A stretch of 64,000 bases of DNA from Clostridium sp. MB40-C1 (GTDB taxonomy: Bacteria; Bacillota; Clostridia; Clostridiales; Clostridiaceae). This document shows, piece by piece, positions 1 to 64,000 of the stretch (position 1 is its first letter; every line of letters begins with the position of its first letter). Location: the NCBI RefSeq assembly GCF_030913655.1, contig NZ_CP133189.1, positions 1,302,001-1,366,000 on the forward strand, read 5' to 3'. The translations under genes and the position numbers were made by a program. Under the pieces are notes generated by a model, which was given only the letters and a program-made list of their open reading frames with translations, was not told where the DNA came from and searched no databases.

Positions 1-279
1 CATTTAGTTAATTTAGATGAAAAGACTATAGAGTCCAATTCAAGATTCTTTAATTCAAAAGAAGAGGTTCCAACAAAAGCTATAAGTATGGGAATTAAGA
101 CTATAATGCATTCAAAAAAAATAATTTTATTGGCTTGCGGTAGTTCAAAAGCTAATGCTATTTTTGAAACTATAAATGGGAAAATCAATCCTAATATGCC
201 AGCGTCTATTCTTCAATTGCACAGAGATGTTGTTGTTATTGTAGATAAAGAAGCTGCTAGTAAATTAAATTTAGATTAA
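1..279 (+). CDS. nagB: Glucosamine-6-phosphate deaminase, C-terminal part
   Basis: The gene enters from the left edge; frame 1 is open from base 1 to the TAA at 277-279, leaving about 92 residues. The visible part has the family's C-terminal pattern: an 'SNSRFF' stretch, 'VPTKAISMG', a hydrophobic 'KIILLACG' strand and the terminal 'PASILQLH' segment followed by an acidic stretch with 'DKEAA'. The enzyme converts glucosamine-6-phosphate to fructose-6-phosphate and ammonia in amino-sugar catabolism. An internal ATG at 88 is not the start, because the homology begins upstream of it. A strong terminator follows, so the gene is the last of its transcript. The family is recognised from conserved residues only; the N-terminal part lies outside the window. 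Confidence 0.88.
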   Translation, partial: HLVNLDEKTIESNSRFFNSKEEVPTKAISMGIKTIMHSKKIILLACGSSKANAIFETINGKINPNMPASILQLHRDVVVIVDKEAASKLNLD

Positions 280-321
280 ATGTAATTTCAATACTTTAAT
301 ATATGAAAAGTAAAATTACCA

Positions 322-366
322 ATAAAAAAACAAATCAGTAATAGCCCTACTGATTTGTTTTTTTAT
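322..366 (+). terminator. Rho-independent terminator after nagB
   Basis: A perfect stem (AACAAATCAGTA pairing with TACTGATTTGTT) with a short loop is followed by a run of eight T. Confidence 0.88.
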
Positions 367-412
367 AAGGTTTTAATTATGTCACTAATATGAAGTTAAT
401 ATTTGTCTAAAA

Positions 413-829
413 TTAATGACCTCTGTGTTTCTGTTTTTTCTTTTGTTGTTTTAGTTGAAATTGTTTTTCTTTTTCTTGATATTTTTGTTCTTTTAATTTC
501 TTTCTTCTCTCTATTTTATTTGTTTCCTGTTGTAGTTTCATAGCTAGTTGTGATTTAGTTCCAACTTCCTTATTTTTAGTCTCTTTTTTTATATTTTTTT
601 GAAGTCTTTTAGGATTTAATTTTATTTTCTTAGATTCTTCATTGAGTATAGGGTTACTAAATTTTAGATTAGAAAATTCTTTTAATAAGAATTCATATAC
701 CTCACAATCCTTTGGTTCTGAGCCAAAAACTACTTTACAAACAGATAAAAGATCATCTTCATATCGTTCGAAAACACCTACCCAAAATGGCTTTTCAAAA
801 AATACAGTTAATTTAACACTTGTATACAT
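413..829 (-). CDS. yjdF: YjdF family protein (DUF2992)
   Basis: This 138-residue protein has an N-terminal beta-rich half ('VKLTVFFEKPFWVGVFER', 'VFGSEPKDCEVYEFLL') and a C-terminal half of almost only Lys, Gln, Glu and Arg, probably a charged helix ending in a His-Arg-Gly-His tail. This layout is characteristic of the YjdF/DUF2992 family. Its biochemical role is unknown to me; family members are controlled by a riboswitch class that binds aromatic nitrogen heterocycles, which suggests a role in handling such compounds. The start ATG at 829 follows an AGGAGG site at good spacing. The structured leader upstream (862-958) supports the assignment. The gene is monocistronic and faces nagB. Confidence 0.85.
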   Translation of the reverse strand: MYTSVKLTVFFEKPFWVGVFERYEDDLLSVCKVVFGSEPKDCEVYEFLLKEFSNLKFSNPILNEESKKIKLNPKRLQKNIKKETKNKEVGTKSQLAMKLQQETNKIERRKKLKEQKYQEKEKQFQLKQQKKKQKHRGH

Positions 830-861
830 ATTTGTTTCCTCCTGTTTTGTAAAAATATAAA

Positions 862-958
862 TGAAGAACGGACGACCCCAGGAGGGAAGGTTACTGCTAT
901 TTATAAAAATAGATAGGTTCGGACTACCAACCGAAACTGTGTTTTTATCTTCATTATG
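862..958 (-). ncRNA. Probable yjdF riboswitch in the yjdF leader
   Basis: This stretch is markedly GC-richer than its surroundings and lies directly upstream of the yjdF RBS. Read on the minus strand it is closed by an 8-bp stem (AATGAAGA with TCTTCATT). Inside is a GGTT...AACC hairpin holding 'GGTAGTCCG' and a C/G-rich 'CCTCCTGGGG' segment. Position, size and gene context match the yjdF RNA motif. The class call relies on context plus partial memory of the consensus; a covariance-model search would settle it. Confidence 0.65.
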
Positions 959-1147
959 TATTATACATAAAAAAATGACATTTGTATAATACCTTGTAAG
1001 GTATAAAATAAGATAAATTCAAAATTATATTGATGTATAAAAGTTTTATTAGTTAATATTAAAAAATTCTTTTCTAGAGAAAGATGGTGAAATTAAAATT
1101 TATATAAACAAACTATGAGGTAAATACAAAATATTGAAATAATTGTA

Positions 1148-1205
1148 TTGACATGAAGTGGCAATTTTAGTATATTATAAGTGTACTATATGGAATAGTA
1201 CACTT
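1148..1205 (+). promoter_or_regulatory. Promoter with YtrA-type operator for the GntR-ABC operon
   Basis: A consensus -35 (TTGACA, 1148-1153), a 17-base spacer and TATATT (1171-1176) are followed at 1179-1205 by a perfect inverted repeat with 10-bp arms, AAGTGTACTA and TAGTACACTT, around 7 bases. It contains AGTGTA-N13-TACACT, the operator form described for B. subtilis YtrA. It covers the predicted transcription start, so autorepression by the adjacent GntR protein is the natural reading. The leader to the first ATG is about 200 bases. Confidence 0.8.
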
Positions 1206-1408
1206 GATACACGTAATACGCATTTATTTTTATCTAAGAATACAGTGACATTTATCTCTAATCTATTGAAGATTTAGTATTATTGAAGATGGACACAATA
1301 CAAAGTTAAAAAGTATTAGTAAATATTTTTACATGAATCTAAAACCTATAGTTATATCAATCAAAGACAAGGTTAATTACTAAAAACTCTAAAAAAGGTG
1401 GTGAAAAA

Positions 1409-1789
1409 ATGATAAATATAGATAGTAGAAGTAGCAAGCCAATATATGAGCAAATAATAGATGGAATAAAAGAAAATGTTATAAGAGGAATATTAAAGCC
1501 TGGAGATAAATTGCCATCTGTAAGGGAATTAGCAGTGATGCTAACTACAAATCCTAATACAGTTAGTAAAGCATATAAAGAATTGGAAAGAGCAAGAGTT
1601 ATAGAAGTTTTAAGGGGGAAGGGAACTTATATATCAGATTTTAGCCCTAGAAAGGATGAGGAAAAGATGAACTTTTTAAAGAAGGAATTAAAGCAACTCT
1701 TGATAGAAGCACAGTATATGGGAGTAGACAAAGAAAATTTTATAAAATTAATAGATGAGATTTATGAAGATTTAGATGGGAAGAGGTGA
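1409..1789 (+). CDS. GntR family regulator, YtrA subfamily
   Basis: This 126-residue repressor has a winged-helix domain at about residues 8-75 ('PIYEQIIDGIKENVIRG', 'PGDKLPSVRELA', 'NPNTVSKAYKELE', 'GKGTYI'). It is followed only by a short helical tail instead of a ligand-binding domain. Short tails define the YtrA subgroup, which usually controls its own ABC transporter operon. The start at 1409 follows an AAAAAAGGTGGTG site. The ABC ATPase gene follows with the stop at 1787-1789 and its GTG start at 1795. A matching operator lies at 1179-1205. The signal that releases the repressor is unknown; family members often respond to cell-envelope antibiotics. Confidence 0.92.
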   Translation: MINIDSRSSKPIYEQIIDGIKENVIRGILKPGDKLPSVRELAVMLTTNPNTVSKAYKELERARVIEVLRGKGTYISDFSPRKDEEKMNFLKKELKQLLIEAQYMGVDKENFIKLIDEIYEDLDGKR

Positions 1790-1794
1790 TTTAT

Positions 1795-2691
1795 GTGATA
1801 ACTATAAAGAATGTTTCAAAAATATTAGGAAATAAAAAAATTTTAAATAATATCAATATAGACATAGAAAAAGGTAGTATATTTGGTGTTATAGGAGAAA
1901 ACGGGGTAGGAAAAACTACACTTATAAAATGTATGTTAGGTATATACAAACAAGATGAAGGAGAAATAACAGTGGATGGACAATCTATTTTTGAAAATCC
2001 TGAAGTGAAGCAAAAAATAGGTTATGTAGCAGCTGAAACACAGTATTATTCATCATTTAAAGTAAAAGAACTTGTGAAATTTTATAGCCTAACTTATGAT
2101 AGATTTTCCTATGAAAGATTTAAAGAACTTAATAAAATATTTAAGATACCAGAAAACAAGAGGGGAAGAGAACTTTCGAAGGGTATGAAGATGAGAGTTT
2201 CATTAATGTTAAATTTAAGTATATATCCAGAAATACTAATATTAGATGAACCTACTTCAGGATTAGATCCTATAATAAAAAGAAAATTAATGAATATTTT
2301 AGTAGAAGAAGTATCACAAAGAGAAATGACAATATTTATGGCTAGTCATAATTTAGATGACTTAGAGAGAATATGCGATTCAGTAGCTATTATGGAAAAA
2401 GGCGAAATAAAATATATAAATAAGATAGATGATATGAAAGAACATATAAAAAAGCTGCAAGTGTTATTTAAAGATGAAAATAAGGCAGAAGAAATAAAAA
2501 ATTGGTATGAAATAATTGCAGTTGAGAAAATCGGGAGAATAAACTATTTAATAACAAACAATTATTCAGAAGAATTACAAGAAAAAATATTAAAATTAGG
2601 AGCAACATTTGTGGAAGAAATAGATTTAAGCTTAGAGGATATGTTTATATATTCCATAGAAGGGGGAAAAGAAGATGAAAAAGCTATGTAA
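1795..2691 (+). CDS. ABC transporter ATP-binding protein
   Basis: This is a roughly 298-residue ATPase with Walker A 'GENGVGKTT', a signature-like 'LSKGMKMRVSLML' in place of LSGGQ, Walker B 'LILDEPTSGLDP' and an H-loop 'ASHNLDD'. It is followed by a C-terminal regulatory extension of about 80 residues. A GTG at 1786 is also in frame. I chose the GTG at 1795 because the AAGAGGTG at 1781-1788 then sits six bases upstream as the RBS. It should energise the permease encoded next, whose ATG at 2675 overlaps the end of this gene. It belongs to the YtrB-like class paired with YtrA-type GntR regulators; the substrate is unknown. Confidence 0.9.
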   Translation: MITIKNVSKILGNKKILNNINIDIEKGSIFGVIGENGVGKTTLIKCMLGIYKQDEGEITVDGQSIFENPEVKQKIGYVAAETQYYSSFKVKELVKFYSLTYDRFSYERFKELNKIFKIPENKRGRELSKGMKMRVSLMLNLSIYPEILILDEPTSGLDPIIKRKLMNILVEEVSQREMTIFMASHNLDDLERICDSVAIMEKGEIKYINKIDDMKEHIKKLQVLFKDENKAEEIKNWYEIIAVEKIGRINYLITNNYSEELQEKILKLGATFVEEIDLSLEDMFIYSIEGGKEDEKAM

Positions 2692-3733
2692 TAATGCTTT
2701 GTTTTATAAAGATTGGAGAACTAGTAAGTGGATTAGTATTATTATGACTATAAGTTTATTTTGGTTTAAAACCATAGGAGCTTTTGGTTATTCAAACTCA
2801 CTAAAGCAATTTATGAGTATAGATAAAAAATTTATACCTTCTAAAATGTGGTTTAATGAATATTTGTTAGTAAATAATAGAGATGCTTATATGGTTAGTT
2901 TAATTTTGGCAGCATTGCTTGTGGTATTATTGTTTAAAGGTGAAAAGCAGAATTCTACTTGTGATATATTGCATTTCATGCCGTTTAAAAGAAAAGAAAT
3001 AATATTATCGAAAATTAAAGTAGGGTTTATAGCCATAATTATACCTTTCTTGGTTAACTTCATAATAATGAATTTAGTTTATCTTAAAAGCAAGTCTTAT
3101 ATAGGAAGTTCTTATTTAGATATACCTAAATTTTATTTCATAAATCTACTAATGTGTTTGTTTTTTTTTATATTTTTAGTTTTTATTCAAACTTTAGTAG
3201 GAGAGTACTTGAGATCAACTATAATAGCACCAATAATTCTTATAACTCCATACGTATTAGTAAAATATTTATTAGTTTTAGCAGAATCAACATTAACACA
3301 TAGTATATATCCAAAACTTTGGAAATTAGAAAATTTCTCTTCTAATTTAAACATATATGATATAGTTAGTACGAATAATGTAGCAATGAATAAAGTTTGG
3401 AAAAATGGAGAATGGATATATTCTAATTATAAATATGTATATGAGAGTTTCAGTATTAAAATTTTAGTGATGATATTCTTAATAATAGTATTTAGTCTCT
3501 TATCAGTTACCATATATAATAGACTTAAGGTAGAGAATATTAATCAATTAATAATGTTTAAACCAGCTGAAAAGATATTTAATTTAGGAGTAGCAATAGG
3601 GGTTGGTATAGTGATTTCAATAATGTTTGGAATGAATACAAAGAGTATTACAACAATATATATAACCTTACTTTTAGGTATAGCTATGGGATATTTCATT
3701 TCAAAATTGATGATAAAATTGTTTAGTAGATAG
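2675..3733 (+). CDS. ABC transporter permease
   Basis: This 352-residue membrane protein has about seven or eight hydrophobic segments: near residues 18-33, 74-90, 113-130, 155-175, 185-205, 268-290, 305-322 and 328-345. A soluble stretch lies at roughly 215-265. The ATG overlaps the upstream ATPase gene by 17 bases and carries a GGGGGAAAAG RBS inside that gene, so the two are translationally coupled. It is probably the membrane subunit of the YtrA-controlled exporter. No motif reveals the substrate. A terminator hairpin follows at once. Confidence 0.85.
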   Translation: MKKLCNNALFYKDWRTSKWISIIMTISLFWFKTIGAFGYSNSLKQFMSIDKKFIPSKMWFNEYLLVNNRDAYMVSLILAALLVVLLFKGEKQNSTCDILHFMPFKRKEIILSKIKVGFIAIIIPFLVNFIIMNLVYLKSKSYIGSSYLDIPKFYFINLLMCLFFFIFLVFIQTLVGEYLRSTIIAPIILITPYVLVKYLLVLAESTLTHSIYPKLWKLENFSSNLNIYDIVSTNNVAMNKVWKNGEWIYSNYKYVYESFSIKILVMIFLIIVFSLLSVTIYNRLKVENINQLIMFKPAEKIFNLGVAIGVGIVISIMFGMNTKSITTIYITLLLGIAMGYFISKLMIKLFSR

Positions 3734-3737
3734 TAAT

Positions 3738-3785
3738 TTAAGGAATTAATAGGTTATGATATAAACTTATTAATTCCTTTTGTTT
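3738..3785 (+). terminator. Terminator of the GntR-ABC operon
   Basis: AAGGAATTAATA pairs with TATTAATTCCTT, followed by TTTTGTTT. Confidence 0.8.
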
Positions 3786-3889
3786 AATTATGTTGTTAGT
3801 TGCTTTTAAAATTCAATATAAAATAAACAAAACATTTATATTATGAGATAGTTAAGTATTATGCTTTAAAAATATTACAAAATAAAGAA

Positions 3890-4531
3890 TTAATAACCTA
3901 GCTGTTTTCCTACAATTATTACTTTGATTCTGTCTTTAACAAACTGTCCTTTAATAATTGTAAAGTCATTACATATTCTATTAGGGCTTTGGCAGTCGAT
4001 ACAATAGCCTAAAGTAGTACATGGGGTGTCTTTACCTAATCTTTTTGCATCGATTGGAGCAGAATAATTTCGAACTCTTTTTTCTGCCTCTTCTATATCT
4101 TTAACAATCTTATTTATTCCAGCTACTAAAATAACCTGTTTAGGACCATATATCATAGGGGCGACTCTACTTCCATTACCATCAATATTATAAAGTTCTC
4201 CATTTTCAGTTAATGCATTTGTACTACACATAAAAGTATCACAAGAGAAATTCTGTATGTAAATTTGTTTTTTTTCTTCACTTGTGATACCCTTTTTATA
4301 CTTATCTAAAAAAGTATAATTCCCTTCACGAAGAAAATCTATAACTCCTGTTTCAAAAAGTGTCATAGAGTCTCCTACACCTACTATAGATTTTTCATCT
4401 ATAAGTTCTTTTAAGAGTTTTATTAAATCACTAGTATCTTTAACAAAAAAACCTGCTAAATTACGTTTTCTTAGATTAGTTATAGTTCTATTAACTTGTT
4501 TTTCTATATACCATAAAACGTTTTTAGTCAT
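3890..4531 (-). CDS. LUD domain protein (YkgG/LutC family, DUF162)
   Basis: This 213-residue protein carries the LUD/DUF162 fold throughout: 'VGVGDSMTLFETGVIDFL', 'CSTNALTENGELYNIDGNGSRVAPMIYGP', 'ILVAGINKIV' and a Cys cluster near the end ('TPCTTLGYCIDCQSPNRIC'). Related LutC and LutB proteins take part in iron-sulphur-dependent lactate oxidation. Stand-alone clostridial members like this have no assigned reaction, and no lutA or lutB neighbour is present here. The four Cys at about residues 169-186 could bind a metal or cluster (inference). The start is preceded by AAAGGAT at proper spacing. The gene is monocistronic. Confidence 0.88.
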   Translation of the reverse strand: MTKNVLWYIEKQVNRTITNLRKRNLAGFFVKDTSDLIKLLKELIDEKSIVGVGDSMTLFETGVIDFLREGNYTFLDKYKKGITSEEKKQIYIQNFSCDTFMCSTNALTENGELYNIDGNGSRVAPMIYGPKQVILVAGINKIVKDIEEAEKRVRNYSAPIDAKRLGKDTPCTTLGYCIDCQSPNRICNDFTIIKGQFVKDRIKVIIVGKQLGY

Positions 4532-4680
4532 ATCAATTTATCCTTTCCAACAAAAAAATTCGGTTAATATTTTTATATTATAAATTATATATTAGCTCAT
4601 TAAATATCACAATCAATTACATACATATATAATTTGTTTGTAAAATATTAAATAATGAGTTAAATATTGAAGAACACATT

Positions 4681-4755
4681 TTATATTTAACAATTCCTTA
4701 GGGAAAGAACCTTAGCGAATTTATTTTTGCGACCACAGGTCGTAGATGTAATGGT
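4681..4755. other. GC-rich structured island in a gene-free region
   Basis: Within about 1.1 kb of extremely AT-rich non-coding DNA, this short stretch is GC-richer. It can form adjacent hairpins: TTCCTTAGGGAA, GCGAA...TTTGC, and CGACC-ACA-GGTCG. No ORF covers it. It could be a small RNA, a leader remnant or the end of a lost mobile element. I cannot assign it. Confidence 0.4.
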
Positions 4756-4998
4756 AAGATAAGTACTATATTTGAAAATTTCAATAAATTTGAAGGTTAT
4801 ATTATACGTGGTAAAATACCCACATTTTAAAAAATATACAAAAAAGATTGAAAATTTAAAAAATTAGGAATATAATTAAATAAATTTTAAGTTTCTCTAT
4901 TTAATTTATAATACATATAAATTTTCAATTAAATACCGATTAAATATATTTTAAAAATTAAATATAATTATTCTTAAAAAATTAAGTTAACTAATTTA

Positions 4999-5236
4999 TT
5001 GATAATTGATAAATCAAACAATTAATAAACATAGGGGAGATAAGTGCACTTACAAGTAAACGTTTAACTGAAATTTAGAGATGTTTTGTTAATGTTAAAG
5101 TTTATCATATTAAACAGTTAATAATTGATAAACATATAGAAATAAGTATGTTTATAAGTAAACGTTTAACTAAGTCTTAAAGATGTTTTATTAATGTTAA
5201 AATTTATCATATTAAATGGTTAATAATTTATAAAAA
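4999..5236. repeat. 102-bp tandem direct repeat upstream of the lipase gene
   Basis: Two units of period 102 bp (core at about 5049-5136 and 5151-5235) share AAGTAAACGTTTAAC, AGATGTTTT.TTAATGTTAAA and TTTATCATATTAAA...TTAATAATT. A third partial unit begins near 4999. Each full unit keeps the perfect palindrome TAAACGTTTA (about 5057-5066 and 5159-5168). The rest of the gene-free stretch from 4561 to 5617 shows no ORF with a plausible RBS. A run of six G at 5236-5241 lies upstream of no usable reading frame. A weak candidate promoter for the lipase gene begins with TTGACG at 5515. Confidence 0.75.
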
Positions 5237-5617
5237 GGGGGGAATTCAAAATTTATTGATAACAAAAGAGATTTAAATTTTAAAGTGTTAGTGAGATTTG
5301 ATCAGAATAAATATATATTAATTTTTAATGTATTTAATAAATGAGAAAATTGTACAATTATTTAAAATTGTGAATAAAATTTATAGATTTTTATTAAAAA
5401 TTCATAGTACAGCTAGATACTATCATATTAAAAGAGCAATTGTTTTAGTTTTACATATGCCTTCTGAACAGAAATATTTATATTTGAATGTTCTTTTAAA
5501 CTAGGATTACATCTTTGACGCTTATTTGACTCTTATTACTAATTATTCAATGGGCAAAAATGTTCAATTTTCTCAAATAAGAATTATTATGTAAAAAATA
5601 TTAATAGGGGTGTGGAG

Positions 5618-6949
5618 ATGAACAAATATTTAACTAAATTATTAGGAATTCCATTGTTAGCATTAGCTATAACTGCAACTACTTTTCCAATAAAAGCTAA
5701 TGCTGTTGATTTCACAAAAAATTCACCAGTTTTAGCAAAATCATCAGATACTATTGCAGCACAAGAACCAATAAAGACATTAGAAGCATTTAATTTAGAT
5801 GTAACTTCAAAATCTAACAGTTATCCAATAGTACTAGTTCATGGATTTATGGGTTGGGGAAGAGATGAGGTAGCAGGATTTAAGTATTGGGGAGGTACTA
5901 ATGATCTTCAAGAAAAGATGCGTGATGCAGGATATGAAGTTTACACAGCAACAGTAGGTCCTGTATCTAGTAATTGGGATAGAGCTTGTGAACTATATGC
6001 TTATATAGTAGGTGGAAGAGTAGATTATGGTGAAGCTCATGCGAAAAAATATGGACATGCACGATATGGTAGAATGTATCCAGGGTTATATAAAAAAATA
6101 AGTGATACTAATAAAATTCACTTAGTTGGACATAGTATGGGTGGACAAACTATCCGTACACTTACACAGTTATTAAGCGAAGGTTGTAAAGAAGAAAAAG
6201 ATTATGCACAAAATAATCTTTCACCATTATTTAAAGGAGGCAAACACTGGATTCACAGTATAACAACTATTGCAACACCAAATAATGGAACAACAGCTGC
6301 TGATGGAAATCCCATGGTTGATTTTGCAAGTTCTGCCTTTGGAGTATTAGCATCAACAACAGGTAGTAGCTCGCTTACAAAGTCTATATTTGATTTTAAA
6401 TTAGATCAATGGGGATTACAAAAGGAAAAAAATGAATCTAATTTAAAGTATGTATCACGTGTTTTGAAGAGTGATATATGGACACATACAAAAGATATTT
6501 CATCATATGATTTAACAACATATGGTTCAGAAGAACTTAATAAATGGGTAGAAGCTCAACCAGATGTTTATTATTTCTCTTGGACAGTTTGTGCAACAAA
6601 AGAAGCAGTTCTTACTGGACATCATATTCCACAACCAGGAGTAATGAATAAGATGTTTTACCCAAATGCTTTTGTAATGGGCAAATATACTCGTAATGAA
6701 TCAGGAAAACCTGTTATAGATAAAAGTTGGTGGCCAAATGATGGCTATGTAAATTCTATAAGCGAAAATGGGCCTAAATTAGGGTCACATGATGTTATTA
6801 TTGATTATGATGGTACTCCTCAAAAAGGTAAATGGAATGCAATGCCTACACTTATGAATATGGACCATGAAGATATAATAGGACGTTTCGCTAATGTTCA
6901 AGGATGGTATTTAAATCTTTGTAAGCAATTGAATTCACTAGAAAAATAA
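5618..6949 (+). CDS. Secreted triacylglycerol lipase
   Basis: This 443-residue exported lipase has a signal peptide (Lys-rich start, hydrophobic core about 8-22, 'ANA' cleavage near 29). The alpha/beta-hydrolase domain contains the oxyanion motif 'LVHGFMGWGRDE', the nucleophile elbow 'GHSMGG' with Ser173, Asp375 in 'WWPNDGYVNS' and His417 in 'MDHEDI'. It resembles family I.5/I.6 (Geobacillus and staphylococcal) lipases, including the metal-associated 'NLxxLFKGGKHW'-like insert. The ATG at 5618 is preferred over the GTG at 5612 because AGGGGTG at 5606-5612 is then well spaced. It is monocistronic with a long upstream region containing tandem repeats that may be regulatory. A secreted lipase fits a lipase-positive proteolytic Clostridium. 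Confidence 0.93.
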   Translation: MNKYLTKLLGIPLLALAITATTFPIKANAVDFTKNSPVLAKSSDTIAAQEPIKTLEAFNLDVTSKSNSYPIVLVHGFMGWGRDEVAGFKYWGGTNDLQEKMRDAGYEVYTATVGPVSSNWDRACELYAYIVGGRVDYGEAHAKKYGHARYGRMYPGLYKKISDTNKIHLVGHSMGGQTIRTLTQLLSEGCKEEKDYAQNNLSPLFKGGKHWIHSITTIATPNNGTTAADGNPMVDFASSAFGVLASTTGSSSLTKSIFDFKLDQWGLQKEKNESNLKYVSRVLKSDIWTHTKDISSYDLTTYGSEELNKWVEAQPDVYYFSWTVCATKEAVLTGHHIPQPGVMNKMFYPNAFVMGKYTRNESGKPVIDKSWWPNDGYVNSISENGPKLGSHDVIIDYDGTPQKGKWNAMPTLMNMDHEDIIGRFANVQGWYLNLCKQLNSLEK

Positions 6950-7047
6950 TTATAACTTTTATATGTTTTCTTAAAATAATTATTTAAGTTATTGATGTAT
7001 ATTGTAGTTTAATAAACATCTTAATAATAAAATTAAAGTAATAATAA

Positions 7048-7083
7048 AGAACTTGTGCACTATTCTTGCACAAGTTTTTTATT
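7048..7083 (+). terminator. Terminator after the lipase gene
   Basis: AACTTGTGCA pairs with TGCACAAGTT, followed by TTTTATT. The weaker T-richness on the other side could also serve the convergent acetyltransferase gene. Confidence 0.85.
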
Positions 7084-7094
7084 ATGGTAAACAA

Positions 7095-7691
7095 TTATTC
7101 AATTTTAAAGTTTTTAAAGTAATATTGCTTATCCTCATCAGTAATTTGGCGTATTGTTTTACAAGGATTACCTACAGCTATTGAATTAGAAGAGATATCT
7201 TTTGTTACTACACTACCAGAACCAATTACTACATTATCTCCAATGGTAATTCCTGGGTTTACTATAACACCACCACCTAACCATACATTGTTACCTATAG
7301 TGATTGGAAAAGCATATTCAATTCCAGCATTACGTGGTTCAAAATGAATGGGATGACCTGCTGTAAAAAGGCTTACGTTTGGTGCGAACATAACATTGTC
7401 ACCAATTGTAACTTTAGCACAATCTAAAATAGTACAATTGTAGTTGGTATAAAAATTTTTTCCAATAGAAATATTGTATCCATAGTCACATCGAAATGGT
7501 GGTTCTATAAAGAAATCATCTCCAGTTTTACCAAATAATTTTTTTATAATTTCATTTCGTTTTTCAATTTTATTTGGATGTAAAGAATTGAATTCAAATA
7601 TTAATTCTTTTGCATACTGGCGTTCTTTAAATAACTCTTTACCAAATGACTTATATGGTTTTCCGTTTAACATTTTTTCTTTTTCTGTCAT
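7095..7691 (-). CDS. Maltose/galactoside O-acetyltransferase-like hexapeptide protein
   Basis: This 198-residue enzyme belongs to the left-handed beta-helix acyltransferases. An N-terminal Mac domain ('EKEKMLNGKPYKS', 'LFKERQYAKELIFEFN') precedes hexapeptide repeats with 'FRCDYGYNISIGKNFYTNYNC', the catalytic-His loop 'LFTAGHPIHFEPRN' and 'IGNNVWLGGGVIVNPGITIGDNVVIGSGSVVTKDI'. It uses acetyl-CoA to acetylate sugars; the true acceptor cannot be read from sequence. Its length matches LacA/Maa. The ATG has an AAAGGAG-like site just upstream. It is monocistronic and convergent with the lipase gene. Confidence 0.92.
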   Translation of the reverse strand: MTEKEKMLNGKPYKSFGKELFKERQYAKELIFEFNSLHPNKIEKRNEIIKKLFGKTGDDFFIEPPFRCDYGYNISIGKNFYTNYNCTILDCAKVTIGDNVMFAPNVSLFTAGHPIHFEPRNAGIEYAFPITIGNNVWLGGGVIVNPGITIGDNVVIGSGSVVTKDISSNSIAVGNPCKTIRQITDEDKQYYFKNFKIE

Positions 7692-7902
7692 AAGTTATCT
7701 CCTTTCTGATATATATTAAACTAAAGTTTATTTATATTATAATACATATGAAGTAGATATTGGATATTTTTATACAGAATATCTATTCAAATAAATATAT
7801 CAATTTTCTTTTACAACGTACCAAGCGACAGAATTAACGGGTTATTATCGTATAAATAATATATTTAGTTAGTGAAACTATAATTATGATATTATAAAAA
7901 TA

Positions 7903-7953
7903 ATAAAAAATCCTATGGAATAGACTTTTTCAATCGTCTACTCTATAGGATAC
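7903..7953 (-). terminator. Terminator of the YxeA-family gene
   Basis: ATCCTATGGAATAGAC pairs imperfectly with GTCTACTCTATAGGAT. On the minus strand it is followed by TTTTTTATTATT. Confidence 0.85.
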
Positions 7954-7986
7954 ATTTTAATTTTAGTAAATTGGAGACTTCTTTCT

Positions 7987-8331
7987 TTATTTTATTTTAT
8001 ATATTTCTTTTACTTTTTCAGGTAGATCATCTTTTTGTACTTCTTCATAGCTTTTTACTACATTATCTTTTACATATACTTTTAGGTATCTATCTACTTT
8101 AAGAATTTTATTAGCAGTAAAATCTAAAAGTTTTTCATTCCCATCTTTATCATAAGCAGTTATTTTATAACGATATATATCAAAATCAGATACATGTTCA
8201 GTTGTGTATTGTGTTGAGGTCTTAACGTAATATTTGGTAGATCCAAAGGTTATTATTTTGTTGGTTTTAAAAGTATAGTATCCTCCAACTATTATTAATA
8301 AAGCAACTATAAGTCCTATAAATTTTTTCAT
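7987..8331 (-). CDS. YxeA family exported protein (DUF1093)
   Basis: This 114-residue protein has an N-terminal hydrophobic segment (residues 4-20, 'FIGLIVALLIIVGGYYTF') serving as signal or anchor. It is followed by a beta-rich domain with 'YYVKTSTQ', 'YRYKITAYDKDGNEKLLDFTANKILK' and 'YLKVYVKDNVVKSYEEV', the YxeA/DUF1093 pattern. The family has an OB-like fold and no established function. A GGAG site precedes the ATG. It stands alone between two terminators. Confidence 0.85.
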   Translation of the reverse strand: MKKFIGLIVALLIIVGGYYTFKTNKIITFGSTKYYVKTSTQYTTEHVSDFDIYRYKITAYDKDGNEKLLDFTANKILKVDRYLKVYVKDNVVKSYEEVQKDDLPEKVKEIYKIK

Positions 8332-8483
8332 CTTTCTATACTCCTTTTGTTTATGATTAATTATCGGTTTATTATTTACTAAAATAGAATTTAGCGTAGA
8401 TTGATGTAATTAATATATCATAAAGTCATATACCGTTCCATTGATTCATCTTACATTGTGCTTACATTTTTGTAAGATAAACA

Positions 8484-8528
8484 AAAGAGATTTCCTACAA
8501 TAAAAATTACCATTAGAAAATCTCTTAT
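8484..8528 (-). terminator. Terminator of the VanZ-RDD gene
   Basis: AAGAGATTT pairs with AAATCTCTT around a loop of about 20 bases. The minus-strand tail is TTGTTTATC and the plus-strand side is also T-rich. Confidence 0.65.
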
Positions 8529-8617
8529 TTATTTTAGGCTTTGTTTTAAAAGAATGTAAACAATCTAGTATAAGCTTCCTTTTCATTATCAATAAATTAT
8601 TAAACCGTAGCCTTATT

Positions 8618-9694
8618 TTAAGATATATCTATATTTGTCACACCACTTATTTTGTCATGAAGAAGTATAGGATCTTTTTTTATTATGTGGCTTAATAAAT
8701 GTATAAAACCAAATATAACTAAAAAAATCTGTAATATAAAAACTATTATTAGAAAATCATATTTTTCTAAAGATTGTAAGTAATTTTGAGCTGAATTTAA
8801 TATGTAATTTGGCATAAAATAGCAATACATTAATATACCATAACGTTTGAAAATTTCAATAAACGTTAATTTATCATGTTCTCCTCTTAATCTCATTTTT
8901 AATAATTTTTTAGCTATAGTAAATCCATTTGTTAAGTAAGGGATTAATATAAAATATAAAAAAGTTACTATTACAAATATAAATATATTTTCAGGATCAA
9001 AAAATAAAAAACACAGCGTCCAATCTAGAAAAAATGCTAGGATACGTTTAGGATAAGCAGAATATTTGTCAGTTGTAAAAGTTTTTATCTTAAGTTTATT
9101 TATATCAGGTAGTATGATACTAAACAAAGGTTCTATGAGATATCCCATTAATCCACCAAATGTATTTAGAATAAGATCATCTACATCGAATAGTCTGTAT
9201 GGATATTTATAAATTCCATATATACCAGTTAACTGAGTAATTTCAAAAAATAGTGAAACTAAGAAAGATATAATTATTGTTTGTTTTATAGTTTTTTTAA
9301 AGTAATATCTAAGATATATTCCTAAAGGTAATAGTAAAATACCGTTAAAAAATCCTTGCATAAAAGCAGGTTCTGAAAAAACATGTAAATAGGTTTTAGG
9401 ATTATTCCAGACAACTTTAGTTTTACTTAAAAAATCGCTTATAAAATTAAATGGAATTAGTTGAATATAATTTTCTTTAGAAAATCTAGGTTTATCAACA
9501 CGTGGTAAAGGAAGTATTGTTATAAAAAAAGCGGTAATACTATAAAATATAAAAGTATAAAAAATAAAAGTCTTTAATTTATTGATATTACCATATTTTC
9601 TATAATTGTAGACAGCGTAAGGAATACATATTGCAGCTGCTAAAAGAGGAAAAAATATTAGTGCTACTTTTATTGGAAATAGATAAGTTTTCAT
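8618..9694 (-). CDS. VanZ-RDD fusion membrane protein
   Basis: This 358-residue membrane protein has an N-terminal VanZ domain of about five helices ('LIPFNFISDF', 'NGILLLPLGIYLRY', 'FLVSLFFEITQLTG', 'FDVDDLILNTFGGLMGYL'). It is fused to an RDD domain ('RILAFFLDWTLCFL', 'LTNGFTIAKKLLKMRLRG') with three more helices. VanZ proteins give low-level teicoplanin resistance in enterococci, and RDD proteins are poorly understood; the fused family recurs in Firmicutes. A longer frame starts at 9748 but lacks an RBS. The ATG at 9694 follows TAAAGGAG at seven bases, so I use it. It is monocistronic. Confidence 0.87.
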   Translation of the reverse strand: MKTYLFPIKVALIFFPLLAAAICIPYAVYNYRKYGNINKLKTFIFYTFIFYSITAFFITILPLPRVDKPRFSKENYIQLIPFNFISDFLSKTKVVWNNPKTYLHVFSEPAFMQGFFNGILLLPLGIYLRYYFKKTIKQTIIISFLVSLFFEITQLTGIYGIYKYPYRLFDVDDLILNTFGGLMGYLIEPLFSIILPDINKLKIKTFTTDKYSAYPKRILAFFLDWTLCFLFFDPENIFIFVIVTFLYFILIPYLTNGFTIAKKLLKMRLRGEHDKLTFIEIFKRYGILMYCYFMPNYILNSAQNYLQSLEKYDFLIIVFILQIFLVIFGFIHLLSHIIKKDPILLHDKISGVTNIDIS

Positions 9695-9836
9695 AAAATG
9701 CTCCTTTACTAAAATGATTATTAAGTTTACATAATAGATATATCGCATTTGAACGCTATATCTTTATTATTTGTTATATTAGCATATTTATAATTTATAG
9801 TAATTCAATAAATATATTAAAAATTATCGTATAATA

Positions 9837-9908
9837 AAAAACAAGATTAAAATACGATACTGGAAACCATTTTTAAATAAAATGCAACCGTATTTAATCT
9901 TGTTTTGT
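9837..9908 (-). terminator. Long-stem terminator of the ElaA-type gene
   Basis: AAAACAAGATTAAATACG pairs with CGTATTTTAATCTTGTTTT across a loop of about 30 bases, with T-runs on both sides. It may act in both directions. Confidence 0.75.
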
Positions 9909-9960
9909 ATACTAAATTTAAGAATTTACTAAAGCATAGCATTAATTTAAATTATTTATA

Positions 9961-10404
9961 TCATTGTTTATACAGCATGTCCATATGGGGAATATTATCT
10001 TCTAAGTATTCCTCTGAAACTTTTTTGAAACCAAGACTTTCATAAAAATTAAATAAATATGCTTGTGCTTGAATTTTAATTTCTGTTTCATTTAAGTTTT
10101 GTTTTATAAAATCAATTGCTTTTAACATCATTTCTCTTGCAATGTTTTTACCACGATAATCTTTACTCACTACTACTCGACCAATAGATACTTGATCATA
10201 TGAAACACCTTTTTTTAAGATTCTTAGGCATGCAACAACGTTGTTACTGTCTTCAAGAAATAGGTGATATGCACCTTGGTCTTTACCATCACAATCTTGA
10301 AAAGCACACTCTTGTTCTACAATAAATATTGCATTTCTCAATTGTAAAATATTGTATATTTCCTCAAGTTTTAAATCTCCAAATTTTTTTAATTTCCAGT
10401 TCAC
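9961..10404 (-). CDS. ElaA-type GNAT acetyltransferase
   Basis: This is a 147-residue N-acetyltransferase. The ElaA-specific start 'LRNAIFIVEQECAFQDCDGKD' and 'AYHLF' are followed by the acetyl-CoA segment 'IGRVVVSKDYRGKNIAREMM' and the C-terminal 'AQAYLFNFYESLGF'. A TTG at 10419 opens the frame further, but it overlaps the GGAGG site. The GTG at 10404 lies eight bases after that site and yields the usual family N-terminus, so it is the likely start. The substrate is unknown. The gene is monocistronic. Confidence 0.88.
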   Translation of the reverse strand: MNWKLKKFGDLKLEEIYNILQLRNAIFIVEQECAFQDCDGKDQGAYHLFLEDSNNVVACLRILKKGVSYDQVSIGRVVVSKDYRGKNIAREMMLKAIDFIKQNLNETEIKIQAQAYLFNFYESLGFKKVSEEYLEDNIPHMDMLYKQ

Positions 10405-10530
10405 TATGTATTCCTCCAAATTTTAAAGTTTTATTATCATAATTATAACATTATAATTAAACAAGTAAATTAAGCCAAGGATATCAACTCTGTTCTTGGA
10501 TTGTATAATACGTTATTGAGTTAGAATGTA

Positions 10531-10668
10531 GAGTACTGTTTTACCGCTAATGCAAAATTTATGTTTTCAAAAGCACGATAATCGTCATTCCTTTCTTTAA
10601 AATAACGGTTATTAATTTCTAAAGTTATCGTTTAAAGCATGTCTTTTCTAAATTTGAAATTAATTTAT
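10531..10668 (-). pseudogene. Decayed copy of the methyltransferase 3' end
   Basis: This non-coding stretch aligns closely, by eye about 90% over the first 95 bases, with the last part of the intact methyltransferase gene (12825-12965). It keeps codons for 'NFALAVK', 'RAFENI' and 'NRYFKER'. The stop codon is lost, and an internal deletion of about 25 bases precedes a more diverged segment. It lies just beyond the end of the staygreen-radical SAM cassette, in the same orientation as the intact gene 2.3 kb away. Confidence 0.85.
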
Positions 10669-10714
10669 ATAATTAAAAATTCAAACAAAAATGTTATGAT
10701 TATAAAAATCTAGT

Positions 10715-11137
10715 TCAATATAGGTATTCAGATACTAATCCTAAATCTTCAACTATATAATTTTCTGTACTATACATATAAAATACATATATTTTTGATT
10801 CTGTTAAATAATCATTAGCTAAAATATATGGTTTGTCTCCACAAATGATTGCTTTAAGGGCTCTTGTTATATGGCTTTTAAATATTTTATACCTTTCATC
10901 TGCACTATATTTACTAGCTTCGCAACTAAGGGGACAAGAGGCCTTGAATATAAATTTGTTATTTACTAAATTCCATTCACCAACAACTTGATCCATTAAA
11001 ACATCGAATTTTTCTTCTGTAAATTTGTTGTTTATAAACAAATATCTTATTCCAGTCTCATCAGAATGTGTAAGTGTATATTTTCTTTTCAAAGGATCTT
11101 GTATATTATTTATTATATTAACTTCTAACTTATGCAT
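10715..11137 (-). CDS. STAYGREEN (SGR) family protein, probable metal dechelatase
   Basis: This 140-residue protein matches the Staygreen domain: 'RKYTLTHSDETG' (residues 18-29), 'VLMDQVVGEWNL' (46-57), a Cys pair in 'ASCPLSCEAS', and 'ADERYKIFKSHITRALKAIICGD'. The last matches the plant 'ELRYKIF...LxAxxxGD' region. Plant SGR removes Mg from chlorophyll a, and bacterial homologues can show the same activity. The His24-x-Asp26 pair and Asp49 align with residues implicated in dechelation (from memory of the literature). The ATG at 11137 is preferred over the GTG at 11146 because AAGGGGTG precedes it. It overlaps the stop of the ECF gene by eight bases, so the two are coupled. Its substrate in a non-photosynthetic anaerobe is unknown; a tetrapyrrole is the natural guess. 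Confidence 0.8.
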   Translation of the reverse strand: MHKLEVNIINNIQDPLKRKYTLTHSDETGIRYLFINNKFTEEKFDVLMDQVVGEWNLVNNKFIFKASCPLSCEASKYSADERYKIFKSHITRALKAIICGDKPYILANDYLTESKIYVFYMYSTENYIVEDLGLVSEYLY

Positions 11138-11663
11138 TATTAACACCCCTTAACCTTTCTGGCATTATTTTTATAGCAGTAAATGAACCAATTAAACCAG
11201 CAATATAAACAGAAATGATGCTTATTAATAGTGCAAGTTTACCTTGAAATAGGTATCTAGGACTATTTACCATAAATGTAACTACAAAAAATGTACCTAT
11301 GATACCACCTACTGAATATATTGGTGCACACAGTGCTATTTTAATCTTGGAATCATAATTTTTTAAAATCAAGAGATTTACAATATCCGCTAAAATTCCG
11401 CCAATTATTATGGCTATACTCATAAAAATAGATATACGAATCATTATAAGTCCATAACCTAAAGCAAACATTGTCATTATGCCAGGCTTTCTTATTTTAT
11501 ATATCATAACTGTTATAAGGAAACTATAGAATGGTGCATTTATAACGCCTCTTGAAAGAGGAATTATGCTATGTAACACCCCCAATACTTTGCCAAGTAC
11601 AACAGCTATAGCAATGCATATACCTATTGTAGTCAAATCTTTTATTGTCATATTCCACTTCAT
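11130..11663 (-). CDS. ECF transporter S-component-like membrane protein
   Basis: This 177-residue protein has about five or six membrane segments (near 10-30, 42-55, 60-78, 80-98, 108-130, 140-162). Its pattern ('LTTIGICIAIAVVLG', 'GVINAPFYSFLITVMIYKIRKPGIMTMFALGYG') resembles the MptD/Trep_Strep type of energy-coupling-factor substrate-binding subunits. Such proteins bind a small metabolite and use a shared ATPase/EcfT module. No ATPase is encoded nearby, so a genomic group-II module would be needed. The ATG follows AAAGGAGG that overlaps the radical SAM stop. Its place between an AhbD-like enzyme and an SGR homologue suggests tetrapyrrole or precursor uptake (inference). Confidence 0.75.
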   Translation of the reverse strand: MKWNMTIKDLTTIGICIAIAVVLGKVLGVLHSIIPLSRGVINAPFYSFLITVMIYKIRKPGIMTMFALGYGLIMIRISIFMSIAIIIGGILADIVNLLILKNYDSKIKIALCAPIYSVGGIIGTFFVVTFMVNSPRYLFQGKLALLISIISVYIAGLIGSFTAIKIMPERLRGVNNA

Positions 11664-11678
11664 GTTTTTTAACCTCCT

Positions 11679-12662
11679 TTATAATAAACAATATGGGTCT
11701 TCATCTAGCCAATCCCCTGAGTGATTAAAGGCTCTAGCTCTACAGCCTCCACAGATATTTATATATTTACAGTTTCCACATTTACCTTTATAATTTTTGA
11801 AATCTCTTAGTTTACAAAAAATATCATTATTATGCCATATACTATCAAAAGATTCTTCACGAACACTAGCTACCTTAACTGGAGCGTAAGGGCATATATG
11901 GACATCACCATTCGGAAGGATAGAACAGTAACTTATTCCAGCAATACATCCTCTTATTCCACCATATGACTTAATTCCTTTAAGCAATGACTCAACTTTA
12001 TATTGGGGAGCGCAAGTTGGTTTAATCCGAATAGCTAAGTTTTTATCAATTATAGTATGAATAGCTTTTTTATACTCATCTTTATTTAGATATGTTTCAC
12101 CTAAATTTTTTCCTCTACCTACTTGTACAAGAAAAAGCATATGACAAGAAGAAGCACCAAAAGTAGAAGCAAAGTTCATTATTTTATCTAGTTCATTTAG
12201 ATTTTCTTTAGTAATAGTGCAGTTTATTTGAACATTAATTCCAACATCTATACAATTTTGAGCTCCTTGTAAAGCTTTTTGGAAAGCAGTTGATGAACCT
12301 CTAAAATTGTTATGCTTAATAGGGTTTAAACTATCTATGCTAATAGCAATAGACTTTAGCCCATAATTTTTTAGTTTTTCTGCACATTCCTTTGTTATCA
12401 ATGTACCATTACTACCCATGAGAGTAGTCATTCCTAGAGAAGATGCATATTCAATTAATTCAAAAATATCGTTTCTCATTAGTGGCTCTCCACCACTGAA
12501 TACTATAATTCTAAAACCAGCCTTATATATTTCTTCTAAAAGTCTTTTTCCTTCTTTAGTGGATAGTTCATCACTATCTAATTCATTGGGGCCACATTCT
12601 CTATAGCAATGTTTACAATACAGATTGCATCTTTTAGTTGTATTCCATGATATATGATTCAT
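11679..12662 (-). CDS. Radical SAM/SPASM enzyme of the AhbD/NirJ heme-pathway type
   Basis: This is a 327-residue enzyme. The N-terminal radical SAM cluster motif is Cys12-x3-Cys16-x2-Cys19 in 'KRCNLYCKHCYRECG', followed by 'FSGGEPLMRNDIFEL', 'GSNGTLIT' and 'ISIDSL'. The C-terminal SPASM region has 'GCIAGISYCSILPNGDVHICPY', 'CGNCKYINICGGCRARAF' and a terminal 'DEDPYC'. This full pattern is that of the AhbD/NirJ group, which decarboxylates or trims propionate side chains of Fe-coproporphyrin and heme d1 precursors. No other heme-synthesis genes are visible, so the substrate may be an imported tetrapyrrole. The RBS is AAAGGAA. The ECF gene follows 15 bases after the stop. Confidence 0.88.
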   Translation of the reverse strand: MNHISWNTTKRCNLYCKHCYRECGPNELDSDELSTKEGKRLLEEIYKAGFRIIVFSGGEPLMRNDIFELIEYASSLGMTTLMGSNGTLITKECAEKLKNYGLKSIAISIDSLNPIKHNNFRGSSTAFQKALQGAQNCIDVGINVQINCTITKENLNELDKIMNFASTFGASSCHMLFLVQVGRGKNLGETYLNKDEYKKAIHTIIDKNLAIRIKPTCAPQYKVESLLKGIKSYGGIRGCIAGISYCSILPNGDVHICPYAPVKVASVREESFDSIWHNNDIFCKLRDFKNYKGKCGNCKYINICGGCRARAFNHSGDWLDEDPYCLL

Positions 12663-12829
12663 TGTATATCATTTCCTTTCTTTGTTTATAGTATATTCAA
12701 AGCTTTTCTACACAGAATTAAAAAGTAAATTTTTTATGGTATTTAGTTATCAAAATAATAACTGGTTTTACAAGTGAATTCTATAATTACTATTATATAA
12801 CATTTTTATATAATAAAGAGATGAGTGAG

Positions 12830-13744
12830 TTATTTTTTTACTGCTAATGCAAAATTTATATTTTCAAAAGCACGATAATCATCATTTCTTTCTTTAAAAT
12901 AACGATTATTAATTTCTAAAGGTGTCAAATGTTCATAAAGTTGAAAGCCTGTCCTTTCTAAATCTAAAACTAATTTACTGCATGAATAGCAACTTTTCAT
13001 AGGTTCTCCATTTTGAATAGCTGCATGTACCATGGTTTGAACACGTTTTGTTGTTTTTTTAGGTCGAAATATATCAGAATCTGCATAGTCAAAGGCAAGA
13101 GAGCTGCCATTTGGTGAAATATTAGATATACCTTTTAATGTATTTAATATTTCACCTTTACTTAAATAGTAAGTTACTCCAAGCCAACTATAAAAACTTA
13201 ATTTAGTTGGATTAAAAGCTGAATTTTTTATTGTTTCTGCAAAATTATTTTTTGAGAAATCAACAGGTATAAAATGCAAATTTTTAGGAATTTCCCACCC
13301 AGTTATTTTTATTCTATCTAATTTTAGTTTTTGGGTAGCAGGGTGATCTAATTCAAAAACATCAATATGATTCAATAAATCTGGATTACGAAAGGCAAAA
13401 GTATCAAAACCTGCACCTAAGATGACATATTGTTTTACTCCAAGTTTAATCGAAAGTTTTAGCATATCTTCTGTATATCTGCTGCGTGATAATGAAATAG
13501 GTGCTATTTGATTTTGAATAACGGCTTTTAAAACAGAGTCTTTATCCTTACAAAATCTTGCTTTGTCTGAATCAGAAAAGTTTATACTTCCTGCTAAAAT
13601 ATTACTAATAGTTTCATATTCATCATCTGTTATTAGCTGTTTTGCAAGAAAATCATCAAAGATTTTTGGTGATTCATTCATAGAGTGATAGGCTCTTCCA
13701 TAAGCTGTTATTAAAGCTGTAGTACTTGGTTTATTATTTTTCAT
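12830..13744 (-). CDS. SAM-dependent methyltransferase, leucine-carboxyl-methyltransferase family
   Basis: This 304-residue class I methyltransferase is of the LCM/TIGR00027 type. It has an N-terminal 'RAYHSMNESPKIFDDFLAKQL' motif, 'LSRSRYTEDML', the SAM-binding 'YVILGAGFDTFAFR', the acidic 'VFELDHPATQKLK', and 'SWLGVTYYLSKGEI'. Relatives methylate carboxyl groups or polyketide hydroxyls; the substrate here is not evident. AAGGAGGGA precedes the ATG, and a consensus promoter reads leftward at 13858-13830. It is followed by 167 bases and then the radical SAM gene on the same strand, so read-through into the tetrapyrrole-like cassette is plausible. A broken copy of its 3' end lies at 10531-10668. 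Confidence 0.88.
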   Translation of the reverse strand: MKNNKPSTTALITAYGRAYHSMNESPKIFDDFLAKQLITDDEYETISNILAGSINFSDSDKARFCKDKDSVLKAVIQNQIAPISLSRSRYTEDMLKLSIKLGVKQYVILGAGFDTFAFRNPDLLNHIDVFELDHPATQKLKLDRIKITGWEIPKNLHFIPVDFSKNNFAETIKNSAFNPTKLSFYSWLGVTYYLSKGEILNTLKGISNISPNGSSLAFDYADSDIFRPKKTTKRVQTMVHAAIQNGEPMKSCYSCSKLVLDLERTGFQLYEHLTPLEINNRYFKERNDDYRAFENINFALAVKK

Positions 13745-13777
13745 TATAAATCCCTCCTTAAAAATTTAAAAATTCTA

Positions 13778-13806
13778 TTGACAAATATATAAACATATGA
13801 TATAAT
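13778..13806 (+). promoter_or_regulatory. Consensus rightward promoter
   Basis: TTGACA (13778-13783), exactly 17 bases, then TATAAT (13801-13806). It faces the leftward promoter at 13858-13830. Its transcript would run about 200 bases before the GNAT gene at 14010, across a hairpin (AAGCATTA...TAATGCTT, 13894-13930) and three direct copies of TTGTTTATA (13820, 13958, 13981). Confidence 0.7.
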
Positions 13807-13829
13807 ATTTAATTAAAATTTGTTTATAT

Positions 13830-13858
13830 ATTATACAATTTACTTTTAATCTTGTCAA
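13830..13858 (-). promoter_or_regulatory. Consensus leftward promoter of the methyltransferase gene
   Basis: On the minus strand, TTGACA (13858-13853), exactly 17 bases, then TATAAT (13835-13830). The predicted start gives a leader of about 80 bases to the methyltransferase ATG at 13744. An inverted repeat (ATATATAAAC...GTTTATATAT) lies between the two facing promoters and could be an operator. Confidence 0.78.
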
Positions 13859-14009
13859 TGATGAATCAGAAAAATAATATAGTTAATATAAATAAAGCAT
13901 TAGGTGGTTTTGCAAAACTGCTTAATGCTTTTGGTGGTTTGCGGTTTAAGTTTTTGCTTGTTTATAATATATAATTAAGATTGTTTATATTAGTTTAGGT
14001 GGTGAGTTA

Positions 14010-14453
14010 ATGGAAGTTAAACAGATTATGACTGAAAAAAAACAATTTCTTGATTTGCTTTTGTTAGCAGATGAACAAGAAGATATGATTGATAGATACT
14101 TAGAACGCGGAGAGATGTTTGCTCTATATGACAATGATTTGAAAGCTATTTGTGTTGTTACGCAAGAGCATGACAGTGTCTATGAATTAAAAAATATAGC
14201 CACATACGAAGAATATCAAGGACAAGGCTATGGTAAGCAACTGATAGAATACATTTTTAAATATTACAAGGACAAGTGTAAGACTATGATTGTTGGTACC
14301 GGCGATAGTCCACTAACAGTTCCCTTTTATGAGAGGTGTGGATTTATAATCTCCCATCGTATCAAAAATTTTTTTATAGATAATTATGATCATCCAATTT
14401 ATGAATGTGGCGTACAACTTGTGGATATGGTCTATCTAAAAAAACATTTCTAA
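14010..14453 (+). CDS. GNAT family acetyltransferase (YvbK-like)
   Basis: This 147-residue protein has an N-terminal '[24 protein letters not shown]', the acetyl-CoA loop '[14 protein letters not shown]' and the YvbK-type tail '[18 protein letters not shown]', '[23 protein letters not shown]'. The B. subtilis homologue's substrate is not firmly known. GGTGGTGAG precedes the ATG at 14010. Base composition is slightly less AT-rich than its neighbours. It follows the divergent/convergent promoter region of the methyltransferase gene but is probably transcribed independently. A 262-base gap with only a dispersed repeat follows. Confidence 0.88.
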
Positions 14454-14660
14454 ATGAATGGAATAGCTGTGATATTATTAAAAAAGGTATTATGTTGGAT
14501 TATTAAAGAAAAAAACCACTATTTATTAAGTTCTTAATTTAATAGACGACATCCTAAGGTTTATTGTAACTAATAGTTGAATTTTTAGTATGTTCAAGAT
14601 AAATAATGATATTAGAATCAATAATAGATATTAATTTTAAAGTGTATTTAAAATCTCATC

Positions 14661-14716
14661 TTAATTGAGAAAATTTCATAATTTGGAAATTGCATAGCTA
14701 CATGCAATTTCCTTAA
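14661..14716. repeat. Dispersed palindromic repeat, copy A
   Basis: TTGAGAAAATTTCATAATTT is followed by a hairpin (GGAAATTGCAT...ATGCAATTTCC). It shares its layout with copies near 58631-58690 and, partly, 19731-19790. It lies just past the stop of the crp-type gene and may also act as its terminator. Confidence 0.65.
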
Positions 14717-15406
14717 CTATCTAGGCAAATTATCTATATATATTCGCTTTAAACTTTTCTCATCTATAACTTTAACTTTTTTATATCCTAAAGAGACTAA
14801 TCCTTTCTCTTGAAAAGAATTTAGTATTTTAGTAACGGTTACTCTACAGCTGCCAATAAGTTGTGCAATTTCTTCGTGAGAATAATCAATAATATAAGAT
14901 TCATCATTTTTATTTTTCTTAAAATGTACACCTAATCTTAAGATTAATTCAGCAACTTTTTTGTCTGCAGGCAAGAAGGCCATACTATTAACCTGAGTTG
15001 ATAGGTTTTTCATTGTTAGTGACATAAGATGAAACATTTGAATCATTAATTCTGGATATTTAGTTAGATAAGGGTACAAATTTTCTAAACTCACTGAAAT
15101 TAACTCTACATCTGTTGCAGCACTAACAGATGTTAATCTTGAGCCATAACTAAAGTATGAGGATTCTCCAAATAGTTTTCCTTTCCTTAATATTTCAATA
15201 GTAAGTTCTGTTCCTTCTGGTGAAATGAGAAATATCCTAACACGACCGGATTTAATTAAATAAAAACTTTCAGCCACATCTTCTTGAAAATATATCATTT
15301 CATTTTTACTATATCTTTGTATTGTACCAGCCTCTTCAAATATTTTATAAAAATCAGAAGTAATATTTATTGAAGAACTTGGCAAATATTTATGAGTTTT
15401 AAACAT
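14717..15406 (-). CDS. Crp/Fnr family transcriptional regulator
   Basis: This 229-residue protein has an N-terminal cyclic-nucleotide-binding-like beta barrel (about 20-125: 'YFQEDVAESFYLIKSGRVRIF', 'GKLFGESSYF'), a dimerisation helix, and a C-terminal winged helix (about 150-225: 'YIIDYSHEEIAQLIGSCRVTVTKILNSFQEKGLV'). No Fnr-type Cys cluster is present and the CRP cAMP contacts are not conserved, so the effector is unknown. It is divergent from an MFS pump, and a perfect TTGTAG/CTACAA palindrome lies between them, suggesting control of that pump and itself. Confidence 0.9.
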   Translation of the reverse strand: MFKTHKYLPSSSINITSDFYKIFEEAGTIQRYSKNEMIYFQEDVAESFYLIKSGRVRIFLISPEGTELTIEILRKGKLFGESSYFSYGSRLTSVSAATDVELISVSLENLYPYLTKYPELMIQMFHLMSLTMKNLSTQVNSMAFLPADKKVAELILRLGVHFKKNKNDESYIIDYSHEEIAQLIGSCRVTVTKILNSFQEKGLVSLGYKKVKVIDEKSLKRIYIDNLPR

Positions 15407-15438
15407 AAAAAATTTCCTCTCATTAAAACTTTATAAAT

Positions 15439-15462
15439 AAATTGTAGCCTAAACTACAATTT
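15439..15462. promoter_or_regulatory. Palindromic operator between the Crp/Fnr regulator and the MFS pump
   Basis: AAATTGTAG and CTACAATTT form a perfect 9-bp inverted repeat around CCTAAA, a spacing typical of Crp/Fnr dimers. It is centred about 33 bases from the regulator's ATG and 100 bases from the pump's ATG. Confidence 0.65.
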
Positions 15463-15552
15463 GTTTTCAAGGTTAAATGTAAAATTTAATCTGAATAATT
15501 TAAGCAAACTTCATTAAGAGCCAAGAATTATTTGATAGGAGGAAATTGAATA

Positions 15553-16773
15553 ATGGCAGCTAAGGAAAAACTATGGAACAGATATTTTATATTGGCACTA
15601 ATTGTTACTATAGGAGTAAATTTAACTTGTAATTTATTATTATCTACTATATCTATATATGCTAAGCAAATTACAGGTACTGACACATATGCAGGAATAA
15701 TGACAGGAGCATTTACACTAGCGGCTTTAATAATAAGACTGTTTGCAGGAAAGTTATTAGATAAGCTTGGAAGAAAAAAAATATTGATATTAGGTGTGGT
15801 TATTACTGCTTTAGCAACTGTAGCCTATGTTTTTACAAATGAAATATCTTTACTTGTTATATTTAGAGTAATCCAAGGTGTTGGTTTTGGAATTTCATCT
15901 ACTGCAATCGCTACAATTGTTACTGATGTTACTCCACAATCAAGAATGCTTGAAGGTATAGGGTATTCAGGAGTTGGTATAACAATCACTACGGCAATAG
16001 GACCTTCTATGGCACTTAATATAGTTGGAAAAGAATATGATAAGTTTAACTTGCTATTTATTACAACATTTGCAGTTGCTGTAGTTACTATGGTAATAGC
16101 ATTTTTCTTATCATATGAGAAAAATATTGATATAGATTCAAAAAAAGATAAAGTGGAGAAAAGCGATGCAAACGGTGTCGGTATTAGTAAGGATATAGTA
16201 GTACCAGGTTTCATTCTTTTTTTAGCAGCAGTTGCAGAAAGTACAATATTATCTTTTACAGCTTTATATGGAATAGAACTTGGATTTAGTAATATAGGAC
16301 TCTTTTTTACAATAAATGCATTAGGGATATTAGCATCAAGATTATTTATAAATCAAATAGTTAATAGATTTGGAGTTAATATTGTAGTATCAATTGGATT
16401 GTTAATATTTGCAGGTTCTATTTGGGGAATGTCTATGGTAAATACAATGCATATGTTAAGTCTATTTGGGTTTTTATGTGGTATCATGATGGGATCATTA
16501 TTGCCTATAATTAATGTAATGATTTTAAATACAGTAAGTAAAGATAAAAAGGGGATAGCAAATGCTATTTATTATGCTTTACTAGATAGTGGTTACGGAA
16601 TAGGTTCAATATTGTGGGGATTTATTGTTGTGAAATTCGGATATAGAACTATATATACTTGTGCAGGTATTGCATTAGGAATAGCTTTTCTTATATTTAA
16701 ATTAAATATAGGTTACAATAAAACTATTATTTTAAAAAAGAGTAATAGTACTAAAAATAATATCAACCAATGA
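15553..16773 (+). CDS. Major facilitator superfamily transporter
   Basis: This 406-residue protein has about 12 membrane segments. It carries the MFS motif A-like loop between helices 2 and 3 ('RLFAGKLLDKLGRKKILILG') and 'RVIQGVGFGISSTAIATIVTDVTPQSRMLEGIGY' of the drug-exporter type. A cytosolic, Lys-rich loop separates the halves at about 195-220. TAGGAGG precedes the ATG. Divergence from a Crp/Fnr-type regulator and the operator between them suggest regulated efflux. The substrate is unknown. The stop codon falls inside the loop of the terminator hairpin. Confidence 0.88.
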   Translation: MAAKEKLWNRYFILALIVTIGVNLTCNLLLSTISIYAKQITGTDTYAGIMTGAFTLAALIIRLFAGKLLDKLGRKKILILGVVITALATVAYVFTNEISLLVIFRVIQGVGFGISSTAIATIVTDVTPQSRMLEGIGYSGVGITITTAIGPSMALNIVGKEYDKFNLLFITTFAVAVVTMVIAFFLSYEKNIDIDSKKDKVEKSDANGVGISKDIVVPGFILFLAAVAESTILSFTALYGIELGFSNIGLFFTINALGILASRLFINQIVNRFGVNIVVSIGLLIFAGSIWGMSMVNTMHMLSLFGFLCGIMMGSLLPIINVMILNTVSKDKKGIANAIYYALLDSGYGIGSILWGFIVVKFGYRTIYTCAGIALGIAFLIFKLNIGYNKTIILKKSNSTKNNINQ

Positions 16774-16792
16774 TGGTTGATATTATTTTTTG
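16755..16792 (+). terminator. Terminator overlapping the MFS stop codon
   Basis: AAATAATATCAACCA pairs with TGGTTGATATTATTT around ATGA, followed by a T-run. The TGA stop (16771-16773) is in the loop. Confidence 0.9.
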
Positions 16793-16978
16793 AATTAAAT
16801 ATATATTATTAAAAATGTAATAAGGAAATTTTATTATGAAAAAATTAAGAAAATTTTAAAGAAAATATATGAAGATTGTGCTAATATAAAAGAGTTTTAA
16901 TTACATGAATAAGTTATTTTAATACTTATCAAACAAAAGAAGAAAAAAATAGCATTAAGAAAAATGAAAGGGGTTAAC

Positions 16979-17860
16979 ATGAAAGCTGAAAAATTTAATA
17001 AAATACTGAATTATGTAATGATCGTTATTTTAATTGCTTTATGGGGATGTATATTCTTTATTCATGGTATAGCGGGAGCTATGGCTTGGACATTAGTAAA
17101 ACTTTTTATTGCACCAATTGGTGTTATATTGATGTTTGTTAATCTAATTTTATTATTTATCTGTTTAGTAAAAAAGAAAAAGGTTACACAAAAAATAATT
17201 TCATTAGTATTATCTATTTTCTTTGCATTTCCTATACTTATGCTATTTAATGTTTTAAAGGTGAAATATCCTGCAAATATTAACAAAGCAACACCTTCAA
17301 TTAAAGTAAGATGGCCATTAAATGAAAAAACCTTTGTTGGTTGGGGTGGAGATAGAGTAGAAACTAATACACCACATGCCATATGGGCATCTGAAAGATG
17401 GGCCTATGATTTAGTCATAGAACCTGCAAATATAAATAGTAAAAGCCTTAAAGATTATGGAATTTATGATAAAGATGTCGTTGCACCAATTTCAGGAACA
17501 GTTGTTGCTGCTTATGATGAGGAAAATGATATATTACCTAATACAGAGGAATTTATATCCATGGAGGGAAATCATGTTTATATAAAGATAGATGAAACAG
17601 GAACATTTTTACTATTGAATCACTTGAAGAAGGGTAGTGTCCCTGTAAAGGTAGGTGATCATGTAAAAGAAGGAGAAGTTATTGGAAAGGTTGGAAATTC
17701 AGGTTCTACATCTGAACCTCATTTGCATATTCATCATCAACGTCAAGATCCTACAAAAACTATTCATCCAACTTTTGCAGAAGGATTGCCTCTTTATTTT
17801 AAAGATATTCATGGTAAAGCAATGCCAGAGAAGGGAGCAATTATAACTCCTAAAAAGTGA
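16979..17860 (+). CDS. Membrane-anchored M23 (LytM-like) peptidase-family protein
   Basis: This 293-residue protein has three hydrophobic segments near the N-terminus (about 9-26, 35-60, 70-90) and then a C-terminal M23-like domain. The domain keeps 'DVVAPISGTVVAAYDE', 'GDHVKEGEVIGKVGNSGSTSEPHLHIHHQ' and the His-x-His of the second zinc motif. The first motif, normally His-x3-Asp, reads Arg-Trp-Ala-Tyr-Asp, so one zinc ligand seems absent and hydrolase activity is doubtful. The ATG at 16979 is preferred to the one at 16964, because the GAAAGGGG between them is its RBS. It is monocistronic. Confidence 0.83.
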   Translation: MKAEKFNKILNYVMIVILIALWGCIFFIHGIAGAMAWTLVKLFIAPIGVILMFVNLILLFICLVKKKKVTQKIISLVLSIFFAFPILMLFNVLKVKYPANINKATPSIKVRWPLNEKTFVGWGGDRVETNTPHAIWASERWAYDLVIEPANINSKSLKDYGIYDKDVVAPISGTVVAAYDEENDILPNTEEFISMEGNHVYIKIDETGTFLLLNHLKKGSVPVKVGDHVKEGEVIGKVGNSGSTSEPHLHIHHQRQDPTKTIHPTFAEGLPLYFKDIHGKAMPEKGAIITPKK

Positions 17861-17973
17861 AGAGAATAAACATAAGTATAGTTAATACTAGTTTTTATAA
17901 CAATGATATTTGTTAACTTTAAAAGGACATCTATATTACATATTTAAAAAATTTAGTAACGTCATGATTTAGA

Positions 17974-18024
17974 AAACGTAAATAGATTCGTATTATAACG
18001 AAAAAGCTATTTACGTTTTTTTGT
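17974..18024 (+). terminator. Terminator after the M23-like gene; rest of the gap empty
   Basis: AACGTAAATAG pairs with CTATTTACGTT, followed by TTTTTTG. The remaining gene-free DNA to 18341 is AT-rich. It shows only a loose GAGAAT...ATTCTC inverted pair near 18250-18287, possibly regulatory for the MATE gene. Confidence 0.85.
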
Positions 18025-18341
18025 TACAAAATAAAATGATTAACTACAATAAAATTTATAAAACTCATTATTATGGAAATTATCAAAAATAATATCATGA
18101 TATAACAAAATAATACTATAATATTATAACAAAAAACTTATAAATTCTCATTAAACCCTTTAATATAAACGCTTAAGTGACTATATAAATTTTACATTTT
18201 GGATATGAGCATACATTGATTTTCTATTAACAGTCTTATAAAATACAAATGGAGAATGATTTTCAATTAGCAATAAGAGAAATTCTCAATAAAAGATTTT
18301 TAAGAAAGCCTTTGATTGGGCTATGAAAGGAAATGGTGGGC

Positions 18342-19709
18342 ATGGATGCAAATAGTAGAATTAAGTTAATGAGAGAGGAAAAAATTTCAAAATCACTACT
18401 GAAGTTAGGAGTTCCTATGATTATAAGTATGTTAGTAACTGCTCTTTACAATGTTGTAGATGCATATTTTGTAGGAGGACTTGGAACAAGTGCAATTGCA
18501 GCAGTTTCTGTAGCTTTTCCCATATCAATTATCTTTTCAGGAGTTGGACTAACATTGGGAACCGGGGGTGGTTCTTATATTTCTAGATTATTAGGAGCAG
18601 AAGATAAAGATAGGGCAAATAAAGTTGCGTCAACTGCATTAATTACTAGTGTATTTGTAGGGGTAGTTTTAGCAATAACTATATTGAGTTTTTTAGAGAA
18701 TGTTTTAGTTTTTATGGGAGCTACAAAAACTATGTTACCTTACGCAAAAGAGTATGCTATCGTATTTATTTTGGCATCAATTGTGAATACATTTAACGTA
18801 ACTATGGGAAATTTAGCGGTAGCACAGGGAGCTTCAAATATATCTTTAAATTCAATGTTAGTAGGTGCAATTTTAAATATGATTTTAGATCCGTTATTTA
18901 TATATAAATTTGGCTTACAAATAAAAGGCGCAGCTATTGCTACTTTAATATCACAATGTGTTACTACTATTATTTATATTTGGTATATATTAGGGAATAA
19001 GAGTTATATTAAAATATCATTTAGCTATTTTAGTTTAGATAAAAAAATATATGGTGAAATATTTAAAATAGGAATTTCAATGCTATTTTTACAACTACTT
19101 ACAAGTATATCTATGGGATTAATTAATATGGAAGCTAGTAACTATGGGGATTCTGCAGTAGCTTCTATGGGGATTGTTACTAGAATAACGGCACTAGGCA
19201 GTTATGTTGTTTTTGGATACATGAAAGGATTTCAACCTATTGCTGGCTATAATTATGGAGCTAAAAATTATAATAGATTAAAAGAAGCAACTCAAGTTTC
19301 GCTAAAGGTTACTACAGGATTTTGTGTGCTATGGACAGTGATAATTATGATTTTTTCAAATTCAATTGTGTCAATATTTAGTAGTGATATATCTGTTATT
19401 AAAATAGCTGAGAGGGCGTTAAAAGCAAATACCATTATGTTTATTTCTTTTGGTTTTCAGTTTGTATATTCAACATTATTTTTAGCAATTGGAAAAGCAA
19501 AAAAAGGTGGAATATTAACTATGGGAAGACAAGGAATATTTTTTATTCCTATTATACTAATTTTACCTAATCTTATAGGGTTAAATGGAGTAATTTATAC
19601 TCAATTAATTGCAGATGTATTGGCCACAATAATGACATTTATCTTTGCTATAAATATAAATAAAGAGATAACAAAACCTATCAATAGAGTATTTACCGAT
19701 AAATTATAA
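18342..19709 (+). CDS. MATE family efflux transporter
   Basis: This 455-residue protein has 12 predicted membrane segments. It has MATE hallmarks in both halves: 'LGVPMIISMLVTALYNVVDAYFVGGLGTSAIAAV', 'GTGGGSYISRLLGAEDKDRANKVAS' and 'GYMKGFQPIAGYNYGAKNYNRL'. It is probably an ion-coupled multidrug or metabolite exporter. An ATG at 18333 is in frame but only two bases from AGG; the ATG at 18342 has better spacing from AAAGGAA and is used, although the choice is uncertain. It is not clearly linked to a regulator. A paralogue lies at 46136-47503. Confidence 0.9.
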   Translation: MDANSRIKLMREEKISKSLLKLGVPMIISMLVTALYNVVDAYFVGGLGTSAIAAVSVAFPISIIFSGVGLTLGTGGGSYISRLLGAEDKDRANKVASTALITSVFVGVVLAITILSFLENVLVFMGATKTMLPYAKEYAIVFILASIVNTFNVTMGNLAVAQGASNISLNSMLVGAILNMILDPLFIYKFGLQIKGAAIATLISQCVTTIIYIWYILGNKSYIKISFSYFSLDKKIYGEIFKIGISMLFLQLLTSISMGLINMEASNYGDSAVASMGIVTRITALGSYVVFGYMKGFQPIAGYNYGAKNYNRLKEATQVSLKVTTGFCVLWTVIIMIFSNSIVSIFSSDISVIKIAERALKANTIMFISFGFQFVYSTLFLAIGKAKKGGILTMGRQGIFFIPIILILPNLIGLNGVIYTQLIADVLATIMTFIFAININKEITKPINRVFTDKL

Positions 19710-19730
19710 ATTAAATTATCAAATATTTAT

Positions 19731-19790
19731 ATAGCTGAGAAAATTGTATGATTTAGAAATTTTAAATGTCAAATTTGAGTTTTAAAATTA
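19731..19790. repeat. Dispersed repeat, partial copy C
   Basis: The left half (TGAGAAAATTGTATGATTTAG) matches copies A (14661) and B (58631). The right half lacks the CATAGCTACATG hairpin. Confidence 0.5.
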
Positions 19791-19802
19791 TACAATATTT
19801 AC

Positions 19803-19841
19803 AAAGGTACATTTGTTTTACAGATGTATCTTTATTTTTTA
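19803..19841 (+). terminator. Terminator after the MATE gene; rest of the gap empty
   Basis: AAAGGTACAT pairs with ATGTATCTTT, followed by ATTTTTT. From 19842 to 20045 I see only a TATAAT-like element near 19911 that may be the -10 of the next gene. Confidence 0.75.
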
Positions 19842-20045
19842 TATATGAAGATTATATGGCTAATTCAAAAATTTTTTTTCAATAAATCTACCAAACATAA
19901 ACAGTAAGTGCTATAATAACTGTGGAGTTATGAAAAAAGCGTACATTAATACTTACTTTATTAAAAACATTTGTATTTATTTTCAAAGAATAGACAATAA
20001 ATTAAGGGTTCAAATGTATGGAGATTTAAAAGGAGAGATGTATAA

Positions 20046-21233
20046 ATGCCAAGAACAGTAGGTACTACAGTTAGAGGAGTAAGAGCTCCTATCGTAAAAG
20101 AGGGGGACAATCTAGTTGATATTGTAGTAGAGTCAGTTTTAAGTTCAATGAATACTGAGAAATTTACAATTAAAGATAGAGATGTAATAGGAATAACAGA
20201 ATCTTTAGTTGCAAGATCACAAGGAAACTATATTTCTGTTGATGATATTGCCAAAGATGTTAATGAAAAATTTGAAGATGACTTTGCAGTGGTATTTCCT
20301 ATATTAAGTAGAAATAGATTCTCTTTAATTTTAAAAGGGTTAGCTAAGGCTGGTAAGAAAATATATTTATTATTGAATTACCCATCTGATGAAGTTGGAA
20401 ATCATTTAATAGATATAGATAAAATGGATGAAGCTGGAGTTAATCCATACACAGATGTTTTAACAGAGAAGGAATATAGAAAAATATTTGGAGAAAAGGT
20501 ACTACATCCATTTACAGGAATAGACTATGTTCAAATGTATAAGGATATTGCAATTAATGATAATATAGAAATAATTCTTGCTAATGATCCAAGAGTAGCA
20601 TTAAATTATACTAAGAATGTCTTGGTAGCTAATATTCATGAAAGACATAGAACAAAAAGATTACTAAAGAATGCTGGAGCTGAAAAAGTATATGGAATAG
20701 ATGAAATATTAAATGAATCTATAAATGGAAGTGGATTCAATCCACAATACGGTCTTCTAGGATCTAATATGGCTACAGACACTAAATTAAAATTATTTCC
20801 TAGAGATTGCGATAAATTTGTAGAACAAATTCAAAATAAAATGAAAGAAAAAACAGGTAAACATGTAGAAGTTATGGTTTATGGTGATGGTGCTTTTAAA
20901 GATCCTGTAGGCAAAATATGGGAACTCGCAGATCCAGTAGTATCTCCAGGGTATACATCAGGACTTTCTGGAACACCTAATGAAATAAAATTAAAATATA
21001 TTGCAGATAATGAGCTTAAAGATTTAAAAGGTGAAGAAAGAGCACAAGCTATAAAGAAAAAGATAATTGAGAAGGAGAATAATCAAGTTTCTGAAGGAGA
21101 AAAACTAGGAACAACTCCAAGACAACTTACAGATCTTTTAGGAAGCTTATGTGATTTAACAAGTGGAAGTGGAGATAAAGGAACACCAATAGTATTAATT
21201 CAAGGATATTTTGACACATATGCAACAGAGTAG
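20046..21233 (+). CDS. CofE-family (coenzyme F420-0:L-glutamate ligase-like) protein
   Basis: This 395-residue protein belongs to the F420 ligase family: 'GTTVRGVRAPIVKEGDNLVDIVVESVL', 'DRDVIGITESLVARSQGNY', 'ILSRNRFSLILKGLAKAGKKIYLLLNYPSDEVGN', 'VMVYGDGAFKDPVGKIWELADPVVSP' and the final 'LTDLLGSLCDLTSGSGDKGTPIVLIQGY'. True CofE adds glutamates to coenzyme F420. Clostridia are not known to make F420, and this longer version (CofE is about 250 residues) is common in Firmicutes with no assigned substrate, so a related glutamyl or amino-acid ligase activity is inferred. AAAGGAGAG precedes the ATG. It is monocistronic with its own terminator. Confidence 0.88.
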   Translation: MPRTVGTTVRGVRAPIVKEGDNLVDIVVESVLSSMNTEKFTIKDRDVIGITESLVARSQGNYISVDDIAKDVNEKFEDDFAVVFPILSRNRFSLILKGLAKAGKKIYLLLNYPSDEVGNHLIDIDKMDEAGVNPYTDVLTEKEYRKIFGEKVLHPFTGIDYVQMYKDIAINDNIEIILANDPRVALNYTKNVLVANIHERHRTKRLLKNAGAEKVYGIDEILNESINGSGFNPQYGLLGSNMATDTKLKLFPRDCDKFVEQIQNKMKEKTGKHVEVMVYGDGAFKDPVGKIWELADPVVSPGYTSGLSGTPNEIKLKYIADNELKDLKGEERAQAIKKKIIEKENNQVSEGEKLGTTPRQLTDLLGSLCDLTSGSGDKGTPIVLIQGYFDTYATE

Positions 21234-21256
21234 CAATTTTGCTACTCTGTTTTATA
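21226..21256 (+). terminator. Terminator of the CofE-family gene
   Basis: AGAGTAGCA pairs with TGCTACTCT, followed by GTTTTAT. The stop codon lies in the left arm. Confidence 0.85.
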
Positions 21257-21263
21257 GTTTAAC

Positions 21264-22550
21264 TTATATTCTATATTTTTCTATGGTTTCATCTAAATTT
21301 TTCACCAATTCAATTAATGTATCTTCGGATTCTTTCACCTTCTTTATTATTGTACATTGTTCTTCCATTGTTGAACATACTTCTTGAATGCTATCAGTAT
21401 AAGTTTCAGAAATAAGAGAGATATTATTCATTTCATTCACAGTTTTAGCACAATTAGTACTTAGTTTAAAAGAAGAATCAGCAGCATTGTTTACATTTGA
21501 TATTAGTATACTTACAACATCAGATATTTTTTTGAAAGCATCCAATGTTTCATTTAAAGAATAATTTTGATCATCAACTACTTTTTCAACTCCATTTATT
21601 TCTTTGGCAGTTTCATTAATGCTTGATTGAACATGTAAAATTAATTCATCTATTCTTTGCGCTGATTCAGAAGATTGTTCAGCTAATTTTCTTACTTCTT
21701 CCGCTACAACAGCAAATCCTTTACCATGTTCTCCTGCTCTAGCAGCTTCGATAGAGGCATTTAATGCTAACAAATTTGTTTGATTTGCAATAGCACCTAT
21801 TACTTCTACTATTTTTCCTATTTCTTTTGATTTTTCCTCAAGGTTTTTAATTGATTTAGTAGCATTAATAGATTTTAGTTTAGTTTCAGTCATATTCTTA
21901 CTTTGAATTTGCATGTTTTCTTCTGTAGTATTAATCGTAATTATTGTTTTTTCTGTGAGCTCTTTAGAATCATTCATATTTTCTGAAATATTACGTAATC
22001 CTTCATCTATAGAAGATAACATGTCATTACAATATTTTATTGAAGATGCTTGTTCTACAGAACTATTAGATAAATCTGACACAGATGAAGTAAGATTATT
22101 TGTAATTTGTAATGAATTATTAAAAAGAGAGATATTATCTTCTGATACATTATATACAGTTTTACTTAATTCTTTTATTTCAGTAATTAGAAGTTGTAAT
22201 TTCTTCATTATATTATTTAAGCTTAATAAGTATTCTGCTTCAGTTGATTTATTAGAGGTTTCAATTCTATATGTAAAATCATTTTTATCTAGGCTTTCAG
22301 CAAATTCATTTACTAAAATAGATGGTTTTATAAATTTTTTTACATTTTTAGTTATAGACGAAATGCCAATAATAATACCTGATAATACATAGAAAGTTAC
22401 ATTTAAAGCAAACTTATAGCCATCAATTGATAATAAATATCCAGTAATTATACCTATAATTAGAGTAGATGGAATAACAGTAAGCATTGTAGTAATTACA
22501 TATTTTTTTACTTTATTCTCTTTCTTTTGTTGATTGTAAGATGATTTCAT
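21264..22550 (-). CDS. Methyl-accepting chemotaxis protein with minimal input domain
   Basis: This 428-residue chemoreceptor has two adjacent membrane helices (about 18-40 and 46-65) with almost no external loop, then a HAMP-like linker and a long coiled-coil signalling domain. The highly conserved hairpin tip is '[43 protein letters not shown]' (about 255-297). With no ligand pocket outside, it probably senses a cytoplasmic or membrane signal, or works through other receptors. A sigma-D-type promoter (22631-22605) precedes it, placing it in the motility regulon. The tandem-receiver gene lies just upstream on the same strand. Confidence 0.92.
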
Positions 22551-22604
22551 AATATTATCCTTTCTTTAACAATTAGTATAGTAAAATTTATTTGCAACAT
22601 TTAA

Positions 22605-22631
22605 TTATCGAAATATAAAAAAATAATTTTA
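22605..22631 (-). promoter_or_regulatory. Sigma-D (flagellar) type promoter of the chemoreceptor gene
   Basis: On the minus strand, TAAA (22631-22628), 15 bases, then TTCGATAA (22612-22605). This is close to the flagellar sigma consensus TAAA-N15-GCCGATAA and lies 55 bases before the ATG. Confidence 0.65.
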
Positions 22632-22644
22632 TAATTTCCTACAG

Positions 22645-22683
22645 ATATAAAATAACTCTAAGTACCTAGTAAATAGAGTTATC
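22645..22683 (-). terminator. Weak terminator after the tandem-receiver gene
   Basis: ATAACTCTA pairs with TAGAGTTAT. The minus-strand tail is only TTTAT. The adjacent chemoreceptor promoter suggests two transcripts. Confidence 0.4.
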
Positions 22684-22752
22684 TTATATAGAGTATATGA
22701 TTTTTCTGTAAAATCAAAGAATAATCTTAGAAAAATATAATGTTTTACAAAA

Positions 22753-23541
22753 TTACTTCTTCATTTCTTTTAAAACATCCTTTATCTTTTTATTTAAAGT
22801 ATAAATTCTAATATTAGATTTTAACTTTGATACAAATAAGTGTTCCTCTACAGGTTTAGTTATAAAATCGTCTGCTCCACAGTCTAAAATACTAGATAAA
22901 GTTTTAGGATTGTTTAACACTGTAACAGCTATTATAGAGGAATTAATATTGTTTCTTCTAATTTGTCTTATTAAATTTTTGCCAAATTCATTTTCTAAAA
23001 CCATATCAATCAAATAGATATCATATTTTTTGTTGCTTTCAAATAATTGTTTACCTGATTTATAAGAATCTATATTTTCTACACCATATTTTGTAAGTAT
23101 GTCTTTTTCAATAGTAGACTCGAAAGCATTGTCATCTATAATAGCTACTTTCATTTTTTTCAAGGTTTGCATATATAAATCATCTCTAAACACTGTATCT
23201 ATATGTTTTGTTATTTCTTTTTCTAAGTCATCTTTTAATATATAGTCGCTTATTCCTAAGTTAAGCAGATTCTTTTTTTGATCATCAATATTATTACTAG
23301 TAACCACGAATATAGGGATTTCAGCGTCAGTAGTATAATTTACATTTTTTATGAAATCCTCTATGCTATCTCCTTTTCCATAAAGAGAAGTTATTATAAG
23401 ATCTATTTTGTACTCATTCAGTAAGTGGTAAGCCTCACTAAAGCTGTCTGTAGATATATAATCATAATCTTTTTCTTTTAATATATTTTTTATCATTTTA
23501 CAAAAAAAGTCGCTTTGTTCTATATGAAGAACTGTATACAT
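22753..23541 (-). CDS. Tandem receiver-domain protein (two REC domains)
   Basis: This is a 262-residue protein with two CheY-like domains and no output domain. The first (about 1-115) looks degenerate: the phosphoacceptor position reads Ser in 'LIITSLYG' and the usual acidic pair is Glu-Gln. The second (about 130-250) keeps 'IIDDNAFE', Asp in 'YLIDMVL', Thr in 'AVTVL' and 'FITKPVEE', so it should be phosphorylated. A sigma-D-type promoter (23627-23601) precedes it and a chemoreceptor follows, suggesting a role in motility signalling, perhaps as a phosphate sink or adaptor (inference). No kinase is encoded nearby. Confidence 0.88.
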   Translation of the reverse strand: MYTVLHIEQSDFFCKMIKNILKEKDYDYISTDSFSEAYHLLNEYKIDLIITSLYGKGDSIEDFIKNVNYTTDAEIPIFVVTSNNIDDQKKNLLNLGISDYILKDDLEKEITKHIDTVFRDDLYMQTLKKMKVAIIDDNAFESTIEKDILTKYGVENIDSYKSGKQLFESNKKYDIYLIDMVLENEFGKNLIRQIRRNNINSSIIAVTVLNNPKTLSSILDCGADDFITKPVEEHLFVSKLKSNIRIYTLNKKIKDVLKEMKK

Positions 23542-23600
23542 GTAAATTCCCCCTAAAAAGATTCATTTTTGCATTGTTTTATTTATACCAATTTCATATA

Positions 23601-23627
23601 TTATCGGATTTATTTTCTATGTCTTTA
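23601..23627 (-). promoter_or_regulatory. Sigma-D (flagellar) type promoter of the tandem-receiver gene
   Basis: On the minus strand, TAAA (23627-23624), 15 bases, then TCCGATAA (23608-23601), one base from the consensus -10 octamer. It lies 60 bases before the ATG at 23541. Confidence 0.72.
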
Positions 23628-23810
23628 TAAAACTAAATAAAAATCATTTAGAAAATGCTGTTCATATACTTTCATTTTTGTAACAATAGTGAATCTACAC
23701 TGCTACGGAATTCAACTTTTAGAAAAAAAACACGATAATTACTTGATTAAAGAATCTATGAATGTACTTAAAACAAATCAAAAAATAAAGATATTTTCGG
23801 AGTGGGTAAG

Positions 23811-25256
23811 ATGATTGTTAAAATAAAACCATTGAAAACAAATACAATAGAAACAAAAAAGAATTTTGAAGATATAAAAGATATTTTTAATGATAAAAGA
23901 ACAAATAATGCAAATGGAAGTTTAACTAAAAATATTATTTTTTGTAGGTATATAGGTATGAATTGTGAGGAAAGTAATTATGTTAATACATTGAGAGAGT
24001 TGGATAGCCAATTGCAATCAATTGAAGCAAGTTATATTAAATTTACAAGGGGTTTAAAGCAAATTTCAGAAATAAACGATATAGAAAATGCAAAGAAAAT
24101 CATGGAAAAGTATGATGAATTAGAAAGTGAAAATTATATAAATACATATAAGTTATTTGAATTTAATATGGGTTATGAAATAAAAAATGAATGTTTAGAG
24201 TTGACAAAAAAACTTGCTTTTAAAGAAATAATGAATTTGTACGACATAAACAATACCGACAAAAGCAAAACTGCAAGAAAAAATTTTGGAATAAAATTAT
24301 TATTATGGATGAATAAATATATTAAATATCTATTTGAAAATAGATATGACATAAATATAAACCATAAAGTTATGTTTTATGGAGATATAAAAGAACATGA
24401 AATATATTTTTTAATATTACTTTCTAAATTAGGATGTGACATTGCATATATAAATCCTAAAGAAGATATAGATTACAAAGTTCCTCAAATAAATAATTTT
24501 TCAAATGCTATAAGGGGGAGCAAAACGAGCAGTGATATAATAGAAGTATCGTTTGAGAGTGTTCAAAGTAAAAAAAGTTCTATATTAAAAGAACATACTG
24601 TAATTAAACAAAAAGAAAAATATGAAGATATTAAAGAAGAAATGAAAATTTCTATGGCAAATACTGAGGAAAAAATAGAAAAAAGTTATCAAGAACTTGC
24701 TAATTTTGCTGAATCAGTAGTAATGATAAATGTATATGATGATAATGAAGAATTAGTAGGTAGAGGTTCGGGAGTTGTAATAAATGATGAGGGATTTATT
24801 ATAACAAATTTTCATGTACTAAATAAGGGTGTACTATATGGAATAGTTTTTGAAAATGATACTAATGAGTATATGTCATATAGTATTGTAAAATATCACT
24901 CGGATTATGATTTAGCTTTGCTGAAAGTAACTAAAAAAGCAAGGCCTATTAAATTGAATATAAAAGACTTAGTAAGAGGGCAGAAGATTATAGCAATAGG
25001 AAGTCCATTAGGTTTATTTAATACAATTTCTGATGGTATTGTATCAGGATTTCGTCAATTTGATTTTATGGAAATGGTGCAAATAACCGCTCCTATTTCT
25101 CCAGGAAGTTCAGGAGGAGCACTGATTGATTTATATGGTAATTTAGTGGGGATAACAACATCTGGTTTAGATGGTCAAAATTTAAATATGGCTGTTACAG
25201 CAAAATATATAAAAAATTTCACTGGAAATATATTGAACACAGGATATATTAAATAG
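23811..25256 (+). CDS. Cytosolic fusion of a YceG-like domain and an HtrA-type serine protease
   Basis: This is a 481-residue protein. The N-terminal 240 residues resemble YceG-type proteins of tellurite/stress gene clusters ('KVMFYGDIKEHEIYFLILLSKLGCDIAYINP' at about 185-215). A charged linker (about 245-305) leads to a trypsin-like S1C domain with His335 in 'IITNFHVL', Asp367 in 'SDYDLALLK' and Ser434 in 'SPGSSGGAL'. No PDZ domain follows, and there is no signal peptide or membrane helix, so the protease should act in the cytoplasm. The ATG at 23811 is chosen because GGAGTGGG lies just upstream; a GTG at 23802 overlaps that site. No ter genes are adjacent. Function unknown. Confidence 0.83.
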   Translation: MIVKIKPLKTNTIETKKNFEDIKDIFNDKRTNNANGSLTKNIIFCRYIGMNCEESNYVNTLRELDSQLQSIEASYIKFTRGLKQISEINDIENAKKIMEKYDELESENYINTYKLFEFNMGYEIKNECLELTKKLAFKEIMNLYDINNTDKSKTARKNFGIKLLLWMNKYIKYLFENRYDININHKVMFYGDIKEHEIYFLILLSKLGCDIAYINPKEDIDYKVPQINNFSNAIRGSKTSSDIIEVSFESVQSKKSSILKEHTVIKQKEKYEDIKEEMKISMANTEEKIEKSYQELANFAESVVMINVYDDNEELVGRGSGVVINDEGFIITNFHVLNKGVLYGIVFENDTNEYMSYSIVKYHSDYDLALLKVTKKARPIKLNIKDLVRGQKIIAIGSPLGLFNTISDGIVSGFRQFDFMEMVQITAPISPGSSGGALIDLYGNLVGITTSGLDGQNLNMAVTAKYIKNFTGNILNTGYIK

Positions 25257-25340
25257 TTTTAAAGGTCACTTTAGTAGCTTTAATGGTATGTCTTAATTAG
25301 TAGTTTTAAGACTATGTTTTAAATTGTTAAGTTAATAGTA

Positions 25341-25390
25341 AGAAACTACAATTCTTACTTAGAATTGTAGTTTCTTACTTAGAATTGTTT
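25341..25390 (+). terminator. Terminator-like palindrome after the protease fusion gene
   Basis: Perfect 14-bp arms (AGAAACTACAATTC and GAATTGTAGTTTCT) surround 7 bases. The right part is then re-copied (TTACTTAGAATTG at 25356 and 25376) before GTTTTTG. Confidence 0.7.
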
Positions 25391-25443
25391 TTGAAATCAT
25401 GGGAAATCAACAATTTTTTTTAATATAGCCATTATTTCATATA

Positions 25444-26232
25444 TTATTTTACAAAAACCATATTGCCAATTCTAGCTGTTATAGGTTTTGACCATAACCA
25501 TTTGTTAGTAGCACTGTCATCAAAATAAAACAATGCAGATTTGCTTGGATCAGCACCATATAAAGCCTCCTTAGCAGCTTTTTTAGCAGTAGAAGTAGCA
25601 GTCTTGTTTATCCAACCATTTTTAACAGGAGTAAATTGATAGTATCCATTGATTTTCTGATAAATTACAGATGAAATAGTGTTAGGAAATTGAGAACTCT
25701 TCACCCTATTTAATACTACCGATGCCACAGCGACTTGAGCATTGTAAGGTTGACCCTGTGCCTCTGCTGTTACGAGTCTTGATAATAGATCTAAGTCAGC
25801 TTCAGTATAATTTACAATAGGTTGTTTAGTAGTTGAATTAATACTAGAATTGGAGCTTGTCCCAGCATTAGAATTTACTTTTGGTAAGTTTAGTTTTTGT
25901 CCAATATAAATGGTACTGTTCCATTTATTATTGGCCTTTCTTAGATCATTCAAGTTTATACCATATTTTTTAGCAATTAAATATAAGCTATCACCACTTT
26001 TTACAGTATAGGTGTCACAAGGAACTTTCAAAACTTGTCCAGGATAAATAGTAGTTGCTTTAAGATTATTAGATCCCATTATATTATTTGATGAGGTATT
26101 GAAAAGGGTTCCTAGTTTATAGAGAGAGTCTCCAGAAACTACTGTATAGTCTCCTGCAAAAGCTGTGGTAGATAAAGCTGCACATAAACTTAGTGCAGAT
26201 AAAAATGTTTTTAAAGATTTAAATTTTGTCAT
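25444..26232 (-). CDS. LysM-SleB cell wall hydrolase
   Basis: This is a 262-residue exported enzyme. A signal peptide (residues 1-26, cleavage after 'TAFA') is followed by two LysM repeats (about 28-72 'YTVVSGDSLYKLGTLF' and 74-117 'YTVKSGDSLYLIAKKYG') that bind peptidoglycan. After a Ser/Thr/Asn linker comes a hydrolase_2 (SleB/CwlJ) domain ('LLSRLVTAEAQGQPYNAQVAVASVVLNRVKS', 'YQFTPVKNG', 'ALFYFDDSAT'). SleB-type enzymes are lytic transglycosylases of spore cortex or wall; the Glu in 'TAEAQG' is the likely catalytic acid. It is controlled by a c-di-AMP riboswitch directly upstream, which fits wall-remodelling functions. It is monocistronic. Confidence 0.93.
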   Translation of the reverse strand: MTKFKSLKTFLSALSLCAALSTTAFAGDYTVVSGDSLYKLGTLFNTSSNNIMGSNNLKATTIYPGQVLKVPCDTYTVKSGDSLYLIAKKYGINLNDLRKANNKWNSTIYIGQKLNLPKVNSNAGTSSNSSINSTTKQPIVNYTEADLDLLSRLVTAEAQGQPYNAQVAVASVVLNRVKSSQFPNTISSVIYQKINGYYQFTPVKNGWINKTATSTAKKAAKEALYGADPSKSALFYFDDSATNKWLWSKPITARIGNMVFVK

Positions 26233-26250
26233 TAGTTTAATTCCTCCATT

Positions 26251-26354
26251 TTGCCTCCCAGGTTAGTTGACGGGTTTGGGTTAGAGGTACCCTACTCTTA
26301 AAGGAGATTCACCCCAAAAAAATATCCCCGGTACTTCTTAAGAAGATTCGGCAT
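26251..26354 (-). ncRNA. Cyclic di-AMP (ydaO/yuaA) riboswitch
   Basis: Minus-strand RNA with the class hallmarks in order: GCCGAATC (26352-26345), GGTAC...CCGGGG, TTTTTTTGGGGTGAATC, AGTAGGGTACC, CCCGTCAACTAACCTGGG and closing GGAGGC (to 26251). It ends about 20 bases before the ATG of the LysM-SleB hydrolase. This class usually turns genes off when c-di-AMP is high. No separate terminator hairpin is evident, so control may be at the adjacent RBS. Confidence 0.93.
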
Positions 26355-26449
26355 GATTTATTTGCAATTTAGTGCCATTTTAACAGAGGAATTAAAAGCT
26401 TGTCCATGTAAAATTCATGGATATATAGGTTAAATATGGTTGATTAATT

Positions 26450-27037
26450 TTATTTATACCCTAATTTTTTAGCTCTATAATAGCAAGATACAAGAGCTGC
26501 TACATCATATCTAGCATCATGAAAATTCACATCATCACAATTAAAGAGTCTTTTAGCACCTTTTAATACAGTTTTTTTATTTATTTTTAGAAAATCAATC
26601 GTTTCTTCCAGTCTAGGATTTTTTATCCTACCAGTTTTTGTTTTTGCTTTTACTATGGGTTTAAAATACTCCATGGTACAAAAGAAATCTTTAGGATTCC
26701 AATCTATATTATTTAATTTATTGAATTCAGCAACAACAAACTTTTTATCAAAATTCACATTATGAGCAATAAAAACTCCATCTTTTAAATCTTCACTTAC
26801 TTCTGAAGCTACGTCTTTAAAGGTTTTCCCATTAGATAAAATCTTTAATTTTTCTACACTAAAACCATGAACACGTTGAGCAGAGGGTTCAATATAATCC
26901 ACATCAAAAAAGAAGTTTTTTGAAAAACAAACTTTTTCTTCACCTTGTAAGTTTGTATCACAAATGCAATAAGTTAGTTGTACAATTTCTCCAGGTTCTA
27001 TACCAGTGGTTTCCGTATCTATAAAAATTTTCTTCAT
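26450..27037 (-). CDS. DnaQ-like 3'-5' exonuclease (DEDDh family)
   Basis: This 195-residue protein has the three exonuclease motifs: Exo I 'IFIDTETTG' (residues 4-12), Exo II 'FIAHNVNFDKKF' (about 88-99) and Exo III 'FHDARYDVAALVSCY' (about 172-186). The Asp, Glu, Asp, His, Asp set is intact. It is similar to stand-alone DNA polymerase III epsilon-like nucleases; possible roles are DNA repair or RNA turnover. It lies downstream of no other gene and reads toward the riboswitch-controlled hydrolase on the same strand. AAAGGAGA precedes the ATG. Confidence 0.9.
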   Translation of the reverse strand: MKKIFIDTETTGIEPGEIVQLTYCICDTNLQGEEKVCFSKNFFFDVDYIEPSAQRVHGFSVEKLKILSNGKTFKDVASEVSEDLKDGVFIAHNVNFDKKFVVAEFNKLNNIDWNPKDFFCTMEYFKPIVKAKTKTGRIKNPRLEETIDFLKINKKTVLKGAKRLFNCDDVNFHDARYDVAALVSCYYRAKKLGYK

Positions 27038-27206
27038 AAAAAACAGCGTCTCCTTTACATCATTTATACAATATGCCTATATTATAGTATATTTATGTGT
27101 TTAAAGTCTATATTGATCAATTTATGTGATGAGAATTATGTAATTTAGAGTGTGAAAAATACATATATATGATATATATAATTTTTATAAGGAGTGCAAA
27201 TTAAAT

Positions 27207-27977
27207 ATGAGAAAAGCAGTAGCAGTGGTAATGTCATGCTTATTGTTTATGTCGAGTAGTCAATTTGTAGTCGCTAAAGAAAGTAATCAAAATTCAAAAA
27301 AAACTCAAAAAGAAATACATGAATCAATACAAAGAGATATGGATGATTACTATAAAAAGTACGCAGATAAACTGATGACTTTTGAAGAATATGTCAATTT
27401 GAATGAATCAAACAATAATGAAAAAGAAGTTGAAAATATTAAAGAATTAGATGAAGCAGATATTCTACGAAGTAGTGGACCAAAGCATGAACGTGGAACT
27501 AATGATATAAGCTATGCTGATTTTAAAAATGGAGATATCATTTTGGTACACGATGGCTTTTGTTATTATGGTTATTGGCGGCATGGAGCAATATTTGATG
27601 AAGAAGTAGGAAGTTTTATATCAGCGCAAAGGAAAGATTCTGGAAATGGAGAAGGCGTTATATATGAACCTAAATCTTGGTATAGAAACAAATATGACAA
27701 AGCTAAAGGGTTGAAAACGAAAGTTACAGGAGGAAATATTGAATCAAAAAAAAGTGATATGATAGTTTGGCTAAGACAATTTGTTGGAAAATGTAAATAC
27801 TCATTTTTATCACCTAAGAATTTAGATGATAACGATACATGGTATTGTACATTACTACCATGGAAAGGATATAAAAAATTTTTTGATTTAGATATTGATG
27901 CGGATAAAGGTCCGATGTGTTCCCCAGATGATATATCTAATTCTAATAATGTGGAAGTGTTTGTTGAAGCTGACTAG
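27207..27977 (+). CDS. Secreted protein with permuted NlpC/P60 (YiiX/YycO-like) fold
   Basis: This is a 256-residue exported protein. Its signal peptide spans about residues 1-23 ('VVAKES'), followed by a charged helical region to about 85. The C-terminal domain has 'FKNGDIILVHDG' and 'YWRHGAIFDEE' with the candidate catalytic His (about 132), then 'KCKYSFL' and 'TWYCTLLPWKGYKKF' with the candidate Cys. This His-before-Cys order marks the circularly permuted papain-like YiiX/YycO group, whose members are peptidases or amidases of envelope components. The catalytic assignment is inferred. AAGGAG precedes the ATG by nine bases. It is monocistronic. Confidence 0.72.
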   Translation: MRKAVAVVMSCLLFMSSSQFVVAKESNQNSKKTQKEIHESIQRDMDDYYKKYADKLMTFEEYVNLNESNNNEKEVENIKELDEADILRSSGPKHERGTNDISYADFKNGDIILVHDGFCYYGYWRHGAIFDEEVGSFISAQRKDSGNGEGVIYEPKSWYRNKYDKAKGLKTKVTGGNIESKKSDMIVWLRQFVGKCKYSFLSPKNLDDNDTWYCTLLPWKGYKKFFDLDIDADKGPMCSPDDISNSNNVEVFVEAD

Positions 27978-28125
27978 CAATATAGACAATGGATTCTAAG
28001 CTTGGTATCAAGATTAGAATCCTAAATATTTAGAGAAAATGAACTGCATGATATTTAAAAAGTGTATTTTATTCTGTAGATTATTTAAAGTTCACATATA
28101 ATGAAATATACAAAGAGGTAAAAAT

Positions 28126-29178
28126 ATGAATAAGAAAATTTTTTTTGTAACATTAAGCATATTAGGTATTATTTTATGTGCAATATTAGGAGGAAGGTAT
28201 CTTCTAAATTGGAAAAAAACTAATTTAAATAATAATACAAGTAAAAGTTTAAATCTAAATAAAGGAATATATATTCTTTCAAGTGGTGATACTGTTTATT
28301 ATCTACCTAATGAGAAGTCTACTACAGTAAAGAAATATAAGGTTGAAGGTGCATTAGATATGAGGAAAGTAAGTAATAATAAAGTATATGTGCCAATTTG
28401 TTATGGGGACCATAAAGAAGAGATAGCTATGTTTCATAATGGTAAATTTAATAAGTACATAAAATTAAGCTACGATCTTCCTCTTTTAGTAAGATATAAT
28501 AAATATAACAATAAAGCCTACATCACTCATAAAACAAAAGTAACCAAACAAAAGGAGAATTGTATAACTGTTATTAATACATTGTTAGATAAAGAAGAAA
28601 ATACTATTATGTATAATAACCATGTTGAAGATATTACATTTACTACAAATAATAGTATGGTTGTTAGCTCTTATTCTTTAAAAGAAAAAGCACATAAGCT
28701 GGATATATTTAATTTAAAGACCAATTCAATTATAAAGACGATACCAACACCTGTTAAGTTTTCTTCTATAAAGTGTGGCAAAAATAACTTAATTTATGCT
28801 GTGAATCGAAAATCTAAAGATAATATTCTGTATGTTATTGACTTAAATAAGGGAAAAGTAATAAATAAAATTAAACTTCCACATGAGTATCCATATAAGG
28901 TTTTTATAAAGGAAAAAGCTAAAAAAGAATATATTTATGTTTTGCATCAAGATTTTGATTCATTAAAAGGAAAAGGAATATCTGTAATAGATTCTTCAAG
29001 TGACAAAATTATAGCTGAATTTCTGCAGATAGAATGTCCAGAAGATATTGATATATATGAAGAAAAGATGATAGTTTCAAATTGGAGAGATGGCAAAATA
29101 TATATTATTAACAATAATAAGATATGTAATGAAATACAAATAAATAAGCCACTTTCTGTTGTAATAAATGGAGAGTAA
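28126..29178 (+). CDS. Membrane-anchored beta-propeller-like protein
   Basis: This 350-residue protein has one N-terminal membrane segment (residues 5-25) and then an extracytoplasmic domain of repeating beta-strand units. Recurring 'ITVINTLLDKEE', 'LDIFNLKTNSIIKTI', 'LYVIDLNKGKVINKIKLP', 'ISVIDSSSDKIIAEF' and 'GKIYIINNNKI' are YncE/YVTN-style blades about 45-50 residues apart. Such propellers usually bind proteins or polymers. No catalytic motif is visible and I do not recognise a specific family. AGAGGT precedes the ATG. The terminator begins within the stop codon. Confidence 0.78.
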   Translation: MNKKIFFVTLSILGIILCAILGGRYLLNWKKTNLNNNTSKSLNLNKGIYILSSGDTVYYLPNEKSTTVKKYKVEGALDMRKVSNNKVYVPICYGDHKEEIAMFHNGKFNKYIKLSYDLPLLVRYNKYNNKAYITHKTKVTKQKENCITVINTLLDKEENTIMYNNHVEDITFTTNNSMVVSSYSLKEKAHKLDIFNLKTNSIIKTIPTPVKFSSIKCGKNNLIYAVNRKSKDNILYVIDLNKGKVINKIKLPHEYPYKVFIKEKAKKEYIYVLHQDFDSLKGKGISVIDSSSDKIIAEFLQIECPEDIDIYEEKMIVSNWRDGKIYIINNNKICNEIQINKPLSVVINGE

Positions 29179-29223
29179 AGTAAAATAGAGTCTAATTTTT
29201 TTAGACTCTATTTTACTTTATTA
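29176..29223 (+). terminator. Perfect palindromic terminator
   Basis: TAAAGTAAAATAGAGTCTAA pairs with the mirror arm ending ATTTTACTTTA, with a T-rich loop. It includes the TAA stop of the propeller gene and is symmetrical, so could act both ways. Confidence 0.85.
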
Positions 29224-29415
29224 AAATTAGAGTATAATTAATTATAATAAAGACTAAATAAATTTATTATCCAGTTGTAATATCTATTTAATTACATTAA
29301 AAAAGAATGATTTTAAATACATTATAATTTTTAAGAAAAAATTATTTATAAACGTAAAAAAATGTCGATAAATAAAATATAATGATAAAACAATAGACAA
29401 CAAGGGAGTGGTTAT

Positions 29416-31140
29416 GTGAGAAAATTAAAAATAAAAGGTAAAATATCTTTGATGTCAATATTTACAATTATATTCTTACTTATAGCTATACTTATAGCTA
29501 CACTTTATAACGTTAACAAATTAGTTAAAAATACCAATAATAAGAGTTTAAATTCTAATGGAGAATTGGCATTAAACTTAATTAATGAAAAATACAAAGG
29601 TGATTGGAGAATAGAAGAAGGAAAATTATATAAAGGTAAAAAATTATTTAATAATGATACTGAATTTGTAGATATTGTAAAAGAAAAGACAAATAATGAA
29701 GTAACCATATTTTTAAATGATGTAAGAGTATCTACAACTGTAGAAAACGAAGGTAAAAGAGCAGTAGGTACTAAAGCTTCTGAAGAAGTTGCACAAAAGG
29801 TATTAAAAGATGGGCAAGAATATACAGGACAAGCTAAAGTTTTAGAACAGCCCTATGAAGTTATATATATTCCAATAAAAGATAAAAGTGGGCAAAATAT
29901 AGGGATGTTTTTTGTTGGAATTAATCAAAGTGATATAAATAAACAGGTAAGTACAATGATGTATACAATTTTAGGAATTACTTTAGTAATAGGTGTTTTA
30001 GCATTTATAATTGCATCATTGATTACAAATAATATAACAAAACATCTTGGAGAGGCTATAAAATATTTAGGATTTATGGCTGAAGGAAATTTATCATTAC
30101 ATATCCCAGATAATCTTATAAAAAGATATGATGAAATAGGTGAGTTATCACATTCAGTAAAATTAATGCAAGAGTCTTTTAATAAAATGCTTTTAAGTGT
30201 TAAAGGAATGTCTGAGAATATTGAAGAAACTTCTGAAAGTGTATCTATTGCTTCGGAAGAAACAGCTAATTCTTCACAAGGCGTAGCTACTGCTATTCAA
30301 GATGTTGCTACAGGGGTAGGAACACAGTCAGAAAATCTATTTGCTATTACAGAAGTATTGAATAAATTTGGAGATAATTTAGAGCAAATGGTTAAGTCAA
30401 TAGAAGATGTTTATTCAACTTTTCATGGAATTAATTCTATGACAAGTGAAGGTAATGACAAAATGCATCAGCTGATTCAATCTATAACAGAAGTAAGTAA
30501 TTCCTCTAAAAATTTTGGAGACAAAATAAATAGTTTTGGTGAAAATATAAATAAAATTAATGAAATAACAGGTCTCATAAATAGTATTGCAGATCAAACT
30601 AATTTATTAGCCTTAAATGCAGCTATTGAAGCAGCAAGAGCAGGGGAATCTGGAAAAGGATTTGCTGTAGTTGCTGAGGAAATTAGAAAACTTGCAGAAC
30701 AAAGCAAGGTTTCGGCGGAAGATATAAATGTTTTAATAAGAAATATATCAGAAGATACAGATACTATTATAGATGATTCTAATACTATGAATTCAGAATT
30801 AAATAATCAGATTGAAGTAATTGATACTACTATAATTTCATTCAAAAACATAACAAGGGCAATTGATAAAATTGCACCAGAAGTTAAAGAAGTAAATTAC
30901 CTGGCTAATACTATAAATGAAGAAAAAAATGTTATTTTGCAGAAGGTAGAAGATATATCTTCAGTATCTGAAGAAGTATCAGCATCAGCAGAGGAGATAG
31001 CAGCATCATCTGAAGAAATGGGTGCATCAGCAGAAGAGTTAGCAGCAACAGTACATTCTTTAAGTGATATGTCTAAGGAAATGATGAGCAAAGTTAATAA
31101 TTTTAGATTAATGAATATTGATGAGCAATCTAAAATTTAA
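29416..31140 (+). CDS. Methyl-accepting chemotaxis protein with Cache sensor
   Basis: This is a 574-residue receptor. Membrane helix 1 is at about 12-33. An extracellular Cache-type domain (about 35-185) contains the typical '[18 protein letters not shown]' start, '[14 protein letters not shown]' and '[19 protein letters not shown]'. Helix 2 is at about 190-212, then HAMP, and the signalling domain carries '[40 protein letters not shown]' and a tail repeat of '[23 protein letters not shown]'. It should feed CheA by sensing a small molecule outside. The GTG start is supported by AGGGAGTG. A possible flagellar-type -10 (GTCGATAA, about 29363) lies upstream without a good -35. Confidence 0.92.
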
Positions 31141-31178
31141 TAAAATATCTTAAATTTTAGATTTATACTAAAATTAGT

Positions 31179-31232
31179 AAAGAATAAAATTTCTTAATAT
31201 GTTTCAAACTTAAGAAATTTTATTCTTTTTAT
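31179..31232 (+). terminator. Terminator after the Cache chemoreceptor gene
   Basis: AAGAATAAAATTTCTTAA pairs with TTAAGAAATTTTATTCTT, followed by TTTATG. Confidence 0.88.
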
Positions 31233-31435
31233 GTGTTTTAAACAAAGATATTATAATTATTTTGATTTATGTTATTGTAAATATGAGATAATATAATCAT
31301 ATAGTACAAGTATAGTTTAAAATAATATAAATATTTTTTTATGATTATAGATATAGAAAAAGTTTTGAAAAATATACAAAATTTATTTGTGTAATTTGAA
31401 TTTATACATAAATATAGATGGGAGATTTATTAGGT

Positions 31436-31684
31436 ATGGCGTATATTTATATTGTGGAATGTAAGGATGGAACACTTTATACAGGGTGGACAACCCATAT
31501 TGAAAGAAGAATCAAACAGCATAATGAAGGTAAAGGGGCCAAGTACACCAGGTGTAGACGTCCTGTAGTATTAAAATATTTTGAGGAGTTTAAAACAAGA
31601 GAAGAAGCTATGAAAAGAGAATACCAGATAAAAAAATTATCTAGATTGGAAAAGCTAAAACTTCTTGATATGTTTAAAATTTAA
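31436..31684 (+). CDS. GIY-YIG nuclease family protein (UPF0213, YhbQ/YazA-like)
   Basis: This 82-residue protein consists of a GIY-YIG domain: '[37 protein letters not shown]' with the conserved Tyr pair, Gly and catalytic-type Arg, then '[37 protein letters not shown]'. The group is related to SLX1 nucleases; a DNA repair role is likely but unproven. An ATG at 31418 is in frame, but the GGGAG RBS follows it, so the ATG at 31436 is used; this also gives the usual family N-terminus. It is monocistronic. Confidence 0.9.
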
Positions 31685-31846
31685 GAAGTTTTAGTTTCTT
31701 AATATATATGAAATTTTATACTGTTTTAGGTTGCTACACATTATAAATTAGGTGGAAACCTATAATTGTATAAATTCTAAGATTTTTATTTAAACAAATA
31801 TAATGTTATAATAAGTTTTGTGCATTAAAGTAGTTAAGGTACATTC

Positions 31847-31986
31847 AAATAAATAACTAGTCAGTATACTAGTCTTTTTTGTGAACTACTTCTTCCTTGG
31901 AACCTACTAATAGAATAACTATTAGCAGACCCCAAGTCATTGTATTTGACAAAATATCCGTCGCAACTTTGACTTGTTATTTATTT
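31847..31986. repeat. 140-bp element with 17-bp terminal inverted repeats
   Basis: The ends AAATAAATAACTAGTCA (31847-31863) and TGACTTGTTATTTATTT (31970-31986) are inverted repeats with one mismatch. Inside is a two-level hairpin (CTTGG...CCAAG enclosing CTAATAG-AATAA-CTATTAG, about 31896-31937). An internal ACTAGT pair followed by CTTTTTTG looks like a terminator. The interior is less AT-rich than its flanks. It could be a MITE-like element or a structured RNA; the rest of 31685-32018 holds nothing else I can name. Confidence 0.6.
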
Positions 31987-32018
31987 TCATATGCCTAATA
32001 AAAGGAGAAAATGTGATA

Positions 32019-32357
32019 ATGAATATTCAAATTTTTGGAATTAAAAAATGCTTTGATACAAAAAAAGCTGAAAGATATTTTAAAGAAAGACGAATTAAAT
32101 ACCAATTTATTGATTTAAATGAAAAGGGATTAAGTAAAAGAGAATTACAAAGTGTTAAATCTTCAGTAGGTTTGCCTGAACTAATAAATAATAAATCTAA
32201 AGAATACACAAAGCTAAATCTTCAACATATTAGAGAAGCTAGTGTAAAAGAAGAATTACTTTTAAATAATCCTAAATTATATAATACTCCTATAGTAAGA
32301 AATGGTAAACAAGCTACTGTAGGTTATAAACCTGAAGTTTGGAAAGAATGGGAATAA
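32019..32357 (+). CDS. ArsC/Spx family protein
   Basis: This 112-residue thioredoxin-fold protein matches the ArsC-like group: 'IQIFGIKKCFDTKKAERYFKERRIKYQFIDL' with a single N-terminal Cys10, 'GLSKRELQSVKS' and 'NPKLYNTPIVRNGKQATVGYKPEVWKEW'. The last has the cis-Pro 'NTPIVR' of the family. Members reduce arsenate with glutathione or, like Spx, bind RNA polymerase. This one lacks a CxxC and any ars genes, so true arsenate reduction is unproven. AAAGGAG precedes the start; the ATG at 32019 or the GTG at 32013 could be used. Confidence 0.85.
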   Translation: MNIQIFGIKKCFDTKKAERYFKERRIKYQFIDLNEKGLSKRELQSVKSSVGLPELINNKSKEYTKLNLQHIREASVKEELLLNNPKLYNTPIVRNGKQATVGYKPEVWKEWE

Positions 32358-32439
32358 TTTAAAGAGTATATTTGATAATGTGATTTCTCATTAGAAATAG
32401 GATATAAACTTGAACTATAGGTTTAAGTTTTAATAAATA

Positions 32440-32488
32440 AAAAGGTTGTTGAATAATTTATTTTTATTTATGAATTATTCAACAACTT
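32440..32488 (-). terminator. Terminator of the yjiH-like gene
   Basis: AAGTTGTTGAATAATTCAT pairs with its complement in AATTATTCAACAACCTT, with a minus-strand tail TTTTATTTA. Confidence 0.85.
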
Positions 32489-32501
32489 AATAAGCTTTTA
32501 T

Positions 32502-33860
32502 TTAAAATATTATGTGAGCTACCATTGCAATTATAGGTAATGTAACAATTGTACGTTGAAGGAATATTATTAGTAATTCTTTCATAGAAACATCTATTTT
32601 GGATCCGAGCAGAAGTCCACCTACCTCTGACATATATATTAGCTGTGTAACAGAAACACAGGCTATTACAAATCTTGTTAATTCACTTTTTATTGTAGCT
32701 CCAATAACAGAAGGTAGAAACATGTCTGCAAAACCAACAATAAGAGTTTGAGAAGCTTCTTTTGCTTCTGGTATTTGCAAAAGTTTTAATATAGGTATAA
32801 AAGGTAATCCCATCCATTGAAATACCTGTGTATATTTAGCTAATATAAGGGCAGTTGTTCCCATAGCCATAACAACAGGCGCAACTCCTAGCCACATATC
32901 AAGTATATTTTGAATTCCTTGTTTCATAAAGTTACGGATACTATTATTCTCACTAGCTCTTTCCATAGCTTTAGTTAATCCCCATCGAAAAGGAGTATAG
33001 CCATCTGGAATTATTTCTGAAGATTCTCTTTTTATATCATTATAATAAGTATCTGGTTTTCTTGAAAAAGGAGGAATACGTGGAATTATTATAGCAGCAC
33101 ATAATCCAGCACCAGTTACAGTTAAATAAAAAGGAACAAAAAGGTGTGCTAGATTTACTTGGGATATAACTACAAGGCTAAAAGTTATGGAAACTGCTGA
33201 AAAGGTTGTCCCAATAACTGCTGCCTCTCTTTTAGTATAATATCCTTCTTCATATTGCTTACTAGTAAGCATTACTCCAATTGTACCATCACCAAGCCAT
33301 GAGGCTATACAATCTATTGAGGAACGTCCAGGTAATGAAAAAATAGGTCTCATTATTTTTGTAAAGATTGCTCCGAAAAATTCTAATAAACCAAAATCTA
33401 AAAGTAGTGGAAGGAGCATTCCTGCAAAAAGAAATACTGAAAATAATATTGGCAGAAGCTCATTTAGTAATAATCCACCAGTATTTTCTGACCAAATAAA
33501 TTCTGGACCTATTTTGAAAAATGTAAAAATTGCAAGTATAAATCCAAGAATTCTAGCGATAAACCACATTGATGATACATTAAATAATGTATAAAAAAAT
33601 TTATTGTTTAAAATTTTTTTAGGCTTGAATAGTTTAGTTATCGTTGTTCCTAAAAAAGTAATACATATAATAATTGTCATAATTGCTGGCAAATTTTTCG
33701 AAAGGATATTTTGCACAAACTTTGCGAAGACTGCAATAGGTATAGTGATTTCTCCTTCATACGAAATAGGGGTTATAAAAAATAAAATTCCCAATAAAGA
33801 AGGGAGTAAAAATTTAAATAAATTTTGCCATGAGCATTTAAAGGGCGTTTGTTTTTCCAT
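32502..33860 (-). CDS. YjiH family membrane transporter (nucleoside-recognition/gate family)
   Basis: This 452-residue protein has 10-12 hydrophobic segments. It matches YjiH: an N-terminal 'LPSLLGILFFITPI', a 'NELLPILFSVFLFAGMLLPLLLDFGLLEFFGAI' gate-like segment, 'SWLGDGTIGVMLTSKQYEEGYYTKREAAVIGTTFSAVSITF' and 'LGVAPVVMAMGTTALILAKYT'. The family shares the nucleoside-recognition (gate) domain with spore maturation proteins SpmA/SpmB; its substrate is unknown. GGAG precedes the ATG. The upstream region carries a long imperfect hairpin (33899-33951). Confidence 0.9.
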   Translation of the reverse strand: MEKQTPFKCSWQNLFKFLLPSLLGILFFITPISYEGEITIPIAVFAKFVQNILSKNLPAIMTIIICITFLGTTITKLFKPKKILNNKFFYTLFNVSSMWFIARILGFILAIFTFFKIGPEFIWSENTGGLLLNELLPILFSVFLFAGMLLPLLLDFGLLEFFGAIFTKIMRPIFSLPGRSSIDCIASWLGDGTIGVMLTSKQYEEGYYTKREAAVIGTTFSAVSITFSLVVISQVNLAHLFVPFYLTVTGAGLCAAIIIPRIPPFSRKPDTYYNDIKRESSEIIPDGYTPFRWGLTKAMERASENNSIRNFMKQGIQNILDMWLGVAPVVMAMGTTALILAKYTQVFQWMGLPFIPILKLLQIPEAKEASQTLIVGFADMFLPSVIGATIKSELTRFVIACVSVTQLIYMSEVGGLLLGSKIDVSMKELLIIFLQRTIVTLPIIAMVAHIIF

Positions 33861-33898
33861 AGTAATCTCCTTTTAGTATAGTAAGTATTTATCTGATG

Positions 33899-33951
33899 TT
33901 TACTCATACTAATGCTTCCAGCTTCTTTAAAGTGGGAGTATTAGTATGAAT
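33899..33951 (-). promoter_or_regulatory. Hairpin in the leader of the yjiH-like gene
   Basis: CATACTAAT and ATTAGTATG (9 bp) are extended by partly paired bases around a CTTTAAAG loop region. No T-run follows on the minus strand, so an operator or RNA control element is more likely than a terminator. Confidence 0.4.
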
Positions 33952-34126
33952 AGAATCTGGATAACGGTTTTTTCTGAAAAATAACAATTTTTAAGGAGTA
34001 AAACTCCTAAGAATTCTGTTAATAACTTTTAGATAAAGTAAAAACTTTAAATAGAAGTTAGTATCCTGTTTATGCAACATTATTGATTATAATGTATAAA
34101 TATAACCTTATCAAGGTGTAAGTTTT

Positions 34127-34181
34127 AAAATAACCTATAAAATAAAAATGAAAATTTTAATTTTATAGGTTATTTTTAATA
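34127..34181. terminator. Strong hairpin in a gene-free stretch
   Basis: AAAATAACCTATAAAAT pairs with ATTTTATAGGTTATTTT, followed by TAATATT. No gene precedes it on the plus strand, so it may end an unrecognised short transcript starting near 33990-34090 (a TATAAT lies near 34094), or act for both strands. The rest of 33861-34258 shows no ORF. Confidence 0.6.
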
Positions 34182-34258
34182 TTAAAGGAGGATTTTTAAC
34201 ATAATAGAAGAATATATTTTATAGTAATTTTCAGCTATAGAAGAGGGGAGGGTACGTT

Positions 34259-34555
34259 TTGAATTTTCATGGAATTATGATAGGAGTTATTTCATTTTTA
34301 ATAATAGGAATATTTCATCCTATAGTAATTAAAGGTGAGTACTATTTTAGTAAAAAAATATGGCCAGTTTTTTTAATTTTAGGAATTACATTTATTTTAG
34401 CGTCATTATATGTAAACAATCAGTTAGTATCTGCTGCACTAGGGGTAGCAGGGTTTTCATGGCTGTGGAGTATTCATGAGATTTTTGAGCAGGAAGAAAG
34501 AGTAAAAAAAGGATGGTTTCCTAAAAAAAATAGTAGAGATAAAAATAATTTGTAA
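34259..34555 (+). CDS. DUF4491 family small membrane protein
   Basis: This 98-residue protein has three hydrophobic helices (about 5-22, 35-52, 55-70) and a basic tail. The sequence 'GVISFLIIGIFHPIVIKGEYYFSKKIWPVFLILG', 'ALGVAGFSWLWSIHEIFEQEERVKKGWFPKN'-like end is characteristic of DUF4491, a family of unknown function in anaerobes. The TTG start follows AGGGGAGGG at good spacing. It is monocistronic, with no partner gene visible. Confidence 0.83.
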   Translation: MNFHGIMIGVISFLIIGIFHPIVIKGEYYFSKKIWPVFLILGITFILASLYVNNQLVSAALGVAGFSWLWSIHEIFEQEERVKKGWFPKKNSRDKNNL

Positions 34556-34732
34556 AATTATTTTAGAGTTAATATAATTAATATGGTTAAAATTTTCTAA
34601 CACATATAGGTTAAGTAAGGCAATGCCTTAGTAATACATAAGTTAAACTAAATAAAAATAATAATTTCTTGTTTAATTTAACTCAATAATTTAAAACATA
34701 GACTAAAATAATTATACTGTAGGAGTGGAAAA

Positions 34733-35650
34733 ATGAAGAAATACTTTAAGTTAAAAAAAAATATAATTTATGTACTATTATTCACAACAATATTTACATT
34801 TAGAAATGTTTATTGTTATGCAGATGAAATTCCTGAAGATGTAGATTACAAAAAAGAATGGTTAATTAAATTTAATCAATCAGTTGATCCAGTAACAATT
34901 AATAACCAAAATATAATAGTAAAAGATTCTAATGATAATTTAGTAGATGGATTGGAATTTGTGTTATTAAATAACGGACAAGACCTTAAAATAAAAGCTC
35001 CTTTATATGGATATAAAAATGATGAAAATTATTCCTTGATAATAAGTAATAATGTGTCTTCGTTAAAAGGTAAAAAAATGAAAGACTTAAAAATAAGGAA
35101 ATTTAAAATAAAAAAAACCTTGGAAGAAGGTAAAATAATAAATTCAATTATAGGAAAAGAAGATTTATCAGCAGAACAGATGGCTAAGTTTGTATTAGAA
35201 CACAATCCTAGTCCAAAACTATCTGTTAATATATATGAGCTAGCTAAAATGTTCTTAGAAGAAGGGAAACTTGAGGGAGTAAGAGGGGATATAGCTTTTT
35301 GCCAAAGTATTAAAGAAACTGGATACTTTAAATATGGTGGACAAGTTCTCCCAGAACAAAATAATTATGCAGGAATAGGAGCTCTTAATAATAGCCCTGT
35401 AGGAAAAGGTGCTTGGTTTAAAGAGGCAAGAGAAGGTGTCAAAGCTCAAATACAACACTTAAAAGGATATGCTACTACAGAAGAGTTAAAAAGTGAGTGT
35501 GTAGATCCTAGATATTTTATATTAAAAAAATATGGATTATTAGGTGTTGCACCTAACTGGGAAGATTTGAATGGAAAATGGGCTGTTCCTGGAAATAATT
35601 ACGGACAAGAGATTATAAAAATACATGATAGAATTAAGCAAATTAAATAA
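34733..35650 (+). CDS. Exported glucosaminidase-domain cell wall hydrolase
   Basis: This is a 305-residue protein. Its signal peptide (about 1-31, 'YCYADE') is followed by a small beta-sandwich domain (about 35-125) with a bacterial SbsA/Ig-like pattern ('KEWLIKFNQSVDPVTINNQNIIVKDSNDN', 'NYSLIISNNVSSLKGKKM'). The C-terminal glucosaminidase domain (about 150-300) has 'RGDIAFCQSIKETGYFKYGG' (catalytic-type Glu), 'NNYAGIGALNN' and 'AREGVKAQIQHLKGYATTE'. Such enzymes cut GlcNAc-MurNAc linkages in peptidoglycan. A similar architecture is common in clostridia. AGGAGTGG precedes the ATG. It is monocistronic. Confidence 0.88.
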   Translation: MKKYFKLKKNIIYVLLFTTIFTFRNVYCYADEIPEDVDYKKEWLIKFNQSVDPVTINNQNIIVKDSNDNLVDGLEFVLLNNGQDLKIKAPLYGYKNDENYSLIISNNVSSLKGKKMKDLKIRKFKIKKTLEEGKIINSIIGKEDLSAEQMAKFVLEHNPSPKLSVNIYELAKMFLEEGKLEGVRGDIAFCQSIKETGYFKYGGQVLPEQNNYAGIGALNNSPVGKGAWFKEAREGVKAQIQHLKGYATTEELKSECVDPRYFILKKYGLLGVAPNWEDLNGKWAVPGNNYGQEIIKIHDRIKQIK

Positions 35651-35656
35651 TAATAA

Positions 35657-35696
35657 AAACTTCTTAAGTTCTAAACTTCTTAAGAAGTTTTTTGTT
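35657..35696 (+). terminator. Terminator after the glucosaminidase gene; rest of the gap empty
   Basis: AAACTTCTTAAG pairs with CTTAAGAAGTTT, followed by TTTTG. Between 35700 and 36043 I see no convincing gene or structure. Confidence 0.87.
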
Positions 35697-36043
35697 ATAA
35701 GATAAGAAAACTTAAGTACTATCAAGTAATATAAGAAGTACTTTAATATAATATATGTGACACTATTGTATTACTATATGCATATTATAATGTGGAAACC
35801 AATATTTATTATAAAAACTTAGTCAAAGAATTATATGGGACAAGCTGAATGTAATTTAAATATAGAACATCTAATGGGTCTATCGAATTAAGAAATTTAC
35901 ATACAATATACTGTTTTGAAAATTTAAATTCAACACAATATATTGTAGAGTTTATTATTAGTGCGACAGCCCCATTTGTAGTGATTATTAATATTACATA
36001 CAAATGATGAGATATTAAGTATTCAAATTAGGAAGTGTTATAA

Positions 36044-37192
36044 ATGATTGAAATTTTATTAAAAAAAATTTCATTTTTAATTAAGAAAGTTAATACAGAG
36101 CAAGATACTAAAAATATATTAGATTATATATATAACACATTTGATGGTTGTATTCCGTTTGATAGAATATGTCTGGTTTTATTTACTGATGATAAAGACA
36201 ATTATTCAAATTATGTTATATGTAAGAATAAATCTACAGTTGAATATGGATATAAGTTAAACTTATATAAATCTTATTTAAAAGATATAATAAAAAACAA
36301 AAAACCTAAGATAATTAACAGGAGTATAGAGAATAATCTTAGTTTTAATATAGAGAAACCAAATTTTAATGATGTTTTAGAAACATCACAATCAAACCTA
36401 TGTATTCCAATTATCGGTAATGAAATATGCAAGGGAGTTATTATTTTTTATAGTAGTAACTCTAATGCTTATTGTGAAAAAGATATAGTGCTTGGTGAGA
36501 TTATTGCAAATTGTATCGTAGTATCACTGGAAAAGTGTATTTTAGATGACGGGTTAATAATAGCTTGTGTAAAAGGCTTTGCAAAACTTGTAGAGTCTAA
36601 AGATAGTGTTACTGGAAAGCATATTGAAAGAATTCAGGAAATTTCTAAAATACTTGCATTAAACTTAGCTAATAATGATAAATATAAAAATATTATTAAC
36701 AATAAGTATATTATTGATATATATCATTCAAGTGCTATGCACGATATAGGTAAAGTTGGAATACCAGATGGAATATTATTAAAGCAAGGCAAACTGACAC
36801 CAGAAGAATTTGATGTTATAAAAAAACACACTATTATAGGGGCTGATGTATTATATAAAGCAAGTACTTCTTTATCTGGAAGAGCTAAAGATTTTTTCAA
36901 AATGGCTATTGATATTGCAATAGCTCATCATGAGAAATTTGACGGAACTGGGTACCCTTATGGATTAAATGGGGAATATATACCTTTAGCAGCTAGAATT
37001 GTAGCAGTAGCTGATGTTCTTGATGCTCTTTCATCTAAAAGACCCTATAAAATGGCCATGGATGTAGAAGAAGCTATAAATATAGTAGTTAAAGAAAGTG
37101 GAAAACATTTTGATCATGATATAGTAGATGCATTGATAACAGGAAAAAAAGAAATTTTAGAAATTTATGATAAATTTAAAGAAGAAATCTAG
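36044..37192 (+). CDS. GAF-HD-GYP cyclic-di-GMP phosphodiesterase
   Basis: This 382-residue protein has an N-terminal GAF-like domain (about 15-165, 'FDRICLVLFTDDKDNYSNYVIC', 'SNLCIPIIGNEICKGVIIFYS') and a C-terminal HD-GYP domain (about 180-375). The latter keeps His233-Asp234 in 'MHDIGKVGIPDGILLKQGKLTPEEF', 'KKHTIIGADVL', His295-His296 in 'AHHEKFDGTGYPYGLNG', and 'IVAVADVLDALSSKRPYK'. HD-GYP enzymes break down c-di-GMP to control motility and biofilm. There is no membrane segment, so it senses a cytosolic signal through GAF. The ATG is preceded by a weak AGGAAG site. Two terminators follow. Confidence 0.93.
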   Translation: MIEILLKKISFLIKKVNTEQDTKNILDYIYNTFDGCIPFDRICLVLFTDDKDNYSNYVICKNKSTVEYGYKLNLYKSYLKDIIKNKKPKIINRSIENNLSFNIEKPNFNDVLETSQSNLCIPIIGNEICKGVIIFYSSNSNAYCEKDIVLGEIIANCIVVSLEKCILDDGLIIACVKGFAKLVESKDSVTGKHIERIQEISKILALNLANNDKYKNIINNKYIIDIYHSSAMHDIGKVGIPDGILLKQGKLTPEEFDVIKKHTIIGADVLYKASTSLSGRAKDFFKMAIDIAIAHHEKFDGTGYPYGLNGEYIPLAARIVAVADVLDALSSKRPYKMAMDVEEAINIVVKESGKHFDHDIVDALITGKKEILEIYDKFKEEI

Positions 37193-37221
37193 TTTTAAAA
37201 CTTAATAGGTTAGACATGATT

Positions 37222-37299
37222 AGGCATATTCTCAATTATGAGAATATGCCTTTTGTATGCAGTCTGAGCACTGAATAAACTTATTCAGTGTGTTTTTTA
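37222..37299 (+). terminator. Two tandem terminators; rest of the gap empty
   Basis: The first is AGGCATATTCTC with GAGAATATGCCT and TTTTG (37222-37255). The second is CACTGAATAA with TTATTCAGTG then GTTTTTTA (37269-37298). The remaining bases to 37534 are AT-rich with no clear feature. Confidence 0.85.
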
Positions 37300-37534
37300 T
37301 GTTAGTTTAATATAAATCTTTTATTATGTATTTATATTTGTTTTAAAAACATTATTAAAAATAATGTATTTAAGTTTCATTAATATACTATCTTAAGAAA
37401 TTTGTAAGAATTATGGTAAGTTATTTGTAAATATTTCTTTGTATAATCTTTTATAGATAGACAAATTCATTTATAAGTCATAGATGTTCATTCTTCTAGA
37501 AAATTAAAGTTAATTCTATAAGGGAGGTATACAT

Positions 37535-38095
37535 GTGAAAAAGAAGATTTCATTTATAATAATAGTTATTTTAGCAGTATTTATTTTAATTGACATTTTA
37601 CCAACTCCAGGAGAAGAAAACTCACATTTAAGAAAAAGTGTCCATACTTTTTTAAGTGATAAAAGAAATAGAACTATAGCATTCTCAGATGCAATAAAAC
37701 TCCATAATGGAAAATCTGAAAATTCTTGTGTTTACTTTGTATCAGAAGTATTAAGAAAAAATAATTATGAAATTCCCAAAAATATGGCTAGTGTAGCTAA
37801 TTTTATTCCTTTTTTAAAAGGGAAGGGATGGATAAAAGAAAGAAATTATAAAAAATTAAAACCAGGAGATATATGTTTTTCAACAGATAATCGAGGTAAT
37901 AAATACGGTCTTCCTACCCACACATATATATTTATGGGATGGGTAAAAGAAGGGGATTATGATTATGCTTATATATGTGATAATCAAGCAAAAGATTATG
38001 AAAATAAGGTATATCATATTAGAAATATAAATATTATAGATGAAGCTAATGGAAATAGAAAGGATCCTTTTAGCTTTTTTATGAGACCATCATAA
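37535..38095 (+). CDS. Membrane-anchored papain-like (CHAP/NlpC-type) protein
   Basis: This 186-residue protein has an N-terminal membrane segment (residues 4-23). Its extracytoplasmic domain has 'NSCVYFVSEVLRKNNYEIP' (candidate catalytic Cys at about 65), 'KLKPGDICFSTDNRGNKYGLPTHTYIFMGW' (candidate His) and 'YAYICDNQAKDY' (third polar residue). The Cys-then-Gly-Asp-then-His order is that of CHAP/NlpC-type amidases or peptidases of the cell wall. I infer the catalytic residues. The GTG start follows GGGAGG. It is monocistronic and unrelated in order to the permuted protein at 27207. Confidence 0.75.
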   Translation: MKKKISFIIIVILAVFILIDILPTPGEENSHLRKSVHTFLSDKRNRTIAFSDAIKLHNGKSENSCVYFVSEVLRKNNYEIPKNMASVANFIPFLKGKGWIKERNYKKLKPGDICFSTDNRGNKYGLPTHTYIFMGWVKEGDYDYAYICDNQAKDYENKVYHIRNINIIDEANGNRKDPFSFFMRPS

Positions 38096-38208
38096 TAGTA
38101 AATAGCTTGTTGAATAACAATAATTGTAAAATTAAATAAGTCATCACTTTATAATATAATGTTTTCGCTGAAAAATAAAAAATATCAGTATACAAGGAGG
38201 ATATGATA

Positions 38209-39087
38209 ATGGGTTTAAAATTACTAAATGTTACAAAATATTATGGAAAAAATGTGGTGCTGGATAATATTAACCTTGAATTGGAAAATGGTATTTATGG
38301 ATTTTTAGGAGCTAATGGTGTTGGAAAAACCACTCTATTTAAAGTAATTAGCGGTTTTTTAACAGATTATAAAGGTAAGGTACTCTACCCCAATCTTAAG
38401 AATGCAAATGAAATTTTATTAGGGTTTTTACCACAAAGTTTTAGTGGTTATCCACATATGACTGTACAGGAATTCTTGGCATATTTAGGGCATATCAAGT
38501 CTAATCTTGGACAACATCTCATTAATAAAGAAATTGATGAAAAACTAGATTTGTTCGGTTTGACAGATTTAAAACATAAGAAATTGAAAACTTTATCTGG
38601 AGGTCAACTAAGAAGAGTAGGTCTTGCTCAAGCCTTTTTGCTAAATCCTAAAATTGTAATGCTTGATGAACCTACAACAGGGTTAGATCCAACAGAAAGA
38701 ATAAGATTCAAAAACTATATTTCAGAGTTTAGTCGTGAACAAACCATATTAATTTCTACTCATATTGTTAGTGATTTGGAATTCATATCGAAAGAAATAT
38801 TTATCTTGAAAAATGGTAACTTTGTAATGAGTGGAACTGAGAAACAATTAGTTAATCGCTGTAATAACCTGGTGTGGGAAGTAAGTTTTGAAAGTGAAAT
38901 GGAGTTACATCAACACTTAAAGAATTGTACTATTTCCATGATTTACGATGATGCTGGAAAAATAAAAGCTCGAGTTATTAGTGAGAGTTCTCCTGTTTCT
39001 AATGCTATTAATGTAGTTCCTACTTTAAATGACATATATCTTTTTAATTTTAAAAAGGAGGCACAATCCAATGCTAAACGAGCTTAA
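38209..39087 (+). CDS. ABC transporter ATP-binding protein
   Basis: This 292-residue ATPase has Walker A 'GANGVGKTTLFK', Q-loop 'LPQSFSGYPHMTV', signature 'LSGGQLRRVGLAQA', Walker B 'IVMLDEPTTGLDP', H-loop 'ISTHIVSD' and a C-terminal extension of about 75 residues. It resembles ATPases of bacitracin/lantibiotic-type or viologen exporters. The ATG at 38209 is used because AAGGAGG at 38194-38200 is only two bases from the ATG at 38203. The stop overlaps the start of the first permease reading frame (39071) by 17 bases. With two permeases downstream it forms a three-gene operon; the substrate is unknown. Confidence 0.9.
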   Translation: MGLKLLNVTKYYGKNVVLDNINLELENGIYGFLGANGVGKTTLFKVISGFLTDYKGKVLYPNLKNANEILLGFLPQSFSGYPHMTVQEFLAYLGHIKSNLGQHLINKEIDEKLDLFGLTDLKHKKLKTLSGGQLRRVGLAQAFLLNPKIVMLDEPTTGLDPTERIRFKNYISEFSREQTILISTHIVSDLEFISKEIFILKNGNFVMSGTEKQLVNRCNNLVWEVSFESEMELHQHLKNCTISMIYDDAGKIKARVISESSPVSNAINVVPTLNDIYLFNFKKEAQSNAKRA

Positions 39088-40207
39088 AAAATTTACAAGT
39101 GAACTTTATATAAAGATTTTAATTTTTGTGGTTATTTTAGTGCCAATAGCTGTATCAATAGCTACAATTAAGAGCTTTGAAGAGATAAGATCTATAGACG
39201 ATTCAAATTATGTTAAAGGTAGAGCTGGAATTCATTTAGCAAAAGAACGATATAATAATTCTAAAGGAGTTCTTACAACAGATAAACTTAATGAAGTTTT
39301 AAAATATTATAAGTCAATGCCAGCAGGTGATGCAGCATATATAAAAACAGATATTAAGTATCCAGGAATTTTTTCTTTGATTGATACTGCCTATACAGCT
39401 TATGATGCAAAAGAAGGAGATAAATTTCATAAACTTAATAATACCAATGATTTTTACAATAGAAATATAAATATAATCACTAAAAAATTAAATGATTCAG
39501 AAAGGGACTATGAATCTTGGGAAAAAAATATTATTCTTGAAAAAGCAAAAACTATTGATAAACCATTTACTATTGATTTTATGGAGCACTGGCATAAAAT
39601 ATATCCATCTTTAACAATTTCTTCTTTTTAATTTTAAAAAGGAGGCACAATCCAATGCTAAACGAGCTTAAAAAATTTACAAGTGAACTTTATATAAAGA
39701 TTTTAATTTTTGTGGTTATTTTAGTGCCAATAGCTGTATCAATAGCTACAATTAAGAGCTTTGAAGAGATAAGATCTATAGACGATTCAAATTATGTTAA
39801 AGGTAGAGCTGGAATTCATTTAGCAAAAGAACGATATAATAATTCTAAAGGAGTTCTTACAACAGATAAACTTAATGAAGTTTTAAAATATTATAAGTCA
39901 ATGCCAGCAGGTGATGCAGCATATATAAAAACAGATATTAAGTATCCAGGAATTTTTTCTTTGATTGATACTGCCTATACAGCTTATGATGCAAAAGAAG
40001 GAGATAAATTTCATAAACTTAATAATACCAATGATTTTTACAATAGAAATATAAATATAATCACTAAAAAATTAAATGATTCAGAAAGGGACTATGAATC
40101 TTGGGAAAAAAATATTATTCTTGAAAAAGCAAAAACTATTGATAAACCATTTACTATTGATTTTATGGAGCACTGGCATAAAATATATCCATCTTTAACA
40201 ATTTCTT
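39040..40207 (+). repeat. Exact 584-bp tandem duplication in the ABC operon
   Basis: Bases 39040-39623 and 39624-40207 read as identical. Each begins CTTTTTAATTTTAAAAAGG and includes the permease RBS, ATG and the first 184 codons. The offset measured from the two ATGs is 584 bp, not a multiple of three. Identity over the whole length indicates a very recent event, or an assembly artefact. Confidence 0.93.
39071..39631 (+). pseudogene. Truncated N-terminal copy of the first ABC permease
   Basis: This reading frame starts at the original ATG with AAAAAGGAGG upstream and encodes 186 residues. It has one membrane helix (about 13-31) and the extracytoplasmic domain up to 'PSLTIS'. It then ends after a few unrelated residues at the duplication junction. 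It lacks all later membrane helices. It would be translated, since its RBS and start are intact and coupled to the ATPase gene, giving a single-pass membrane protein with the outer domain only. Whether that is functional is unknown; I regard it as a by-product of the 584-bp duplication. Confidence 0.85.
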
Positions 40208-40851
40208 TTATGATAATTTCAATTTCAGCCATTGTTATAGGTTCCCGTTTGTTTTCCTATGAAAAAGACAAAAATATGGATATTTTATTGGTTTCTCTTG
40301 GGGATAGACATCTTAAAAATATTGGAACAAACAAAATGAAAGAATTACTTACTTTTTTAACAGTTGAATTTTTAGTAAGCGTAATTATAATATCTACGAT
40401 AATATTTTCAAACACTGGGCTCAGTGCTTGGAATAGTCAAATTCAAATTAAATATTTTACTTCTATATATCATCTAACTTTTGGGCAAGCATACTTATTG
40501 TCTTTGTTTACTGGTTGGATTAGTATTATGGCAATAGGAACTTTTGTTGCAGCATTAAATGCCTTTACTCAAAAATCTTATATCACATTAGTGATTGGAT
40601 TTCTTGTGACGTTTATTCCAACTGTTATTATGAGATTAAATATGTTTCCAGTTATTATAACAAAGTTTTTTAAAGTTCAACCAATAAATGGTATCTTTAT
40701 AGAGAAAAATTTACTATCCCTTCAAGTATTTAAGGTCTTATTTTTCCATACACTTACCATAACAGCTATTATTATTAACTCTATAATAATTTTAGGTATC
40801 TGTATATTTATATCTTCTGCTTTATTCACTAGGAGAATAAAAAATGCATAA
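39655..40851 (+). CDS. ABC transporter permease with large extracytoplasmic domain
   Basis: This is a 398-residue protein. Helix 1 is at about 13-31. An external domain of about 150 residues (35-180, rich in Lys, Asp and Tyr) is followed by five more helices (about 183-203, 228-250, 280-305, 312-332, 363-388). This ABC-2-like architecture also occurs in the next gene (40931), with matching motifs such as 'LSTDKLN..L.[FY]YK', 'FYxRNI' and 'GITGWNCQIQI'/'GLSAWNSQIQI', so the two probably form a heterodimer. The intact copy keeps its own RBS after the 584-bp duplication. Transported substrate unknown. Confidence 0.87.
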   Translation: MLNELKKFTSELYIKILIFVVILVPIAVSIATIKSFEEIRSIDDSNYVKGRAGIHLAKERYNNSKGVLTTDKLNEVLKYYKSMPAGDAAYIKTDIKYPGIFSLIDTAYTAYDAKEGDKFHKLNNTNDFYNRNINIITKKLNDSERDYESWEKNIILEKAKTIDKPFTIDFMEHWHKIYPSLTISFMIISISAIVIGSRLFSYEKDKNMDILLVSLGDRHLKNIGTNKMKELLTFLTVEFLVSVIIISTIIFSNTGLSAWNSQIQIKYFTSIYHLTFGQAYLLSLFTGWISIMAIGTFVAALNAFTQKSYITLVIGFLVTFIPTVIMRLNMFPVIITKFFKVQPINGIFIEKNLLSLQVFKVLFFHTLTITAIIINSIIILGICIFISSALFTRRIKNA

Positions 40852-40930
40852 AATATATTCTTTATCATTGGAATATAAAATTAAACACAGGTACTAATAA
40901 GATTATACTTGACTTAAAAGGAGGTAAATT

Positions 40931-42151
40931 ATGTTTTATGAAATGAAGAAGTTTTATAAAACTACAGCTGTATTAATTTCTTTTGTTTTAGCTCTATTAC
41001 TTGCAATAGGTATGCCTATTTTATTTATACATGATTATACAAGCTGCGACTACTCAACTGGAGAAGAAGTTATAATAAGCGGCTTAAAGGGGCTTAAATA
41101 CGAAAAAGAACAGTTAGAAAAAGTTTCTGGAAATTTAAGTACAGATAAATTGAATAAAGCTCTTACTTTTTATAAAGAACAACCGAAAGGAAACAAAGCA
41201 TATTTTAGGATGGAGGATAAATATCCGAAAATTCTTTCACTTTTAACAGATGCGTATACACCTTGTGGAGAAAATACATTTGATGTTACTAGGATATCAA
41301 ATGTTAATAACTTTTATACTAGAAATATAGAAAGAGTAAAAGAAAAGATGCACTTATTGGGTAACGGATTTCTTTCAACAAACGAAAGAGAAGAAGTATT
41401 AAATAAAGCAGCTAATATAAGTACCCCCTATAATCTTGAATTTGTTGGTCAGTGGTCGGTTTTAATTAAATCCTTATTCTTTGTATATATACTAATAATA
41501 TTATCTGGAATTTTAATATCAAATAGGCTTTTTTCATTCGAAAAAGAAAATGATATGGATATTATATTAAATTCTGCAGGGAGAAAAAAACTTATAAGCA
41601 TAGGATTTCAAAAAATTTTTGCAATGATAACCTATTTGTCTTTAGAATTTATATTGTGTACTACTATTATTACATCTATTATGTTTGGAACAATAGGTAT
41701 TACTGGTTGGAATTGTCAAATACAAATTTTACCAAATTTTTTTACATTTATATATAATTGGTCTATTGGAGAAATGTTTATTTATTATTTGATAATTGCA
41801 TGGCTATGTATAATGTCTATAGCTCTTATTGGAACACTTATTAATTCTATGGTACAAGAGACATATAGTTCATTGATAATATCTTCATTGTTAATGATTT
41901 CACCAATATTTTTAAGAAGTATTCCATTAGTACCATCAGGGATTCAAAGATATCTATATGTTCAGCCTATAAATGGAATCAGCCCACTTTATTTTATAGA
42001 TAACTTATTTATTTATCAATTGGGATCTAGTAAAGTACTTAGTTCAGCTATAATTATGGTTATTGCTATAATATGTTTGGTTATTGGTTTAATATTTTCT
42101 CCTATTATATTTTCAAGAAGAATAAATAAAAAATTTCAACTAACTAGTTAG
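40931..42151 (+). CDS. ABC transporter permease, paralogue of the preceding gene
   Basis: This 406-residue membrane protein has the same plan as its neighbour: helix 1 at about 14-33, external domain to about 185, five later helices, and a basic C-terminus 'FSRRINKK'. Shared motifs include 'GNLSTDKLNKALTFYKEQPKG', 'DAYTP' versus 'DTAYTAYD', 'FEKENDMDIILNSAG' and 'YVQPINGI'. AAAAGGAGG precedes the ATG. The gap from the upstream stop is 79 bases. It is presumably the partner half of the exporter driven by the ATPase at 38209. No regulator is adjacent; the two-component system at 42585 is a possible controller (inference). Confidence 0.87.
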   Translation: MFYEMKKFYKTTAVLISFVLALLLAIGMPILFIHDYTSCDYSTGEEVIISGLKGLKYEKEQLEKVSGNLSTDKLNKALTFYKEQPKGNKAYFRMEDKYPKILSLLTDAYTPCGENTFDVTRISNVNNFYTRNIERVKEKMHLLGNGFLSTNEREEVLNKAANISTPYNLEFVGQWSVLIKSLFFVYILIILSGILISNRLFSFEKENDMDIILNSAGRKKLISIGFQKIFAMITYLSLEFILCTTIITSIMFGTIGITGWNCQIQILPNFFTFIYNWSIGEMFIYYLIIAWLCIMSIALIGTLINSMVQETYSSLIISSLLMISPIFLRSIPLVPSGIQRYLYVQPINGISPLYFIDNLFIYQLGSSKVLSSAIIMVIAIICLVIGLIFSPIIFSRRINKKFQLTS

Positions 42152-42229
42152 CTCTTTTTATATAATGTTCACAACGATATTAAGCTTTTTTGAAAGAGAC
42201 TTGATTATTAAAATTTAGCATTATATAAA

Positions 42230-42274
42230 AAACAAACCCAGCATCTATTCATATTATAGACGTTGGGTTTGTAA
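42230..42274. terminator. Terminator hairpin between the ABC operon and an exporter fragment
   Basis: ACAAACCCA and TGGGTTTGT flank a second imperfect stem (ATCTAT/ATAGAC). T-runs flank it more strongly on the minus strand (TTTTTTATATAA). Confidence 0.7.
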
Positions 42275-42352
42275 TTAACTTTAACCATTTTTCATTTGAA
42301 GGTATAAGTGTTTTATATTTTTTTATAAAATTCCTATTCTGTTTCTTATATC

Positions 42353-42526
42353 TTATTTTGGATTGAATATAACTCATAATATATACCTTTACGTTTTAGT
42401 AACTCATTATGGGTTCCTATATCGTCTATAGAACCATCTTTTAAGACGACTATTTTGGTTGCATTTGATATTACTTGATTAAATCTATGCATTATCATAA
42501 TTCCTATTTTATTTTTAGTTTCGGAA
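42353..42526 (-). pseudogene. C-terminal remnant of an ABC multidrug exporter
   Basis: About 58 codons on the minus strand read 'IMIMHRFNQVISNATKIVVLKDGSIDDIGTHNELLKRKGIYYELYS' and a stop. This is the H-loop-to-end segment of a fused exporter such as BmrA/MsbA type ('IAHRLSTV...IGTHNELL...YYELY'). No start, Walker A or signature remains, so it is a relic of a deleted gene. Confidence 0.85.
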
Positions 42527-42584
42527 ACAATTATTTTTTAGTTCTAAAAAAATGATATAATATTACAGAAAGGAAGTGGCGGGA

Positions 42585-43277
42585 GTGACAAAATATAATG
42601 TTTTAGTGGTAGATGATGAGGAAGAAATAAGAGAAGCTATAGAAATATATTTAAAAAATGAAGGCATAAAAGTGTTTAAGTCAAAAGATGGTATAGAGGC
42701 ACTAAGTATCTTAGAAGAAGAAGAAATCCACCTTATACTAATGGATATTATGATGCCAAGAATGGATGGAATTAAAGCTACTTTTAAAATAAGGGAAAAT
42801 AAAAATATTCCGATAATAATGCTTTCAGCTAAATCAGAAGATACAGACAAAATACTTGGTCTTAATATAGGGGCAGATGACTATATTACAAAGCCGTTTA
42901 ACCCATTAGAATTAGTAGCAAGAGTTAAGTCACAGTTAAGAAGATATGTGAGATTAGGAAATTATAAAGAAAGTGAAGATGAAATAGTTGTAAGAGGTCT
43001 TGTTTTAAACAAAAATACTAAGATGGTAATAATAGATGGAGAAGAGGTGAGTCTTACACATACAGAATATAAGATATTAAAACTTTTAATGGAGAATAAG
43101 GGGAGAGTATTTTCTATAGAAGAAATATATGAAAAAGTGTGGAAAGAGCCTTTTTATAATGGGGAAAATACTATCGCAGTTCACATAAGAAGAATAAGAG
43201 AAAAGATAGAAATTAACCCCAAGGAACCAGAATACTTAAAGGTGGTGTGGGGAATTGGATATAAAATCGAAAAGTAA
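42585..43277 (+). CDS. OmpR-family response regulator
   Basis: This is a 230-residue regulator. Its receiver domain has 'VLVVDDEEEI', phosphoacceptor Asp54 in 'LILMDIMMP', 'MLSAKSE' and 'ADDYITKPF'. The winged-helix DNA-binding domain (about 130-228) has 'LTHTEYKILKLLMENKGRVFSIEEIYEKVW', 'NTIAVHIRRIREKI' and 'VVWGIGYKIEK'. It is similar to VanR-type regulators. The GTG at 42585 is used since AAAGGAAG at 42569-42576 is then about nine bases upstream; a GTG at 42576 overlaps that site. The kinase gene overlaps its 3' end by 23 bases. Targets may include the ABC operon just upstream (inference). Confidence 0.9.
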   Translation: MTKYNVLVVDDEEEIREAIEIYLKNEGIKVFKSKDGIEALSILEEEEIHLILMDIMMPRMDGIKATFKIRENKNIPIIMLSAKSEDTDKILGLNIGADDYITKPFNPLELVARVKSQLRRYVRLGNYKESEDEIVVRGLVLNKNTKMVIIDGEEVSLTHTEYKILKLLMENKGRVFSIEEIYEKVWKEPFYNGENTIAVHIRRIREKIEINPKEPEYLKVVWGIGYKIEK

Positions 43278-45402
43278 ATATTTGTATATAACAATTTTTG
43301 TTGCTGGAATATATATTCTTTCGCTTTCGTTTATATCAACTATTGATTTTATAGGTAAAAAAAATTTTTTTGAGAAAAATGCATATTTTAATAGTTATAA
43401 TTTTAAATATCAGCTAGAAAAATATTCAGAAAATGTGAAATACTCTATTGATTATCTGGAAAACTTTGATATTAAAAGTGATAATAAAAAAATACAGGCA
43501 ATATCAGAAAATCATGAAATTGAACTTCAAAACAAATTACATGAAATTGAAAAACAATATCAAAATAAAATAGAACAAGCTCAAAAACAAGGTAATGATA
43601 TAGATATATTAATTAATGAAAAGAATAAGAAATTAGAAGAGGCTAAGTTAAAAAATATTAAAAATGTCGAAATAAAACTTAGTGAAAATTATAATAAAGT
43701 GAAAAAAGATATAGATTCACAGAATTTTATAAGATACTATATTAAAGATAGAAGAAATGGGAAAATATATACTAACTTGCCAAGTGGATATAATATACAA
43801 AACTATATAAAGGATAAGGCTTTATATAACATAAGCTTTCCAATTAATAATATTAAAGATGAGTACATGTTATCTATTAATGAATGGTTTAAAAATAGTA
43901 ACCTTGAAGGTGATTTTGTAATTTTAAAAGATACAAATGGAAATAGTCAAATGGAGAAAGATTATAGATACTATACTTCTATTAGACAAAGATTAATTAA
44001 AGAAGCAATAATAAGTGTTTTTTCATTTGTAGTTGGTTTAATTATACTTATGTATGTTATAAAAAATAAGAAATGTGAAATGCCAATTATGGATAAAGTA
44101 GAAAATTTATATAAAAAGGTGCCATTTGATTTAAAAATCTTTATATTGGTTATTTTTTCATTTATACTGTTAGCTTATCAAAGAAAGATTAACTTTTTTT
44201 ATTTGCCTATAGGTATAGATCATGTTAAAAAACTTACTATAGTGGCAATCTATATTTTTTATTTATTAATCAATATAAAAACATTGTTAATACTGATAAG
44301 ATATCCAAAAGAAAGAAAGATTCAGTTACGAGAAAGTTTGATTTGTAAATTTGGGGTGGTTATCAAAGAATGTTTTTTAGTTAAAAATGTAATAATTAAG
44401 GTAAGTAAGATATTTGTTATGACTATATTAATGGGATTTTTTTTATGCATAGCTGCAATTAATTTTTATAAAGGGGCAGAATTTATATTTTTAGTATCGA
44501 TAGTATATATAATAATATATATTTTTTTTGTACCTCAATATATTCTTAAAAAAGTAGCATTGCTAAATAAAATAATAAAAGGAACTAATGAAATAGTTTT
44601 AGGAAATTTAGATTATACAATAGACAATAAAGCAAAAGGAGAACTTTCAAAATTAGCTGATAATATTAATAATATGAAAGATGGATTTAAAAAATCTGTT
44701 GAAAGTCAAGTTAAAAGCGAAAGACTTAAGTCTGAATTAATCACCAATGTATCACACGACTTAAAGACACCTCTTACATCTATAATAAATTATATAGATT
44801 TATTGAAAAAAGAGGATTTATCTAATGAAGATAGAAAAGCATATATTGAAGTGTTAGATAAAAAATCTCAGAGACTTAAGATACTTATAGATGATCTTTT
44901 TGAGGCGTCTAAAATAGCAAGTGGTTCAGTAGAGTTAAATATACAAAAAGTAGATATAGTTGCTATATTAAGGCAGGCTATGGGTGAGTTTAATGATAAA
45001 ATTAATAATTCTTCATTAAAATTTAGAGTTAATCTTCCTAAGAAGAATATATATATGAATTTAGATGGTAAAAGAACTTGGAGAGTGTTTGAAAATTTAA
45101 TAGGAAATATTTTGAAATATTCAATGGATAATACCAGAGTATACATTAACCTAGAGGAAGAAGATAATAAAGTAAGAATTGTTATGAAAAATATTTCTGC
45201 ATATGAAATGGACTTTGATGTAGAAGAAATTTTTGAAAGATTTAAAAGAGGAGATAAATCTAGAAATACAGAAGGGTCTGGTTTAGGGCTTGCAATTGCA
45301 AAAAGTATTGTTGAACTTCAAGGGGGAAATATGAATATTGAAGTTGATGGTGACCTTTTTAAAGTTAGTTTGGAGTTTAATAAAGATCAGTTAAAAATAT
45401 AG
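43255..45402 (+). CDS. Membrane sensor histidine kinase
   Basis: This is a 715-residue kinase. Helix 1 (about 8-28) is followed by an extracytoplasmic region (about 30-245) with a long Glu/Lys/Gln coiled coil (about 80-145). There is then an unusual set of five or six further helices (about 248-268, 293-308, 325-352, 380-402, 408-430), a HAMP-like segment, HisKA with His501 in 'ITNVSHDLKTPLTSIINYI', and HATPase_c with 'RVFENLIGNILKYSMDN' and 'GSGLGLAIAKSIVELQGG'. The TTG start overlaps the response regulator, implying coupled translation. The multi-helix middle resembles kinases that sense membrane-associated signals. Signal unknown. Confidence 0.9.
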   Translation: MDIKSKSKYLYITIFVAGIYILSLSFISTIDFIGKKNFFEKNAYFNSYNFKYQLEKYSENVKYSIDYLENFDIKSDNKKIQAISENHEIELQNKLHEIEKQYQNKIEQAQKQGNDIDILINEKNKKLEEAKLKNIKNVEIKLSENYNKVKKDIDSQNFIRYYIKDRRNGKIYTNLPSGYNIQNYIKDKALYNISFPINNIKDEYMLSINEWFKNSNLEGDFVILKDTNGNSQMEKDYRYYTSIRQRLIKEAIISVFSFVVGLIILMYVIKNKKCEMPIMDKVENLYKKVPFDLKIFILVIFSFILLAYQRKINFFYLPIGIDHVKKLTIVAIYIFYLLINIKTLLILIRYPKERKIQLRESLICKFGVVIKECFLVKNVIIKVSKIFVMTILMGFFLCIAAINFYKGAEFIFLVSIVYIIIYIFFVPQYILKKVALLNKIIKGTNEIVLGNLDYTIDNKAKGELSKLADNINNMKDGFKKSVESQVKSERLKSELITNVSHDLKTPLTSIINYIDLLKKEDLSNEDRKAYIEVLDKKSQRLKILIDDLFEASKIASGSVELNIQKVDIVAILRQAMGEFNDKINNSSLKFRVNLPKKNIYMNLDGKRTWRVFENLIGNILKYSMDNTRVYINLEEEDNKVRIVMKNISAYEMDFDVEEIFERFKRGDKSRNTEGSGLGLAIAKSIVELQGGNMNIEVDGDLFKVSLEFNKDQLKI

Positions 45403-45426
45403 AGTTAAGTTATTTTTTATATCTTT

Positions 45427-45482
45427 ACAACATCTTTTATATTAACTAAAAAGTATATAAGAGATGTTGATTTTTTTTATTA
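45427..45482 (+). terminator. Terminator of the two-component operon
   Basis: CAACATCTTTTATAT pairs with ATATAAGAGATGTTG, followed by ATTTTTTTT. Confidence 0.88.
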
Positions 45483-45514
45483 TATGGTGTATTATACAGA
45501 TTGTTAATTAATAA

Positions 45515-45525
45515 TTAGATAGCTA
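45515..45525. promoter_or_regulatory. Candidate MarR operator upstream of marR
   Basis: TTAGATAGCTA lies 34 bases before the marR start. The identical 11-mer recurs at 46023-46033 before the MATE gene. Confidence 0.6.
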
Positions 45526-45558
45526 CATAATTTCTTTTATAGATATGAGGTGCTGAAA

Positions 45559-45993
45559 TTGAAATCTGGTTTAGATAAAAATAAACTACCGGGTTATTTA
45601 ATACATCAAATAGCGCATAAGTTCCGTGTTAAATATGATAAAAAATTAGATAACTATAATATAACATGTTCTCAAATAAAGGCAATGAGGTGTTTATGGG
45701 ATAAGGATGGAATTATACAAAATGAAATACTAAACCAAGTTGATATTAAACCATCATCTTTAACTAAACTTATTGGGATTTTATCTGAAAAAGGTTTAGT
45801 TGAAAAAAGAACAGATGAGAAGGATGCTAGAAACAATCTAATTTTTTTAACTTCAAAAGGAAGGGAAATAGAAAAAGAGACCTGGGGTATTGTACTTGGT
45901 ATGGAACAAGAATTGACCGAAGGATTTTCAGAAGATGAAAAAAACACATTGATATCTTTTTTAATAAGAATGTTAAACAATCTTGAAAAATAG
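45559..45993 (+). CDS. MarR family transcriptional regulator
   Basis: This 144-residue regulator has a winged-helix core: 'ITCSQIKAMRCLWDKDGIIQNEILNQVDIKPSSLTKLIGILSEKGLVEKRTDEKDARNNLIFLTSKGREIE' at about 35-105, with dimerisation helices at both ends. The wing 'RTDEKDARNN' is typical. The TTG at 45559 is used because GAGGTG lies seven bases upstream; a GTG at 45550 overlaps that site. It is followed by a MATE pump in the same direction. The shared TTAGATAGCTA motif before both suggests it represses itself and the pump until a drug-like ligand binds. Confidence 0.9.
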   Translation: MKSGLDKNKLPGYLIHQIAHKFRVKYDKKLDNYNITCSQIKAMRCLWDKDGIIQNEILNQVDIKPSSLTKLIGILSEKGLVEKRTDEKDARNNLIFLTSKGREIEKETWGIVLGMEQELTEGFSEDEKNTLISFLIRMLNNLEK

Positions 45994-46022
45994 CACAGAA
46001 TTACATAGCTATGTATATATAT

Positions 46023-46033
46023 TTAGATAGCTA
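46023..46033. promoter_or_regulatory. Candidate MarR operator upstream of the MATE gene
   Basis: TTAGATAGCTA is identical to the motif before marR. A perfect palindrome ACATAGCTATGT lies ten bases to its left. Confidence 0.6.
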
Positions 46034-46135
46034 AACATTTTAAAACAGATTAAAGTTACTAAAAGAAGGTTTAATAGAATGTAAAAATTATATTGTAATC
46101 TATTAAGCTAGATTGTAAAAGAAAGGGGTTTGTGT

Positions 46136-47503
46136 ATGGATAAAACAACACAATTGAGAGAAGAAAAGATAGGAAAGTTATTATTAAAATTTTTTATTCC
46201 TGCTGTTATAGGGAATTTAGTAAATGCCTTATATAATATTGTGGATAGAGTATATATAGGAAGAGGAGTAGGAGATTTAGCATTAGCTGGGCTTAGTATT
46301 ACATTTCCTATTATGATAGTTATTGCTGGCTTTGGAATGCTTATGGGAATTGGGGGTAGTGTTTTAGAATCACTCAATTTAGGGAAAAAAGATAAAGAAA
46401 ATGCGGATAAGGTTTTAGGAAATACATTTGTATTAATTATTATTTCATCAATAGTAGTAAGCATTTTATGCTTTATAATCAAAAATCCATTGCTTAAGGC
46501 TTTTGGAGCTAGTGCAAACACAATTCAATATGCCGACGAGTATTTGTCTATTATTTTATTAGGTACTATTGTTCAGAATTTAGGGTTTGGATTAAATAAT
46601 TCTATTCGTTCTGAAGGAAATGCTAATATTGCTATGATTACTATGATAATAGGTGCTGCTTTAAATATAATTTTAGATCCAATATTTATATTTGTTTTTC
46701 ATATGGGTGTAAAAGGTGCAGCTATAGCTACTGTTATTTCACAAACAGCAAATGCTGTATGGGTAATTTCACATTTTAGAAGCAAGAAAAGTGTGTTAAA
46801 ATTAAAAAAAGAAAATTTAAAATTAGATTTAAAAATAGTAAAAGGAATTGTAGCAATTGGCATGGCACCTTTTGCTATTCAAGTTGCTGGTAGTGCAGTA
46901 AATATTCTATTAAACAAGCAGCTTATAGTATATAGTGGAGATTCTGCTATAGGAGCGATGGGAGTTATAAATAGTATTTCTATGCTTATAATAATGTCCA
47001 TAATATCTGTAACACAAGCAGCTCAACCTATTATAGGTTATAATTATGGAGCTAAGTTATATTCTAGGGTTAAAAAGACTTTAAAACTGGCTGTTAGTGG
47101 AGCTGTATTTATTGGAATAGTATCAGATGTTATAATTCAACTATTTCCTGAAAATATAATTTCAATATTTAATAAAGAACCTAATTTAATAGCTATAGGA
47201 TCTCATGGAATTAAAATATTCTTATGTATGCTTCCTATTATAGGATATCAAATAATAGGATCTAACTATTTCCAGGCAATAGGGAAAGCTAAGATTTCTA
47301 TGCTTCTTGCTATGTTGAGACAAGTATTAGTTTTAATCCCATTACTATTAATTTTACCTAAACATTTAGGAATAACTGGTGTTTGGATAGCTGCTCCAAT
47401 ATCAGATACTATTGCATTTTTTATAACAGCATTTATGTTCAAAAAGGAAGTTAAAAAATTAGATGTGTATGAATTAGATAATGCACCCTGTATGGGAGCT
47501 TAA
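46136..47503 (+). CDS. MATE family efflux transporter
   Basis: This 455-residue protein has 12 predicted helices and MATE motifs: 'FFIPAVIGNLVNALYNIVDRVYIGRGVGDLALAGLSITFP', 'GIGGSVLESLNLGKKDKENADKVLGN', 'LNNSIRSEGNANIAM' and 'TQAAQPIIGYNYGAKLYSRVKK'. It is probably a multidrug/cation antiporter. AAAGGGG lies seven bases before the ATG at 46136; the frame also opens at a TTG at 46130 without better support. It sits behind marR with a shared operator motif, consistent with inducible efflux. A strong terminator follows. It is a paralogue of the MATE protein at 18342. Confidence 0.92.
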   Translation: MDKTTQLREEKIGKLLLKFFIPAVIGNLVNALYNIVDRVYIGRGVGDLALAGLSITFPIMIVIAGFGMLMGIGGSVLESLNLGKKDKENADKVLGNTFVLIIISSIVVSILCFIIKNPLLKAFGASANTIQYADEYLSIILLGTIVQNLGFGLNNSIRSEGNANIAMITMIIGAALNIILDPIFIFVFHMGVKGAAIATVISQTANAVWVISHFRSKKSVLKLKKENLKLDLKIVKGIVAIGMAPFAIQVAGSAVNILLNKQLIVYSGDSAIGAMGVINSISMLIIMSIISVTQAAQPIIGYNYGAKLYSRVKKTLKLAVSGAVFIGIVSDVIIQLFPENIISIFNKEPNLIAIGSHGIKIFLCMLPIIGYQIIGSNYFQAIGKAKISMLLAMLRQVLVLIPLLLILPKHLGITGVWIAAPISDTIAFFITAFMFKKEVKKLDVYELDNAPCMGA

Positions 47504-47514
47504 GTTAAATATAT

Positions 47515-47570
47515 TTAAAAAGGAGATAAATTCTTACCTTAAAAGAATTTATCTCCTTTTTAATTTTTTA
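47515..47570 (+). terminator. Terminator after the MATE gene
   Basis: AAAAAGGAGATAAATTCTT pairs with AAGAATTTATCTCCTTTTT, followed by AATTTTTT. Confidence 0.92.
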
Positions 47571-47706
47571 ATAGGATAATAATGTAATTGAAATATTAGA
47601 TTGCCCAATGGCGTTTAAATTTATGTTATTATATTAAATAGGATTATTTAGACTAAAGTGTTTACAGTTTTAATATAAATTTTAAATTGGAAAGGGGTTT
47701 TTAGGT

Positions 47707-48900
47707 ATGACAGAAAAGATTTATTATGCAGATCCTTATTTAAAGAAATGTGAATCTCAGGTAGTAGATGTAATAAAAGAAGATGATAAAATATTAGTAG
47801 TTTTAGAGAAAACACCTTTTTATCCAGAGGGAGGAGGTCAACCTTCAGATACGGGATATATAGATGAAGTTAAGGTTATATATGTTTATGAAAAAAATGA
47901 TGTAATATATCATGTAGTTGAAAAAGAGCTTGAATGTGGAAATGTAAAATGTAGTATAGATTTTGAAAGAAGATTTGATTTTATGCAACAGCATTCTGGG
48001 GAACATCTTTTATCAGGGGTTATACATAAACTATATAAGGGCAATAATAAAGGTTTCCACTTAGGAGAAGATTATGTAACTGTAGATATAGATATATATC
48101 CTTTTACAGATAATATGATAGAAGAAATAGAAAAAGAGGTTAACAATTATGTGTATATGAATGAGCCCTTTGTAACTTATTTTGTAGATAAAGAAAGTTT
48201 AGATAAAGTACCTTCAAGAAAGAAAATAGATGTACAAGGGAATATAAGGATAGTAGAAGCAAAAGATATGGACTGTTGCCCTTGTTGTGGAACTCATGTA
48301 TTAAGAACTGGAGAAATAGGTATGGTGAAAATACTTAAAGTAGAAAAGTATAAAGGAATGAGTAGATTATACTTAAAATGTGGTAAAAGAGCCTATGAAG
48401 ATTTTAAATTAAAGCATAAGATAGTAGATAAATTAAGCAGAAAATTTTCTACAGATGAAAAAAGTGTAATAAAAAATATAGATAAACAGTTTGAAGATAT
48501 ATTTAATTTTAAAAGAGAGTTATCTCATCTAAAGAATAAGCTATCTAAAGAAGAAGCTTTAAAACTGATGGAATCTTCAAAAGAAAATTATATTTTTAAG
48601 AGCTACGAAGATAAAAGTTTTGAGGAAATTAAATATATAGGGGAAGCACTAAGTAATGAGAATTATATTTTTATACTAGTTTCGCTAAAAGATAAAAATA
48701 TATTGTTCGTTAATAATAGTAATATTGAATTAAGTTGCGGAAAACTTTTTAAAGAACATATTAAAAAGTATAATGGTAAAGGCGGAGGAAGAGACGAAAA
48801 AGCTCAAGGTTCTTTTAGTGATATTAAGGATTTAGAAGAATTTTATTTATTTCTATGTGAAATGATAAAAAATGAAAACTCTAAAAAAAGAAATGGATAA
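47707..48900 (+). CDS. Alanyl-tRNA editing protein AlaX, long form
   Basis: This 397-residue protein is homologous to the editing part of AlaRS: 'LEKTPFYPEGGGQPSDTGYI', zinc-site 'MQQHSGEHLLSGVIH' (His-x3-His), 'DCCPCCGTHVLRTGEIG' (Cys and His ligands), and a C-terminal DHHA1 domain ending 'NGKGGGRDEKAQGSF'. It hydrolyses Ser-tRNA(Ala) or Gly-tRNA(Ala) in trans. The presence of DHHA1 makes it the long AlaX-L type. AAAGGGG precedes the ATG. It stands 88 bases before the ABC-F gene and may be co-transcribed; no terminator is seen between. Confidence 0.93.
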   Translation: MTEKIYYADPYLKKCESQVVDVIKEDDKILVVLEKTPFYPEGGGQPSDTGYIDEVKVIYVYEKNDVIYHVVEKELECGNVKCSIDFERRFDFMQQHSGEHLLSGVIHKLYKGNNKGFHLGEDYVTVDIDIYPFTDNMIEEIEKEVNNYVYMNEPFVTYFVDKESLDKVPSRKKIDVQGNIRIVEAKDMDCCPCCGTHVLRTGEIGMVKILKVEKYKGMSRLYLKCGKRAYEDFKLKHKIVDKLSRKFSTDEKSVIKNIDKQFEDIFNFKRELSHLKNKLSKEEALKLMESSKENYIFKSYEDKSFEEIKYIGEALSNENYIFILVSLKDKNILFVNNSNIELSCGKLFKEHIKKYNGKGGGRDEKAQGSFSDIKDLEEFYLFLCEMIKNENSKKRNG

Positions 48901-48988
48901 TTCATATGGTATAAAATTCGAAAACATTGTATAATTAATGGTACGTTTTTTATTAAAGCAGTATTTTTACTAGGAGGAAGAAAACCAT

Positions 48989-50563
48989 ATGAGTATACTA
49001 ACAGTTAAAAATATGAGTCACGGATTTGGAGATAGAGCTATATTTGAAGATGTTTCTTTTAGGTTGTTAAAAGGTGAACATATTGGATTAATAGGTGCAA
49101 ATGGAGAAGGTAAATCTACCTTTATGAATATAATAACAGGAAAGCTTATGCCAGATGAAGGAAAGATTGAATGGAGTAATAGAGTAAATATTGGATATAT
49201 GGATCAACATGCTCAATTGGAAAAAGGAAAAACTATAAGAGATGTATTAAGAGATGCTTTTAAGTATCTATTTGATCTAGAAAAAGAAATGTTAGATATA
49301 ACAGATAAAATGGGAGAAGCATCACCAGAAGAATTAGAGAAATTATTAGAGGAAATGGGAAATATTCAAGATATACTTGATAATAATGATTTTTATATTA
49401 TAGATGCAAAAGCTGAGGAAATTGCAGGGGGATTAGGTCTTAAGGATATAGGGTTAGATAAAGATGTAACTGATCTAAGTGGTGGACAAAGAACAAAGGT
49501 ACTACTTGCAAAATTACTTTTGCAAAAACCAGACATTTTGTTACTAGATGAGCCCACTAACTATTTAGATGAGCAGCACATCGAATGGCTTAAAAGATTT
49601 CTTCAAAATTATGATAATGCTTTTATACTAATATCTCATGATATACCTTTTTTAAATAGTGTTATAAATTTAATTTATCACGTAGAAGATAGACAGCTTA
49701 CAAGATATGTTGGTGATTATGACAATTTTATGAGAATTTATGAAGCTAATAAAAAACAACTTGAAGCTGCTTATGAAAGACAACAGCAAGAAATAGCAAA
49801 ACTTGAAGATTTTATAGCAAGAAATAAAGCAAGAGTTGCAACTACTGGAATGGCTAGAGCTAGACAAAAAAAATTAGATAAAATGGATATAATAGAACTC
49901 TCAGCTGAAAAACCAAAACCAGAATTTGAATTTAAGAAAGGTAGAACATCTGGCAAACTTATATTTGAAGCTAGAGATTTAGTTATAGGATATAATGAAC
50001 CACTTTCAAAGCCCTTAAATTTAACTATGGAAAGAGGTCAAAAAATTGCGTTGGTTGGAGCTAATGGACTTGGAAAAACAACACTTTTAAAAAGTTTGAT
50101 GGGAGATATAACCCCTTTAAGTGGTGAAGTAGAACTTGGAGAATATCAACTTATAGGATATTTTGAGCAAGAAATAAAAGAAACAAATTATAATACGTGT
50201 ATTGAAGAATACTGGACAGAATTTCCTTCAGCAGCCCAATATGAGGTAAGGGCAGCATTAGCTAAATGTGGTCTTACTACAAAACATATTGAAAGTAAAG
50301 TTTGTGTTTTAAGTGGGGGAGAGCAAGCTAAGGTTAGATTATGTAAGCTTATGAATAGAGAAACTAATATACTAATATTAGACGAACCTACTAATCATTT
50401 AGATGTTGAAGCTAAAGAGGAATTAAAAAGAGCTTTAAAAGAATATAAAGGAAGTATTTTATTGGTGTGCCACGAACCAGAATTCTATAGAGATGTAGTA
50501 ACTGATACTTGGAATTGTGAAGAGTGGACAACTAAAATATGTGGTTCCACAAAAAATATATAG
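48989..50563 (+). CDS. ABC-F family ATPase
   Basis: This 524-residue protein has two ABC domains and no membrane segments. Domain 1 has 'GANGEGKSTFM', 'LSGGQRTKVLLAKLL' and 'DILLLDEPTNYLDEQHIEWL'. Domain 2 has 'GANGLGKTTLLKSLMG', 'LSGGEQAKVRLCKL' and 'ILILDEPTNHLDVEAKEEL'. The interdomain linker is charged ('RQQQEIAKLEDFIARNKARVATTGMARARQKKLDKM'). ABC-F proteins bind the ribosomal E-site, either rescuing stalled translation or protecting against antibiotics; the short linker suggests a housekeeping role rather than target protection (inference). AGGAGG precedes the ATG. The C-terminal 'EEWTTKICGSTKNI' is echoed in the small ORF at 54207-54404. Confidence 0.92.
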   Translation: MSILTVKNMSHGFGDRAIFEDVSFRLLKGEHIGLIGANGEGKSTFMNIITGKLMPDEGKIEWSNRVNIGYMDQHAQLEKGKTIRDVLRDAFKYLFDLEKEMLDITDKMGEASPEELEKLLEEMGNIQDILDNNDFYIIDAKAEEIAGGLGLKDIGLDKDVTDLSGGQRTKVLLAKLLLQKPDILLLDEPTNYLDEQHIEWLKRFLQNYDNAFILISHDIPFLNSVINLIYHVEDRQLTRYVGDYDNFMRIYEANKKQLEAAYERQQQEIAKLEDFIARNKARVATTGMARARQKKLDKMDIIELSAEKPKPEFEFKKGRTSGKLIFEARDLVIGYNEPLSKPLNLTMERGQKIALVGANGLGKTTLLKSLMGDITPLSGEVELGEYQLIGYFEQEIKETNYNTCIEEYWTEFPSAAQYEVRAALAKCGLTTKHIESKVCVLSGGEQAKVRLCKLMNRETNILILDEPTNHLDVEAKEELKRALKEYKGSILLVCHEPEFYRDVVTDTWNCEEWTTKICGSTKNI

Positions 50564-50576
50564 ATAGTATTTAAAG

Positions 50577-50609
50577 GAAAAGTCGCACTTATAAGCGACT
50601 TTTCTTTTA
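50577..50609 (+). terminator. Terminator after the ABC-F gene
   Basis: AAAAGTCGC pairs with GCGACTTTT around ACTTATAA, followed by CTTTT. Confidence 0.88.
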
Positions 50610-50688
50610 AAATAAGATTAGAAAATGTGGATTTAGGGTTAATTGATTTATATTTTGTATATCTGCTTTTCTTGAATGGTGATGTGGA

Positions 50689-50748
50689 TTAGCATTTCTT
50701 TTTAATACTAAATTTTTTAATACGGTTCCACATAATAATCCTCATTAT
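50689..50748 (-). pseudogene. Remnant of the 5' end of a second subtilase gene
   Basis: About 55 bases closely match the start region of the protease gene at 52025-52085, including the GAGGATTATT RBS context. They encode MWNRIKKFSIKKKC and a stop, against MWNRIKKFSVKKK in the intact gene. It lies just beyond the 3' end of the intact gene, in the same orientation, as expected from a tandem copy that was later deleted. Confidence 0.85.
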
Positions 50749-50791
50749 TTTAATGCAATAATAGTATTATACATAAATAAATATCAATTAC

Positions 50792-52069
50792 CTATTTACA
50801 AACCTTTTCTATAAGTTTTTCTGGGTTTACTATTGTGCCTAAATTATATTTTTTATTATCTTTTTTTATTTGTACTACGTTACCTGTATCTACTACGGCA
50901 TTTAAAAATTCATCTGGAGTTATATCAGGATTTACTTGGCAGCACAAAACATATAAAGCTGCTATATAAGGAGCAGTCCAGCTTATTCCACCCTGTTTAT
51001 AGAATACATAATCTGATGTTCCTGTAGGGGAAGCAATGCATCTACTATCCATTGGCACCATAATAAATTCCGATGGATTAAATTTTTCATTATGTTTAAA
51101 AAATAAATCACTCCAGCACATACCTGGTTCATAGTTTTTAAAGTCCTCTGGATTTTTCATGCTATTTCTTCCAAGACCTCGAAAATCAATATTATAATAT
51201 TGTTCAAAAACTGTAGAAACCACTAATATACCTTCAGCTTTAGCTCTTTTTACTGATGCATCTACTTCTTTAAAGCCCTTTTGCCCTTTGCCCCATCCTA
51301 TAGACATGGAAATAGCTCTTATCTTTTTTTCTTTAGGTAAAGTTTTATTTACTTCTATAATTCTATCTATAGATCTTGCCAAATAAGTAAAATCAAAAGA
51401 TAATCCAGTTACAAAGCTACTTAAAGTATATTTAGAATAATCGGTTTCTGCAATGTAGTATAAATCTGCTTCCGGCGCAACGCCTACAGTTTTTCCTACT
51501 GCAATAGAGCTAACAGCTACTCCATGCATATCGGCACTACTTTCCACATCGTGATGGCTTTCTTCATAAAATTTTAATCTATCCTTATATTCTTCATGGC
51601 CAGTTAAAAGAGTTCCATCAATAATAGCAATGCTAACTCCTTTACCTGTAATGCCTTTTTTGTGAAGTTTTCTTAAATTTAAGCCAGGATTTTTTCCATA
51701 TTCCATAATAGTATTTGTATCAAATCCTTTTGGAAGGGTAGAAGGCCACTTTGTTTTACTATCAAAACTTGCATACATTAAATCTTTTAAATTATTTTTA
51801 ATGTCCAGTTCAGATAAATCATAACCTCTTAAATCAACTTGAAACATTTTTCTCGGGTTTCCATCATATTTTGGAAGTTCTTTAAGTTCTCCTCTTTTGT
51901 AATCTACAGCTTTAGGTACTCTAGCTATTCCACTATTTCCATTTACTTTACAATCCTTATATTTCGCTAATGGGAAAGTGCAAGCAAATACTAAAAATAA
52001 AGCTAAAATAATAATAATTGAAAAACACACTTTCTTTTTAACACTAAATTTTTTAATGCGATTCCACAT
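50792..52069 (-). CDS. Membrane-anchored S8 (subtilisin-like) serine protease
   Basis: This is a 425-residue protein. A hydrophobic anchor (about 14-31) and a roughly 110-residue pro-like region precede the S8 catalytic domain, with Asp151 in 'SIAIIDGTLLTGH', His182 in 'ADMHGVAVSSIAVG' and Ser363 in 'GGISWTAPYIAALY'. The usual oxyanion-hole Asn motif (AAGN) is not obvious; 'VVSTVFEQYY' stands in its place, so activity should be tested. It should face outside the cell. The ATG follows AAGGAGG. A BlaI-type palindrome (52102-52119) overlaps its promoter, so it is likely induced through the BlaR1-BlaI pair encoded just upstream. Confidence 0.88.
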   Translation of the reverse strand: MWNRIKKFSVKKKVCFSIIIILALFLVFACTFPLAKYKDCKVNGNSGIARVPKAVDYKRGELKELPKYDGNPRKMFQVDLRGYDLSELDIKNNLKDLMYASFDSKTKWPSTLPKGFDTNTIMEYGKNPGLNLRKLHKKGITGKGVSIAIIDGTLLTGHEEYKDRLKFYEESHHDVESSADMHGVAVSSIAVGKTVGVAPEADLYYIAETDYSKYTLSSFVTGLSFDFTYLARSIDRIIEVNKTLPKEKKIRAISMSIGWGKGQKGFKEVDASVKRAKAEGILVVSTVFEQYYNIDFRGLGRNSMKNPEDFKNYEPGMCWSDLFFKHNEKFNPSEFIMVPMDSRCIASPTGTSDYVFYKQGGISWTAPYIAALYVLCCQVNPDITPDEFLNAVVDTGNVVQIKKDNKKYNLGTIVNPEKLIEKVCK

Positions 52070-52101
52070 AATAATCCTCCTTAAAAATTAACTTTACAAT
52101 T

Positions 52102-52131
52102 AGATTACAAATGTAATCTTTGAGATGTAAA
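52102..52131 (-). promoter_or_regulatory. BlaI-type operator and promoter of the subtilase gene
   Basis: AGATTACA-AA-TGTAATCT (52102-52119) is a perfect inverted repeat with the TACA/TGTA core of BlaI/MecI operators. On the minus strand TTTACA (52131-52126) is a -35 candidate, and the palindrome covers the -10 region (TAATCT). The element lies about 33 bases before the ATG. Confidence 0.78.
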
Positions 52132-52172
52132 ATTTCTTATTAGAGCTACCAAAGGTGATATCTCTAATAAGA
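52130..52172 (-). terminator. Terminator after the blaR1-like gene
   Basis: CTTATTAGAGATATC pairs with GCTCTAATAAG, followed on the minus strand by AAATTTTAC. It separates the sensor gene from the protease transcript, although the T-run is short. Confidence 0.7.
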
Positions 52173-52178
52173 AAAATA

Positions 52179-53663
52179 TTACTTAACTTTTTTTAATACA
52201 TAATAAAATGGTTGCATATTTCTAAATGTATAATCTCCACTTTTCCATTGTAAAAACATGTATTCATTATTATTTATATTTTTTATATAATACTTACTAG
52301 CTGTTTTATAATAGGAATCTATAAGTAAATCTTTTGACCAATTCCAGTGATTTATGCTTGTTTTTCCATTTTGGAAAAACTCTAAATCCTTAAGGGATAA
52401 GTTAGCTTTGCAACTTCTCTTATATGGGATAAAATCTCCAATATTTTCTATATAATCCACAGGGGTCCATTTACCTAAGATATTATCATCTTTAATAAAT
52501 GGAATATTTATATTATCTATTTTTCTAATTTTCCCTTCTTCATCTATTACATAATTAGAAGATATATCTTTGTCTATAGCTGCAGAAACTGTTCCATTGC
52601 GTTCCGTTAACATAATAGCACCAGTTAAAATAACTATAATTAAAGATAGGGCTGTAGCATATAATCCCTTTTTTTTAAAATCACGTATAAAAGATATTCT
52701 TTTAGCAATCTCTTTTTTATTTTCTACCATATTTAATGGTAAAGATACTTTTAAATTACTTTTGGAATAAGATAAAAGATTTATTATAGTATATCCATAG
52801 CTTAATTTTTCTTCGGCATTTATATAGGAAAGTACCATTTCGTCGCAACTTAATTCTAAGGTTTTCTTTAATTTACCCATAGTATACCAAATTAAAGGAT
52901 TAAACCAGTACAATACACAAATGATTTTAGCTAAATATAAAATTATAATATCTTTTCTTTTATAGTGGCATAATTCATGAAGCAATATATTTTTTAAATC
53001 TTTTTTTGTAACTTTTGATAACAATCCTTTTGGAATTAATATTATAGGATTTTTTAATCCAAGTATAGCAGGACTGCTTATAAAGCTTAATTCTAGTAGT
53101 TTAAAGTTTGATTTAATTTTAAGAAAATTACTGCATTCTAATAAAGTTGATATTACCTTTTGATCATCTACTCCTTTAATATACTTTATTTTTTTATAAA
53201 ACTTTATATGGTTTAATATATTATGTGCTATTAAAGTGGATACCCCTAAATACCATAATATAAATAGGTATTTTACATAAGAGCGAGAATTCCTTATAGT
53301 ATAAGAAAAGCTCATATTATTAGGTTGTTTAAAGCTTCCATCTATGTTTCTATAATAACTTAAGCTGCTATAATAACTTTTGGATTTATTTTCATTTTTT
53401 ATCATATCCACTATAGTATTTTTATGACTTAATGTGGACAGTACTTCTGCACCATTATATAGGCTTAAAGAGCTTTTAGGCATTATGGGCAAAGCTAATC
53501 TTATTAATATGAAAATATAAAGTATGTATTGAAATTTTACAGGAATTTTTTTATTTAAAAGTTTGTTTATTATAATTATAAATATTATAGGTATAATAGA
53601 GAAAATTGATAGTTCTATAATTAGCTTAAAAGCTAAAAATATATAAAATATTAATTTATCCAT
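52179..53663 (-). CDS. BlaR1-like M56 metalloprotease sensor without penicillin-binding domain
   Basis: This is a 494-residue protein. There are three or four N-terminal helices (about 5-32, 44-60, 131-150), then the M56 gluzincin site His229-Glu-x2-His233 in 'NILLHELCHYKRKD', 'CVLYWFNPLIWY' and 'ELSCDEMVLSYI'. A further helix (about 333-352) leads to a C-terminal external domain of about 140 residues. That domain has 'ILGKWTPVDYIENIGDF', 'LEFFQNGKTSINHWNWSKDLLID' and 'KNINNNEYMFLQWKSGDY', a lipocalin-like pattern found in other M56 proteins, in place of a beta-lactam-binding domain. The inducer is therefore probably not a beta-lactam. It should cleave BlaI (53665) upon signal. Only one base separates the two genes. 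Confidence 0.9.
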   Translation of the reverse strand: MDKLIFYIFLAFKLIIELSIFSIIPIIFIIIINKLLNKKIPVKFQYILYIFILIRLALPIMPKSSLSLYNGAEVLSTLSHKNTIVDMIKNENKSKSYYSSLSYYRNIDGSFKQPNNMSFSYTIRNSRSYVKYLFILWYLGVSTLIAHNILNHIKFYKKIKYIKGVDDQKVISTLLECSNFLKIKSNFKLLELSFISSPAILGLKNPIILIPKGLLSKVTKKDLKNILLHELCHYKRKDIIILYLAKIICVLYWFNPLIWYTMGKLKKTLELSCDEMVLSYINAEEKLSYGYTIINLLSYSKSNLKVSLPLNMVENKKEIAKRISFIRDFKKKGLYATALSLIIVILTGAIMLTERNGTVSAAIDKDISSNYVIDEEGKIRKIDNINIPFIKDDNILGKWTPVDYIENIGDFIPYKRSCKANLSLKDLEFFQNGKTSINHWNWSKDLLIDSYYKTASKYYIKNINNNEYMFLQWKSGDYTFRNMQPFYYVLKKVK

Positions 53664-53664
53664 A

Positions 53665-54036
53665 TCATTTCCTCTTTTCTAAAATCTTTTTCAAATCCTC
53701 TATATCTTCATCTGTAAGGTCATCATCTTCTATAAAATTTAACACCATATCTTTAGCTACTCCGTTAAATACTCTGTGCAAAAAAGACTTACTTTCTTCT
53801 TTTATGCAATCTTCTTTTTTTACTAAAGGATAATAATTATATGATCTCCCTTCTATTTCAAAAGCTAATACTTCTTTTTTTACTAATCTGCTTATTAATG
53901 TTTTTATAGTTTTAGGTTTCCAATCCATTTTGCTTTCTAAATTTTCTATAACATAATTGGCGCTACAAGGACTGTTATTCCATATCACTTTCATAACTTC
54001 CCATTCTGCTTCAGATATCTTAGGTATATTTACCAT
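53665..54036 (-). CDS. blaI: BlaI/MecI family repressor
   Basis: This 123-residue repressor has an N-terminal winged helix ('PKISEAEWEVMKVIWNNSPCSANYVIENL', 'DWKPKTIKTLISRLVKKEVLAFEIEGRSYNYYPLV') and a C-terminal dimerisation helix ('GVAKDMVLNFIEDDDLTDEDIEDLKKIL'). It binds TACA/TGTA palindromes and is removed by cleavage by its BlaR1 partner encoded next. AGGAGTG precedes the ATG. Its own promoter (54105-54077) carries an operator immediately downstream, indicating autoregulation. A second strong site precedes the protease gene, and half-sites precede the small ORF at 54207. Confidence 0.93.
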   Translation of the reverse strand: MVNIPKISEAEWEVMKVIWNNSPCSANYVIENLESKMDWKPKTIKTLISRLVKKEVLAFEIEGRSYNYYPLVKKEDCIKEESKSFLHRVFNGVAKDMVLNFIEDDDLTDEDIEDLKKILEKRK

Positions 54037-54049
54037 ATTGACACTCCTT

Positions 54050-54105
54050 AGATTACGATTGTAATTTATAGTTTATATATTACATCTACAATATATGTTT
54101 GTCAA
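54050..54105 (-). promoter_or_regulatory. blaI promoter with BlaI-type operator
   Basis: On the minus strand: TTGACA (54105-54100), 17 bases, TAATAT (54082-54077), then AGATTAC-GATT-GTAATTT on the plus strand (54050-54067) over the predicted transcription start. It is one mismatch from the perfect palindrome at 52102. Confidence 0.78.
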
Positions 54106-54137
54106 TAATTTTTGTAAATTAAGGAAGTGATATTTAT

Positions 54138-54182
54138 TGTAATCTTATATAATTAAATTATATAAGATTTTAAAGATTACTA
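54138..54182. promoter_or_regulatory. Large palindrome with BlaI half-sites before the small ORF
   Basis: TGTAATCTTATATAATT and its mirror ATTATATAAGATT meet around AA, and an outer AAAGATTAC completes a second pairing. TGTAATCT and AGATTAC are the half-sites of the BlaI-type operator, so the rightward small ORF may be under the same repressor. Confidence 0.55.
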
Positions 54183-54206
54183 GATTATATGGGAGAGGTA
54201 TAGGAT

Positions 54207-54404
54207 ATGGAAAAACATTTAGAAATATTAGATACATATTTAAGAAAATTAAGGGCTGATTTTTATTCACAACTTAATGAGCTATTAAAAGAAAATGAGA
54301 TAAAATATATAAATTACTTTTGTTTGATAGTGAAAAAATTTTGTGGAAAGGTATGGGAAGAGTGTACAACTAAATTATGTGGTTCCACAAAAAAAGAATA
54401 CTAA
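54207..54404 (+). CDS. Small protein whose C-terminus echoes the ABC-F C-terminus
   Basis: This 65-residue ORF has GGGAGAGG upstream and a predicted amphipathic helical N-terminal half (MEKHLEILDTYLRKLRADFY). The last 14 residues, 'EECTTKLCGSTKKEY', closely match the end of the ABC-F protein ('EEWTTKICGSTKNI'). The DNA at 54354-54396 aligns with 50519-50556, including TATGTGGTTCCACAAAA. It may be a real small protein under BlaI control or a fusion created when the ABC-F 3' end was copied. I do not recognise the N-terminal part. Confidence 0.5.
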   Translation: MEKHLEILDTYLRKLRADFYSQLNELLKENEIKYINYFCLIVKKFCGKVWEECTTKLCGSTKKEY

Positions 54405-54541
54405 ATTAGATAAAGATTGAATCCTTGAATTATTAGAGGTTGGAGCTTTTTTATATTAAATCATAATATTTAAATTTAGCAATAGATTAAAAGTAAAAAA
54501 TTCAACTACGAAAAGTAAAAAAAATTAGTTTAAAAGTTTGG

Positions 54542-54903
54542 ATGTTGGCAAAAATTGTACCAGTATTATTAGTAGTAGTTTTTTATTGGATATGTGTAAA
54601 AGGGAAGATTATAAACCTATATATACATATTTGCAATATGCTATACTGGGATATATTTTTGTCTGCTTAATTATTATTAAAAAGAAACGAGATATATTTG
54701 ATGAATGTGATCAAGAAATTCTTAGTAAAACACATTCCATTTGTTTTAAGCCTTCATATGTTATTTTTGGTATTTTGATTTTACCTTGCGTACTTGTTAA
54801 TACTGATTCAATAGTTATAGGATATAGTATAGTTGGTGGATTAACTATTCTTACTATTTTGAGGAGTATTATATTTTGTACCCTTGATGGTAGGATGATA
54901 TGA
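54542..54903 (+). pseudogene. Frameshifted small membrane protein
   Basis: A hydrophobic N-terminus starts in one frame at the ATG 54542 (MLAKIVPVLLVVVFYWICVKGK). It continues in another frame from about 54600 ('REDYKPIYTYLQYAILGYIFVCLIIIKKKRD...') to the TGA at 54901. Joined, this gives a roughly 120-residue protein with four helices of the kind commonly encoded before a small Xre regulator. A frameshift near 54600-54612 breaks it. The truncated xre gene follows three bases later, so the pair looks inactivated. Confidence 0.7.
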
Positions 54904-54905
54904 AA

Positions 54906-55043
54906 ATGGCAAAATTAAAAACTAAAATAAAAGAATATAGAGAAAATGTAGAAATGAAACAAAGTGAATTAGCTGAATTAATTTTTAATTACATTACTTA
55001 TAAAGAACTAAAGTGGAAGAATAAGCTTCCCTTATATATGTAG
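54906..55043 (+). pseudogene. Truncated Xre-family HTH regulator
   Basis: This 45-codon ORF begins with a typical Xre start, 'MAKLKTKIKEYRENVEMKQSELAEL'. It loses the helix-turn-helix after the first helix pair and ends with unrelated residues. Intact relatives are about 65-70 residues. The breakpoint near 54980 is followed directly by the structured RNA element at 55033-55237, whose left stem arm overlaps the ORF's last codons. Confidence 0.72.
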
Positions 55044-55237
55044 TTAGACAGTTAAACTTTGAAGTAGCAATTAGAAGTACTTAAGAAGTAGAATTCTAAA
55101 AGTGTGTAATTGTCGGAATGGACTTCGACAGCCTAACTGGGATATGGACGTCCCATAGTGAGGGTAGCATTTTTAGAAAAATACGTCTTTAGTACTTCTT
55201 TACGTATTGAAGGTTTAATGGGTAACTACATATATTT
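55033..55237 (+). ncRNA. TwoAYGGAY-type structured RNA
   Basis: Two hairpins carry the defining loop motif: TGTCG-GAATGGACTT-CGACA (ATGGAC at 55118-55123) and GGGA-TATGGACG-TCCC (ATGGAC at 55144-55149). They are enclosed by TTCTAAAA/TTTTAGAA, then AGAAGTACT/AGTACTTCT, TTAAACTT/AAGGTTTAA and an outer 13-bp stem ATATATGTAGTTA/TAACTACATATAT (55034-55046 with 55223-55235). The nested stems give a rod of about 200 nt. TwoAYGGAY RNAs are a known orphan class of clostridia and gut bacteria with no assigned function. Strand is inferred from the motif. Confidence 0.82.
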
Positions 55238-55296
55238 AGAGAAGTAATACCTTTGCCTTGATTCATTAAGTCACATATTTCTATATTGTCTATAGT

Positions 55297-55710
55297 TTAT
55301 CTCAATTGTAAATTAAGATTACTGATTAATTGATACATAAATTTTTGTTCATGGGTTATATGTTCCAGCAATGTTTGCCATACTTTATCTTCTTTTCCAT
55401 AGGATTGAACTTCAGGAAGTAATTCTAAGAAGTGTTTGTCATGCAAGAGAAATTCACTTAAAAGCTGTTTTGTTTTAAAATAAGTCATGTAATTAAAGGG
55501 TTCATTACTTAATATTTCTGCTTTGTTTCTTAAGTCTGAGAACATCTTATTAACATCCATTAATTTACTTAATGTACTCTTAGAAAGATTTTTTTTAGTA
55601 AGTTCCCCAACCGTTTTAATAAAGATAGGATGCTCACTAGAGATTTCACTCCAAAGTAAAAGTTCATTAAAAATACAAGTCATGCTGTTGGCACAAGTAA
55701 AACAATACAT
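55297..55710 (-). CDS. Small helical protein, DUF2935-like
   Basis: This 137-residue, mainly alpha-helical protein has 'FNELLLWSEISSEHPIFIKTVGEL' near the N-terminus and a helical remainder ending 'VWQTLLEHITHEQKFMYQLISNL'. The W-x(2)-I-x(2)-EH pattern and repeated His/Glu positions resemble one half of DUF2935, a ferritin-like two-repeat family of clostridia that may bind metal. An N-terminal 'CFTCANSMTC' adds three Cys. Family assignment is tentative. GGAGG precedes the ATG. It is monocistronic. Confidence 0.62.
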   Translation of the reverse strand: MYCFTCANSMTCIFNELLLWSEISSEHPIFIKTVGELTKKNLSKSTLSKLMDVNKMFSDLRNKAEILSNEPFNYMTYFKTKQLLSEFLLHDKHFLELLPEVQSYGKEDKVWQTLLEHITHEQKFMYQLISNLNLQLR

Positions 55711-55939
55711 ATATTAATCCTCCTAAAAACTCTATAATTATAGATTATGATTCCTTGTTTGAATTTGATACTAATAAAAATCTTCTATATTATTTAAAAT
55801 TATGTTACTATTTATCTAAATGTATAAACAAATTTTTATATAATAGCTTAGTGTGAAGCATATATAACTGATACATTACGTAAAAATTATTTACTAAAGA
55901 TAAAATTCAAGTGAATTAACTTATTAACTGGAGGGAAAA

Positions 55940-56896
55940 ATGATAAAAATTATAGCTGATTCAACATGTGATTTATCTAAGGAAATTGTTGAAAAGTATA
56001 GCGTAGGGATAGCACCATTAACCATCAATATAGAAGGAAAGACATACAGAGATAGAATAGATATAAAACCTGATGAGTTTTATGAGATTATAGAAGAATT
56101 GGAGGAATATCCTACTACTGCAATGCCAAGTCCTAACGAATATCTAGATTTAATAAAACAATCAATTGAAGAGGGTTACAATGAGATATTATGTGTTTGT
56201 ATGTCTAGTGGTACAAGTGGTTCTTATCAATCAGCTATAATAGCTAAAGGTTATTTTTTTGAAGAAAATCCTGAATCTAAGGTTAAAATTTATATTTTAG
56301 ATTCTTTATGTATGAGCCATGGTAGCGGATGGTTAGTATTAAAAAGTGCAAAGCTAATGGAAAAAGGGGCTACTTTTGATGAAATAATTGAATTTAATGA
56401 AAGATATAAAGCTAACATAAAACATTTCCTATCAATAGATGATTTAGATCATCTTATAAAAAGTGGAAGACTTACGAATTCCAGTGCTTTTGTAGGAAAA
56501 CTTTTGAAATTAAAGCCTATAATGACTATGAAAAAGGGCAAAGGAGCGATTGTTGCAAAGGAAAGAGGATTAAAAAAGGTGCTTAATCATTATACTAATG
56601 AATTTATTAGTAGAAACGATTGGGATATTACCGACTTTATTATAATAGGTTATACATCTGATATAAAAATTGCAGAAAATTTAAAGAATAAGATTATTAA
56701 AGAAACTGAATTTACAGGTGATATACTAATTATGCAGATGGGAGTTTCAGTAGGAACCCATGTAGGTTTAGGTGCTATTTCTATGTATTTTGTTGAGAAA
56801 GGACATAAAAAAGATAATCTGTTAATAAATGAAGTTAATGAAATTATAGAAAAGAAAAATGTTTTATTAGAGAAAATCAAAAAGAATATACATTAA
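55940..56896 (+). CDS. DegV family fatty-acid-binding protein
   Basis: This 318-residue protein has the DegV pattern: 'IIADSTCDLSKEIVEKYSVGIAPLTINIEGKTYRD' at the N-terminus, 'TTAMPSPNEYLDLIKQ', 'CVCMSSGTSGSYQSAIIA', 'LDSLCMSHGSGWLVLKSA' and 'LDHLIKSGRLTNSSAFVGKLLKLKPIMTM'. DegV/FakB proteins bind fatty acids and, with FakA kinase, supply acyl-phosphate for phospholipid synthesis; not all DegV members are proven FakB. No fakA is nearby. AGGGAGG-like GGAGGG precedes the ATG. A terminator follows. Confidence 0.92.
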   Translation: MIKIIADSTCDLSKEIVEKYSVGIAPLTINIEGKTYRDRIDIKPDEFYEIIEELEEYPTTAMPSPNEYLDLIKQSIEEGYNEILCVCMSSGTSGSYQSAIIAKGYFFEENPESKVKIYILDSLCMSHGSGWLVLKSAKLMEKGATFDEIIEFNERYKANIKHFLSIDDLDHLIKSGRLTNSSAFVGKLLKLKPIMTMKKGKGAIVAKERGLKKVLNHYTNEFISRNDWDITDFIIIGYTSDIKIAENLKNKIIKETEFTGDILIMQMGVSVGTHVGLGAISMYFVEKGHKKDNLLINEVNEIIEKKNVLLEKIKKNIH

Positions 56897-56904
56897 ATAT
56901 GTTA

Positions 56905-56940
56905 TAAAGGTATCTAATTTGGTTAGGTACTTTTTTTATT
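56905..56940 (+). terminator. Terminator after the degV gene
   Basis: AAAGGTATCTAA pairs with TTAGGTACTTT, followed by TTTTATT. Confidence 0.87.
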
Positions 56941-57097
56941 AAATATAAAATTTCAATTTCTTTTCAATAGATGTAATATTATGTTATAATATTTGTTATA
57001 AATTGCTTTCACATAGTTTGAAAATATTAACGGTGGTATACATGAGATGATTTTAATATAATTACTGATAAAATTTTGTATAGAAAGGTGTAAACTT

Positions 57098-57274
57098 ATG
57101 AAGATATTAAAAAAGTATAATCCTATAATACTTTTTTTATTAGGATTAATTTTAGCATTAGTATCCGTAAAATTTGAAAGTAATCCCAAAGTATATAAGG
57201 CTTTAACTTGGAGTGGCTTTATATTTGGTATAATAGGTGGCTTTAAACTTATGGGTCTAAGTTATAAAAAGTAA
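57098..57274 (+). CDS. Small two-helix membrane protein
   Basis: This 58-residue ORF is missed by longer length cut-offs. AAAGGTG lies seven bases before the ATG and a terminator follows. Helix 1 spans about residues 9-24 ('PIILFLLGLILALVSV') and helix 2 about 38-54 ('WSGFIFGIIGGFKLMG'). Basic residues flank both ends. The pattern of a short two-helix protein with its own transcription unit is common in clostridia. I do not recognise a family. Confidence 0.72.
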   Translation: MKILKKYNPIILFLLGLILALVSVKFESNPKVYKALTWSGFIFGIIGGFKLMGLSYKK

Positions 57275-57283
57275 AGATCTTTC

Positions 57284-57318
57284 AAGCATCTGTAAAAAAC
57301 AGGTGCTTTTATTTATTT
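57284..57318 (+). terminator. Terminator after the small membrane protein gene
   Basis: AAGCATCTGT pairs with ACAGGTGCTT, followed by TTATTTATTT. Confidence 0.8.
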
Positions 57319-57441
57319 AAAGATGTAATTAAGTTTGGCTATGTTTTAATAAATTGTTAAACAATTGTAACTTATAGATAAGAATTTTTATGTATTATTA
57401 TAGTGCTATAAAAATAATACATAAATGTTGAGGTGATAATA

Positions 57442-58620
57442 TTGAATAAAAAAGTTCTTACATGTATAATTGTAGCCTTTGTTTTTATAGGTTCTATCTT
57501 TTTAGGACTTGCCATAGGTAAACAAAAAGAACCCCAAAGTATAAAATCAGTAAATAATGGCTCAATTATAGATACAGATAATGGAAAAGAATCGGAAAGA
57601 ATAGATAAAAATCAAAAAATAGCAGTACAAAAGAATACTATAAAGAAACCATGGAAAGGATCTATTGAAAATATATTTTTTCATCCATTAATCTCAAATC
57701 CTGAAGTAGCCTTTAATGGAGATAGCAGAAGTAATAATTTTGATGATTGGTTTGTAACTGTAGGAGAATTTAATAAAATTTTAAAGTCTATTTATGATAA
57801 AGATTATGTTTTAGTAAACATAAAAGACATCTATGAAGAATATGAACAAAATGGACAAAAGAGAATGAGAAGAAAGGAACTGCTTATTCCAGAGGGGAAA
57901 AAACCTATTATTATATCAGTAGACGATTTGTCTTATAATGATGGAATGAGAGGAGGAACCAGTGATAAAATTACTTTAGATTCAAAGGGAAATATAGTAA
58001 CTTTCACCAAAGGAGAAAATGGAGAAGAAAAAATATCAAAAGACAATGAAATCATAACTATAATAGAGGAATTTATAAAAATTCATCCTGAATTTAGTTT
58101 GAATGGAGCTAGACCTACTATTGCTTTAACAGGTTACCAAGGAATATTAGGCTATTCTACCGATCTTAGTTCTAAAAATTATGAATCAGAAAGAAAGGAA
58201 GCAAAGAAGGTAGTTGATAAATTAAAAGGATTAGGGTGGAGTTTTGCATCACATTCTTATGGGCATAATAATATACAGAAAATGCCTTTAGATAAATTTA
58301 AAATAGATACAGATAAGTGGGAAAGAGAAGTAGCTTCTTTAGTTGGACAAACTACTATATATGTATATCCTCATGGATTTAGCTTAAAAGCATCAGATCC
58401 TAAATTAAAATATCTTCAGTCTAAGGGATTTAAAATATTTTATTCTGTTGGGAAAGAGCCTTATGAGCAAATATTAAAAGACAGTTGTGGTGTATTGGCT
58501 GATAGAATGGCTGTAGATGGTATAACATTAAGAAACAGAAGAGAAAGATTTATGAAATTTTATGATTCTAAGGATATTATAGACTTAAATTTAAGACCTA
58601 AGAGAAAAGTTGGATTTTAA
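57442..58620 (+). CDS. Membrane-anchored polysaccharide deacetylase-family protein
   Basis: This 392-residue protein has an N-terminal helix (about 6-24), a low-complexity linker to about 75 and a NodB-like domain. The domain has 'FFHPLISNPEVAF', 'KPIIISVDDLSYNDGM' (catalytic Asp-Asp), 'WSFASHSYGHNNI' (His-x4-His zinc motif) and 'TIYVYPHGF'. Such enzymes remove acetyl groups from GlcNAc or MurNAc in cell wall or spore polymers. The domain carries an insert after motif 1 ('RGGTSDKITLDSKGNIVTFTKGE'), seen in clostridial spore-wall relatives. The TTG at 57442 is used since GAGGTG lies six bases upstream. It is monocistronic. Confidence 0.88.
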   Translation: MNKKVLTCIIVAFVFIGSIFLGLAIGKQKEPQSIKSVNNGSIIDTDNGKESERIDKNQKIAVQKNTIKKPWKGSIENIFFHPLISNPEVAFNGDSRSNNFDDWFVTVGEFNKILKSIYDKDYVLVNIKDIYEEYEQNGQKRMRRKELLIPEGKKPIIISVDDLSYNDGMRGGTSDKITLDSKGNIVTFTKGENGEEKISKDNEIITIIEEFIKIHPEFSLNGARPTIALTGYQGILGYSTDLSSKNYESERKEAKKVVDKLKGLGWSFASHSYGHNNIQKMPLDKFKIDTDKWEREVASLVGQTTIYVYPHGFSLKASDPKLKYLQSKGFKIFYSVGKEPYEQILKDSCGVLADRMAVDGITLRNRRERFMKFYDSKDIIDLNLRPKRKVGF

Positions 58621-58630
58621 ATTTTAGTTC

Positions 58631-58690
58631 TTAAGTGAGTAAATTGTATAATTCACAAATTACATAGCTACATGCAAGTTACTCAAATAT
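58631..58690. repeat. Dispersed palindromic repeat, copy B
   Basis: TGAGTAAATTGTATAATTCAC is followed by AAATTACATAGCTACATG and AAGTTACTCA. It aligns with copy A (14661-14716), including the identical CATAGCTACATGCAA core. Confidence 0.65.
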
Positions 58691-58720
58691 TCATTAAAAA
58701 AGTAAAATATAAGTATTTAT

Positions 58721-58758
58721 ATAATAAAGTATCTACTAATAGTAGATACTTTATTATA
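58721..58758. terminator. Perfect palindromic terminator
   Basis: AATAAAGTATCTAC pairs exactly with GTAGATACTTTATT around TAATA. Confidence 0.85.
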
Positions 58759-58814
58759 TATAGGGCTATTTGTTAATAAGTATGCACAATATATTAAAGA
58801 AAGGTGATGAAAAA

Positions 58815-60569
58815 ATGAAACTTAAATCAGTAGCAACAAATAGTTTAAAGGGAATTTATAATAGTCTTAAAAGATTTCCCGTAACTATAAGTTGTTCTAG
58901 TGTTTTAACAATAATGCTTATATTTATGTCAGAAAAACAAAATGTTTTAAGTAATGATATAATAAATAATTTAAGACGTATTAACATGACTATAGCTCTT
59001 GCAATACCTCTATCTTTATGTATAAAACTTATAATAGAGAAAAAAGATGAATTTAAAAAAGGTTTTAAAGGTATTTTATATTTATTAGGTGGTTTAAGTT
59101 TAATATTTTATTATGTTATATTTCTCAAAGAACTTAATATGGTGAGTATAACAAGGTATATGGGGATTAGTATATTTTTGTATATATCTTTTATGTATAT
59201 ACTATGGTTGGGTAAGAAAGACAATTATGAATTATATGTTATAAAGGTGATTTCAGGGTTTTTTCTTACAATTATATATTCTTTTGTATTGTTTTTGGGA
59301 ATTTCAGCTATAATTTTTTCCATAGATAAGCTTTTTTATATACACATATCAGGGGAATTTTATTATTACATGTTTTTGATTACAACTTTAGTTTTTGCTT
59401 TATCCTTATTCTTAGGAAAAGTGCCTTTTAAAAATAATGAATTTAAAGTATCTAATTACCCAAAAGCTTTTAAAATACTTATTTTATATATAGTAATACC
59501 TTTAATCTCAATTTATACAATCATACTATATGCATATTTTGCAAAGATTATAATTACAATGAAATGGCCTATAGGTCTTGTATCTCATCTTGTGTTATGG
59601 TATTCATTAATAAGTGTAGGGGTAATTTTCTTTATATCTCCAATAAGAAGCGAAAGCACCTTAGCTAGAAAATTTTTGCTATGGTTTCCTAAAATTATCC
59701 TGCCTCTTATGGCAATGATGTTTTGTTCAATAGGAATTAGAATAAAAGCTTATGGATTAACTGAAAGAAGGTATTTTGTAGTTGTACTTGGATTATGGCT
59801 ACTTGGAATTATGATCTATTTTTCTATTAATAATAAAAAACTTAAAAATATAATTATTCCTATATCTCTTTCTATAATAGTATTAAACTCGGTAATAGGT
59901 CCTTTTAGTAGTTATTCTTTATCTAAATACAGTCAAAATAAAAGATTAGAAAAAATTTTATTAAGAAATAATATGTTAAAAGATAAAAAGACTATAATTT
60001 CTAATAAAAACATTTCTCAAAATGATAAGATTCAGATAAGTATGATACTTAAATATTTTAAAGATAATCATAGTTTGGAAAATGTAAAATATCTTCCAAG
60101 TAAATTTCATATCAATGATATGAAGGACGTATTGGGGTTTGAATTTACTAGTATAGGCACTGATATAGGTAACGATTATATATACTACAATAGCAATAGC
60201 TTTCAGAAACCTGTAAAAGTTAATGGCTATGACTATTTATTTAACATAATGAGTTTGAATAATGAAACAAAAGTTAATGATTTAATCAAAATAACATACA
60301 ATAGAGATACATTTTCTTTTGAAGTTTTTTATGGAGGAAATAAGATTTATAGTGAAAGGTTAGATGAATATGCAAATTTAGTTTATAATAAATATAAAGA
60401 ACAGATAGGTCTAGACTCTGTACCAAGTGAAGATATGACTTTTATGGATGAAAATAGCAAAGTGAAAATTAAAGTTATTTTTAATCATATTGGTGGTACA
60501 AAAAATATTTCAGCAGAAACAATTATTGTAAAAGATATGGATTTTTATATCCTTTTAAAGATAAAATAA
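58815..60569 (+). CDS. DUF4153 family membrane protein
   Basis: This 584-residue protein has an N-terminal membrane region of about 11-12 helices (roughly 20-385) and a C-terminal soluble domain of about 190 residues (beta-rich, 'GFEFTSIGTDIGNDYIYYNSNSFQKPVKVNGYDYLF'). The N-terminal 'LKSVATNSLKGIYNSLKRFPVTISCS' with 'PLSLCIKLIIEKK' is the DUF4153 pattern. The function is unknown; some members affect envelope stress. A longer frame from 58770 is possible, but AAAGGTGATG before 58815 marks the true start. It is monocistronic, with terminators on both sides. Confidence 0.85.
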   Translation: MKLKSVATNSLKGIYNSLKRFPVTISCSSVLTIMLIFMSEKQNVLSNDIINNLRRINMTIALAIPLSLCIKLIIEKKDEFKKGFKGILYLLGGLSLIFYYVIFLKELNMVSITRYMGISIFLYISFMYILWLGKKDNYELYVIKVISGFFLTIIYSFVLFLGISAIIFSIDKLFYIHISGEFYYYMFLITTLVFALSLFLGKVPFKNNEFKVSNYPKAFKILILYIVIPLISIYTIILYAYFAKIIITMKWPIGLVSHLVLWYSLISVGVIFFISPIRSESTLARKFLLWFPKIILPLMAMMFCSIGIRIKAYGLTERRYFVVVLGLWLLGIMIYFSINNKKLKNIIIPISLSIIVLNSVIGPFSSYSLSKYSQNKRLEKILLRNNMLKDKKTIISNKNISQNDKIQISMILKYFKDNHSLENVKYLPSKFHINDMKDVLGFEFTSIGTDIGNDYIYYNSNSFQKPVKVNGYDYLFNIMSLNNETKVNDLIKITYNRDTFSFEVFYGGNKIYSERLDEYANLVYNKYKEQIGLDSVPSEDMTFMDENSKVKIKVIFNHIGGTKNISAETIIVKDMDFYILLKIK

Positions 60570-60583
60570 TATTCAAATAAAAA

Positions 60584-60629
60584 TAATAGGTACCATATTG
60601 TACAATAATATGTAGTACCTATTTATTTA
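60584..60629 (+). terminator. Terminator after the DUF4153 gene
   Basis: AATAGGTACCATATTGT pairs with an arm ending ATATGTAGTACCTATT, followed by TATTTATG. Confidence 0.8.
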
Positions 60630-60708
60630 TGTATATCATTTATCGTAATAATTTTCAACATTTAGAGAAATCTAAAGACACTATATAAATTTTAAAATTT
60701 TGTTTAAT

Positions 60709-61287
60709 TTACGAAGACAACTTGTCACATGAAAGTACATAAGCCGGAGGAAGATTTTTTATAACTCTAATAGTTTCTATCTTAAAAAAGAAACTATTTA
60801 TAAAATCCCTTTTTAACAAAGTGTACTGGAATGTTATAAATTTACCATTTTCTTTCAATAATTCATTGGATTTTTTTAAGATATTTATAGAAGTAGATTT
60901 TTTAAGACTAGCAAAAGGTAATCCAGATACAATGTAATCAATTTTGTAAACTCCGTATTTGTTCAAATGAGTATCTATATTTTCTGCAGAATCATTTATT
61001 ATATAGACATCATCTATATTACTATATTTTTCTTTCAATATGTTGTAAAATTTTGAGTTATATTCGATTACAAAAAGTTTAGTGCCTTTTCTTTTACGAT
61101 TTATTAATTCTTCTGTAAAAACTCCTGTCCCAGGACCATATTCAACTATATTTTTTGCAGTTTGAAAGTTTATATTTTCTACCATTTTATATGCTAATTT
61201 TTTAGAACTGGGTGATACTGCGCCTATTACTTTCCAATTTAAAATGTATTCTTTCATAAAGCATATTTTTTCTATAAAATTTCCCAT
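60709..61287 (-). CDS. Class I SAM methyltransferase, phospholipid N-methyltransferase-like
   Basis: This 192-residue protein has 'VIGAVSPSSKKLAYKMVENINF', typical of the PmtA/COG3963 group, then SAM motif I 'NIVEYGPGTGVFTEELI', acidic 'LFVIEYNSKF', 'VYIINDSAENI' and 'DYIVSGLPFASL' (motif IV, NLPF/GLPF type). The fold is shared with KsgA rRNA dimethylases. Relatives methylate phosphatidylethanolamine or other amines; the clostridial substrate is not known. The ATG has AGGGGGAG upstream. It is monocistronic, convergent with the DUF4153 gene. Confidence 0.85.
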   Translation of the reverse strand: MGNFIEKICFMKEYILNWKVIGAVSPSSKKLAYKMVENINFQTAKNIVEYGPGTGVFTEELINRKRKGTKLFVIEYNSKFYNILKEKYSNIDDVYIINDSAENIDTHLNKYGVYKIDYIVSGLPFASLKKSTSINILKKSNELLKENGKFITFQYTLLKRDFINSFFFKIETIRVIKNLPPAYVLSCDKLSS

Positions 61288-61527
61288 AATACTCCCCCTA
61301 ATCGATGTTTGTATTTTATTTACATTTATAATAATACAAGATAATTATTAAGATAAAAAATACAAATTTATTAATTATTTCTTAATTTTTCTATAAGTTA
61401 AAGTAATTATGTAATGGCAAAAATTAGAGTTAATTGAATACAAGAAGTTAGCATAAAATTAATATTTAGTGTATACTATTTTAAAGTTATTAAATATACA
61501 CTATAGGACGATGAAAGGACAAAATAT

Positions 61528-63723
61528 ATGGAAAAAGTTTTAGTATTAGCAGAAAAACCATCAGTAGGAAGAGATTTAGCAAAAGTCTTAAATTGTAAAG
61601 AAAAAAGAAATGGTTATATAGAAGGAAAAAATCATATTGTTACTTGGGCTTTGGGACATTTAGTAACTCTTGCTGATCCTGAAGTTTATGATGATAGATA
61701 TAAGCAATGGCGAATAGAAGATTTACCTATGCTTCCTGAAAAAATGAAGCTTGTTGTAATTAAAAAGTCTGGAAAACAATTTAGTGTGGTTAAGGATTTA
61801 ATGAAAAGAAAAGATGTTAGTGAAATAGTAATAGCTACAGATGCAGGAAGAGAAGGAGAACTAGTAGCTAGATGGATAATTGACAAAGCAAGAGTAAAAA
61901 AACCACTTAAAAGGCTTTGGATTTCCTCACAAACAGATAAGGCTATTAAAGAAGGTTTTAGAAATTTAAGACCTTCATCAAAGTATGATAATTTATATAA
62001 GGCAGCACAATGTAGAGCGGAAGCTGATTGGATTGTAGGTTTAAATATTACAAGAGCTCTTACTTGTAAGCATAATGCCCAATTAACAGCAGGTAGAGTA
62101 CAGTCATCAACACTTGCCATGATAGTTAATCGTGAAGAAGAAATAAAAAATTTCAAACCACGAGATTATTTTGTAATAAATGCAAAGACCAAGGGTTTTA
62201 CACTTCAATGGAAAGATAAAAATAATAATAGTAATATTTTTGAAGAAGATAGGGCAAATAAAATTCTTTTAAAAACAAAAAGTAAAGAAGGAAGTGTAGT
62301 TGAAGTTAGTGAAAGTGCTAAAAAGCAATTTGCCCCTGCATTATATGATTTAACAGAGTTACAAAGAGATGCAAATAGAATTTTTGGATATTCAGCCAAA
62401 CAAACATTATCTATAATGCAAAGACTATATGAAAATTACAAGATATTAACTTATCCTAGAACAGATTCAAGATATATTTCTACTGATATAGTAGCTACAT
62501 TACCAGAACGATTAAAAGCTATTTCAATAGGTAATTATAAAACTTGTGCCACGGAAATATTAAAGGGTAAGATAAATGCTCATAAGAGCTTCGTAGATAA
62601 TAGTAAGGTAAGTGACCATCATGCAATAATTCCAACAGAAGAAAGAGGGAAAATATCCCTTTTAAGTAGTGAAGAAAAACATATTTATGATTTAGTAGTT
62701 AAAAGATTTTTAGCTGTGATGCTACCACCATATGAATATCTACAAACTACTATAAAAGTAAACATTAATGATGAGATTTTCATGGCAAAGGGAAATGTAA
62801 TAAAATCAAAAGGGTGGAAAAAGGTATACGATAGATCTGATGATTTAACAGAAGATGAGGATGAAAAAGATAGTCAAGTGTTACCCATAGTAAAAAAAGG
62901 TGACAAGTTAAATATAACTTTAGTAGAAAGTAAAAAGCTTAAAACAAAAGCACCCGCAAGGTTTAATGAGGGTACTTTATTATCAGCAATGGAAAAACCT
63001 CAAAAACATGTAGCTGTAGATAAGGTTTCTGCTAAAACATTAGGAGAAACTGGTGGTATAGGAACCGTTGCTACAAGAGCTGATATAATTGAAAAACTAT
63101 TTAATATGTTCTATATAGAAAAAGATGGAAAGGAAATATTGCCTACATCAAAAGGAAAGCAACTTATAGAACTTGTACCAGAAGAATTGAAATCGCCATT
63201 AATGACTGCTAAATGGGAACTTGAGCTAGAACTTATAAGCAAAGGCAAGAAAGATCCAAGGAATTTTATAGAGAAAATGAGGAAATATGCAACTGAATTA
63301 GTTCAAGATGTTAAGAAAAGCAGCGATAAGTTTAAGCATGACAATCTTACGGGTAAAAAGTGTCCTAAATGTGGCAAATATATGTTAGAAGTTAAAAGCA
63401 AGCATGGAATAATGAATGTATGTCAGGATAGAGAGTGCGGTCATAGAGAAAATATAAGCAAATTTACTAATGCAAGGTGTCCGGAATGTAAAAAGAGGTT
63501 AGAGCTCAGGGGACATGGAGAAGGTCAAATCTATATTTGTCCAAATACAAACTGTAACTTTAAAGAAAAGGCATCATCATTTAATAAAAGATTTAATAAT
63601 AAGAATGATAAGTTAAATAAAAGAGAAGTTCAAAATTATATGAATAAAATGAAAAGAGAAGCCGAAAAAGATATAAACAATCCATTTGGAGAATTAATGG
63701 CTATGTTTAATGATAAAAAGTAG
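61528..63723 (+). CDS. topB: DNA topoisomerase III
   Basis: This is a 731-residue type IA topoisomerase. The TOPRIM domain has 'VLAEKPSVGRDLAKVL' and 'IVIATDAGREGELVARWI'. The central gate domains have 'LNITRALTC', 'AGRVQSSTLAMIVNREEEIKNF' and the active-site Tyr309 in 'ILTYPRTDSRYIS'. 'RFNEGTLLSAME' and 'GIGTVATRADIIEKL' follow. The C-terminal part has two zinc-ribbon-like Cys sets ('KCPKCGKYML', 'CQDRECGH', 'RCPECKKRLEL', 'CPNTNC'). It decatenates and relaxes negatively supercoiled DNA. AAAGGAC precedes the ATG by eight bases. It is a chromosomal-size protein, not flanked by plasmid or conjugative genes. Confidence 0.95.
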   Translation: MEKVLVLAEKPSVGRDLAKVLNCKEKRNGYIEGKNHIVTWALGHLVTLADPEVYDDRYKQWRIEDLPMLPEKMKLVVIKKSGKQFSVVKDLMKRKDVSEIVIATDAGREGELVARWIIDKARVKKPLKRLWISSQTDKAIKEGFRNLRPSSKYDNLYKAAQCRAEADWIVGLNITRALTCKHNAQLTAGRVQSSTLAMIVNREEEIKNFKPRDYFVINAKTKGFTLQWKDKNNNSNIFEEDRANKILLKTKSKEGSVVEVSESAKKQFAPALYDLTELQRDANRIFGYSAKQTLSIMQRLYENYKILTYPRTDSRYISTDIVATLPERLKAISIGNYKTCATEILKGKINAHKSFVDNSKVSDHHAIIPTEERGKISLLSSEEKHIYDLVVKRFLAVMLPPYEYLQTTIKVNINDEIFMAKGNVIKSKGWKKVYDRSDDLTEDEDEKDSQVLPIVKKGDKLNITLVESKKLKTKAPARFNEGTLLSAMEKPQKHVAVDKVSAKTLGETGGIGTVATRADIIEKLFNMFYIEKDGKEILPTSKGKQLIELVPEELKSPLMTAKWELELELISKGKKDPRNFIEKMRKYATELVQDVKKSSDKFKHDNLTGKKCPKCGKYMLEVKSKHGIMNVCQDRECGHRENISKFTNARCPECKKRLELRGHGEGQIYICPNTNCNFKEKASSFNKRFNNKNDKLNKREVQNYMNKMKREAEKDINNPFGELMAMFNDKK

Positions 63724-63730
63724 AAAATGT

Positions 63731-63775
63731 AAAAAGGTGTGCTAAAACTTATTAACTTGCACACCTTTTTTGTTT
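63731..63775 (+). terminator. Terminator after topB
   Basis: AAAAAGGTGTGC pairs with GCACACCTTTTT around 17 bases, followed by TTGTTT. Confidence 0.92.
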
Positions 63776-63935
63776 AATTAAGATGTATACTAAACATAAA
63801 TGATTATCATCTTCATATGTTCTTCAAATAAAACTGATATTATATGAGAAATATGCTGTTTAAATAAAAAAAGGATGATGTGTATTAGTTTATTAGTATA
63901 TAGTTTATAAACTGAATTTTTAAGGGAGGAAGGCG

Positions 63936-64000
63936 ATGAAAGAATTTCAATTAATAAAAAAAGTATCAACATATCTTGTATTAGCATTTATGGTGGTAGT
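63936..64000 (+). CDS. Start of an exported or membrane protein (partial)
   Basis: The ATG at 63936 follows AAGGGAGGAAGG, a very strong RBS. The 21 visible residues (MKEFQLIKKVSTYLVLAFMVV) form a basic start and a hydrophobic core, as in a signal peptide or first membrane helix. The gene runs off the window, so nothing else can be said. Confidence 0.7.
   Translation, partial: MKEFQLIKKVSTYLVLAFMVV

Follow-up and report, generated by a model that had tools for sequence, protein, structure and literature searches.

What does a STAYGREEN (SGR) homologue do in a Clostridium? A bacterial SGR removes the metal from chlorophyll derivatives in vitro (PMC11006732, PMC8531759), and a passage of PMC8531759 states the physiological relevance of bacterial SGRs as unknown. 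The question is raised by a locus of Clostridium sp. MB40-C1, which lies in a stretch of 64,000 nucleotides of contig NZ_CP133189.1 (the window) and encodes an SGR together with a radical SAM (rSAM) enzyme and a membrane protein. The original prediction read the locus as a four-gene cassette for scavenging and remodelling a tetrapyrrole, possibly a product of dietary or plant chlorophyll. The reading preferred here, to which we give an even chance, is that three of these genes form one functional unit salvaging an external tetrapyrrole in heme-needing anaerobes.

The four leftward open reading frames that had been described are present (10715-13744; Table 1). The stop codon of the rSAM gene reaches into the ribosome binding site (AAGGAGG) of the membrane-protein gene, with a gap of 15 bp between the two genes, and the membrane-protein gene overlaps the SGR gene by 8 bp, both as predicted. 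The SGR start is an ATG, with an alternative GTG possible at 11146. The rSAM, membrane-protein and SGR genes are one tight operon, as foreseen in the claim of at least three such genes. The stretch upstream of the operon, in which an Rfam search gave no match at the gathering score, is likely to be its promoter site.

Table 1. Features of the SGR locus (window positions)
Feature	Position	Strand	Description
Radical SAM/SPASM enzyme, NirJ2/AhbD-like	11679..12662	(-)	327 aa, first operon gene; PF04055 + PF13186
Probable ECF-type S-component, Trep_Strep-like membrane protein	11130..11663	(-)	177 aa, second operon gene; PF09605
STAYGREEN (SGR) homologue	10715..11137	(-)	140 aa, third operon gene; PF12638
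Intergenic stretch upstream of operon	12663..12829	(-)	between methyltransferase and rSAM ORFs; likely promoter site
TIGR00027/LCM methyltransferase	12830..13744	(-)	flanking gene, judged outside operon
3′-end remnant of second methyltransferase copy	10539..10667	(-)	downstream edge of operon

The fourth gene, a methyltransferase counted in the cassette by the original prediction, is a neighbour and not an operon member. It stands 167 bp upstream of the rSAM gene, a remnant of a second copy follows SGR, and it has no counterpart in eight loci of a second family described below (L166, L177-L183), so that its membership was rejected. In the relative G005, a homologue (73%) occurs without any of the three operon genes within the 15 kb examined, and in C. 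brassicae the same 3′ remnant lies downstream of the operon. The remnant is probably the reason why the locus had been drawn from position 10531.

The same operon, in the same gene order and at about 30-50% identity, also occurs in f32, a second family that belongs to the same class but is distant. In that family 8 of 130 genomes carry SGR, giving seven operon copies in which the three genes are all open and one decayed copy; in the four copies measured, the spacing is a gap of 0 bp and an overlap of 4 bp. The dN/dS of the three genes is 0.04-0.21 across four f32 pairs, and the genes are thus under purifying selection in this family. The relative G1070 shows an empty site, in which a catalase gene is followed by NUDIX-like and cysS-like genes and exactly the three operon genes are missing. 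Linkage is rare in the window's own family, where an rSAM gene adjoins SGR in 2 of 82 SGR-bearing genomes; the Clostridium genomes with the operon are the window genome and C. brassicae. The co-occurrence on which the original prediction had staked itself was hence found as a conserved three-gene unit in f32, with little recurrence among the closer relatives.

Outside the two families, none of the SGR loci examined is linked to operon genes except a Dehalococcoidales locus, L118 (UbiA-like, rSAM, methyltransferase, SGR). It was rejected as a further operon copy: its rSAM is without the full SPASM motif and sits on a very long branch whose grouping with TIGR04053 is weak, and the arrangement is missing at all five other SGR loci examined in that class, two of them on contigs below 10 kb. 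Scans of viral contigs for SGR and for the S-component gave nothing useful; a plasmid search gave one weak Cytobacillus match for SGR and none for the S-component, and plasmid rSAM matches served solely as reference rows for the rSAM tree. No description of the three-gene set, and nothing that treats staygreen together with radical SAM, was found in the open-licence PubMed Central papers searched.

The SGR of the window matches PF12638 at 90.4 bits (cut-off 27), and four f32 copies scanned reach 47-55 bits, also above the cut-off. With scores of 45-90 bits overall, the operon SGRs are, as judged by sequence, a divergent group; the support of the SGR tree (92/79, with long branches) is weak. 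An AlphaFold model of the window protein (pLDDT 88.7) has 7y5y as its sole PDB match at E <= 0.001 (E 2e-12, TM 0.85), so that the protein is predicted to have the SGR fold, in agreement with the structural check that had been proposed. The residues singled out beforehand, His24, Asp26 and Asp49, are intact and align with His32, Asp34 and Asp62 of 7y5y. This His/Asp/Asp set is kept in 9/9 operon SGRs and in 51/51 other SGRs aligned (50 of 79 other named loci and one paralogue of the window genome), while three of three divergent paralogues have lost the His and the first Asp. The operon SGR thus has in common with AbSGR (PDB 7y5y, PF12638; PMC8531759) its fold and catalytic equivalents, but belongs to a divergent group and shares its operon with genes for a membrane protein and a heme-type rSAM.

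The rSAM enzyme of the window combines radical SAM and SPASM domains and scores best against the NCBIfam model NirJ2 (394 bits), followed by AhbD (320 bits); AhbD, alias NirJ2, is tabulated in PMC10991733 as the oxygen-independent coproheme decarboxylase. These scores, like those of the f32 copies (357-359 and 320 bits), do not reach the equivalog cut-off of 500, which is also missed by the NirJ2 of a NirJ1-NirJ2-AhbB/A-like operon (431 bits). All nine operon rSAMs carry CX3CX2C and the full AhbD pattern of SPASM cysteines (described in PMC10452713; at 217-325 in the window copy), a motif found in 9/9 NirJ2 and 0/9 NirJ1. They form one clade (98/95) beside NirJ2, apart from NirJ1 and TIGR04053, and group with two NirJ2 rows at 83/90 and with all NirJ2 at 93/95. 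A peptide-maturase reading was rejected on the profile scores and on this tree, which held neither a peptide maturase nor an experimentally tested AhbD; on the same scores and tree, the AhbD-like assignment originally made is upheld in that the enzyme sits with heme enzymes rather than peptide-modifying SPASM enzymes.

Like the AhbD/NirJ2 heme synthases, the window enzyme carries the radical SAM and full SPASM motifs, and it is 46-52% identical to clostridial NirJ2. However, the operon rSAMs are a separate clade, and the window enzyme is an orphan, with no NirJ1 in the genome, no AhbA/B adjoining and a host without hemB. At E <= 1e-20 the operon-bearing Clostridium genomes (G000, G003) yield no rSAM match besides the operon enzyme, from which the absence of NirJ1 follows. 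The siroheme-dependent NirJ1-NirJ2-AhbB/A-like operon of G002, whose AhbB/A genes were named by eye, has its last enzyme type in common with the present operon, but it is a de novo pathway of several enzymes, and the stretch examined (L048) contains neither an SGR gene nor one for an importer.

ECF S-components have about six transmembrane segments and a small-xxx-Ala motif in the first. The membrane protein is probably one of them, although the importer call is marginal: the Trep_Strep match (PF09605) is itself marginal, at 28.9 bits for a cut-off of 28.7, and the three f32 copies scanned gave no Pfam match. A simple hydropathy scan finds 5-6 hydrophobic segments, six in 6/7 operon copies including that of the window, and [AG]xxxA occurs in 10/10 rows, as GxxxA in the first segment of the window copy. 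Arginines at positions 38, 58, 76, 136 and 170 are common to the seven operon copies aligned (of nine) and absent at these positions in 3/3 other homologues; such invariant arginines would suit a polycarboxylate ligand. The alignment has no conserved His. An AlphaFold model built from two alignment rows is of low confidence (pLDDT 52.8), PDB sequence searches returned nothing useful and no ligand for the family, and neither the term Trep_Strep nor the S-component motif was found in the open-licence literature searched.

ECF-type import of a tetrapyrrole has a likeness in the heme transporter LhaSTA of Staphylococcus lugdunensis (PMC7299338), a comparison made by description. The operon differs in having an S-component-like gene alone, with no T or A gene, and in lacking the conserved His that the coordination suggested for LhaS (PMC7299338) would lead one to expect.

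If the divergence of the SGR group is taken together with the lack of any ligand for the S-component family in the searches made, the operon could have no tetrapyrrole link at all, the rSAM modifying some other imported metabolite or peptide and the SGR having acquired a new role. The catalytic residues kept in every operon SGR, the position of the rSAM inside the heme group and the hemB-less Clostridium hosts argue against this, and we regard it as quite unlikely.

The genomic context bears on what is salvaged. hemB is absent from both operon-bearing Clostridium genomes and present in 5/8 for the genus; therefore, these hosts appear unable to make tetrapyrroles de novo. In f32, catalase, a heme-dependent enzyme, occurs in 8/8 operon-bearing genomes (one decayed) against 29/63 other genomes tested (Fisher 0.005, kinship ignored). 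Its gene lies directly upstream of the operon in six of the seven open copies, in three gene neighbourhoods, and also in the decayed copy; in G982, which has the operon, catalase is elsewhere in the genome. This adjacency points to heme supply. Catalase also occurs without the operon, even at the empty site of G1070, and it is missing from the window genome and from C. brassicae; catalase supply as the sole role of the operon was rejected because the window genome is without catalase.

Tetrapyrrole scavenging as originally proposed thus fits the loss of hemB in both Clostridium hosts; its dietary chlorophyll source is not supported. A bacterial SGR does act on chlorophyll derivatives in vitro, but the unit has no phytol-, chlorophyllase- or ring-opening-type gene and catalase is next door in f32, which makes scavenging of a chlorophyll breakdown product very improbable. 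The loss of hemB abolishes all tetrapyrrole synthesis, beyond heme, and with an rSAM clade distinct from NirJ2, whose substrate may have shifted, and Clostridium hosts without catalase, it could be another tetrapyrrole (siroheme, didecarboxysiroheme, a corrinoid, or a Ni or Co chlorin) that is salvaged or remodelled to a cofactor other than heme b. The catalase linkage points instead to heme b and the AhbD-type motif is kept in full, so that this too appears unlikely.

Anaerobes cannot use the oxygen-dependent heme oxygenase. They might instead obtain iron by importing heme through the S-component, extracting the iron with SGR, which has a demetallating fold, and altering the leftover ring for disposal with the rSAM, ECF heme importers being known (LhaSTA). 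Such heme-iron acquisition is improbable, given that the rSAM groups with heme-building enzymes, that the f32 operon sits behind a heme consumer and that no iron gene is among those neighbours in the window that were scanned with Pfam (GNAT, VanZ, GNAT, CRP-type).

Under the preferred reading of porphyrin salvage, the S-component would dock on a shared ECF motor and import a carboxylated porphyrin shed by neighbouring cells; the likeliest candidates are coproporphyrin III and a metal chelate, for instance Zn-coproporphyrin. Growth factors reported to act between bacteria, at second hand in PMC11139205, include coproporphyrins and zincmethylphyrins. SGR would handle the central metal, taking out the wrong one and possibly aiding its exchange for iron, a step proposed because the dechelatase residues are conserved. 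The AhbD/NirJ2-like rSAM, on the strength of its phylogeny and cysteine motif, would then convert Fe-coproporphyrin III to heme b by oxidatively decarboxylating two of its propionates, and the heme would be loaded into enzymes; in f32, where the linkage is observed, delivery may be to the catalase encoded just upstream. All substrates in this route are ones that we infer. As a counterpoint, the import of a metal-free porphyrin would still require iron insertion.

If this is true, anaerobes unable to make tetrapyrroles would have a dedicated route to heme from porphyrins shed by others, and bacterial STAYGREEN proteins would gain a testable job. To our knowledge, the operon is the first genomic pointer to a physiological role of bacterial SGR homologues, its basis being the heme-synthase relative and the importer-like protein, with catalase adjacent in f32 and hemB-less hosts in Clostridium. 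A more far-reaching version, which we consider rather unlikely, is that the SGR family is ancestrally one of metal-exchange enzymes of porphyrin salvage (Zn or Mg out, Fe in) and that the operon is a new heme route, with import of coproporphyrin, SGR replacing ferrochelatase and the orphan AhbD finishing. The plant chlorophyll dechelatase would in that case be a re-used heme-salvage enzyme. According to PMC8531759, horizontal transfer of a bacterial SGR homologue into photosynthetic eukaryotes has been suggested.

Four ORFs occupy positions 10715-13744 of the window, and their families were called with Pfam and NCBIfam. Three of them, encoding a NirJ2/AhbD-like radical SAM enzyme (rSAM), an S-component-like membrane protein and a STAYGREEN homologue (SGR, PF12638), are as tightly packed as originally noted, with a 15-bp gap containing a ribosome-binding site between the first two genes and an 8-bp overlap between the last two. 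The window genome is a single contig of 3.89 Mb, and the operon proteins of its congener C. brassicae are 98-99% identical to the window copies.

Features in and around the operon (window coordinates)
Feature	Position or size	Strand	Family or nature
Methyltransferase	first (most upstream) of the four leftward ORFs	-	TIGR00027/LCM
Intergenic DNA	167 bp between methyltransferase and rSAM genes		
rSAM	327 aa	-	radical SAM/SPASM; best NCBIfam scores NirJ2 394 bits, AhbD 320 bits
Membrane protein	177 aa	-	Trep_Strep, barely above threshold
SGR	140 aa	-	STAYGREEN, clear family match
Methyltransferase scrap	10539-10667		degraded 3' end of a second copy, behind SGR
Regulator gene	14717-15406		CRP/FNR type

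The methyltransferase, initially counted as a fourth member of a tetrapyrrole cassette, is not part of the unit. It is set apart by the intergenic DNA, it occurs at 73% identity in another genome of the genus (G005) with none of the three operon genes within the 15 kb fetched around it, and it has no match in the eight operon-related loci of f32, a second, distant family of the window's class. The scrap behind SGR, found likewise in C. brassicae, leaves the operon flanked by a methyltransferase gene and a methyltransferase remnant. Between window positions 10715-15406 and the C. brassicae locus L013, dS is 0.01-0.05 for the operon genes and 0.08-0.16 for three flanking genes, on small counts; a recent exchange of the operon is possible. 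The regulator gene beside the operon region is conserved in C. brassicae.

SGR genes were found in 82 of the 206 genomes of the window's family, and an rSAM gene adjoins SGR in only two of them, that of the window and that of C. brassicae (from the coordinates of matches at E <= 1e-20). Scanning named genomes gave 120 SGR relatives, from which 80 loci were kept, several ending at contig ends; a NirJ/AhbD-type rSAM adjoins SGR at two, C. brassicae and L118, and L114 and L133 have weak rSAM matches (20-24%) within 10 kb. Across 391 genomes sampled evenly from the window's class, taken to be Clostridia, SGR matched in 11, 10 of them above the cut-off. Eight loci were taken from outside the window's family, leaving out the weak below-cut-off match in G865, and one of them (L166, genome G900 of f32) carries the operon in identical order, with identities to the window copies of 50% for rSAM, 31-32% for the membrane protein and 32-35% for SGR. 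Within f32, SGR occurs in 8 of 130 genomes, and all three operon genes are open in seven, although the first nine residues of the G1078 rSAM do not match; in the eighth, G994, rSAM is broken and the membrane-protein gene has no match. Linkage of the three genes is conserved in this second family but rare among the SGR-bearing genomes of the window's own. From these counts, SGR is a widespread gene, mostly unlinked to the other two in the loci examined, with a single divergent lineage tied to the operon.

Within this lineage, the operon is a clean module. G1070, of the same genus as G900, shares its neighbourhood (the gene for a 584-aa protein and that for catalase, followed by a NUDIX-like and a cysS-like gene, the latter two named by eye). 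In G1070 catalase is retained and only 141 bp separate it from the NUDIX-like gene, exactly where G900 holds the three genes, which were therefore acquired or deleted as one block. Purifying selection acts on each of them in the four pairs compared, drawn from four f32 genomes, with dN/dS of 0.04-0.13 (rSAM), 0.09-0.21 (membrane protein) and 0.07-0.14 (SGR), against 0.03-0.06 for catalase; the window and C. brassicae copies differ at too few sites for such a reading.

The AhbD-like nature of the rSAM is upheld. AhbD, alias NirJ2, appears in a published table as an oxygen-independent coproheme decarboxylase (PMC10991733). Both NCBIfam scores are below the equivalog cut-off of 500. A 30-protein tree unites the nine operon copies in a single clade (98/95), which groups with or next to NirJ2 and is well separated from NirJ1 and TIGR04053. 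The AhbD cysteine pattern described in methanogens and sulfate reducers (PMC10452713) is complete in 9/9 operon rSAMs and 9/9 NirJ2, and in none of nine NirJ1, two TIGR04053 or the L118 protein. At E <= 1e-20, neither the window genome nor C. brassicae has another NirJ-type match. At L118 (6968-10393, a Dehalococcoidales MAG), genes for a UbiA-like prenyltransferase, an AhbD/TIGR04053-like rSAM, a UbiE-like methyltransferase and SGR form a row behind molybdopterin-oxidoreductase-like (named by eye) and cytochrome b561 genes, an arrangement not found at five other SGR loci of its class.

The AlphaFold model of SGR (pLDDT 88.7; alignment of 39 sequences from the window and named genomes) matches the STAYGREEN fold, its one PDB match at E < 0.001 being the Anaerolineae SGR 7y5y (E 2e-12, TM 0.85). 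Arg18, Tyr20, His24, Asp26, Thr28, Asp49 and Arg82 are kept in 9/9 operon copies and in all 51 further SGRs of the alignment (50 from the 79 remaining named loci and one window-genome paralogue). The candidate dechelation residues His24, Asp26 and Asp49 are thus intact, aligning with His32, Asp34 and Asp62 of AbSGR (7y5y). In AbSGR, activity is reported to require Asp34 and Asp62, and a His32 mutant keeps weak activity; mutation of Arg26 or Tyr28 left the protein inactive and insoluble, while an Arg95 mutant was still active (PMC8531759). In the SGR tree, on long branches, the operon copies group at 92/79 only. Altogether, the window genome encodes three SGR proteins. Three divergent paralogues, G000:C1:1567755-1568174 (L012, outside the window), L014 in C. 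brassicae and L165, have lost His24 and Asp26, the catalytic His and first Asp. The best-scoring SGR in the window genome and C. brassicae (L011 8404-12399; L015 1655-5648) adjoins Fur-like, DUF134-like, NifX-like and MinD/Mrp-like genes, all named by eye. SGR also forms the N-terminal part of open frames of ~400 aa (L016 6804-7997, L082 9932-11140, L088 9953-11155, L114 9953-11146), with more in the window's-family search, and degenerate copies with in-frame stops lie a few kb from intact ones (G084:C1:3090804-3091117, G085:C14:77742-80032).

The case is weakest for the membrane protein. Because it has five to six hydrophobic segments, with a small-xxx-Ala pattern (a motif from ECF work) in the first, and the operon contains no T or A gene, it is predicted to be an S-component on a shared ECF motor. 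Five arginines are shared by all seven operon copies that were aligned (of nine), and three other homologues lack them at the corresponding sites; they would suit a polycarboxylate ligand. A PDB sequence search found no solved relative, and the structure model was too poor to use.

Of eight genomes of the genus, five have hemB, a marker of de novo tetrapyrrole synthesis, and three lack it (G000, G001, G003); the window genome (G000) and C. brassicae (G003) are the two operon carriers. If it acts on a tetrapyrrole, such an orphan heme-finishing enzyme must be supplied with substrate from outside, since its host cannot start the ring. The preferred reading is a porphyrin-to-heme salvage route, in which a porphyrin would enter the cell, SGR would correct its metal and the AhbD-like rSAM would trim two propionates to give heme. 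Import of heme itself has an ECF precedent in LhaSTA (PMC7299338), while bacteria are reported to supply one another with coproporphyrins and zincmethylphyrins as growth factors (PMC11139205); neither precedent is proof here. A porphyrin precursor is favoured because heme import alone would need no AhbD. Iron insertion is the gap in the proposed salvage route, and would fall either to SGR or to a ferrochelatase encoded elsewhere. The parts all come from known families, the membrane protein marginally, and their combination is apparently new to us: no description was found in the open-licence papers searched.

Catalase, a heme-dependent enzyme whose linkage to the operon in f32 points to heme, was searched for in 71 of the 130 f32 genomes and the eight of the window's genus. 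It is present in all eight operon-bearing f32 genomes (one decayed) vs 29 of 63 others (Fisher P 0.005, ignoring relatedness), the 29 including fragments (G980, G1039) and a copy with stops (G998). As the sole client of the operon, catalase is ruled out, since a PF00199 search found none in the window genome or C. brassicae. Six of the seven open f32 copies have a catalase gene 60-79 bp upstream of the operon on the same strand (full-length PF00199 at 578 bits in L166; the remaining loci called by PF00199 search and homology); in the seventh, G982, catalase is located elsewhere in the genome. These pairs occur in three gene neighbourhoods, distinguished by eye: that of G900, G1071, G1078 and G1079, that of G1075, and that of G995, which is also found in the decayed G994.
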